Origin: Blastocystis sp. Blastoise
Lineage: Eukaryota > Sar > Bigyra > Opalinata > Blastocystidae
DNA: 64,000 nucleotides
Assembly: GCA_039096225.1 (NCBI GenBank)
Contig: JBBPEB010000002.1
Span: forward strand, 1,103,501-1,167,500
Reading direction: 5' to 3'
Part shown: in pieces, positions 1 through 64,000 of the stretch
How the letters are laid out: the number at the start of each line of letters is the position of its first letter
How positions within the stretch are numbered: position 1 is the first letter of the stretch
Translations under genes and position numbers: made by a program
Notes under the pieces: model-generated
Databases searched by the model: none
What the model saw: the letters and a program-made list of their open reading frames with translations, nothing else
Told to the model about the DNA's origin: nothing

Positions 1-1
1 C

Positions 2-1370
2 TTGACCAAACAAAAGGAAGATCGCGAAAAGGATGTACTCAATGCAGAAAAAACAGATCATCTCATAGAAAAATTAAAAAGAATAGCAGATCAGAAATCA
101 GCTGAAGATGCTAAATATTTTTCTGGAACAGAAGTAAATACGAGTGTTTCTGTCAAGCCTCCCAAAACAAATACAAGTGGTCAATATTCTTATTTGAATT
201 CTTCTTCATCATCGAATCAAATAGTTTATAATGTTAATAAAAATATAGAGTTATCAAATGTATCCGCTGATGTTTCTCAACAATATAATTATTCAGGATA
301 TACTTATCCTTATATGTCTTCTATGAATGATTATAATCAGTATTATACAAATACATATATACCTCCTCCTCCTCCTCCTAATCTTTCTTCATATATATAT
401 ACACCTGAAATCTCTACTACAAATGAAGTAACTAGTTCTAACAATTCTATAGTTACTAAAGAAACGAAAGAGATTAGTGATACTCAAATAATTAGTAGTA
501 TTAGTTTAGATAATAATAAAGAGAAATCAGATGATAATAATATAGATATTGGAAGTCAAAAAGATGAAACAAACTCTGATGGCATAAAGAGTAGTAATAC
601 GAATAAAGTGAATACAACTGTTGAAGATGATGATTTCGTATGTATTTCTATTTTATTCAGTTTATTATATTTATTATATTTATTTTTATTATTATATTTA
701 TTATTATATTTATTATATTTATATTTAATGTATTTATTAACTAAGTACTTTTTTGTATTATGTAATAATAATATATATATATAGTTTGGAGGGTGGACAA
801 CAGTAGCTGTAAATACTGTTACACATGAGGATTTAAAGCAGCGAGATCAAGAATATTCTGAAGCTATTATGTCAAGTGATAAACTAGTTAAAGAAACAAA
901 AGAAAAAGAAGAAAAAGAGAAACGTAAAGAAGAATTAGAATTAGAAGGAGATCAAGATCATGAACCTGAAAATGAAGATGCATTTTCAACTTTTAATCCT
1001 TATGGAGGTGCTTATAAGTATATATATATAGATTTGTTTTTATTTATTAATTATTATTATAACCTTTTTATTTTTCATTTGTTGTTTTATATATTTTAAT
1101 TAATATAATTATTATAATTAATATATTTATTATATTAATATATTTATTATTATATTTATTATTTTACTTTTATATAATGATTACTATATATATAGAGGTG
1201 TAGTATTAACAGATACAAAAGCTCCTAAAGAAGTTCCTATGTTTGCTAAGAAGATCAATCTTAATTTGAATAAACCTAAAGTTGAGAGTATTGATTTTAA
1301 ATTAATTAAAAAAAATACAGATAAAAAGAAAACTGGTAATCGTTCATATAGACCTCGTTCCGATTCTTAA
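2..1370 (+). CDS. Low-complexity, possibly splicing-related protein (5' partial)
   Basis: The frame is open at the window edge, so the N terminus is missing. Three exons are visible: 2 to about 638, about 785 to 1016, and about 1195 to 1370, joined by GT-AG introns with TA-rich ends. The protein begins with a charged coiled-coil-like stretch. A Tyr/Ser/Asn-rich section follows, with a run of six prolines near residue 123. Next come a short FGGWTTV block, a Glu/Lys-rich helix and a basic C-terminal tail ending RSYRPRSDS. A GGW block followed by an acidic linker and a basic tail recalls WBP4/FBP21-like spliceosomal proteins. That is only a resemblance, because no WW or zinc-finger domain lies in the visible part. 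The gene looks intact but its function is not established. Confidence 0.6.
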
Positions 1371-1624
1371 AAGTTATACTATTCATTATTAAATGTTATG
1401 TTATTCATTGTTTTTTTATGTTAAACTATTTTATATATAATTTTGTATGTTCTATAATTCCTTTAAATAATTAAAATAATCAAAAAAAATAAAACAACCA
1501 AACAAGGTATCTATTTGAAAAACGACATACATCAGATATATATATATATATATATATATATAAACAACAATAAAAATAAAGAATATAGATTTATATAACG
1601 AAAGAATAAAAAAGAATCAATAAT

Positions 1625-2413
1625 TTACCTTCTTCTACTATATTTTTTAGGATTCTTTCTTTGTTTATTTTTCTTTTGTTTAATAATATTACGTATCTTT
1701 TCTTTCTTTTCTAATTCAAGTCTTTCTTTATGTTTTTCAATTTTATTCATATGTCCATCATCTTTTACCATTTCACATAAGAAATCTTGAGGCTTTAAAA
1801 ACGGAATATCATTTTCTTTTAATAAATGACGAGCTTCTGTTACACCACTTAAAGTAGCTTCATAACTATATATATATATATATATAATACATATATTATA
1901 ATATATATATATATATATATATATTAATATAGAAAAAACTATAATAAATAAGCATAAAAAAATATTAAAGAATTAAAATAGATTATATATATACAAAGCT
2001 AATTCTCTTTGAATATCATCATCAGGATTTTCAATTTCAGGAAGTTTCACAGACATATCAAGGACTTCATCCCATGGTAATTGTTTTTCTAAATGTTTAG
2101 CTACATTCTTAAGACCTTCCTAGAAAAATAAATAACAAATAAGAAAAAAATAGATGAACACAAAATTTATTTATTAAGATATGAATATATAAACTATATC
2201 GATAAATATTTATTTTTACGGCAGACTCAGGAGCAATAAACAATTTAAAAATATATACTTTATCCATCTCAATCACATTTTTGCCGGAACGTTCAGCCTT
2301 GATAGCTTCTAAGGCTTTCTTTTCCATTTCTACTTCTTCCTCATTGAGATCTAAACTGTCATGTTCACTAAAAACGTTATTAAATAAAGAACAGCAACAT
2401 ACCTATCACTCAT
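1625..2413 (-). CDS. EBP2: rRNA-processing protein EBP2 homologue
   Basis: EBP2 (EBNA1BP2) is a nucleolar factor for 27S pre-rRNA processing and 60S subunit assembly. The splice used here is a tiny first exon (MSD...), an exon around 2345-2221, one around 2118-1995 and a last exon about 1866-1625. It gives the family core: LPWDEVLD, then PDDDIQREL-AFYEATLSGV, then IPFLKPQDFLCEMVKDD and HMNKI. The protein ends in a Lys/Arg-rich tail. Known EBP2 proteins share the pattern of an E..FY..A block followed by P..RP.D++AEM.K+D.HM.KI. This version is short because the acidic N-terminal extension and long basic C terminus usual in EBP2 are reduced. The start was chosen because it joins in frame through a 35-nt GT-AG intron. 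It is convergent with the partial gene upstream. Confidence 0.86.
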
Positions 2414-3268
2414 TATTGATTATTTCAATCAGCCTATAAACAAAGAAAGTCAACAAATGTTGTAATTGATAAATACATAACTTACAGAAAAAATAATTAA
2501 AGATTCAAGGGCTTTATGAAATAATTAAAAAGTATTCAATTTAGAGGTCAAATATCCATTGCGGGAATAATCACGGGAATAAGTCTGTTGATACAGGAAA
2601 TTTCATATGTTTTCATCAAATAATTATTTCATTTTGAAAATAGTCTTTTCATGTTAAATATTTATTGTGTATGCTATTCAATGGATTAGATAGTGTGTCT
2701 ATACTTAAATTAATTCTTTATTTAGTTTTTTTAACCTTAGAAAATGCATTTGAGAAATTAGTAGACAGTTATGATTTCTTTATGGATAGTTGAATTAGTT
2801 TTTATTCTTGATCGTTGAATTAGTTCTTGAATAATAGAAAGAGATAAAAAAAACACAGCTTAATGAATAAGACTAAGGATATTAAAAAAAAGACGAAAAG
2901 CTAAAATAAATAAAACAATAATATATATTAGATTACTGATTGACTATATATACGGATAAGGCATCATTTTTGTGAATCAAAAGAATATATATATATAAAG
3001 AAAAACATGAGAATTATATAAAGGAACATTGTGAAAAAAAATGGACACAAAAAAAATATGATACTATATATATAGATACAAAATTTAAAAAAAACAGAAA
3101 AAGAAATAGTAGTACAAAGACAATATAAATAACAATGAATAGACGTTAAATGTGTGCTTTTTTTGGATAGAAAAAAAAATGAAAAAAGAAAAAAAAAATG
3201 AAATTTATAAAAAAAAAATCCTGTAAATTATTTAAAAGATTATAATTGAATATGTATATATATATATA
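2414..3268. other. Intergenic, no gene seen
   Basis: No conserved reading frame was found. The stretch is A+T-rich with short TA tracts near 2988 and 3252. It holds two copies of the GC-rich motif family described in the findings, gcgggaat at 2561 and cacgggaat at 2572, only 11 bp apart. Confidence 0.6.
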
Positions 3269-3911
3269 TTATTGAACAAGTGAAGATATATTATCCGTGT
3301 CATCAATAAATTTCGATGAATATAAACATTCACATTTATTATCTTTATAAGTTATCTATATAAAATAAATAGAATAAATATGAGTAATATAATATATATA
3401 TAGAATAGTAGACATAATAAAGAATAGATATAGAATAGTAGATATAATAAAGAATATTTATAGAATATATAATAAATATGAGTAAGATAATATATATACA
3501 ATATATAGGTATAGTAAACAATAGATATAATATAAAATAAAAGTAATAGTATATTATAAATAGACTATATATATATTTATATACGTGATATAAATTGCCT
3601 TTAGAAGTAAGAACAACCACGCAACTATCATCAGAACTAAAAGCACATATAAACTTTCTATATATATATAATGATAATTCTATTACTATATATATATATA
3701 GATATATATACCCAGGTTCAGTAAATGAATATTTACATATATTACTAGTCATCAATTTGGAAAATGAGAATTTATTTTTTTCATTTTTAATATCATTAAT
3801 ATCTTGATTTCGTACACTCGATTCTTTTAGTTTATATATATGAAGAGTATTTCTTGAACTGGTACACGCAAGATAGTCACCATGCTGAGAAAACCTATAT
3901 ATATATATATA

Positions 3912-3990
<79 letters not shown>

Positions 3991-4003
3991 ATTATTATTA
4001 TTA

Positions 4004-4040
<37 letters not shown>

Positions 4041-4236
4041 GCCATAGAATACATAGTTGCTTTTTCTTTTCCTCTTCGAAGTTCTTCTAATAATAAACCT
4101 GTCTCTGTATCAAATATACGTATAATTGTACCCTATATATATATATATATATATTAGAATTTTTGTAAATAATTATATTATATAAATTCATATTATATAA
4201 TCATATTCTAAATAATAAAATAATAATAATAATAAT

Positions 4237-4276
<40 letters not shown>

Positions 4277-4813
4277 TTTAATAGAGGCACTAGCTATTCT
4301 AGTTCCATCCGTAGAAAGAGCGATACACTGAAGAGGGGACGAATGAGCGTTAATTACCGCACTCTTCTTTATATCATATAACTATATATATATATATAGA
4401 ATTTAAACAGAAAAATATCATGATATATATATATATAATGAAAACAGAAAAATATCATTATATATATATAATTAAAATAGAAAAATATCATTATATATAT
4501 ATATAATTAAAATAGAAAAATATCATGATATATATATATAATTAAAACAGAAAAATATCATGATATATATATATAATTAAAAATGTCATAATAAATATCA
4601 TAATATATATATATATATAATTCTATTTTGATTTGTCCTGGTTGGTCTCCAGGAAAGGCCAAAACATAATTCTTTAATACAGGGCATAATGCTATTATAC
4701 CTATATATATATAAGAAGAGAATACTATACATAGCATGAATAAACATTATGAAATATACTATTCTTAATATATATATATATATATAACATGAATAATAGT
4801 ATATAAATAATTC

Positions 4814-4872
<59 letters not shown>

Positions 4873-5644
4873 CTCAGGATTAGGTGCGGTATTAATTGTG
4901 TCTAATAATCGAACATCTGATAAATTATATACATATATTTTATTCTCTAATACTACTACTATTCTATATATATATTAACATTATATTAACATTATAGAAA
5001 AGTATCAAAGCATATATTATCAACAAAATATATATATATATATATATATAAATCAACAAAAATAGTTCAAGACTATTAAAATAGAATCCTTAACAAAAAT
5101 ACCTATCTCTCCTTAATTTGACTGCACAAACATTTGAAGCAAATTTTATTTCTGCAATACAACGAAGTTTGTGATCATCCCATATCATAACCTATAACAT
5201 ATATATATAAATATTATATAAATAAAAAAAAAATCAAAAATCAATCAATATCCTAATCATAATATTCTAGTTTTGAGTATTTATCATCATAAATATGTAA
5301 CTATATATATACTGTATTTGGAGGAAACTTAGGAACATTACCACCACCTACTAAGGCAACAATGTTACAACGATATAGCATCTCAATGATACCAATACCA
5401 CCAGAAACGAAGTCTATAGAATATGGAGATATATGTATAACTCTGATCTCATTTGAAAAATACTTCTTCTGAAGATTTCTGAAAAAGGCACGATGTTAAA
5501 GATCTTAAATCCATTTATAGTACCGCATGCAAAGCATCCTAGATATTTATCAAAGCGTTTTTAAGAAAAAATACCATAATCTTGATTAAAGGAAACATAA
5601 AGAATTTCAGATGAAGACAAACTTTGATTAATTTTTAATGACAT
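3269..5644 (-). CDS. PROPPIN / WIPI3-4 (Atg18-like) autophagy protein
   Basis: PROPPINs are seven-bladed WD-like propellers that bind PI3P and PI(3,5)P2 at the phagophore. On the minus strand the exons read in order: [33 protein letters not shown] followed by [86 protein letters not shown]; and a last exon ending [12 protein letters not shown]. The LRRG phosphoinositide-binding motif, rather than FRRG, together with the following KEKA places it with the WDR45/WDR45B (Hsv2-like) branch. Introns are rich in TA and ATT tracts. Near 5470-5440 two overlapping frames must be joined between IFRR and the GGIGI block. No GT-AG intron found there fits, so a short unusual intron or a sequence error is possible. 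Confidence 0.92.
3912..4040. repeat. (ATT)n and (TA)n microsatellite in an intron
   Basis: A continuous ATT repeat of about 75 bp is followed by ATT/AAT and TA repeats. It lies between the LRRG exon and the next exon of the PROPPIN gene. The tract is open in several frames on both strands and would look like poly-Leu or poly-Tyr, but it is intronic. Confidence 0.9.
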
Positions 5645-6011
5645 TTAATTGTATAACTAAAATCTATAACTTTACCAATAAAAAACAAAAAATACATAAA
5701 TATAAATCACGGCTGTATAAATATATTAAAAATATCATTTATGAATCTAAAAAAAAAAGAGATTGAATGGATTCACGAATATCTCTTCACTACAAACTCA
5801 ATTTTCATTTTTCTCTTGTTTTTATCATTTTGCGTCTAAAATGAAAATTGACTCGAAATTTGATTCTCACAGACATTTGAGTTCTCTTTTGAAACCAATA
5901 ATTTTACCATGTTTATTCAACAAGACAAACTCATTTTTCGTAATTTTCCGTAATTTTTTAAAACGAATTTATTATTTTTTGTAAGTTTTAAAATTCATTA
6001 AAGAATAAAAG

Positions 6012-7789
<1,778 letters not shown>

Positions 7790-8234
7790 AATATAAATGT
7801 TATTATATATATATATGTATTATTAAATGTTGTATCTGTTCTATTTTATTGAGTTTATAATAAGAAATAAATATATTAAATCTTTATACACTACTTTATA
7901 CTATTAATAGTATTATTTATAAATCAATATATAATTTCAATTATTATTAGACACTATTATTGTCAATATTTTTTATGCTTTCAAAAGCAATCCTATAGTT
8001 GATATTATTAACTACTACTATTCCTGTGAAACAAAGAAATTATGGTATATTTATATAAATATTCAATTAATTAGTCTGTCAAGAGAAATAAATAGAGTAT
8101 TAGTTAACTAAACACATATATATAAGAAAGAGTATTTATATAATAATCATAATAAAATAAAAAGAAAAAAGAAAAAAATGAATTAAAAATATGATTACCT
8201 AGTTTATATATATATATATATGATATTATTATGA

Positions 8235-9304
8235 TTAATATTTAATTGCAGAGATAACTTGAGTTCGAAAGGAATAATTCTTTTCAACTATTGAATTTAA
8301 TGAATGGATTTTATCATTAAAAAATGAATCCGATTGTTCCATAAAACTAGGGTAAGACATCTATATATATATATATTAATATTTAATTAAGAATAGATTA
8401 ATTATTGAATAAATAAAAAAATTATTCTTATATATATATATTGTTTGAATATAGAATTTATATATATTCTTATATATATATATACAGAGTCAACTAGATC
8501 TAGAATAATGTCTTGTAGTTGTTCATTATTTTGTTCTAGTCGTCCCTGCCAGTCATAAAATAAATCTAATATTTGTTTATTATCTACATGGTTATAAGCA
8601 TATATATAGGTTGAAGCAAGAATTAAGTGATTATATAAGACCTATATATATATATAACAGTATTATAATATTTTTTTATTGTAATAATAATATATTATTA
8701 AAAAGTATAGTATATATATAATGATATAAATACTTGTTGAACAGCTAGTTCCAAGTGATTCACAAAAACAGATTTATAATCGTCTTTTACAAACTATATA
8801 ACAACAATTATAATAATAATAATAATAATATATATATATATAATATATATATATACTTTACATGGTGTTTTCATTGTATTTAACTATAAAATAAGAATAA
8901 TATATAATATATAATAATAGTTATATATATATATATAGTACATGTAACAATAACGTTTGATTCTTCTTATAAGATTCAAGATGATTCTTATATCGAGTAA
9001 CAAAGAAGCCAGTTCGATCTAGATCCCCCACAAGGGAATTGAGGGTTTTAGCGGTTTCATACTGAACATGACTATCATTTATCTATAGAAATTGTAGAAG
9101 TAAATATATGCATATATATATCATTATTATAAAGTAAATACTCGATTACAAGTATAATAAGTAGTTGCGTGTTTTGACCAATCACCCATACATCTATATA
9201 TATATATATATATATATAATTATAATAATAATAATATATATATATATATATACACCCAACAAAATTGGTAGTTACAATTATTACATATCATATGATTACA
9301 TCCC

Positions 9305-9335
<31 letters not shown>

Positions 9336-9517
9336 CGTTAAATTAATACATAAATGATATTTATATATAAAATAAATAAAAATATTAATAAAGACTATAT
9401 ATATATATATATACTTCATTTTTTTCTATTTTACATTTGCAATGTGGACAGGCCTTCACTCTTTCAATTAGCCATTGATCTTTATTGTTATCCATCATAT
9501 CAAGGAAGGAACTACAC

Positions 9518-9548
<31 letters not shown>

Positions 9549-10830
9549 TATAGTATAATATAGAGAATAAAACAAATTACAATCGAATATAAAATAGAGT
9601 ATGATCTATAATATATATAGAACACTATATATAATAATATTAATATTAAAACTATATATAATATAGATATCATAAATAGATTATTGTATACCATAGCACA
9701 TGGAATTGGCTCATGATAGAGTTCCTTGCACATGCCGCACATAAATGAACCACATGGACAGTAAATAGCTCCAGTATAAGTTGCAGAACGACATATAATA
9801 TTACTATATATATAGGAATAATAAATTTATAGTACTATATATATAATAAACAAAATAAATCACAGAATATAGAAAGATATGCTAATAATTACACTACATA
9901 TATAGAATAGAGTATATATATATATATATATACGTGCATTTTCCATTACTATTCTTGCAGGCGCAAAGAGTAGGAGAGAAGGTGATATAATGCTGAATAA
10001 TCCTCTTTTTATACCAACTGAGTATACTATCGTTCTTTAACTATATATATACATATATATAAAGAAGCAGAAGAAGCAGAAGAAGAAGAAGAAGAAGAAG
10101 AAGAAATATAATTAAAAAGAAAATTTTAATAGGAAACATTTTATAATAAATAGTTTATGATATTGTTACTTACGTTTAATATATAATCCGGATTAATAGG
10201 GCATTTGCATGCTTTGCTATTAGCCGTACAAAGGCATGTGACAATAGGAGATGGGAATGCATTATTCATAACAGACAACAAGTGTGACTCAAAACAATGC
10301 TTACAAAACCTATATTATTATTATATATTATTATTATTATACTTATTATATCATATATATATTAATCATAAATAATAAATAACTAAATACATATGACCAC
10401 AGGGCATGAGAACACATTCATCTCTTGGGTATGTTTCAAAGCAAATAGGACAATCACATACATCAGGAAATTCTTCACAATCTTCTTTTGGAAATCCATT
10501 CTTCTTTCGAAACTTTATATTTAATAATAAAAAAAAAGATAAAAGATGATCAACATACGGATTCATTAGAATCTAAATAATTGTCCATAACCTTTCCTTG
10601 TCTCCAATTTGATAAGATTAAATAAAGAATAGACGTTCCTTCCGTAAAAGCAAGATCTTCCTTGAGACGATTTATTGATTTATCAATTAGTTTTGCAATA
10701 GAACTATCATCCACAACACTACAATTATCGATCCATGGTGCTAGATGACTAAAACGCTAATTAGCAGATAATCGTGAAAATACTTTTCAGGATCTGAATC
10801 TATAGTATGTCTCACTGACTTATAGGACAT
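8235..10830 (-). CDS. Ariadne-type RBR E3 ubiquitin ligase
   Basis: RBR ligases pass ubiquitin through a thioester on the RING2 cysteine. The order on the minus strand is: a UBA-like block (EDLAFTEGTSILYLILSNWR, then DNYLDSNES); RING1 (CDCPICFETYPRDECVLMPC, then GHMFCKHCFESHL); the IBR (CKCPINPDYIL, then CACKNSNGKC, YCPCGSFMCGMCKELYHEPI and PCAM); and RING2 (ACPHCKCKIEKN, then GCNHMICNNCNYQFCW). The RING2 Cys in GCNHM is the catalytic cysteine of Ariadne proteins and is present. Downstream, CMGDWSKHATTYYTCNR and further helices match the Ariadne autoinhibitory domain, ending in VISAIKY. About ten exons are separated by TA-rich introns. The start MSYKSVRHTIDSDPEK joins through a 35-nt intron. 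Assignment as Ariadne rather than Parkin or HOIP rests on the UBA-like block and the W..H...YY.CNR segment. Confidence 0.93.
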
Positions 10831-11346
10831 CCAGGCTATTCAATAAAACTATTTAAAATAACTAAACTTAAAAATTAATTAGTAAAAACGTTTATTTTCT
10901 TTTCTTTTTTTCTAATTTTCAGCCAAATTCAGCTCTACAACATAAAAAACAACGATACCTAGTATTATTACTAGTTTTTTAATATTTTATTTATATATTT
11001 AACGACATATATCATTCATATATCCGATAATACGTTATTATATGTATTCTGATATTTATAAAATGATAATTGATCAAGAGAGGGAGAAATCACATTCCAA
11101 TTGTAGTGTTGCAATCTTGCTTTTAAAGTGGTTTAAAGAAATTGTTTTGCGTTCTGTAACATATTGTATATATATACTAGTAATTTTAAAAATAAAATCA
11201 CAAAGAATTCAACAAAAATTGGTTTATAATATTGTGACTACATAAAAACAATAGTAAATATAAATAAGGATTAACAGTAAACAAAACAAGTGTTTCTAGA
11301 AGAGAATATGATTACAAATATATATATATATATATATATATATTAT
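10831..11346. other. Divergent intergenic region with a short unassigned frame
   Basis: This is the 5' flank of the Ariadne gene and the 3' flank of the phosphomevalonate kinase gene. A 67-codon frame at 11042-11245 (+) begins MYSDIYKMIIDQ and contains NCSVAILLLKWFKEIV. Its non-repetitive composition is unlike random A+T-rich frames. I cannot extend it by splicing into a recognisable protein. It could be a gene remnant or chance. Confidence 0.3.
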
Positions 11347-12241
11347 TTATTTCATTTGTTTGCAAGGTAATACAATCAGTTTATCATTATATTTATTATT
11401 TATAAACGTGATGAATTCTGATTCAGACATAATCTGATTATTCCTGAAAACATAGAATGCATCGTAACCTCCTGCGCCTAAAATACCGCCAGCAATAATG
11501 GAATCTAATGATAAAAGAGAGTCCAAATAGACTTTTACTTGTTCTGGAATCACGGGAATATCGCTTTTCTTAGAAATTGAATACAGAATATTAATAATAT
11601 TGATACTATATGCTTTATATAACTGTATATCTGTGGAATTCGATTCGAATAGAGATATATACTGAGCACATGCATCAATATAAGTCTTCCATAGTAACTG
11701 GTTGTAGTCACTATATATATATTATTAACTGTATAATATATAATAATAATAGCTAAATATATATATATATAATCATACATAACATCAAAAACAATATATA
11801 ATAATAGTTTCTTGTATATATATATGAATAATAATAAATGTATGAATAATAATAAATGTATGAATAATAATATATATATATATATAACTATATATATACT
11901 ATTGTTTCCAATTATTCATTCTCTTCACCATTTGTGAAGTTGAAGAAGAATTATATAAATGAATTAATTGGAGGGAAAAAAAAGGCGGGAGATTTATAGA
12001 AGGATGGGATACTATATATATATATATATATATATATAATATGTAGTTTTATTATAAATATATATAATTCGATTTCATATAAACATAGTAAATAATAACA
12101 TTGTTATCAAGAATAATAATAAGAATATATATATATATATATATATATAGTTACTAGCATTAGTATTATTATTATTTAATAGTTTTGTATTAAAAATACA
12201 ACTTCCGTATATAGAGGTATATATATCAAATCCACTTCCTG

Positions 12242-12299
<58 letters not shown>

Positions 12300-13129
12300 A
12301 ATCAGAATTAAATCTTCACAAGAATATATATATATATATATATATACAATTCCTTGTGCTTGTCCATGTGCTTTATATGCAATATCCAATAGAATTCGTT
12401 TGTTTAAAACTATATTGTCATACCTATATATATTAAATAATAATAGAAAATAAATTATTATATATATATAGAAAAAATAATTGAATAAAAATAAACTAAT
12501 TCATATATATATACATAGATAAATGTAATTGAAGAAAAGCATGACAAAGAGACACACAAAGAGAAGAAGAAGAACCTATTCCGCTTTTACACTGTTTCTA
12601 TATATATATATATATAATATGTCTTATAATATAAACAATAATATATATACTATAATATATACTATATATATTCTATATATATATACTCCTTGTTTATAAA
12701 TATAATATCCTTCATTCATATATATATTAATTATTATTTTATTAAAATAGTAATAATGATTGGATATTATTAAATAATGAAGACATTCTTGTAAACAACA
12801 TTCTAAATACTTATTTTCACTTTTGTTCAATCTATGAATATATATTGCTATATCAATAAAGGAGTAGTATACGAATTACAAATAAACGTTTGATCATGAT
12901 TATCAACTGAATAAAGCCAATGTTCATCAAATGTTTCACTATAACAATCTATTTGACACGTTTCTGATTCGTGAGTGTATCCATCACATGTGACTGTACA
13001 ACATGAGTCTAAAGCCATAGATATTCCATTAAAACCCTCAAGAATCACGTATCCACCAACAATTAATGCTTTTCCATTATGGGAAGCACTCACTGTTTTT
13101 TTTATTTCTGTTTTTTTTGCTGACATCAT
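11347..13129 (-). CDS. ERG8: Phosphomevalonate kinase (ERG8 type)
   Basis: This GHMP kinase converts mevalonate 5-phosphate to the diphosphate in isoprenoid and sterol synthesis. The first exon reads SASHNGKALIVGGYVILEGF, the ERG8 N-terminal substrate-binding block. The glycine-rich ATP loop is SGIGSSSSLCVS around 12590-12520. The next block is KAHGQAQG followed by AGSGFDIYTSIYGS around 12390-12150. The C terminus has the GHMP motif 3 signature GGILGAGGYDAFYVF near 11480. All four blocks are in the order and spacing expected for fungal, amoebozoan and plant ERG8, not for the unrelated animal enzyme. Several introns are (TA)n, including a long one at about 12245-12296. The start was set at MMSAKKTE (13129) because the upstream extension is hydrophobic low-complexity sequence. 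Confidence 0.93.
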
Positions 13130-13446
13130 ATGTTCGTATGTATACGATAAATCTATGACAAAAAATACGAGATAATAATAACAAAAAAAATTTAAAAAGT
13201 GAGAAAACACGATGTAAAGAGATACTATGAATAAAGAATGATTTAAATAGTATTTATATGATCTTATAAATAGCAAAATGTTTCAAATGAATAAGAAATA
13301 GAAGATTATAATTAAATTGATGATTCTAAAAAACCATGGAAATAATTATTCCTTTCCCTTAAATTTGACGAATCTGCACATCTTAAAAAAAGATAAACCA
13401 TCAAACAATTAAAAGTCTTTATTTCCATCATTTATTATAAATATCA

Positions 13447-15867
<2,421 letters not shown>

Positions 15868-15908
15868 AAATCATAATTATTGTCTACTCAAATTTTTTAT
15901 TCATTTAT

Positions 15909-15961
<53 letters not shown>

Positions 15962-17281
15962 CTGTTCTTAATATGAAATCAAATACATTTTTTGTTAGGT
16001 TCATAAAATGAATAATTATATTAGTTTTGTTTACGAACTATGCAATAACAATACTTATATAAATAATAAGGACTATGTAATATGATAAGAAAAAATATAC
16101 TAAACGTGTATATACAATAGTATACATTACACTTCAATATACAATAGAAAGACGATAATTATGTAATTCAGGAGTAATCCTATTGAAACAAGGCCATATT
16201 CATAATATCTATAAAACATATATTTTAAAATATCTTATTTCTTTTAATATATGATTTTATTGATTATTTATAGGTATGTAATTAATAAAAAGATTATGAT
16301 AGAATACTAATATAGAGAAAAAAATTGTTTTTATAGCAGCGTCTGTTTATCCTTAAAACAATAATTATGATTATATTAAATATTCTATTCTATATTATGA
16401 ATTTCAATGAATATATATATATCATCTTCTTAATAATATGAATAATAGTATATAATATTATAATAACCCATAAAAAATCGATATAATATAATAATTACTG
16501 TATATATTATTATATCACACAAACGACGAATTAATAAAAAGTATTTAAGTATATAGATAATGTAATAATCAAGAAGAGCAAAATAATGTTTAAAATGTTC
16601 GCTATATAATTGTTTTAGTAAAGAAAGAATTTCAATTGTTCATCGATAAATAATTGATAGATAATTCATAATAAATAAAATAATTCATAACAGCATAGTT
16701 CATAATAAGCAGAATAATTCATAAAAATGGAATAATTAAAATATATAGAATGATTTATAATACTAAAATATTCCATAAACCATTTTAAAGCCAAAATGAA
16801 AAACTCATTTCTTATGAATGCGATAATCTACTATACAATTCACTTCATTTTCATGAAATCAACCACTCTAACTCATACATATTGCAATAATTGCAAGAAA
16901 ATGAAACAATAAAAAAACATCAACAGATTATATTTACAAACATTTATATCGATCTTACCAAATGTATATTTAAATGTTTATAATATCATATCATGAATCT
17001 TCAACACCATATATACAAAAAAAGAAAAAAATGATCTATAAAAGAACAGATAATAAAATTATATCAGTATATATTGTGTTCAAAATACTTCGGGTATCCA
17101 TTAAGAATTTATTAAAAGATTATTAATATGTTAATGACTTCAAAACAAAGTTAAAAGGATTTATAAAAGAATACTTTGATTATCCTTAATAATTCAAGGA
17201 GAATTATGAAAAAAACATAAAATAATTGATTTATTTATTAAGTCGTTTATTATATCATTATATTAGTTTTAAAATATTGAT
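15868..17281. other. Intergenic, no gene seen
   Basis: A (TA)n tract lies at 15911-15958 just after the fumarate reductase stop. The remainder is A+T-rich unique-looking sequence with stop codons in all frames and no conserved peptide. Confidence 0.6.
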
Positions 17282-17888
17282 ATGGGTAATAGTCAATCTT
17301 CTGATCAAGATTCCAGAATTCCTTTTAGTAACAATCCAACCGATGATCTTCCTGTCAAGATTTCCGACAGACTTCTTGCAAAGATCTCAGAGCAAATTCC
17401 AGATGAAAATGAAAATGACCAAGAAATCCAAGATTCAGAACCTGAAGAACCTTATGAAGATCCTAATGATATTAATGTAATAAAGCGAAAAATTGAAGAA
17501 GAACGAGTCAATCTTGAAGAAGAACTTGAGACTAGACAGTATATTTCATATTCTAATATTATATATTTACAAATATATATTTTTATACAAATATTTAGGA
17601 AGGATCGAGAAATGAAAACACAAAAAGAAAGAGATGTTGAAACAGATATTTATTCAAATATTAACCAAAAAATTCAACAATCTCAAAATTTATTATTTAT
17701 CGAGTATATTTTTGTGGTCTACTCTATATTTTAATTATCTTTTAATACTTGTATATAGTAAATTGAAAGAACATCCTTGTAAATCAATGGATGAACAATT
17801 AAAGGAATGTTTATCACAAAACAGTAATAACATTGAAAAGTGTCAAGAGTTCAAAAAATTATTTGATCAATGTTTAAAGGATTTATAA
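17282..17888 (+). CDS. MIC19/CHCHD3-like twin-CX9C protein
   Basis: Three exons (about 17282-17538, 17599-17702 and 17759-17888) splice in frame to a protein of about 160 residues. It starts MGNSQSS, a typical N-myristoylation sequence. A short LPVKISDRLLAKISEQI segment follows, then a long Glu/Lys/Arg coiled coil, and a C-terminal CHCH domain with two exact C-x9-C pairs (CKSMDEQLKEC and CQEFKKLFDQC). Myristoylated Gly2, coiled coil and C-terminal CHCH together are the layout of the MICOS subunits MIC19/MIC25, which anchor crista junctions through MIC60. Sequence outside the CHCH core is too diverged to separate MIC19 from other CHCH proteins with certainty. If correct, the cell has mitochondrial cristae. 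Confidence 0.75.
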
Positions 17889-19523
17889 AGAACTATTTTT
17901 ATTTATATATATTATATTATTCATTTGCAAACACTGTTTTGTTTTTATTTGGCAAACATCAAATTATTTATATTTTTTCTAATAAGAATTTATGTTTCAA
18001 ATAAAATTATATAAAAATATCAAATAAAATCATATTTAAAAATATCAAATAAAAGCAAATTAAATTAATGATTCTTGCCATTTTCTTGAGAAATTGAAGA
18101 AATTTATCATTCTATAAAGCAAAACCACTTTACAGATGACTGAATAACGAAAACACTTTTATATTTAAGACAAAAGAAAACTTCTAATCATAAAGTCAGC
18201 TGAACATATATTGAAACTGTCTGAAATGAATCAGTCTTTCTTTAAAATAAAAATATATTATTGTTGATTATATGGATATAATAAGTAAATTTTATAAAAT
18301 AACTATTGAAAGATTTCCAATGAATGTGGATGCATAGAAGTAATATAAAAACAAATGAAAAAAAAAATCATTTTTTGCGAATCTGATCATTATTTGATTT
18401 ATTTTAATTGTATATATGATTAGATACATTCAAACTAATATATCTAAGAATTGCAATAAGCTTCCAAAATAAAATAAATAGAATGAAAAGAATTTAATTA
18501 AAAATACCTACTAAAAAATATATAAATACTTATTCTTAAATTATAAAATATTGTTAAAAACGATATCAAACAATTCTTGATTTATATATATACAAAAAAG
18601 AGTCTAAACAAAACAAATGAAAGAAATTTATAATTTTAAAAACAATATAAAGATCACGGAAATGAAAAAAAACAAATTGTTTAAAAACGATTGAAATGTG
18701 ACATACAAAGAAAAAAAGCGAAGAAAAATAACGAACAAAAAATAAAATATCATAAAAAAGTGAAAAAAAGAAAAAAATAATTTGCATATATAGAAATATA
18801 TATTTATACTAACACTAAATGGAAACAACAATAAATATATGTTATTATATATATAGTAGAAAACAGAATAAAACTTAAAAGTTAAAAAAGTTAATATAGA
18901 CAGAAGAATATAGATATATTTTAATATATATTAACATAGATATACAATGGAAAAAAAGAGGAAATATATATATATATAATATGACAAATAAAAAATAAAT
19001 GAAAAAAAAGTGATATAGAATAAGAATATAATATATAGAAGCCAATAAAGATATAGATATATACACATATAACGAAAGGAATATAAAAAAAAAATAGAGG
19101 AATAGTTTTTGTTTAATATAGAAAAGATATACATGTATATATGTAAATATAATAGAAATAGGAAGAATAAAGTATAGGAAAATTTCCTCTAAAGAATAGA
19201 ATAGAGGAGATAAAAATAAAGGAAATAAAAAATATATTAAACATCTCTGTATAATCACTTTATAAACAGTATATATAGATAGAATAAATATAAATATATA
19301 TATATATATATATATACTAGAGTATTAAAAAAATACTAAAAAAAAAATGAGAATAAGACAATATATTCAAATTAAAGAATAAATAAAAATAAAATGAAAA
19401 ATATATATACATATATAAATAATACAATTTAAGCATATTATAAAAAATAATATAATAAATATAAATATAAATTAAATAGCATGTATATATATATCTATAT
19501 AGAAAATAGAGTATTCATTAATA
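17889..19523. other. Intergenic, no gene seen
   Basis: This 1.6-kb stretch lies between the 3' ends of the CHCH gene and the large secreted-protein gene. From about 18580 to 19260 the plus strand is A-rich with runs of A. The minus strand therefore has long open frames full of Phe, Leu and Tyr, which I regard as composition and not genes. Confidence 0.55.
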
Positions 19524-22500
19524 TTAAACTTTGACAGCAGTAACGGGTGCATTACTAATAGTAGTATCAAATCGACTTTGTTGAATACGTTTTCCTGTTT
19601 TCTTGGGTATATGACTCATATGAACACGTTGTAATTTGGGATTTAACTTTTCATCATAAGATTTCGTACGGATCTTGATCTTCTTTGTACGGTGAACAAT
19701 ACAAGAGACGATAATTAATAGAGAAAGTACGATGATGATGCCTATAACGGCAATAATCCATGTAGGTAAATCTCCATTAGGAAGAATAGTAAGATTAATA
19801 GAAACTGTAAGTTCTCCAACTTTATTATGACAAGTCACATTATATATATTGGAATCATAGATACCACGAGGATTTCCACTAATAATACCATTTATATCCA
19901 TAGAGAGACCTGCAGGCAGAGATGGAGTAATAGAACATGAATATTCTGCAGCTTTTACTAGAGGAGCGATGTTTATAGGTCTATTATCATAACCAATAAT
20001 AGTGGAAGGAGTATATATAATTCCCGCGGGAGCTAGAAGTGCACAATACTTCGTTTCTTCTTCTAATTTCCCTTCTTTACATAATCTTTGAATCCATCCT
20101 TGATAATATATAGCACAATTCTTTAATGCATACTGACCTTCTAAAGCACCACCAAAACCATCTATAGGTAAACATACATGTGTAACTAATTTCACTCCTA
20201 AAGTTAATTCCGCTAATTGTATACCCTTTGAAGAAGATCGATCATATAAACAAAAAGTATCCGTTTCAGACGCGTCATCTATAGGATTATTATCACAATT
20301 TGTTACTATAAAACGATAATGACTAAAACTCTTATTATTAAAAAAAGAATAATCACGGGATTCACGATAGGTAGTAAATAATTCATTATCCACAACTGAA
20401 AGAACACTCCACGTGACTCCATCATTAGAACCCTCAATTCTCCATCCACTTGGATGACGTACATTACAATTTGGTCCAGTAGTAAGTGAATAAGAACTAA
20501 TATATTCTTTAATATCATTTTGATATGTATACATATAGGTAGCCCCAATACATCGTGGACCTGATAATGCTACAGTAGTTGTATCACCATCCATAAGATT
20601 CGATAGAGAAGAAGATTCAATATCACTTGATAACATACCTTCTTCCATTCGACTTGTACCATCACCTACTAATAATAAGGAAGCCATTAAACTAATAACA
20701 GATTCGAATGGATCAGATTGATGTAATTCTATACATAATACATTATTTCCTGCAGTTATAGCTCCAAATAAAATAGATATTGAATACCCATAAGTAACAG
20801 CAGTACTCTTTAATTCTATTGCAGGTATACTCTCTGTAATAATACCTTCAGGTAAATTTTCTCTTTGTATTTCTTGTCCATTAATATACATAACAAACCC
20901 AACACATGTTCTTATTCGGATAGTAACGGATGCATATTTAGATATATTATGAATATTAAATAGATGACGATAATAACTAGTAATAGCTTTAGGAGCAGGA
21001 AGAGTATCGGAAGTAATAGTAGACCATGTAGTATCTATAAAAGTGACTTGTGTCCATCCTTGAGTAGGTATACCTGCTAAATATGTTTTCCATTCACTAT
21101 AAAAAGGATGAATAGGATAAAGAAGAGATAATACCATCTCTTTCTTGGTAAATGAAATTCCTAAAGAACCTGAAAGTATTTGTGTTCCATCTTCTAATGT
21201 AACAGCATAAGATCCTCCATTCCAGCCATCATCATCTAAATCAGTTACTACAAACTTATAAATATCCATTGGATGGCAAAAAGGAAAAACATTTTGAATA
21301 TTACTATTTACTCCTTGTTTAGAATATAGAATAGTATTATTACTATTATATAAAGTAAATCCTTGTTCAGCTCCATAAATACCTCCATTAATAATAATAG
21401 TAAACATAATATTAGGAGATGTACAAGCAATAACTTCAAGAGATATTAAGACATGAGATTCAATACCTTGAGGACTTGTAGCATATATCGTATAACTTTG
21501 TTTAGATAATAATTCCACGGGAATACCACGAATAGACCCTGTAGTTGTATCAATTTCTAAGGGAGAGGGTAATTCTGGTAATATTCTAAAGTTACTATAA
21601 AGTTCTGAAGAAGGAGTAACAGTAGGAAAAGCTATACCACGATATCCAGTAAGAGAAGTAGCTGATAAACTAAATACAGGAGGTATAAACATTTTACTAT
21701 TTAATAATAATAATTCAATTTCAGCAATAGAAAGAGAATAAGGAGAAGTAGTTGGATCACTTGTTTCAGATACTTCAAATTTATAATAACGATATGATTT
21801 TAATTGTGTAGGAATATAAAAACATCGTTTTTGTTTACGTACTTCAAAATAAGCATTATTGACTTGATGAATAAGTGAATAACTAAGATTATTGGATGAA
21901 CCATATAATATCCAATCAGAAGGATCACTTCGAGGTTCATTTGAATTACTAATAACACATAATTTATTAATTAATTCAGATCGATGTGCTCCAAAATCAA
22001 TAGTAAATGCAATATTACGTTTAGAAGCGAATGTATGACGATATCCATTCGTATAACTACCATCAATTAAGGCTTCTGGATTCCCGCCATAAGGAGTGGA
22101 GGTAACACTAGGAGAGAAATAACGAGGATGAGATGTAGTTGTAGTTAAATAAAATACAACGAAATCAAAATCAAGAGATATAAGAGAAGAAGAAGAACTA
22201 ATACCAATAATAGCAAATGCAAATATATTAATAAACACTTGCATATAGGAAATAGGTAATGTAATATATCTCCAATCAACTAGTCCTTCTCCTGCAGTTG
22301 CACTAGTATTATTTGTTATTTCTCCTTCTGGAACATTATCACGATAAGCTTCTTCACCATTTATATAGAGCACGATTCCCGCGGAAAACCTTACTCTTAA
22401 TTCCATACCTGTATAATAACTATTATAAGTATAATTCACTTTATCTCTAAATAGCCAAATAAAAGAAGTTGTTTCAGGAAGAGGAGAATAAGACATACTA

Positions 22501-24145
22501 TGCCAATTTTCATCATTAAAATTAGTTGTATACCATTCAGAAGGGACATTATCTATACAATATTTCATAGAGGAACTATTTATATAATGACGATAAGTAG
22601 CATCTAAATAAAAAGTATCTGAAGATCCATCAGGTAACGTGTATATTCCCACGGGACTGTAATCACCAGAAATCATATAGGATATTGTTAAATAACTACT
22701 TTGTGACCAACCATTGTTTCCACTATCTAATAATTCAATATATGTCATTCCCGCGGGGATACATAGATTTGCAGTAAGTGTAGAATCCGATACTTGTGGG
22801 GGTGATGAATATAATATTTGTCCTCCTTGTTTTAAGGTAAAACTTTCTTCAGAAGCGTATTCAGAATATGTTTTATATAATTGTATAGAAATATTATAAG
22901 GTAATACACATCCATAAATACGTATAGTAACAGTACAAGAAGAAGTAAGTGAAGATAATATATTATGTGCAGTAATCATATATCGACTAGTACTCATGAT
23001 AATCGTGGGAATCCCAGAGATAATACCTGTATTTGGATCTAAAGATAGACCATGAGGTAATGCAGGATCAATAGTAAATTGAGTGAATCCTGTAGTAAGA
23101 GGAATATTATAAATATTAGTCACATAAGCATAGGCTTCCATAGAAGTATTTGTATATTTTAGTGTACCATCCATAGGAGAGTAATTACATGAATATACAT
23201 TGAAAGAACCAAGAGATATAGAAGTAGAAGAAGAATCTATATAAGGTATATATATATATATATAGTAGAGAGAATAGTAAATAAATATACTAAATAGTAT
23301 TAATACTACTAAAGAAAATAAATAAATAGATATATATATTAAATACTTAATTGTAGTTTAACAGCTCTAAATGATTTTAAATTATCTAATAATTTATAAT
23401 CATATCGTTGATTTCGACTTGTAAAAACAGCTTCTTTTGAATCTAATGGAATCCATGACACACCATCTTGTGACGCACTGAGGGTCCAGGACGTGGGATC
23501 TCCATATGCTGCTGTATTGGCAGATGTTATAGAATAAGCATTAAACCAATATAATCTATAATGAAATTCATAATATAGATAATATAGATATTTTTTAATA
23601 AGCATAATAATAAATATAATAATAATCAGAATAATAATAATAATAATAATATATATATAGATATACTCTGTAGAGGGTAATGTATATATGGTAGTAAATG
23701 ATCCATGATTTGGAACATAGTAATAACTAAGATCTGACTCATATATATTACTACAAGCAAAGGTATTAGAGACAGCAGCATAGGAACAGGTCGCTTGTCC
23801 CGCGGTTAATAAACTTGAACCACAAACTATAGAAGGATAATGATAAGTATAATGATAAATATAGGAAAGAAACATAAATTTAAAAAAATAATAATGATTA
23901 TAATAATAAATATAATGATAAGTATAATAATAAATATAGGAAAGAAAAATAAGTTTAACAAACATAATAAATATAACAATAATAAATACCATTTTCATTT
24001 CTAATTTGAGATCTAACAATTGCAGCGAATTGATCGAATTGACCAATGTGTGACGCATTGTAATGAATCTCTATAGCTATGACACCCAATATGTCATAAC
24101 CAAATAAATGACGAATAACAGTTGTACTATATAATAATAATAAAC

Positions 24146-24192
<47 letters not shown>

Positions 24193-25325
24193 CATAATAA
24201 TAATAAACATAATAATAATAAGTAAATCTATACGTATAATCAATAGGTTCTTCAGAATCAGGAGATGTTGTAACAGTTGAACTATTTATCACGCCACTAT
24301 AATATATATATTAAATAATAATAAACATAATAAACATAATAATAAGCATAATAATAATAATAAACATAATAAACATAATAATAATAATAAACATAATAAT
24401 AATAATAAACATAATAAACACAATAATAAACATAATAACTTCAATTTACGTTGGTAGTTTTTGTCTTGATAATTCCATGGAATCTCCGTATAAAACAAAT
24501 CCTCCCGTGGTTCTGATAGTAAATAATAATTCATAATGAGTAGTAGGTTGTGAAAATAATGTACTATATCGATAATACCGAGTAATACCTACTAAAGGAT
24601 CAAATAAATCACGATGGCCATTCATCCAATCAGAATCAACATAATTCACATTTGTCCAATCAGAGGATACTTGTATAATATCATTATATTTATAAAGAAC
24701 ACTTGAACTAATCGACACAGATACTAAATAAATCAAAATATTATTTTTATTACATTATATATATACATATAGATATTATAGAATCATAAATCATTGTATA
24801 AATAAAATAATAAATCATATAAGTAATATAATCATTATATACATATAACATAAGTCTGATCAACACAATATAACCAGAAAGGATCTGTACTAAATGGCAT
24901 AGTTGTCTTTGTAACTAAGAAATCATCAGCATAAACATATAACCATGATTCACTATTGTAACTACCCCATCCATTACAAGATCTAAAAAAAATATTATAT
25001 TTATAAAAGATCTAAAAAGATATACAAGTCATATAACTCAATCTTATATTGAGATGGAGGAAGACATAATGTCCATTCTTTAACTTGATGAGAATCAGAC
25101 TCACTTGCTTCAACAGCTATAATAAGATCTAAACTATCTCCATTAACTTGGAAAACACTGAAACGCTCTTGATCAGCATAGTCTCCATAAACTTTTTTAA
25201 ACTTAATATTTCCATTTGGTGCTAAGCATGACCCAAAAGCTAAAAATAAAAATTATATTTAAATATTTAAACTCTATACCTATAGTAATCAAAGAAATGA
25301 ATATTAATATATTCATTGCATACAT
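19524..25325 (-). CDS. Very large secreted single-pass membrane protein with Ig-like and discoidin-like repeats
   Basis: The first exon encodes a signal peptide (MYAMNILIFISLITI), joined by a short intron to FGSCLAPNG. About eight small exons lie between 25260 and 23340. The last exon alone (about 23243-19524) gives over 1200 residues. Repeated modules are visible: He_PIG-like motifs (PHGLSLDPNTGIISGIP; PAGLSMDINGIISGNP); segments DSGNNGWSQSSYLTIS and DLDDDGWNGGSYAVTL; W...F.D..W....PLP blocks ending VRFSAGIVLYINGEE or IRTCVGFVMYINGQE; and discoidin-like stretches (PSDWILYGSSN, PSGWRIEGSNDGVTW, PTSWTLSASQDGVSW). Near the end is one transmembrane helix, WIIAVIGIIIVLSLLIIVSC, then a basic cytoplasmic tail of about 50 residues. 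It is likely a surface adhesion or sugar-binding protein; the ligand is unknown. A hAT element begins 43 bp upstream of the start codon. Confidence 0.85.
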
Positions 25326-25359
25326 TCAAAAATAAAATTATAAATTAGACAATTGATTT

Positions 25360-25367
25360 CTTAAAAA
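25360..25367. repeat. Target-site duplication, left copy
   Basis: CTTAAAAA directly precedes the CAGGG terminus. The identical 8-mer directly follows the inverted terminus at 41590. Eight-bp duplications are diagnostic of hAT insertions. Confidence 0.85.
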
Positions 25368-25425
25368 CAGGGGTCACCACGTAGTTACTCGTTAAGCGAA
25401 AGGACCAAAATTTTTGCGCTTAAAT
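25368..25425 (+). repeat. hAT left terminal region
   Basis: It starts CAGGGGTCACCACG and includes TTAAGCGAAA and the 15-mer TTTTTGCGCTTAAAT at 25411-25425, which is repeated inverted at the other end. Such subterminal repeats are where hAT transposases bind. Confidence 0.75.
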
Positions 25426-25570
25426 AACAAAGTTACTTTTTTATTACCGTGATTTTCATAGTTATTTTAAGTGATGAAAACACGGGAAAAACAAAAATAT
25501 AAGGGAAAATGTTTTGCTAAACCAAAAAGAACATTCTATATTAGATAAACTTTTTTTATTGTTTAAATAC

Positions 25571-28304
25571 ATGGAACAGTACTTTAAAAAATTACAAGTA
25601 TATTAATAGTAATATATATATATATATATAGATTGACAAGTCTACAACAGACGAAAAAAAAAAGATGATGACATAATTACAGAAGAAACGAATAATAAAC
25701 CAGATATTAATCCTAAATCCAAATATTATAGTGAAGTAAAAGAAGGAGTTAAAAGATATAATGCCAATCCAGTTGTTTATGGATTTAAAAAATTAACAAA
25801 AAACTCCTATTTTTGTTTAATCTGTGAGTCTACTCTCACGTGTAAAGGTTATGAAGCCTCAAAACTCTTCACTCATTTCAAGAATAAACATGGGTTAAGC
25901 AAATACACATATGATGACATTCAAGAACTCTTAAAAGATCATAATGAAAACACAGAATACTCAAATTCTCTCTTTAGCTTTTCAGATTTATCCAGTAAGC
26001 TTTCATATTTCATCGCCTACTCCATTTCAAAGAATGGATACAGCTACAGAACTGGAGAAAAATTAGTTAAACCTATTATTGAAGAATATGAAAGGTTAAA
26101 GAATGTCAAAGTCCTTTCTAATCTTCCGTTATCCTCAAGCAGTATCAAAAGAAAAAGTGATGAAATTGCTTTGACAATTCAACAAGAAGTAATAAATAGG
26201 ATAAGACAATCAGGATCATTTTCTATTCAGCTTGACGAGTCAACTGACATAGAAATGAAATCCTATTTACTCGTTTATGCTAGATACGAATATAATAAAA
26301 AGTTTACTGAATCATTTTTAAGTATTTTTCAGATTAGTTCCAAAACAGGTGATAATATATTTAACATGGTAGATAATTTCTTTAATAATAATAACCTTCT
26401 GTGGAATAATTGCGTATCAGCTACTTTTGACGGTGCTTCGAATATGAATGGAGACAAAAACTCCTTCAAAACACGAGTACTAGAGAAGAATAAGAATTGT
26501 ATGTTCATCCACTGTTTTCTTCATAGAGAAGAACTCTGTGTAAACTGTTTACCAAAATACTTCACTAATATATTCAAAAGTGCTGTTGAGATAATTTCAT
26601 ATATAAAGAAGTCTGCTGTTAGACAAGACGAATCCAATAATTACAATATTGATAATGAATATTCATTAACCTCTTCTATCTTCTCTCCTCAAGATAACAT
26701 ACCTGATTCCCCTAATAATATATCTTCTTTAGAGATAGAATATAATAAAGTAGTTGAATCCCTTTTAGATACATCTGATACAGATAATAATATAGATAAT
26801 AATATTCATGAAGTTTATAGTAATGATAAGAAGGAAGAAAAAAAGGAAAAAAATATTAGAAGTTATAAACTTCTCCTTTATTGCCCTACAAGATGGCTTT
26901 CATGCCATTCATCAATTAAAAGATTTAATTTACTTAGAAATGGAATAACACTAGTAATAAAAAAGGATAAAGAAAAGAAGGACTTATATAACACCATTAT
27001 TGATACTAACTTCATAGCTTCAATGTTATACCTTGAGGATGTTACCAGTTTATTCTATGATTGTAATAAATCAATGCAAGGACAGCATAGATATATATTT
27101 GGGTTAATAGACATTATGAAGGATTTATTTATAAAATTATCGTTGAGATTAGAAAGACTAATAAATAATAACGATTATTCATCATTTACGAAACTTAAGG
27201 ATTATGTATCTACAACCAAGCTTGATATTAATTCAATCATATTTTATATCAAAAATCATCTAATAACTCTTCGACGTAATTTACTGAATTATTTCCCAGA
27301 AATACTAAATTATATTGGTAGTGATGAATCGTATCTTCAAGACCTTAATGAATATTTAATAGACCAAGAAAATACACATAATACATCAAATATATCTCAT
27401 GAAGTGAATAGTAATGTTAATAACAATACATCAGTAGTATCAAACCAATTTAATATTCTTGGATCATTACAAGGTTGCGTATCTCCAAATGGAGTTGTAA
27501 ATGGCTTAATAACCTATGTTGACATAGTTACTCAGCAATTAATAGAAACTCAAGTAACGATTAGAATTGACTTTCCATATTTAGTATATGGATACACTTT
27601 AGGTAGTATTTCTGGTGTTCTTAATAATTTCCCTAATAGTAGTATTCAAGGACAATACAATGGAATCATTAGTAATATAAATATAATTCAGGCTAATATC
27701 AATTGTATAATAACTCTTGGGGCAATCATTCCAAATGAAATAAGTAATAATACAAATCAAGGAGAAGTACAAAAGAATAAAAAGCAGAAGAAAACGAATA
27801 GTAACATAAAAAAACCAAAAAATACACCAACAACTAATCTTATTGATCATTCTTTATATTGGATTACTAATCCATTTTCAAAAGTAGCTGACGAAAATAA
27901 AATGGAGTTTCATGTTAAAGAAGAGTATTTCTGTTTACTTGCTGATAAAACATGTAGAGAAGAATTTAATAACGTACCAATAGATGAGTTCTATATAAGC
28001 CATAAGAGTCGTTTTCCATTATTATATGATATAGCCAAGAAATGTTTTCTTCCCTTTGCAACTTCATATCTCTGTGAGAGCGGTTTCAGTCATCTCGTGT
28101 ATATAAAAAACAAATACAGAAACACTATTAATCCAACAACCCAAATGACAATTGGATTAACTTCTGATATCATTGATTCTTCATCACTTATAACTACTGT
28201 TTTAGAGCGTATGTATATTATAAGTATTATATTCATAATTCACATAATATAGAATCTATTCTTAATTATATATAGATAAATTAAAGAAAAAGAAACTCGA
28301 TTGA
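25571..28304 (+). CDS. hAT transposase with BED zinc finger
   Basis: A short first exon (MEQYFKKLQ) is followed by a TA intron of about 34 nt. The BED finger follows (FCLICE...THFKNKHG). The RNase-H-like core has FSIQLDESTD (first Asp), SATFDGASNMNGDK (second Asp) and MFIHCFLHREELC (the conserved C-H motif). The C-terminal hATC dimerisation block is YLCESGFSHLVYIKNKYRNT. These motifs match the ZBED5/FAM200-like hAT clade. A last small exon ends HKLKKKKLD after an intron at about 28208. Two oddities stand out. A run of ten A at 25653-25662 puts the first exon one base out of frame with the rest. About 110 Asn/Gly/Ile-rich residues with no family counterpart that I recognise lie between the core and hATC (about 27420-27760). 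Apart from the A run, the reading frame is open throughout. Confidence 0.93.
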
Positions 28305-31300
28305 TAACATCTAGCAACAAAATCACTAATCTAATCCAACTACTTAATTACTGTATTTATACTACAAAGTACATTGATTTCTTTTACTATTAATATTTAT
28401 ATATTTATATTGTTTTCATTATATTAACTATTTGTATTCCATAATGTTTTATTGTTACATTATAATTTGTATTGTTTTAATTAACTCAAGAAGATATACT
28501 GTTATCTTTTAAATATAATTATAAATAGATGACATTGAATATTCCTTTATATATTTGATTATATCAATAGTATATAGTTTCTTAATTAGAATCACTATTC
28601 CTTAATAATTTTTATCTATATTTCAATTATTTTTCTAATTATATTCTTTTTCAAGTACTATTATATTCAGATCAAACGAATAACTGAGAAATATTATTAC
28701 TTATATGAAAAATAAATATTATTTTAGAAGTAATTATTTCATATATACTAATCTCTCTAGTATAATACTTTAAAACAATATCCAATACTAATAAGAATCT
28801 TTATTCAATCAAAAGTATAATATACAACTATAAAGTATACTCTTCTTAAATCAAATAGTATATCTAATCAAGAAGATTAAATATATAAATAAATAGCAAA
28901 ATATATTTTCAATCATAATGTATCAATAGAAAGAACCAAATAACTACTAAAATCATTTACCTGACTTATCAATCAAATATCACAAAGAGAGTGATAACAA
29001 TTGGTTCCTAAAGAATATACTATTTTCCAAAACATATATATAAAGTGGAATCTTAAATCGTTTACACCAACAATTTTATATTTATACATGAATTCAAAAG
29101 GAAAGAGCAAGATGTGTTATATCTATATTAAGTATCATATGAGGGATTATATATATCCGAAAGAGTATTAGAATATATGATATAATAGAAAGTAATGTGG
29201 ATTTTATATTATAATAGCATGAAATAAGTATTAGATTAAGATTCATGATATTATATAAAGGTTAGCATTTGAAAGATTATCAGAAGAAAAATTATTGGAA
29301 AGATTGACATAGACTTAATGAGAATATATTTATATATGTAGATCATAAAGAAGATAACTAAAAACTTGTAAATAAAATTTGAAGTTAAGAAGAAGGAAGA
29401 ATGCATATATCAACTGAATTTATAATCGGCAGTGATAAATGAGTAGAAGAGACGATAATAATTATTTTTAGTATATTTTTAAAGACAATAACATGAAGAG
29501 AGAACAATATTCGTATAAAAATATATATAAATCTATAAATAGAAATACAATAAATAAACCATAAGAAGTAATAAGAAGTTGATTTCTATATTATATCATC
29601 ATGAGTAAAAGAACAAACGGAGTAAATTGTATATAATAGTTAGACATTGTATAAATAATATGAAGTAACGGCTGATAACGGAAAAAGCAGGTGTAAATAT
29701 ATATAAGCATATTAATTATGTACATATGCACTTAAGAAGATATAATATCTAAAGTAATAGAAATGAAAATAAATTTAGAAAATAAACAATTCGAGAACTA
29801 CCTCAACCGTATTCAACAAAATAGAAGAAATACAAATAGTATTATAGTATTCATATCAGCATGAATGTAAGATGTATATAGATAATAAGTTAAAGGGAGT
29901 TGAAATGGTTTAAAGTAAATAGAGATAGTATTTTATTAAATAACAGTACGAAAGAAATATGGAGACATAGATCCTATTATATAATTATATCATTTTTGGA
30001 AAATGAGAGTAATTAGAAATGAGAAAGAATAGAAGGAATAGAAGGTGTAGATACTAGGCTTTTATAAAAAATTAAATAAGAAGAAGAGAATGTACACAAT
30101 AATAATAAATAAGAGTAGCCATATAAATATGTTTAAGTAACAAAAAGAGCAAAACCTTAGAATGAAGAGAAATAATAAAAATATCTTTTGTGGTATATAG
30201 ATAATAGTAATACAACAATGAGAACAAATCCTAACTTTGATTACTAAAATCCATGATGAGTAGTGCCAAGAGAGAAATTGTTGGAAAGAAAAAGAAAGGA
30301 AACGAACGAGAAGAATTATAAAAAACGATAGTAAGAAATAGGACTAATAAAAATATTCAAACCCATATTATTTAGACAAGAAATGGAAAATGCTTCTGAA
30401 ATAATAACTGTGTAAATAGGAAATACAATAAACATGAGCATTAAAGAATATGAAGAGAGATAATGATGAAGCAGTATTAAAATGAATAAGTCTAATAATG
30501 AGCACACAATATACACAATAGAAGCACTAGAAATAAAAGAAAAGTGGATAAAGAAATAGAGATAATGAGGAAGTATAGGATTAAAAATAGGCACAAAAAT
30601 AAGTAGACCATGGGATAATATATAGAACATGAGAAAACGAAGAAAACCATAAATGAAGGATATGAATATGTATATGAAGAGTATATTTGAATGAAATATG
30701 AAAATAAATTAATTGAGTATGTTTTCAATTATAGAAACAAATATAAAAATAAATCTGTTAGAATAATAAAACTAAGATATATAATAATATATAATAGTGA
30801 GGAATTTGTAATTATTAAAGGAAAAGAAAATCGTCATTAAATCTCATAGTATGTTTAATAGAGAAATATGAAACGACTATTAGAATAACATAAGAACATA
30901 AAGAATTCTATCATAGGAGAAAAAGGAATATCAACTAAGGATAATATAAAAGTAATATAAAAATAGCACATCTAGAAACTCTTTAATAAAGGGAAAAGAA
31001 CATGCAGGTGAAGTATTACGAATGATCACATAATAATTGAAAAGCACCAGAAGAAATGAAGAGTCTAATAAATATAAAGATACCATACGAAGAAGATAGG
31101 AAGAGACTGAAAAACCAGAAAACTAATACAATTAATGTAATGCTATAATACCTTAAAAGAACAAAAGATGAAATAAGATAAGGAAATAAGATAAGGTTTA
31201 TAACTAAAAATTCAATATATAATAGTAGACTAACGATAACATGAAGAGAAGTTGAAGAATAATTAACCAAGATGAAAATATATACAAAGAATAAAAAGAA

Positions 31301-32589
31301 ATTCAAAAATTTTATACAGAAAACTACAACAAAGAAATATCATATAGATACTTTCCTGTATAATAGCATATTAAAGAATTACACAATAAGATACTAAAAC
31401 ATTCAAAAACTTATAATAGTAAACTTGATAGAATAAGAGTACATGATAATATTGTAATATAGACAAAAGGATTTAAGGATGAAAAGAAATAAACATCAAT
31501 TGTTACTAATCTGCTACTATCTTCAGTAGAAACTTATGTATGTTAGTAACCATAGTAAGTATTAATCGCAGAGATGAAGTGTTTAAGTATTTATTAAATA
31601 CTAGAATAAGAATAAGAAAATTCATAATAAGTAAATCTATAAGAAAATGTCATCGTTATATATAAATACCATTATAATACAGTATGAAAAAAGGAAGTAT
31701 CAGAAAAATAAAAAACAAAAACAAAATAATTAGCACTTATAAAGTAGAACAAGCAATCAAAAGCACATTAGTCGAATAAAATCAAACATACAAACAACAT
31801 AAATAAAGATCTCATTAATCGCAAAGTTACAAAAAGAAAATGAGTATACTAATTCAAGAAGAGAAGTAAGGAAGTTTGGTGAGTAACCAAATCAGATGTA
31901 AATAATAAATGGAAGGCAACAAACTGTAAATATTCATAAAATTATACATTGCAAGTAATCATTCCAAGAATAAGTAACTGATAAGTATCCATCACGTAGC
32001 ACATTGTAAGATATGTGTATTGAACACTGATCATAACGAGCAAGTACGTAACAAAGCAATCAACAAACAATGGGAAATCATCATGTAGTAGATATTGACT
32101 AGTATTTAAGAGGAGTTCACAATGCAACAAAAACCAATATGAATCTTAATGATAAACCATTATTAGTTCAGAAAGCAGATAGAAAGCAAGTTTGAAAAAA
32201 TATTATAGGCAATAATCTTATTCTGATTTGAATCTTTAACAAAAGAATGAAATTATCATTGAAATTTTTAAAGAATGACTGAAGTTTTAAAAATAATCAA
32301 ATAGTCAGTCCTTTCCTGACTTTGGTGACACTTGCCACCAAATTTTGTGACACTTTTTCAGCCATGCTTAATTCTGCTGAATTTATCAAACACATAAGGA
32401 AGTTTTTTGTAACAAAATATGATACTCATGAGTTTTGTCATCAGACTGAATGAAAGGCTTTTCACCTTATTTGTATACATGGCCATAAATCATAATATTT
32501 TTGACAAAGTTAACCTAAATATCAAAAAAATGTCTTTATAAATGAGCAAATAAAGCTATCATTTATTTGATATAAGCCATCAAACATAT
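28305..32589. other. Gene-free interior of the hAT element
   Basis: This 4.3-kb stretch lacks the TA and ATT microsatellites seen everywhere in host genes. From about 29000 to 32200 its plus strand is rich in A and G and poor in C. Long minus-strand frames rich in Leu/Ile/Tyr/Ser occur there (for example 30316-30630 and 31016-31306). They carry no recognisable domain and I treat them as composition effects. The missing C-terminal half of UTP20 is not found here. Confidence 0.6.
32306..32451. mobile_element. Degenerate non-autonomous hAT (MITE) copy, left part
   Basis: It starts CAGTCCTTTCCTGACTTTGG and continues GTGACACTTGCCACC, then CACTTTTTCAGCCATGCTTAA. This follows the left half of the intact small element at 59504 block by block. 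The right end is eroded: a possible match, TTTTGTC...AGACTGAAT, ends near 32451, and no target duplication remains. Confidence 0.5.
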
Positions 32590-32998
32590 TCAAACTAAAC
32601 GAAGCAATGAAATAATTACTTTAAGCATTAATATACAAAAGACAGAAGAAAAGAAACTATTCAACTTTTTAATCACATTTAGGTACTTCTTGATACCTAT
32701 ATTCAACCCAGTTTCATTTAATATGTATATATATATATGAAAGAATAATAAAATAACAATAAAAAATATATACATATATATATATATATATCAGCATACT
32801 AACGCTAATACCAGATCTAAAATTATGTATAAGTTTCAGTCTGCTTTGAATATGAGAGAGAATAGAATCAAGAAGAGATGAAATATAAGCTATAACCTTA
32901 CTAGTCAACATACGATTTAATAATTCTTCTATATATATAATAGTAATAAATATGGCAATAATAACCAAAATAAATAAAATAATGATTATAATAATAAA

Positions 32999-33108
<110 letters not shown>

Positions 33109-34871
33109 TCGTTGATCCTTTCTATTCTTTTTTTCTTTAATATTTTCTTTTAATTTTTCGATTTCATCTTCATCATCACTATCAGTTTCTTTCATTTCTT
33201 TTCTCATCTTATTCTTCATTTCAGTTTCTTCTCTATTTTCATTCTTTGTTGATTTCTCAAAATTATCCATTTCTTCTTCTAATACCTAATATATTATTAA
33301 TAGTAGCAATAATATCATTAACAATATTAGCACCTAATTGTTTACCAGAATCAATACCTAATGATAAACATTCCACTAAAGTAGGTAATAATAAAGGTTG
33401 AATATCATATAAATAATATAAAGAAGGAGAAAATGATATTAAATGAGGTAATTTAATAATACTGGTGTTTTCTTTAATCCTAATATAGTATTATGTAATA
33501 CTTCATACAAAGGAGTTAATGGATCAAATAATAATGATTTCCATTGTTTATAATTATAACTACTAAAATAACCTATACATTCAACTATTCTCTTTATACA
33601 TAAACCACGTATACGACGTTGAATAAACTTACATCGAATTCTATTCGAATCTGCTTTAGAAGTAGTAGAAGAAGTAGTAGCAATAGTAGTGGCATCTGTA
33701 GATAATTCATTTTCAATTTTCATATTATTATTATTATTATCATTATCATTATTATCATTATTATTATCATCTTCATCTTCAATATCTTCAATATCTTCAA
33801 TATCATCATCATTTCCATTTGTATCTATTTGTTCATCTTCTTTTAATAAATCTTCTAAATTCTCTTTATTATCATAACTATCTTTTAATTTACATCCTAT
33901 AGCAGCTAATATATAATGAATAAAAGAACTACTACGATCTCTCATATATCGTATTAAATCATAACAACTATTCAAAAATCCTAATTTACGAGTATCAGGA
34001 ACTTTCTTTACAGATATATGAGTTAATAATATAGCTACATCTTCTTCTGATTGAACAGAAGGTATAAATAAATCTTTTGTAAATGAACATAATATCATAA
34101 ATAATAATGGCTTTAATTCTTCATAATCTAATATAGATAAATAATTTAAAATAGCAGCAAGTTTCCATAATAATGTGTTTTCGATTTCATCTTCTTATCT
34201 AATAGTCTACCATATAAAATACGTTCTATAATAGGTATAATAAGATCTCTATGCTCTACTTTGATAACTCCTTGATCTTTCTCTATATATAATCCTAACA
34301 TAGTATCACGATAATTCAATTCATCACATAATCCTAATAAACTTTCCTTATATAGAACAGTAGGTAAATTACTATAGCAACATAATACTTCAACACATAA
34401 TTTCTGTAAAGAAGAATCATTCTTATTTAATAATAATATACATATATTCTTTAAAGAATCAGCTAAATAAATACTTTGAATACCAGGCCAATTACTGAAT
34501 ATTTTTAAGAAGACTTTCAGACGAGCATCAGCATCACGTGGACGTAACGTATAATTATACATATATTCTAATTCATTATTTACTTGATTTTCTTCTTTTC
34601 CTTCTTCTTCTTCTTTATGAATAATAGTAGGAGTAGTAATATTCTTTTGTTTTAGAAGTTCTTCGAATTCAGTATGAATTGGTTTCATCACATCACGAGC
34701 TTCAACATCATAGATTATTCGATAACCATAATATTTCTTCTTTAAGAAATCTATAAAGAATCCCATAAATTGTTTATTATATGGACGAATATAAGTAGCT
34801 ACATCAGTAAGAGAAGAGAATAAAGACGTCCAATAAGTATTAACATCTGTATAACTATATAATATATATAT

Positions 34872-34982
<111 letters not shown>

Positions 34983-35406
34983 CCCATAAAGTAGTTCTTC
35001 TCCCATCGATAATCGTTGTTTCAATACAAATGTAAGTGTAGAATATTTAATATAATGTTTATATCTATCTTGTAATCGTTCTAAACCATAGACGATACCA
35101 TATCTCTTTTCTTCTTTAGATAATATACTATATCCTATATGATCATATATATTTATATCTATATAACCATTAATAAGATATGCTTTTTCATAAAAACAAT
35201 TCCAATATAATTTATTATCAAAACTCGCAATTCTTACACAACATTCTGTTAGCTTCTGCCAAAAACGATTCCATTTTAAATAATAAAGACCAAATATATG
35301 ATATACTAAACACATAGGATAACATTCAGGTAAGGATTTCGTTAATAGCATCTGAACTGCTTTCTCTATAGCATTTCTTATACGTTCTTCTGTTAAAGAT
35401 ACCTAT

Positions 35407-35707
<301 letters not shown>

Positions 35708-36408
35708 ATATACAATAAGTTGTGCCGTTTCATCATCTGGACTCTTCTTTAGTTTCTCCATAAATTCATATTCGGCCTTAATAGTCATGGTATATGTACA
35801 ATCATGGTCATCCGTTTTATATTGGAAATGATGATGTATGGGTCGAATGACGCTCTGTATGTCGATACGAAGAATGTTCGAAGAGAGTAACGTTTTGTGC
35901 TATAGAGAAATATAATTATATATGTATTAATATTATGTTTTTAATGATATATAGAGAGTAATAGAAAAAAACAAAAACAATAATAATACTATTATTATTA
36001 TATATATATACATAATTAGAGTCTTTACTCGCTAATCCAACTCTATCTAAGAATACTTGTAAAGTCTTTGTATATAGGGCGGGGATGAAGGGAGAGCGAG
36101 TAACGAAGTGGAACAACAGGAGAATCTGTAAAGGGGAGGAAAATTATATATATATATATATATAAAACTAAAAGAATAAGAGAGAATGACATCATAATTC
36201 AAACTAATTTATATATATATATACCTTAAACAGTGTCTTCTACAAGATATAAAGAAGGATAAATAGAGGGATCATCGAAGAATGTTGTAAGACAAAGAGA
36301 ATGTCCCGCGGGGAATTAAGAGATAGGAAAGTAGTCATCACTATGGAGAGCAGTTCATTAAGGGATTCCGCGGGAAGAAGAAGGAGGGAAGATGATGGAA
36401 TATCTACA

Positions 36409-36454
<46 letters not shown>

Positions 36455-38255
36455 TAATATATATAGAGTAATAAATGTAGAATATGTATAGTAATAAATA
36501 TAGTAATAATAGATAATATTATATATATATACTTGATATCTAAGGAATTCAGGACTATCATATAAATCATGTATATTATCTTTATTCAATTGTTCTTGTA
36601 ATAGATATACATTCTTATATTTGGTTCCCGCGTCGATAGTTGCCGCCAAGGAAGTCACGAGAGGTTCATTGTTATTAATCATAATGAATGAGAAGAGAGA
36701 GAAAGAGGAAGTGAAGTATTGACGGATGTCCAGTGTAAGAAGGAGAAATGACTAGAAAAGAGGGGAATATATAGCTAGAATAAATATAGGAATATATAGC
36801 TAGAATATATATAATAATAAGCATAATAATATGTGGAATAACAATAATAAGTAATTATAATAGAGTATAAAAAGAGAAAAATAAGAGAATGTCACAGTAT
36901 GCGCCACATACGACGATCTACTTTGATATTTTGCTTTAGAATTCGAAGAACAGTTTTGTCAGATATAGGACGTGCTTTGAACGATAAATAATTAATAATG
37001 GCACTATATATAAAAGTATATATAGGTATATATAGTGAGAAAAAATAGATATATATGGTTATATAAAATACTATACATATATATATATACTTCATAGTAG
37101 CTTCTCCATTGATTCTATCTACAAATAGATTACGACTATGAATATTCTCAACCCCACGGGAAATCATCAAATCAAAGGGTAATTGTAAATACCTATATAG
37201 TTATATATATAGTTATATATATATTAGTTATATATATACAGATCAATAAGAGTAGGTATATATGTAGAATTGAGACCCAATCGGAGTAGAGAATAAAGAG
37301 CAATACCATCACTCACCTATATATATAGTTATATATAGTTATAAATATAGTTATATATAGTTATATATAGTTATATACTATTCTTATAATATCGTTAAAG
37401 AATTGAGTGTAATCTTTGTTATTCTTATACCTATAATATAATAGTATATAATAATAAATAATAATAAGATATAATAATATATAATAGTATATAACATATA
37501 ATATACTTATCAAGATTGTCTAGAAGAAGTCGGCCTTGACTTTCTTTGCTCATCAGATCCCCGCGGGGATCTGTGTATAATTGATGCATAGTATCAATAA
37601 GTGTATAGATAGGGGGTAATTGTATATATGTATATAAAGACAGGGAAAAGAAGCATATAAGTCTTCAGATAGAGTCCTAATATATATATATTGATAAATA
37701 GATTAAAAAAAGAATATATATATATATATATATACCATCTGACTTTAGATTGTTCAATTAAACTTAATATCATGTCCATTGTTAGTATCTGATTATATAT
37801 ATAAGAATTCGTCTTTATTCCATTTTGATATAGTTTATTTAATGTATTTTTAGTTACATAAGAACTACATATATATATATATTATGTATATCGGACATAT
37901 TCTGTAGAGTTGATTGAGCATATATATTGTTGAAAAGTGGCTTAATATTGATGAATTGAATCAAAGCAAGACTTCCCGCCAATTTCACAGTCAATAAACC
38001 AGTATTTCTATATACATATATATATATATATAGATCATATATAATAAGAAGATTAGCAGAAAATACACAGAATATATATTATTCATGTATTATATATACT
38101 ATTATATATACTTATATATACTATTATATACATATATATTGTCCATAGATAGCTACTGTTTTATACTCATTTAGAGGGATACGAGGTAATAAATAAGAAA
38201 AAAAATTAGATACATGACCATATTCCCGTGAATACATAACAATTAATAAATCAGC

Positions 38256-38299
<44 letters not shown>

Positions 38300-39888
38300 T
38301 TGATATACAATTAATAGTATAGGAATTATAACGTGCTTTAATGTTCTTTGAGGGATGGAGGAGTGCGTCAGTGAGGGACTTATAAGAAGTAACTATAAGA
38401 ATGTATATATATATAATGATGATTATGAAGATATATATATACAGGTAGATCTTTCAATAGGTTGAAGACGACTATATATATATATATATTTATTATTATT
38501 ATTAATATTATTATTATATAAAATAATATATATACATCAAGTTGTTGGAAGCTCTTTAGAATACGAAGTGCATGGAGACGATGTGTATGTAAAGGGGAGG
38601 CGAGAAGTGGTGCGAGGGTAGGGATAAGGGCCTGAAGGCGAGAGGATGAAAGGTAAGGACTCTCAGAAGATAATGATGTATATATATCTATACATATATA
38701 TATAAATAGTATTAATATATAGATAATATAAATAAAGTATAATAATCAAATATATATATATATACATGCAAAAGTAGCTAAAATCATAGAATTATTTTAA
38801 TTTATAGGAATCAATTCAGATAATATTGAAAATAACTATATAATAATAATAATAATAATATATATATATACTTATTCTTGTTGTTGTAAGGAATCCGTAA
38901 TAGTATCTCTTTCAAAAATATTTATATATATATAATGAATAATTTTTGACCAATAAACTTCATTCTCCATATATAAACCTATATATATATATAATAATAA
39001 GTATATATAATATAATAAATATAATAATAATATATATATACAATCTCGTTTATCATTTAATTGGCTTAATAATTGAATAGCTTCCTTATCTATTGTTCAC
39101 TAATTGTTGATATATATATATATAAAATAATAAATGATAACAACTGGAAATAATTCTATAGTTGAACTATATATATATTATTTTCATAATCATAAATATC
39201 ATAAATACTATAATAAATATACTAATAAATATAATAATAAATATATACTCATCAATATTTTTATACATTAAAGGACCATAAAATAATTCTAAACATAGAA
39301 AGAATGCCACACTTAATTAAAGTATTGACCTCGTATATCTATATATATAATTTGTTATCAAAAATGAAATAATATTCCTTTTAAATATAAATAAGAAAAT
39401 AACGATCACTATAATAAACTAATATACAAATAAATCAATGAAATAATAATGATAAAAAGCAATTATAATATAATTAATATAAATACTAAATAAACCTTAT
39501 AGATAACGCACAATAAATACTCTTGAAAAATACTGATCATCCTGCACTATAAAATAAAGATAAATCAAATAAATATTACAAATGAAGAAACGAATTATAT
39601 ACAAAAAATATTTGTTGATCCATTTGAACCATCTGGAATGCTATAGATCCTGATTTCACAGTATAAAGAGTTGTTTAAAAGCTAAAAGCCTTGATACCTA
39701 AAGAAAGAAAGTAATTAAGTAAAGCAGATTATAAAAATTAAAATAAATACTCAAGGCGAATACTCTTGATAAACTAAGTTAATTAAATTAAACCAAAATA
39801 AATGATCGTATCAAGAGATAATCAAAATAAATATATAAAAGAACAAGTTTCATAAAAAGATGTTTTTCCAAGAAATAAAAATAAAAAT

Positions 39889-39960
39889 GCCTCTTGCGAG
39901 ATTCGATCCAGCGACAATTACCATAATAGCTACAGCGCTGGTCAACTATACCAACCGATT
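39889..39960 (-). other. tRNA-like sequence with no acceptor stem
   Basis: On the minus strand there is a D-arm/A-box-like GGTTGGTATAGTTGACCAGC, a stem CAGCG...CGCTG around a GTA-containing loop, and a B-box-like GGATCGAATC. The 3' end reads AAGAGGC, but the 5' end does not pair with it. It could be a decayed tRNA or the tRNA-derived head of a SINE-like repeat. Confidence 0.35.
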
Positions 39961-40252
39961 TCTCAATTTTATTTTTTCATGTGTTCTATATAATAAGTTT
40001 AAAATTATTTGATATCTTCAAATATTATATTTATGCTCTTTTATTACATTTATAACATTCTAGAAATACTTAGAATTGTTTTTAAACAATAATTACTATT
40101 TTTTGAAAAAAAAGTTTGTTGATATGTTGATTCTAAACTAAAAAGCAGATATCAATGATGTAAATAATGTTTACAGATAATAAAAATGAAACAAAGTTGA
40201 TTTTAAATAAAATCATTGTAAATAGCAGTCAAAAGAAAAAGTTTAAAAAAAT

Positions 40253-40323
40253 AGTTCCTCGTAAGATTCGATCCGTCCACTATGTAAAAATTTTATACGC
40301 ACTGACCATTTGACCAAACAACT
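40253..40323 (-). other. Second tRNA-like sequence, partial acceptor stem
   Basis: Read on the minus strand it spans 71 nt, with AGTTGTT at the 5' end pairing imperfectly with AGGAACT at the 3' end. It has the D-arm-like TTTGGTCAAATGG and the same GGATCGAATCT B-box as the sequence at 39889. The anticodon arm cannot be folded convincingly. It is probably not a functional tRNA. Confidence 0.35.
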
Positions 40324-41523
40324 CCCTTATAATATTTTTCATCAAGTCATATAATAATTGCAAAGCTAGTGACTACTAACCGTTTTTTTATTTTTTTATT
40401 TTTAAACATAAAAACAATATATTTTATAATATAAATATTATAAATGTGTTGTGTGACTTATTCTACATATAAAATACATTTTAAAACCATTTTATAAGGC
40501 TATTAAAAATCATTTTGTTGGACGTATTGTTTTTTCAAATCCAGCTTTTGTTCATTGTATTGTTTTTTGTTTGATTTTTGAAAAATAATATTTTAATATG
40601 CTTTTCGTTTATTTAATTTTTATTACTTGTCAGGATGTATCTGTACAGTCCCTACAAGACTACTTCATGATATTTTATAAAAATAAAAACTTTTTAATTA
40701 CATTATTATTTTTTATAATATTTTTTAGTATTTATTGACATTATTTTTCATTATAAACATAAATAAAAGTCTTTAAAATAATATACAAAAGAATATCTTA
40801 AGCAATTGACTTTTGTCACAAAATAATTTTTATTTGTCACCCAAATTAACACAAATAGTCAAATATAGGAATCATACTTGTTGTTATTTGATGACTTATG
40901 AACTTTTAAGTCATGTATCTGTCACAACATGTGTCACAAAAATCTTCTTAGATGACTTATTTCAAAACATTTATACATTATATATCAAAATAATATGTTT
41001 TAAGTTAAAAACTGTCATGTCATAGTATAATAGTCAATGAATGAATTACTTTTTTATGTCACCCGGTCTTTTTTTCATGAAAAGTGTGTAAATTAATGCG
41101 TCTTGATGAGCTGAGTTTGAAAATTTTTTGACCACTAATAATCAGTATTTAGCCAATTTAAAAGAATTCAAAGTTTTGTAAAAATTTGAAGCATGTATTG
41201 CTATTATGATTCTACTACTACTATATTATTAAGATCTACACATAATCACGCTTTTTTCCTAATTGTTAAATACTTAAAGACAATCAATCATTATAACTAC
41301 ATGATTAACATTCTAAAAATGCTAAAAAATTCAATTTGCTCTCTAATTATAATATGTGTAAGGTTATTATTTATTCAACAACAAATCAAATTACATCAAC
41401 AAACACAAACCTCGTGTAAAATGTCAAAAACATCATTATTGAGCTTATCTCGATCCTCTAAAAATTATTAAACGTTTTATTCTATGTAGATTTATAAAAA
41501 TTAAAAGAAAAATGAAATAAAAG

Positions 41524-41589
41524 ATTTAAGCGCAAAAACAACATCGAAAAGCGCACTTTGCGCTTAAAGCGCAGTTTTGGCACACCCTG
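41524..41589 (-). repeat. hAT right terminal region
   Basis: Read inward it begins CAGGGTGTGCCAAAACTG, contains three GCGCTT-type motifs between 41551 and 41573, and ends with the inverted 15-mer shared with the left terminus (41524-41538). Confidence 0.75.
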
Positions 41590-41597
41590 CTTAAAAA
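41590..41597. repeat. Target-site duplication, right copy
   Basis: CTTAAAAA, identical to 25360-25367, immediately outside the CCCTG end of the element. Confidence 0.85.
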
Positions 41598-42275
41598 TGT
41601 GTCTTATTCTTTTGATTTCAAATCAAATCAACTGTTCTCCAAAATCAAGAGAATAACCACGGTTTTCTCCAAAATTAACATTTAGAATCACACCAACAAT
41701 AGTCAGCCAATAAATTTTCTAGGAACAGAAACGCTTAAAAATAAAAAGTGATTTTAAGAATATAAAATACATATTAATACATAATTTTCTAAATATATTA
41801 AATATTTCATGTTCAATGCTTATCATACATATGTTTGCTTTGTAAAAAGCTTGATCATACAATTCAATGTGCAGTGATGAAATTGTTTTATAAGTTCAAC
41901 AATCTCTTTTAAAATTCCATAGTCTGAATAACTAATATTTAACATTCTAATAATTCGATTAAAACAAAAAAAGAAAATTCATTAAGAAAGAGAAAACTCT
42001 TTTGATATAACTTTTGCTTTTAAAATAATGACAAATATATTAAAGGTGTATAGGAAATTAATAAGCATTCATATGAAGTAGTTTAAAGCATATTTGTTTT
42101 CAAGAACTAATCGTATAAAATATATTTTTGATCAAATACACATTTATCTAAACATTTTCAACGTTGTATGCTTAGGAAATTAATTTTATTTATATAGTAT
42201 AAGAATTGTATCAGAAATTCATTATCATACATACAACCTTATTCTCAGATAGGTAAATAAGAGATTAGCTAACAT
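41598..42275. other. Intergenic, no gene seen
   Basis: A+T-rich unique sequence between the hAT right end and tRNA-Gly, with no conserved frame. Confidence 0.55.
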
Positions 42276-42346
42276 GCACCAGTGGTCCAGTGGTAAGATA
42301 GTTCCCTGCCACGGAACAGACCCGGGTTCGATTCCCGGCTGGTGCA
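42276..42346 (+). tRNA. tRNA-Gly (anticodon GCC)
   Basis: This 71-nt sequence folds as a complete cloverleaf. The acceptor is GCACCAG with CTGGTGC, plus discriminator A. The A-box is TGGTCCAGTGGTAAGA. The anticodon arm GTTCC-CTGCCAC-GGAAC carries GCC. The T-arm is CCCGG-GTTCGAT-TCCCGG with a B-box. CCA is not encoded and there is no intron. A T5 run just downstream (42349-42353) can act as the Pol III terminator. Confidence 0.98.
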
Positions 42347-42827
42347 AATTTTTATTTTAAATATATTATTTTAAAACAAAAGTCTATTAAAATATATTAT
42401 TATAACTGTTTTTTAGCAAGTAGATTATAATGAATAATTCACAAAATTTAAAACAACTTTTAGATATGAAAAAATAATAATTATCATACTTCTGAAGCAG
42501 ACAGATAATTCAAAATTTGCTTTGAGTGGCTCTGAAAAAGCATGCTAGTGATGATGCTTATTAAATAAAATGAAAAAACAATATTATAAGAATCAAGTCA
42601 ATCTCATTTTTAAGATAAGTTTTCATCAGTGTATCCATTAAGATAAATAACTAAATTATGGCTTTCCTATAATTAGATATATATTTATAATGTTCACGAA
42701 ATAAGTAAAAAAGTAAAAAAAATTCTTTCTAAAGAATTCCCAAGAAAATGAAAATAAAAAGAAGTTTTTCTAGACTTTAAAGAAGAATCATACATTTGCT
42801 TTATTCAGAAGAGAATAATTTATAACG
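42347..42827. other. Intergenic and promoter region of the proteasome gene
   Basis: No gene is seen. A and T homopolymer runs lie just upstream of the proteasome subunit start. Confidence 0.5.
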
Positions 42828-44206
42828 ATGTCAGTAAATATTAAAACAGATCATAGTACACTTCCTGTTAAGACAACTACAAGCCCTATTTTAACTGGTG
42901 GTTCCGTTCTTGGTATTAAATATAACGATGGCATTATGGTTGCTGCAGATACACAAGGTAATTTCTCGTTTAATTCTTTTGAATCACTATTACTATTTTT
43001 TAAAAATTATTTCTATAGGATCTTATGGTAGTATGGCTATGCACAGACGTTTACAAAGAATTCACACTTTCTCTAATGGTACAATGGTTGCTGTTTCTGG
43101 AGAAATTAGTGATTATCAAATTCTTGTTGAAGAAATCGAAGAAGAATTGTATGCTTTTTTAAATATTATTTATTATTATAATGTATATGAGATCTTGTTT
43201 TGAATTAATATTTCTTTGTGTTATATATATAATATATGTGTATAATATATATGTATTATATAAATAATATATATACTATATAGAGAAAGAGAACGTTTAG
43301 AAGAAACAAATAGTATTATGTCAACTGTTGAATTATATAATTATATTCGTACATTATTATATGACAGAAGAAATGATTTTAAGCCAAATTGGAATGATAT
43401 TATAGTTGCTGGAATTGAAGAGGGAGTTCAGTATATATATATAAATATATTATATATATATATATATATGGATAATAAAGAAGAATATAAATATAAGATT
43501 TAAATATATATTCGGTACGGTTATCCTAAATAAAATAATTATATATATATATAGTATATTGTATTTATATATTTTTAATATATTAGTTTGAGTTTGATTA
43601 TATTAATATATAATATGATAACATTGTTTCCTTATATGAAATATATATATATATATTAATGATTACTTACAATATACTATTACTTTATATATATATAATT
43701 ATATAATAGAAAAAGCTATATAAATGAATTAGTTATTTCATCTAATTGTTTCCATCTATTTACATATATATAATTATATATATAGACAATTATTTGTGAT
43801 TGATCAACTTGGCACGTGCTGGGGTGACGATTACCTTGTCACAGGATTTGGTGCTTCTTTCGCTTTACCCCTTATACGTTCTAATTGGAGACAAGACTTA
43901 ACGGAAGGTGAAGCACGTGGACTATTAGAGCAAGCCCTTCGTCTCTGTTATTATGGTGATTGTAAAGCTATTAATAGAGTATATATATATTTTATTATGT
44001 TTATTATAATAATATTTATTATAATAATATTTATTGTTATTATAATTTTTATTATTATTATTATTATGTTTATTATAATAATATTTATTTATATTATGTT
44101 TATAATAATAATCTTTATTATTATGATATAGTTCCAATTAGGAAAAGTGACTGCAAACGGTGCTGTGATATCTGAACCATTCACTTTAGAAACAAACTGG
44201 GTTTAA
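42828..44206 (+). CDS. PSMB4: 20S proteasome subunit beta-7 (PSMB4 type)
   Basis: Beta-7 is a non-catalytic subunit of the outer beta ring. The first exon gives PILTGGSVLGIKYNDGIMVA followed by ADTQ. Exon two gives GSYGSMAMHRRLQRIHTFSN and VAVSGEISDYQILVEEIEEE. The third has NSIMSTVELYNYIRTLLYDR and NDFKPNWNDIIVAGIEEGVQ. After an intron of about 350 nt comes QLFVIDQLGTCWGDDYLVTG and FGASFALPLIR, then EARGLLEQALRLCYYGDCKA and INRFQLGKVT. The end is EPFTLETNWV. The T-x-TGGSVLG start without a catalytic Thr, the YYGDC..INRFQ motif and the terminal TNW are characteristic of beta-7 rather than other beta subunits. The short C-terminal extension after TNW that is usual in beta-7 is absent. Confidence 0.95.
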
Positions 44207-44517
44207 ATATATATTTATATATATATATTATTTATAGTAAAAAAATATATATTTATTTATTTCATTATTCTCCTGTTTATCGTTTTTTACAATTAATATT
44301 TATATACGGTTTATATAAATTTGAAAAGAATTATTACCAAGTGTTTTATTAATATATATCAACACAATTTACTTTTTAATATATAATTATGAACAAAATG
44401 AAATAAAATAATATATATAATATTATAGAAACATATATGAAAAGAAAAAGTGAAAATTTTATAAACATAAAAAAAAAATGATTATTTAAAACTTTATATA
44501 TATATATATTAGTATGT

Positions 44518-45011
44518 TTATGGATACGTGAATTGACTATTATAATGTTTCTTCCATGTATCATAATGACTAGTATGTTTCCAATAATAATAAAAATCAA
44601 TTACTTGAGCAGTTGTTTTATTAGGTAATAATTTAGCAATAGTGTGAAATTCCTTCCCCATAACGGAAACAGCACTCTCAAATACTGCAATCTCATAAGG
44701 TGTCCAATTTTCTTTATATATAATGTTTATATTATTATATTATTATTATTATTATTATTATGTTTGTTATGATATTTATTATTATTATCTTTATTATTAT
44801 GTTTGTTATGATATTTATTATTATGTTTATTAATATAAAAGTTTAAGAAGAATAGAAGAATAAGAGTTATAAATATATATATACCAGCAGGGATCATAGG
44901 TCTCAATTTACTCACTAATGCTTTTAATGAATGAACACGACGACTAAAAAACTATATATAATAATAATAATAATAGAAAATAATAATAATAATAATAATA
45001 AATATAATACT

Positions 45012-45050
<39 letters not shown>

Positions 45051-45700
45051 CATATATACAGTATTAGCATCTTTCTTATTATTGGGTAGTGGAGTAATAG
45101 TATTATATATATCACTAACTAAACCTAAATAAGTCTCCATAACTAACTCTTTCTGACCTGTGGGTCTATGATACTTTTGAAGCCTTGATGATAAAATAGG
45201 TTCAACAGTAATTGAAGAAGAAGAAATAGAAATTGGAGAACTAACTACAGCTATATATATATATATATATAGAACACAATATAAAATGATTCCTTATAAT
45301 ACAAAATATGAATAAATATACTTGACTTCACAGAAACTGGTTTTTCCTTTTCTTGTTTCGTTTTTGATTTCACACTATCTTCTCTATATACGAATCATAA
45401 TCAGATATTTATCAAAAATAATAAGAATTAAGAAACAAATATTTACTGTTGTTTTTTAGGTAATCGCTTTCCTGGAGTAATAAAGGAGTTTTTGCGCATC
45501 AGTCTTATGAGACGGATACATTTCTCATCGGAGAGAATACTGAAAATAAAATTAATTTAGATATCTTCATATATAAATTACTTGACTGAATTCGACTTTG
45601 AAGCAACCTCCTGAAGCTTCTTCAACGTTGATACAAGTTCTAAAGTTATGAAATATATATTTCAAACAGAGAAAAACATACCACTATCTCCTTCAGACAT
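44518..45700 (-). CDS. SANT-domain chromatin protein (CoREST/MIER-like)
   Basis: The start MSEGDSG joins through small exons: TLKKLQEV; SILSDEKCIRLIRLMRKN; FITPGKRLPKKQQ; a Ser/Lys-rich linker; ETYLGLVSDIYNTITPLPNN; and FSRRVHSLKALVSKLRPMIP. The C-terminal exon is a SANT domain: ENWTPYEIAVFESAVSVMGK, then HTIAKLLPNKTTAQVIDFYY and YWKHTSHY, ending at TYP. W.PYE...FE.A....GK.F..I...LPNKTT..V..FYY.WK.TSHY is the pattern of SANT domains in histone deacetylase corepressors. No ELM2 motif is seen in the roughly 200-residue product. It is convergent with the proteasome gene, about 310 bp away. It probably tethers or activates a deacetylase complex. Confidence 0.85.
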
Positions 45701-46005
45701 CAATTAAAATACTGAAAAAAACTATATGCCAATGTTATATTTATATTAATTTGTTGTTAGAAGAGTAATTCAATGCGCTATCAACCAGTATTTCAATCAA
45801 TAAATCAATACAAAGAGACAATACAATAAATAAATAAAATGATAAACATCGAAATTTTCATCATTTTCTGTCTCTGTTTCTCTGAAAGTTTGAAGTTATT
45901 CATGATTTCTTTTCAACCACGTATTTACTACAGTTAATAGTTCATACTCAGGATAAATTTCATATTTCTGTGTTAATAGGTTTACGAAATATAAAGAACA
46001 AATAA

Positions 46006-46787
46006 ATGCTGACATCTTACTCTTTTTTTAACAATCGTCTGTTAAGCGTGATATCAAAAACGTATTAGATTATATCTTTATACATAAAAATATATAGACA
46101 TGCAACTGGCAAACGATTCTCTTCAGTTCTTGTATTTGTTTTTCAACAGTTGATTTATTGTATTAGTTATTGGCTAAACAACAAAATGGTCAAATAACAA
46201 AAGATACTCTATGTTCATTAAGTGCAGTCAAAGATCTCAAGGACGTATGATTTTCTTTTGATTCCATTTATTGTATAGATTTCTGTGTTTATAAGCGGAA
46301 AACCAGAAGAAGTCAACACTTCATTATGTCAATTATCAAATATCAATGAAATTAAATCTATCTATTCATTATCTACAACAGTATTTATATTATATTTATT
46401 ATATTTAGTTATTCATTCTATTTCTTTCTTATAGAATCCAAATCATTTATTAACTGAAAATATATGTCCATTATTAGTACAACTACAAAAGAAAAACCGT
46501 ATTTCTAATTATATATACCCATAACTATTATATATTATTATATATATATATATATATAGAATTCACTCATATATGTGGTCCTATTTCTTCTATATCGAAA
46601 ACCCTTTTCCCGCGATTATCCGCCTGTTTAAATACAGATATGCTTTCGAATATTCTTTATATTGATTGGAAAAACAATATATATACTCAACCTACCTATG
46701 CTAATAATATTCATATTCACTTAAAACATAATGGATCAATTGCTGTATTTATATATATATATAATATTATTATTATTTCTATCATTT

Positions 46788-46835
<48 letters not shown>

Positions 46836-47609
46836 TTTTCTCCCTACGTCCAACGTCTTATTCCCCTATCGTGAAAGCTTCTGAACTTCAGACTTATACG
46901 CATATCAATAAGAACAAACCTATTATCCCAATGGAAATAACTACTGTTTCACCAAGAATTCAATTTATAAATATACAAACACAATCCTCAGAACGGTATA
47001 TAGTATTACTATATATAGTATTATATATATATATACTATTCTTCTTATGATATATAGTATACTATTATTCTTATTATTTTATATAGTATTATTATATATA
47101 GTATTATTTTTGTTATTATTATATAATATCTATATATACTATTATTCTTCTTCTTATTATAGACCTGATTATTCTGTGTGTCCCGCCATTGTCGTTGGCG
47201 GGAGAGGGATGGGGTCAAAAGATGCATTTAAAGATCTATATATATTAGCAGATAAACTCAAAGGAAATGGTATATATATATTTATTTATATATATTTATG
47301 AATTTGTTTATATATATTTATATATTTATATTTTTTTTTTATATATTTATATTAAATAACATATTACTATAGACATTCATTTTCTATATATAGTATAATT
47401 ATAGCATTATATATATAGTTGGAGGAACACGTGGAGCCGTTGATAACGGTTACATTTCGAACACGTGCCAAGTCGGTCAAACAGGGAAGTATATATCTCC
47501 AGAAGTATATATAGGGGTTGGAGTTAGTGGCGCGGCACAACATTTGGCGGGAATGAAAGATAGTCACGTGATCTTTGCAGTGAATAAAGACAGTCAAGCA
47601 AATATTTTT

Positions 47610-47647
<38 letters not shown>

Positions 47648-47771
47648 TGTATACATAATCTTCTAATTCGATTAATTTTTATAATTTACTTATATATATA
47701 TATAGGTATGTGATTATGGTTTAGTTGGTGACGCGCATACTGTCATTCCTGAACTTAATAAACTCTTATAA
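46006..47771 (+). CDS. ETFA: Electron transfer flavoprotein alpha subunit
   Basis: ETF carries electrons from acyl-CoA and other dehydrogenases in the mitochondrial matrix to ETF-ubiquinone oxidoreductase. Joining ATGCTGACATC... (46006) through a GT-AG intron to 46103 gives a basic, Ser/Phe-rich leader ([20 protein letters not shown]) that runs into SVLVF. This is a good mitochondrial presequence followed by the usual first strand. Downstream are [100 protein letters not shown] and [20 protein letters not shown]. The FAD-binding elements GRG, TRGAVD, QTGK and [10 protein letters not shown] are intact. Introns are TA-rich. Confidence 0.95.
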
Positions 47772-48044
47772 AAATAATATATACATATATATATTATAAT
47801 TTTTTATTTTTTAGTTCCATTTATATCGATATAGTTGTATTATATATAATAATATTATTATTATTAGTTTATTTCTATAATATTTTTTACACAATAAAAA
47901 TACATTATGTCTGAAAATACAAAAAATAATTAAATAGAATTATTTCTTAATACATATATTTTTAGAATGAATAAGAAACAACAATAAAATATAAATAAAA
48001 ACATATTTATATATATATAGCAGAAGAAAAGATAATAAATATAT

Positions 48045-48434
48045 TTATAATTCTTCTTCGAAATACTTTTTATGCCCATCAAATAAGATATCTTCTTTAA
48101 TTTTCATTTCTTTTTCTTCTTCGGTCTTTTCTATATCAATATTCTTCTTCTTAATAATCATATAACTCAACCATTTCAATTTATTTTCAACATTAGGAGA
48201 AGGTATATATAAAGATCGAATAATCGCGGGAGTATTCTCAATATCCAGATACTTTTCAGAATAAACCGTGGAAAATTCTGGTAATTCTTCATAAGCAGGT
48301 TCAATTTGATTGGATAAATGAAGATCTATTATATAATCACATTGTTCATAAGGTATATAACGATCCATTTCTTGTTTATTCATCGTGTTCATTCCCGTAG
48401 GAATTGTGAATGTACCATTAATAGTAGCATAAGG

Positions 48435-48498
<64 letters not shown>

Positions 48499-49827
48499 CC
48501 TTTGGAAGGATGCCTTTGAATCCACTTTCAATATAAGTGACGTTGAGTGCGTCATTATTAGGAATAAAGAATGACGCAGGATAACGATGCCATTCCTTTC
48601 CAAGGCAAATATTCATAGGGGATGATACTATATATTATATATAGTACATAAAAGTAAATACATTATATTAGTAAATAAATAATATATAGTACATAAAAGT
48701 AAATACATTATATTAGTAAATAAATTATATATAGTATAAAAAAGTAAATAAATTATATATAGTATAAAAAAGTAAATAAATTATATATAGTATATAAAAG
48801 TAAATAAATTATATATAGTATATAAAAGTAAATAAATTATATAATATATATATATACCAGTAGTAGTAGCTTTAAGTTGATTGTAATAGAGATTGGTGTA
48901 TACATTAATTGGAGCATGGAAATAATAAATATAAGCATAGATACGTGAAACAGAAAGACATATATATATAGCAAATACAATGTATATACTAATAGTAGTA
49001 AGTGGAGTATATATATAACGAATATATTTATTAAGTTTGGTACCTACTGATTTTATACCACTAATAATATAATCAAGAGAGAAAGCTGCTGTCATATAAA
49101 TAAAAGGATATATTATATATAAGAATCGTTCTTCCTATGTATATATATATACATAATATTAATAATATTAATAATAATAATAATACTTTATGTTCTTGAG
49201 TGAAAAATATTCCCATAAAAATATAGCAGATTCCATAATAAATGATATTGATTCCCACGGGGGAGTTCGATTTAAAAGGTGTTTTTTGTATCCAATGATA
49301 AAGGCTAACAAGAATATAGATAATAGGGAAAATGAATGCAAGAACCGCGATTATATTGAAATTAATAAGAAGATTTTTAAGGTAATAAGACCAAGGTTCA
49401 ACACCATATAATTCTGAACCTCCTCCAACTTTAAGGACATTATAGAGAACGATATTTAAACACGGAAATGTCCATGTATGATAATAGAAGTGATTGATTA
49501 ATAAATCAGGAATAACCACGGTTATACAGATCATTATAAACCAAAAGACAACACGAAGTATACCATATTTATATAAACACTATATATACATATTAATAAT
49601 AAATAGATAAAATGTAATATAAATCTAAAATATATATATAATAAATATATAATAAATATAATATAATTCTAGTATTTCTATATATACATGTAATCCCATC
49701 GGTATATAGGCAAGGCCGCTAAAAGGCCAACCGAGGACAACACCCATGGCACCGACTAATAATCCTGGGAATTCATTATTTTGGAGCCAACAACCATAAG
49801 CAAAGAAAACACTCATCCTATATATAT

Positions 49828-49877
<50 letters not shown>

Positions 49878-50460
49878 TTAAATAGATAGATATATAAAAA
49901 TAAATAATTATATTCTAAAAAAACTATAATAAAATTTACATAGCTAGAGATGAATTCAAAAAAGCAGTTGAAGAAGCAAATTGTCCACTTGAAAAGCAAA
50001 TAATAAATAATAAATATTTTGCAATTCTTACGCTAAATAACTTTGAAACTCCTTTAATAAAAACTGTTTCACAAATGGAACACATCAAAGCAAGTAAACA
50101 ACGAATGCCATAAAATACTTTTATTTTATCACCAAGAAATACAGAATTCAATAATTTACCAAAAAGAGAAAAAGGAAGAACTGTCATATAAGAACGAAGA
50201 GGATATGTAGGACTGTATTCCCATGTTTGAAACCCTTTTCCATAAAGTAAATAATGAGTAGGTTCCCAAAAATTAAAAGTTTCATCACAGTCGGAGATAT
50301 TGTTATAAAAAACACTAGCTAGATGTGACTATATACAAATTAAAATAGAAACTAGTAATATTTATATATGATCATGAATTGGATATACAACTAAGAGTAA
50401 TAGGAATGCATAAAATGCAGAGAACTTTGTACTGGACGTTTGCTTGTTCTTCTTAGGCAT
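48045..50460 (-). CDS. ALG9: ALG9 alpha-1,2-mannosyltransferase (GT22)
   Basis: ALG9 adds the seventh and ninth mannoses to the dolichol-linked oligosaccharide in the ER lumen, using dolichol-phosphate mannose. The start MPKKNKQTSS precedes a first membrane helix. The next exon has DCDETFNFWEPTHYLLYG followed by KGFQTWEYSPTYPLRSY, the GT22 luminal motif with the essential D-E pair. Hydrophobic exons follow: LALMCSICETVFIKGVSKLF; FPGLLVGAMGVVLGWPFSGL; FIMICITVVIPDLLINHFYY. The C-terminal luminal part reads NICLGKEWHRYPASFFIPNN, then GFKGILPK, MDRYIPYEQCDYIIDLHL and RSLYIPSPNVENKLKWLSYM. Order and content match ALG9 rather than ALG12 or PIG-B. Introns are TA-rich, one of them (48434-48494) almost pure TA. 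Codons at 48391 and 49250 carry the GC-rich dyad described in the findings. Confidence 0.95.
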
Positions 50461-50551
50461 AATAAAGAAGACTAATACAATCTAAAAGTTGAATAAAACA
50501 ACAACAAAATGATTTTCAAAATTTTTTTTTCTTTTCTAAAAGAATCATGAT

Positions 50552-56107
<5,556 letters not shown>

Positions 56108-56534
56108 TTTTTCTTTTTCTTTTGTAATTTTTTTTTTCCTTAACGGTTGAGTCATATACTTATAATTTTTTTTCTCTTTCATAATAGTCTATCTTTCAAT
56201 AGATTTCATTCAAATTGAATTGTTCAGTCATATATTTAATTACGCTTTTTAATACAATTCACCAACTTATAGTTTTGATCATGTATACTCATTCTAATAT
56301 ATGTATGAATATTAAATTGACACCTTTTAATATCAAAACTACTCAAACATACAAAATAGAATAGTTTTCATTTTTCCACAAATAAAACGAGATATGAACT
56401 GGAAAACATTATATAATACTGGAATAAAATAATTTTGTTTTTAGGTTTTATTTACGTATTTTATTACTAATTTACAACAGTTTTCTGGTATTTTCTTATT
56501 CTAGATTTAGAATCTTGTTTTAGACGTTCCTATC
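56108..56534. other. Intergenic, promoter of the SelT-like gene
   Basis: T-rich stretch with no gene and no TA microsatellite. Confidence 0.5.
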
Positions 56535-57095
56535 ATGAAGGATATCAATTCTATTCCAAATGACTCAAAACAGATCACTATCAAGTATTCAGAAGACAAC
56601 TTTGTTACATTCGAGCAAATGAGGAGTACAATAGAAGATGTGTTTCCACCTTTACAAGGAAAAGTCTGTGGACAATGTTATCGAGTGCCTCATTTTCTAT
56701 CACTATTGAATATGATTAGTAATATTGTGTTTTTCACTTTATGTATTCTTTACATGTTCGTTAAACCAGTACTTTTTTAAATATTTCATTTTACTCATAT
56801 CAAATGTTATTAGAACGTATCAGGCCCATTTGATCAATATATTACTCTTACATTCAAAGAATTCTTTCTAAAGTATAAACGCATCATTATGTGTGTTGCA
56901 TTCTTAGTAAGATCCCTCATCATCACATTCAAAGATACTAATGTTTTCGAAATCAAATATCAAGATAAATTGTTATATAAACTCAAAAAAACCAATTCAC
57001 CTCCTACCATAGATGAAGTATGCCTCCTTATTTCAAAAACACTCGACTATCCATACACATTAAACTCCGGCGGTTTACACAGAAAATCTTTCTAA
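56535..57095 (+). CDS. SelT/Rdx-like ER membrane protein lacking the redox motif
   Basis: Two exons (56535 to about 56770 and about 56814 to 57095) join phase 0 through GTACTTTT...TTATTAG. The product of about 170 residues has the plan of selenoprotein T: a first strand ITIKYSEDNFVTFEQM; an internal hydrophobic hairpin (LLNMISNIVFFTLCILYMFV and MCVAFLVRSLIITF) interrupting the thioredoxin-like fold; and a C-terminal TNVFEIKYQDKLLYKLKKTN followed by IDEVCLLISKTLDYP. This corresponds to the TGAFEI-x(5-10)-W-S-K-L-x-x-G-x-x-P block of SelT. SelT normally carries C-x-x-U or C-x-x-C just after the first strand. Here that position reads S-E-D-N, so no redox pair and no in-frame TGA exist. A distant SelT relative with a non-redox role is the best reading. 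Confidence 0.72.
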
Positions 57096-58661
57096 ATTAA
57101 AATAAAAATTTATTCACTTATTTGTTTATTTTTAATTTTTATTCATTAAACCAATTTGAACAAAACAATCATATCCTAAAAAAAAATAAAACTAATAAAA
57201 CTTTAAAAAAACTTCCAATAAGATAAATTACAATTTAACTTCGCCATATCAAAGCATTCTTGCGACACCTGCGAATTGTAACAACCAATCAAGGCAACTA
57301 AATATATATAAAATAAATATCAGAGTAAGGAAGCAACAATAATTGATTAATTACAACAATTGTCAACTCTAAAAATACTCAACCCTTTAGCACTAAAATT
57401 ACACCGGCCTACGACATGAATCGCATAGACAGGCTCTAGCAAGTGCAATTATAAAATCAATAACATTCAGAGAATACAAACACCATCATCAGAATCAGGT
57501 ATAAAATTGTTCCTCATTACATTGATTTCATAAAAAACATCATCGAATATTTTAGACATAAGATACTCAGGGAATAATATAAGACATCAAAGACATCAGT
57601 CGAAAGATGGTGATAATTATTGATTCATCAGCGTATCGAAAAATATAAAAATAATGCTTTTCAGTGTAACTATGACTAAATCCCACATAGAAGAAGTTAC
57701 TTGATAACCAAGACTTCAGATTCGAGAGAATATAAGTTATCATCCTCAAGCATAATTTATTATACAAACATACATATACACATATACATACACTTATTTT
57801 AAAAAACTGATATATATTCTAATAAATCACAACATATCAAAAACAATTCTAAATAAAACAAAGATAAAATTAATTATGAACAACTCTACACTCTAAAGAA
57901 ATTAAGGTGTTTGTAGAGTTATCAAAGAAATATCTATATAATTTTTTATTCGCTAAATTTAGAAAAATAGCAAATGAAACTAGAGCGAGAAATTATTTTA
58001 TTGAGTAAGTAAATAAAAGACAAATAGTAATCAAGAAACAATGAATATGACATATAAAAACCATGAATTATCCAATAAAATCGAATATATTTGTCATGAA
58101 TATTGGTTGTACAAGTTCTATTGATTTTATTATAAAAACATAGATGTTAATGAATGATAACAAAAATGCGTAAAATTAAGTAAGCACGATTTAAATTGAG
58201 AAGATAAAAATTAAATAAATTTTGTATAAAAATATAATTACGGTTATTTTCATAAAATAAAAAAAAATTAAAATAATAGCGGGTAAAAAAAAATAAAATA
58301 AAGACCATAAAAATAATAAAAAAATTCATTGAATATCCAATGAGAATGGTTATAAAAAGAAAAGGGCAGGAAGAATATAGAGAATATGTATAGTGATTGA
58401 GAGAGATATGATAGAGAATATGAAAGTGAGAGTAAAAATTATGATTGAACATGTAATAAAAAAAGGTTGTTTTTCCTTTAAATGAAAATAAGAATAAATT
58501 CACTATTTTTTATTGTGTGACCTAATACATTAAATCAGTATATAAATATGAATATATAAATAGATATATGATGAGAATAGATAAAGAATAGAATATATAA
58601 TAATAAATATTGTTGATTTTATAGAGTTTAATTGTTAATTAATAAATAAATAAAAATCATA
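57096..58661. other. Intergenic; possible decayed minus-strand coding remnant at 57480-57770
   Basis: On the minus strand, pieces such as YTEKHYFYIFRYADES and PEYLMSKIFDDVFYEINV look protein-like but lie in different frames, separated by a stop. The stretch 57240-57480 is less A+T-rich than its surroundings. I could not assemble or identify a gene. The rest is plain A+T-rich sequence leading to the uL13 promoter. Confidence 0.3.
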
Positions 58662-59338
58662 ATGTTCCAAAAGGAAGTCGTAATTGATTGTCGTGGACAC
58701 CTTGTCGGTCGTCTTGCCTCTATTGTTGCCAAGGAAATTCTTTCTGGTCAAAGAGTTGTTTGTGTAAGATGTGAAGAACTTAACATTTGTGGTTCTAGTA
58801 TGTATATAGAATAGATGATATATAAAAAATATAATTAAAATAATAATAATAATATATATATATTGTTTTTTAATTAATAGTAATTAATTATTATATAAAT
58901 ATAAATAAAATAATTAAATAATAATAATAATAAAATATAGTGATGAGAAATAAGGTTCGTTTTGCTGCTTTCATGAGAAAACACATGAATACTAACCCTT
59001 CTAAATATTTCTATCACTTCCGTGCTCCTTCTAAGATTTTCTACCGTGCTGTCCGTGGAATGGTTCCCCATAAGACTCCTCGTGGTGGTATGGCTCTTGC
59101 TCGTCTGAGAGTTTTTGAAGGTATTCCTGCTCCTTTTGATAAAGTAAAGCGTATGGTTGTTCCTCAAGCTCTTACTAACCTTCGTCTTCGTCCCGATAGA
59201 AAGTTTATCCGTTTAGGAGATCTTTCTTCTCAATTCGGTTGGAAGTATGATGCTGTCATCAAGAAGCTTGAAGATAAGAGAAAGACTAGAGCTCTTGAAT
59301 ATTACAAATCCAAGAAAGCTGCTGCTGCCAAGAACTAA
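58662..59338 (+). CDS. RPL13A: Ribosomal protein uL13 (RPL13A/L16)
   Basis: A component of the 60S subunit. Exon one: [36 protein letters not shown]. An intron of about 140 nt follows. Exon two: [100 protein letters not shown], ending KAAAAKN. Length of about 200 residues and the full set of conserved blocks are normal for the family. Codon use is more GC-ended (CGT, GCT, CTT, TCC) than in neighbouring genes, as expected of a highly expressed gene. Confidence 0.97.
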
Positions 59339-59503
59339 ATAATATATTAACGAGAAAGATTTTATGAATTTCTTTGTTGGTCATACAAACGATAAAAAAA
59401 ATAATATTGTTTTGTTTATTAAATTTTATAATATATAAAAAAATAGAATTGAAATAATTAATAATAGATTTTTTTTTTAATTTAAAGAATATAATAATAA
59501 ATT

Positions 59504-59684
59504 CAATGTCTTCCCTGACTTTTGTGACAATTGCCATGACAATAGCTGACTGTCACTTTCAGCCAGACTTAAATTGACTTAGTCATAAAAATATAAAATT
59601 ACACTGTCAAAAATAAATATTTTGTCAGAAAATTTTGTGACAATTGCCACGTGGCAATTTTGTCCAGTGACAGGGAAGACACTG
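59504..59684. mobile_element. Non-autonomous hAT element (MITE), 181 bp
   Basis: Left end CAATGTCTTCCCTGAC and right end, read inward, CAGTGTCTTCCCTGTC match at 14 of 16 positions. An identical 8-bp duplication AATAAATT flanks it at 59496-59503 and 59685-59692. Inside are several GTGACAATTGCC motifs in both orientations, including the palindrome-containing TTGCCACGTGGCAA near 59645. It has no coding capacity. It sits between the uL13 3' end and the PMS2 start. Confidence 0.9.
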
Positions 59685-59867
59685 AATAAATTATAAATAA
59701 AAATGAATTTTTTGTTATAAAAATGTTTTTTTTTTTATAGAAAATAAATAATTAGAAAAAGAATATTATATAATAATTTTTCTTTTTTTTTCTTAAAATA
59801 ATTTATAAATTAATTTATAATTAGTTAATATTTATTTTATATATTATTAAATATATATTAAAGAATA

Positions 59868-61162
59868 ATGGATAAAAGAAAAAGTGATATTCGTAAGTTA
59901 GATTCGAAAGACATTTCTAAGATTGCAAGTGGTCAAGTGGTTAGTGATTTAAAGAGTGTAATAAAAGAATTAGTAGAGAATAGTTTAGATGCTTGTGCAA
60001 GTAATATAGAGATACGTTTGATAGATAATGGTTTAAAGATGATAGAAGTGAGTGATAATGGTATTGGTATAAATCGAAATGATTATGAAGGTGTAGCTAA
60101 GAAATATTGTACATCAAAGATTACAAGTATAGATGATATGAATAATATGATGACATTAGGATTTCGGTATATAAATATATTTTATATTTTATATATTTTA
60201 TATATTTATATATTTATATATTTATATATTTATATATTTATATATTTATAATAATAATAATAATAAAAATAGTGGTGAAGCTTTAAGTTCAATATGTGAA
60301 TTATGTAGTGAATTTCATATAATAACAAGATGTGAGAATGATTCTGTAGGTAGAGAAATATATTATGATAAATATGGTAATATAAAGAGTGAAGTATATA
60401 TAAATGATTATAAATAATTATATTTAACAAAATTTTTTATTTTGAATGATTAATAAATATATATAATAAATATAATAAATAGAAAGATCATGCTAGAACA
60501 ATTGGAACAAGTATTTTTATAGAAGGATTATTTGATGTATATAAATATTTATAATAATAATATTTATAATAATAATAATATATAGCCTTTACCTGTTCGA
60601 AAGAAAGTATTTATAAAAACGATAAAGAATCAAATATCTTCTATGATTAATTATATACAAGTATATATAAATAAATAAATAAATAAATAAATATATAGCA
60701 ATATGCGATAGGAAGAATAAAGAATCGAATATATATAATAAATACAACAAAGAATGGTAAAAAGATGGAATTAATGAATATAAGTGTATATATAATAATA
60801 ATAATAATATATAATATATATATAGATAAGTAAATGTTTAAAAGATCGATTAAGTAGTTTATATGGTAAAGATTTTATTTATGGTTTAGATGAATTGAGT
60901 TATCGAATAGAATGGAATATAAATGAAAGTATATATATAATATATAATAATAATAATAATAATATATATAGATAATATGAATAATTTAAAATTAACAAGT
61001 TTAGATGATATATATTGGGATAGTGATAAGAGAGATGATATAGATGAGACTCGTTGGTATATAGAAGGATATATATCTCGATTAGATAGTGGTTTAATAA
61101 GTACAAATAATAATATAAGACAATATATATATTTGAATGGTCGTCCAATAGATTGTCGAAAA
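59868..61162 (+). CDS. PMS2: MutL homologue PMS2-type, N-terminal ATPase part only
   Basis: MutL proteins are mismatch-repair ATPases; PMS2 pairs with MLH1. The GHKL ATPase motifs are all present: IKELVENSLDAC (motif I, with E and N), EVSDNGIGI (motif II), TLGFR plus GEALSSICEL across an intron (motif III) and GTSIFIEGLFD (motif IV). Next come LPVRKKVFIKTIKNQ, YAIGRIKNRIYIINT, LSSLYGKDFIYGLDEL, WYIEGYISRLDSGL and YIYLNGRPIDCRKV, matching the transducer domain up to the FINRRPC-like block. SGQVV near the start favours PMS2 over MLH1. Recognisable sequence ends at about 61162. The expected inter-domain linker, the metal-binding endonuclease motif and the C-terminal dimerisation domain do not follow within the remaining 2.8 kb. 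Confidence 0.88.
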
Positions 61163-64000
61163 GTATATATTAATATCCTTAATTTAGTTCATGTAGCGTA
61201 CGGTGTCTCACACACTTTCACTATTATTGACTTTGTTATTAACTTTTATAAAATAAAAATAACATCATAAAATACGGAACACAATTCTGAAAATGACTGT
61301 TAAAGAAATTTTTCGAAAACTCTAAATTTCTGGCTAAAAAATGCAAAAAACCATTTTCGCACAAAATTTTAACCAAAATTATTGGATTATTTTTATTTTA
61401 TCCAATATTTTTCATTTTTATAAAAACACTTATTTTTCGTTTTTCATTTTTTATTGTTTTCTTATTTTTCCTATATCACTTCACATACTCTATATTTATT
61501 TTTATAAAATTGACTTTTATTGACGGGTTAGTCTTATAAATAGTTTTGACGGGTAAATTTGTTTATATTTACAACTTGACAACATATCAATACACACATC
61601 ACTAACTATAAACTCTAAAATGGTTTCAGTTGTTATGATACTGACCTCAACTACTCTGAAACCACAATAATTCCTTTAAATAACAACAAAAGTCAAACTG
61701 ATATCCGACACATTCCTTCTTTATAAACTTATTTGAGCTTTAATGTATTTATTTAACTCTGTATCCGTCATAAATATGTTTTATATTTTAATAATATGTT
61801 TTAATAAGAAAATATTTGATAATAGAAATTTTGATGTTTTGATAGTATAGTTTGTTATTCGTCTTTCTCCTTGAGTTTTGGGTATTTTTTAAAAATAAAA
61901 GTATAATTATAATTAAGATAAGCTATTGCAGATACATATTTTTTATTTCATCTAAATATTTAATATTGACTGAGAAACATTCATTTATATGAAAAACATA
62001 AAAATGAAAATTTTCAAAAAAGGGTATAGTTTGTTATTGTGATTTCTCAATCAATTCTTAATAAAATAAAAAAGTTAAAACATATTTAGAAACTAGACAT
62101 GTCATAGCAGATACATGTTTTTCATTTTTTTAATTAATTGAAAACTCAGGTGACAAGAGTCAATAGTTGAACTCAATAAAAAATGACTTTCAAAAAATTT
62201 TCTTAAAAAGTTTTCATTTGTTTTTTGTTTATATTTTCATCATTAACAATTTTATTTGACATTTGACTTTATATTTAAAAACTACATACCAAAATAAACA
62301 TATTTTACAATTTTATTTTGTTTTTAAAAGACTTTAACAACAGATCACCAGACAATGTTAACTTAATAAACTCTTAAAACGTTTTAATACGTGTTTAGAA
62401 TCATTTATGGACACTGAATATGACTTATTTGAAAAAATTAAGACAACATGTTGAACTGATACTGACAATGTTTGCTTTAAAAAGTCAGTTATGAGTCTTT
62501 ATGAGTTGTATATGTCATAAATAAGCTTAAAATAAATAAATTTGTTTTTAATTGTCTTTAATTAGTGAAATAAGTCGTTTAAAAAGAAGAAAGCATTTTG
62601 GATACTATAGTTTATTTTGACAATTTCTCCATCAATATTAATTTAAATAAAATAAATAAATCTTATTTATAAACTAGACAACCTATAGTTTATATATTTA
62701 TAAAAATATTATCAAAATATAAAATAACTTTTGAGATAAAAAATTATATATGCAAAACATAAAAAAATTAATTTTTGAAAAAAGGGTATACTTTATAACA
62801 TTAATTTCTCAGTCAATATTTAATTATTATAAATAATTTTAGCAAATATATATAGAGAATAATATATATTAACGATATAAATTTTAACATTTAAAATTAA
62901 TTAAGAAATGAGTTCAGTAGAGTCAATAGTATAACATGTTAAAAAACTGAAAATTGAAAAATCGTTTTTCTAAAAATTTTCCGAAAGTTGACAAATCAAA
63001 TTCATATTTGACAAATAATTTTTATATATTTGATAACTAGACCTTATATGTATTGCATTTCTCAAAAAATTAGTCAAAAATAAGTTAGACGAGTGTATGA
63101 TATATATGCACATGTTGACTCATAATTTTGAAAAAAGTAGTTAAATATGTCCTAAACCACATATCAAAGCAATTCTATAAATATTATCACTTTATAATGA
63201 GTTTAAAGGGTAAAATAATTTTGAATTGTCTGTTTGACTGTCTTAAGTGAAGAGATTCAATACACTTTTTATAAAAATGAGTATTAGAGTGTTTAATGTT
63301 TATAATAATAAAAGAATTGTTTGAAATAAAGGTGGTTGTGTGTTTGACCAAAATGTTAAAATGAGTCTATTTTTCTAAAATGGTTACAATAAGTATATAT
63401 TGAGTGTTTTTAGAGTGTTTCATATTAAAATCTACAATAAATAAACATTTTAAGTTGTTTAAAAAATTATTTTTTTAGAATTACAATAGTTAAGTCAAGA
63501 GATTCAAGTCACTTTTTATAAAAATAATAAATAGACTTATTATAGAATATAAAATATTAAAAATTAGTTTAATTAAACATGGTTGACTGTTTGATAGGAG
63601 TGTTAAAATGGGTAAAAAGATTTTAATTGTTTCTAAAACTGTATAATACGTTTTTATGTCACTAAATACAAAATTATTATTGTTTAAAGAATGTTTTTTG
63701 TCTTTCAAAAGAACTCATTTTTTGTAATTGTGACTTTAAACAAAAGAGATTCAAGTTATTTTTTATAAATTAAAATAACAAATTAAATATATGTGTATAT
63801 GAATATAAAATTAGTTAAAATAAAAGTGAGTATATGTATTTAAAAACGTTTAAATCTTTTAGAGTTTTTTTATAATAACTTATTTGTTTTATAAACTATA
63901 TTTTATGTATAATAGGTAAAGTTTCCAAAGTATTTAAATCTATTTAGTTATGAAATGGAATGTAATTTTTGTTTTATATTTTAGTTTTTATTTCTTATTT
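61163..64000. other. Gene-free, repeat-containing region
   Basis: TA microsatellites and conserved frames are both absent. Diverged repeat units are visible. One carries GTATAGTTTGTTATT followed by TTTCTC..TCAAT..TTAA and occurs near 61845, 62027, 62609 and 62786. Another carries GAGATTCAA..CACTTTTTAT and occurs near 63250, 63499 and 63749. A hairpin (GGTTTCAG...CTGAAACC) lies at about 61622-61662. Confidence 0.6.
63250..63790. repeat. Diverged tandem repeat, unit about 247 bp
   Basis: The block AGAGATTCAA followed by CACTTTTTATAAAAAT (third copy GTTATTTTTTATAAAT) recurs at about 63250, 63499 and 63749. The spacing is therefore close to 248 and 250 bp. Between the blocks, TGTTTGA followed by TGTTAAAATG(A/G)G is also shared by the first two units. 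Confidence 0.6.

Follow-up and report, generated by a model that had tools for sequence, protein, structure and literature searches.

A recently active 16.2-kb composite hAT element carrying a broken piece of UTP20 in Blastocystis sp. Blastoise

Descriptions of gene capture by hAT transposons mostly concern small non-autonomous elements in plants and animals, together with ToxhAT, a 14-kb composite of fungi. According to the available portions of its reports, ToxhAT is a cargo-bearing hAT of wheat pathogens with 74-bp inverted repeats, found nested within a larger element, which contains a nested element with a helix-turn-helix transposase and whose cargo includes a working gene moved between species (PMC6737239, PMC9594970). 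Compared by description, it is the nearest precedent in size, composite build and cargo for the element analyzed here, called E, which lies in a 64,000-nucleotide window of the genome of Blastocystis sp. Blastoise (GCA_039096225.1, contig JBBPEB010000002.1, positions 1,103,501 to 1,167,500 of the forward strand). Set against ToxhAT as those portions describe it, E has short ends, its nested element is itself hAT-type, and its cargo is a broken piece of a host gene; it is further distinguished by occurring as 18 near-identical copies within a single genome, 16 of them with clean 8-bp target-site duplications (TSDs), by a nested series of cargo and by a 22.7-kb derivative. On copy number and 8-bp TSDs of ToxhAT, no statement was found in the same portions of PMC6737239 and PMC9594970.

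With the hAT superfamily (Hermes, Ac, hobo, Tol2) E shares 8-bp TSDs, short imperfect ends of the CAGGG type and subterminal motifs and, at the protein level, a BED-type finger, an RW motif, a C-terminal dimerisation region and a match to Hermes. Tol2 measures 4.7 kb, and its vectors are stated to carry loads of about 200 kb, full efficiency being retained to 10-11 kb (PMC8151067); in contrast, the natural unit of E is 16.2-22.7 kb and has a second hAT-type element inside. Pack-TIR and Pack-hAT elements of plants and animals are TIR transposons that multiply captured host gene sequence, with different TSDs (PMC8903248, PMC8277862); in the available text, plant Pack-TIR elements are defined as non-autonomous (PMC8903248), and the multicopy animal cases number four, one example being a 291-bp capture on three chromosomes (PMC8277862). 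E likewise holds host gene sequence between its ends with a donor elsewhere (UTP20), but it is not of the non-autonomous kind: it carries a hAT transposase gene, its 6.5-kb capture arrived by way of a nested element, and the UTP20_N exon is present in 17 copies. Starships, giant elements of fungi, have a tyrosine recombinase as their mobilising enzyme, whereas E has a hAT transposase at its end and a broken gene piece as cargo. Like E, they are large mobile units that carry genes as cargo and contain further nested transposons, and a size of 143 kb and more is given for them (PMC9594970). Literature searches found no paper naming both Blastocystis and Blastoise, one diatom paper only for hAT transposable elements in Blastocystis and, by title, nothing on E.

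The preliminary description of this DNA had noted inverted CAGGG termini, 8-bp duplications on both outer sides and an inverted 15-mer near both ends, and each of these is base-exact (Table 1). The termini read CAGGGGTCACC from 25368 and GGCACACCCTG up to 41589, with a perfect inverted repeat limited to the first five bases, and ends of the CAGGGG...CACACCCTG type, as in the short CAGGG-type inverted repeats of hATs, were found in 18 of 18 copies. Across the whole window, GCGCTTAA occurs twice and its inverse TTAAGCGC once, every occurrence falling within E. The chance of one 8-bp match is about 1e-4 at the local base composition, and one locus by itself is therefore moderate evidence. Searches of 25000-42000 against Rfam at gathering scores gave no match, and NCBIfam gave no useful match.

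Table 1. Features of element E, in positions of the window
Feature	Position	Strand	Remarks
Left target-site duplication CTTAAAAA	25360..25367		equals 41590-41597
Element E, composite hAT	25368..41589	+	16,222 bp; near-identical copies, TSDs, paralogous empty sites
Subterminal 15-mer TTTTTGCGCTTAAAT	25411..25425	+	inverse at 41524-41538
hAT transposase gene	25571..28304	+	main frame open over 25637-28252; encodes a BED-type finger, an RW motif and a hAT dimerisation region
A+T-rich stretch of E without convincing gene	28305..32305	+	partly common to the C15:593.9-598.0k relative, 71-76%
Helitron-like insertion point in two other E copies	29769..29770		6.49 kb; the window copy lacks it
CAAATAGT, presumed left half of the target duplication of Y	32298..32305		right half presumably lost
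Nested second hAT-type element Y	32306..41129	+	left terminus CAGTCCTTTCC; lacks about 115 bp with the right terminus
5' part of UTP20, truncated and frameshifted relative to host copy	32745..39249	-	domain match, DNA identity, indels
Right-hand part of Y	39250..41129	+	matches to other Y copies
Right end of E itself	41130..41589	+	identical-ended in 18 copies; last ~97 bp common to short relatives
Right target-site duplication CTTAAAAA	41590..41597		equals 25360-25367

The right-hand part of the nested element Y recurs elsewhere in the genome: three Y copies match 39402-41129 at 91-95%, and nine further Y places match the right-hand 1.15-1.26 kb of this stretch at 84-87% (12 of 15 such places were read). 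Full-length relatives at C13:1008312-1016654 and C10:128343-137044 are bounded by the 8-bp TSDs TTGAAAAA and CTAAAAAT, respectively, which gives duplications of hAT length in both copies read at both ends, and the second of them bears a hAT-type transposase. This transposase gave a DUF4371 match over the cut-off and a hAT dimerisation match under it; a BLASTP comparison of the transposase frames of E and Y found no similarity. We consider it very probable that E is a recently active hAT that grew by nesting. A composite arising through end-bypass or tandem insertion, in which two E-family ends flanking Y were used together and Y never entered a complete E, seems rather unlikely. It would predict the missing right terminus of Y and second half of its TSD, as expected if the right end came from another element, and tandem insertion followed by re-mobilisation is a published model for Pack-TYPE elements in the available text (PMC8903248); however, no second exact copy of the right-end 21-mer is left inside E, and insertion followed by deletion accounts for the same facts. 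A Y-free sister of E was not found, a point against the nesting account.

Host-type gene sequence of 7 kb had been reported inside the element, and the 5' part of UTP20, a host gene for ribosome assembly, is indeed present (UTP20_N, PF07539, 1.5e-23), matching the C34 locus in three blocks at 88-96% DNA identity, but it covers about 6.5 kb, is broken, and entered E indirectly, inside the nested Y. The host copy with the C-terminal domain lies at C34:672.5-680.4k, and that domain was found at C34 only. Relative to the 646-codon host frame, the E copy and both Y-borne UTP20 copies have single-base indels, and a common, shortened 241-codon frame appears in all 17 E copies matched. Since the UTP20 piece is truncated and frameshifted relative to the host copy, it is most likely a passenger, and the likeness drawn earlier to giant cargo-bearing elements finds no support as regards a working cargo. 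From dN/dS values and the comparison of frames, a functional cargo, such as a truncated protein under selection, is judged improbable: dN/dS is 0.09-0.18 across the three 3' exons in six pairs (E, host and two Y-borne copies), but this low dN may stem from how the source gene evolved or from gene conversion, the four small 5' exons give 0.48-1.46 in three pairs, the C-terminal half of UTP20 is missing, and the indels and the common shortened frame point the same way. The low 3'-exon values would also be compatible with selection acting on some of the cargo, an observation that sits less easily with the nesting account.

Further copies of both ends and an empty site had been proposed as checks, and the genome provides the former in number and the latter for one copy. 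At least 18 near-identical copies of E have both ends; 16 of these measure 16.1-16.2 kb, while one of 18.4 kb and one of 22.7 kb contain further insertions. Near-full-length left ends number at least 19 (27 matches listed) and right ends at least 18 (the best 40 of 49 candidates were scored), and a 4-kb internal stretch is matched completely, at 100%, in 16 places. Only 2 variable columns were seen over the first 2.1 kb in eight left loci compared, and 6 over the last 2.2 kb in 18 right loci. A perfect 8-bp TSD, as is characteristic of hATs and different in sequence each time, flanks 16 of the 18 two-ended copies; among these 16 duplications, position 2 is T in 11 and position 7 is A in 12. 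At C16:443.7-459.9k the flanks have no TSD match, and at C31:218.7-237.1k the target copy is displaced by 3 extra bases; these two copies without a clean TSD count somewhat against the nesting account. One E copy lies within a repeat, and its joined flank is found whole at eight or more other copies of this repeat (100% over 221 bp), these empty sites being paralogous. For the remaining 15 of 16 joined flanks no paralogous empty site was found among 40 candidates scored, and that a single flank gave an empty site likewise counts somewhat against the nesting account. Taken together, the 18 two-ended copies, their TSDs and the empty site show that E moves as one unit. The core of the preliminary description, a single giant hAT element bearing host-type gene sequence, holds up on recurrence, TSDs and empty site, and E is a real, recently active, composite hAT. 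Spread of the 16-kb block through ectopic or segmental duplication, or its origin as an assembly artefact, is very improbable and largely ruled out: the copies are almost identical, and recombination between copies could yield one without a TSD, as at C16:443.7k, but the boundaries are base-exact, the flanks differ, and 16 of 18 copies have an 8-bp duplication of their own, whereas an assembler mispairing flanks would not yield matching duplications.

The sequence of the right end also has other partners, namely 332-333-bp non-autonomous relatives at seven of 11 other places read, which have perfect TSDs in six of seven cases and 84-86% identity over the last ~97 bp. Sharing a right end with short non-autonomous relatives is normal within a hAT family. 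The concern that each end might occur with its own partner thus applies to the right end in these short elements and not to the transposase-bearing copies, for which a nearer right end was also sought and not found: all 18 two-ended copies use the far end. For a diverged relative (71-76%) at C15:593.9-598.0k, 9.9 kb were read, and neither CAGGG nor CCCTG occurs there. That two separate elements were mistaken for one, a smaller hAT on the left whose own right end lies nearer and, 16 kb away, the end of something unrelated such as a short non-autonomous element, is highly improbable, for although the 332-333-bp elements bear the same right end with left ends of their own, the same pair of ends recurs at 18 places (16 at 16.1-16.2 kb spacing, 16 with matching TSDs), the whole block is missing from eight paralogous empty sites and the right-end 21-mer is not repeated within E, so that TSDs across end pairs and empty sites rule out independent ends for E.

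A BED-hAT transposase had been recognized just inside the left end, and this is confirmed by a Pfam match over the cut-off (PF05699), by a profile of transposase relatives that matches Hermes transposase chains at 1.2e-13, best in the C-terminal part, and by an NCBI protein: P0001 is 100% identical to WA158_007455 (Blastocystis sp. Blastoise, 876 aa) over 98% of the frame. A single transposase sequence as query found no hAT structure. The small first and last exons were placed by eye, with P0001 against the DNA. Residues D205, D270, C298, R424 and W425 are invariant, and H301 nearly so, in 18 proteins (P0013 of 19 excluded); the BED finger was identified by inspecting the sequence, Pfam giving a sub-threshold zinc-finger match only, and DUF4371 fell below the cut-off. 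The protein is thus predicted to have the DDE residues, C..H and RW motifs, dimerisation region and BED finger of hAT transposases. Among 19 hits of a protein search with it (eight nameless, one without organism), no fungal protein was found by name. Because the length of an A run early in the main exon ranges from 10 to 13 (18 of 19 left ends readable), many E copies, including that of the window, may be without a working transposase, or the run may contain assembly errors. It was presumably the transposase of E itself that moved the element.

Helitrons are marked by 5'-TC, 3'-CTRR with a hairpin near the 3' end, and insertion between A and T without a TSD. The insert in C16:1139961-1162669 and in the truncated copy at C22:56001, located at the same base in both, has 5'-TC, 3'-CTAG and a hairpin near its 3' end (read from the sequence) and lies between A and T with no duplication; it resembles Helitrons in these terminal marks, but differs in merely riding on E. 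As this 6.5-kb insert occupies an identical position in both E copies, a 22.7-kb form probably moved too. We infer the following order of events leading to the present E. The ancestral element, some 7.4 kb long (25368-32305 together with 41130-41589) and encoding its own BED-hAT transposase, would have received Y, from a second hAT-type family and already holding the captured 5' part of UTP20. The right end of Y would later have been lost, leaving only the outer ends of E usable. The E transposase would recognize these ends, excise the whole 16.2-kb unit and insert it with 8-bp duplications, and in this way the unit may have spread until at least 18 copies existed. The 6.5-kb Helitron-like insert would then have entered one of them, and insert-bearing copies are now at two places.

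More tentatively, Blastocystis sp. Blastoise may harbour a chain of hAT-type elements passing on a captured gene, with UTP20 taken into Y, Y into E and the Helitron-like insert into E, and with the outermost, transposase-bearing element still moving, first at 16 kb and later at 22.7 kb. If so, hATs would be accreting carriers, and a single genome would retain the successive stages. E includes a hAT transposase gene and bears a 6.5-kb gene piece at many sites. One 33-Mb stramenopile genome holds the nested intermediate, the donor gene, the empty sites and a larger derivative, which makes it possible to test directly how cargo grows step by step and how large a unit hAT transposition can naturally move.

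The termini that the preliminary description gave for the composite hAT transposon E, both copies of CTTAAAAA and the inverted 15-mer are all found in the window sequence, which occupies C15:1103501-1167500 in an assembly of 33.3 Mb and 34 contigs. That description had read E as a single giant element and proposed a genome search for further copies of both ends. The search uncovered 19 near-full-length left ends at 99-100% identity (among 27 matches to a 641-base query) and at least 18 near-full-length right ends at 100% (698-base query; 40 scored of 49 candidates), both counts being lower bounds. Each of the 18 right ends has its own partner among the 19 left ends, and the copy that starts at the remaining left end (C22:56001) breaks off past window position 29901. 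End to end, sixteen pairs measure 16,099-16,222 bp, one measures 18,385 bp and one 22,709 bp. Every paired copy starts with CAGGGG and ends with CACACCCTG, and 16 of the 18 are flanked by a perfect 8-bp duplication, each with a different 8-mer; the chance probability of one matching 8-mer is ~1e-4. The target duplication is without a match at C16:443.7-459.9k, and at C31:218.7-237.1k one target copy is displaced by AGA. Position 2 is T in 11 of the 16 perfect targets and position 7 is A in 12, T and A at these positions being the target preference of hAT elements. With the same pair of ends at 18 places, the reading as a single giant element stands: E is one mobile unit.

Coordinates of features in and around transposon E (window positions)
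Feature	Position	Strand	Details
E	25368-41589		16,222 bp
P0001 small first exon	25571-25578		placed by eye
Main transposase frame	25637-28252		one long frame
P0001 small last exon	28276-28304		placed by eye
Y left terminus	32306
UTP20 5' part	32745-39249	minus	PF07539 1.5e-23

The last 21 bases of E have 29 exact occurrences, namely the 18 E copies and 11 other places (reversed-pattern control, 0). Seven of these 11 were read, and all are elements of 332-333 bp with the same outer ends, six of them with perfect 8-bp duplications. The ends of E are therefore those of a wider hAT family that includes non-autonomous members.

The main transposase frame matches WA158_007455 (P0001), an open protein model of the stramenopile Blastocystis sp. 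Blastoise derived from this same genome, at 100% identity along 98% of the frame. It contains a BED-type finger, recognized by reading the sequence, a hAT dimerisation region barely over the Pfam cut-off, and DUF4371 similarity under the cut-off. A protein search with this transposase returned 19 proteins (7999 candidates scored), whose matches, P0001 excepted, cover 14-28% of the query. Aligning 18 of these proteins (P0013 omitted; 16-24% identity to P0001) shows D205, D270, C298, R424 and W425 to be conserved in all of them and H301 in nearly all. The family profile matches the Hermes transposase at 1.2e-13, most strongly in the C-terminal part; a structure-chain search with the single transposase sequence matched only one unrelated chain (E-value 0.43). 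By the sequence features tested, E is assigned to the hAT superfamily. The A run at the start of the main exon, readable in 18 of the 19 left ends, is 10 long in 2, 11 in 11, 12 in 4 and 13 in 1, lengths that come from assembly sequence and so do not give the number of intact copies.

An empty site, which the preliminary description had suggested looking for, was found for one copy. For the 16 clean copies, left and right flanks were fused around a single target copy, and the concatenated sequence was searched against the genome. The fused 221 bases of the copy at C13:748006-764224 are present without a break, and with 100% identity, at eight further places, so that this copy had landed in a repeat whose sister repeats represent the pre-insertion site. 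The other 15 joined flanks, 9 of which have a left flank of just 48-55 bases, matched their own halves only (40 candidates scored). The first 2134 bases of E have two variable columns among 8 left loci, the last 2193 bases have six among 18 right loci, and a 4001-base interior query reaches full score in 14 copies and nearly full in two more. Such uniformity indicates that the burst of copies is very recent.

Window sequence as far as 41129 is part of another repeat, Y, whose right terminus lies ~115 bases beyond the equivalent of 41129 in 12 loci that were read from among the 15 of this kind matched by the right-end query. Y is flanked on both sides by TTGAAAAA at C13:1008312-1016654 and by CTAAAAAT at C10:128343-137044, where its frames match DUF4371 over the cut-off and, more weakly, the hAT dimerisation region. 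BLASTP of the largest frame of the C10 element against the E transposase found zero similarity, and together these features identify Y as a second hAT-type family. E holds a Y that has lost its right end along with the right-hand copy of its target duplication. The C13 element (C13:1008312-1014850) has ORFs unlike UTP20, the best Pfam match being a DEX1 beta-sandwich at E-value 0.076, under the cut-off; genes other than UTP20 may thus be carried by further Y elements.

The cargo derives from UTP20, a ribosome-assembly gene. The C-terminal UTP20 domain is found only at C34:672.5-673.5k, adjoined by the longest continuous UTP20 frame (646 codons), and this locus is therefore taken as the host gene; the C-terminal half is absent from the cargo copy in E. 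The UTP20_N exon occurs at 100% protein identity at 17 places, each in a different one of the 18 E copies. On C28, C34 and C15 its identity is 97-98%, and the rest of the 48 matches are weaker relics. In the 18th copy (C31:218.7k), two markers are spaced 1000 versus 2920 bases apart, and the exon appears to have been lost. The copies on C15 and C28 are continuous with the right part of Y, so UTP20 is carried by Y too. Single-base indels set each of the E, C15 and C28 copies apart from the host frame, and the 17 E copies have a 241-codon frame in common. For three 3' exons, the six pairs compared give dN/dS values of 0.09-0.18; for four small 5' exons, three pairs give 0.48-1.46. Selection may act on part of the cargo; we read the piece as a passenger still marked by its source gene.

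When C34:671500-681499 is compared with window 35800-38400, ~2.8 kb of 5' sequence is absent from the C34 gene and present in the E, C15, C28 and C21/C22/C33 copies, reflecting either a host-gene deletion or an assembly fault. UTP20 5' sequence also lies in a third context (C21:1082500-1088200, C22:49000-54400, C33:81900-87400), where the stretches read have no match to the right part of Y; the copies on C21 and C22 share 99.9% identity across 5.3 kb, which suggests that another carrier was recently duplicated. UTP20-like relics with stop codons and ~68-70% protein identity are found on C13, C14, C17, C25, C26 and C31, mostly close to contig ends, as judged for all of these contigs but C25.

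One 6.49-kb insert, positioned exactly at 29769/29770, is common to the copy at C16:1139961-1162669 and the truncated copy at C22:56001, where its two ends were read. Its first bases are TC, its 3' end has a hairpin followed by CTAG, and it lies between A and T with no duplication, all marks of Helitrons. The outer duplication of the C16 copy, CTGAATAA, is perfect. Because two E copies in separate places share this insert at the same base, E bearing the insert has most likely itself moved; the alternative is gene conversion. In the C31:218.7k copy, another insert of 4.13 kb (C31:229690-233880) lies at window 28621. The break in the truncated C22 copy leads into a CCTGG-rich tandem repeat (C22:66800-67600), and a tRNA-Gly (gcc) lies ~0.7 kb to the right of E at window 42275-42347.

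The best-supported mechanism is cut-and-paste movement of E in its entirety, with its own hAT transposase working at the outer ends and copy number raised by repair or replication. For Tol2, also a hAT, vector delivery of ~200 kb is reported, with full efficiency to 10-11 kb (PMC8151067), so the size of E need be no bar by itself to transposition. The route of Y into E is less certain than transposition of the unit: Y may have inserted into E and then suffered a deletion, or the ends of neighbouring elements may have been used jointly, as has been proposed for Pack-TYPE elements (PMC8903248).

The nearest precedent for E is ToxhAT of fungal wheat pathogens, a cargo-bearing composite hAT of 14 kb (PMC6737239, PMC9594970). 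E resembles Pack-TIR elements but differs from that group, which is non-autonomous, in having a transposase gene. In animals, one study describes four multicopy Pack-TIRs, for example a 291-bp capture on three chromosomes (PMC8277862). Our literature searches found no account of a Blastocystis hAT. E belongs to a known kind of element, within which it is set apart by its many copies, the hAT-type element inside a hAT, and the size series within one genome.
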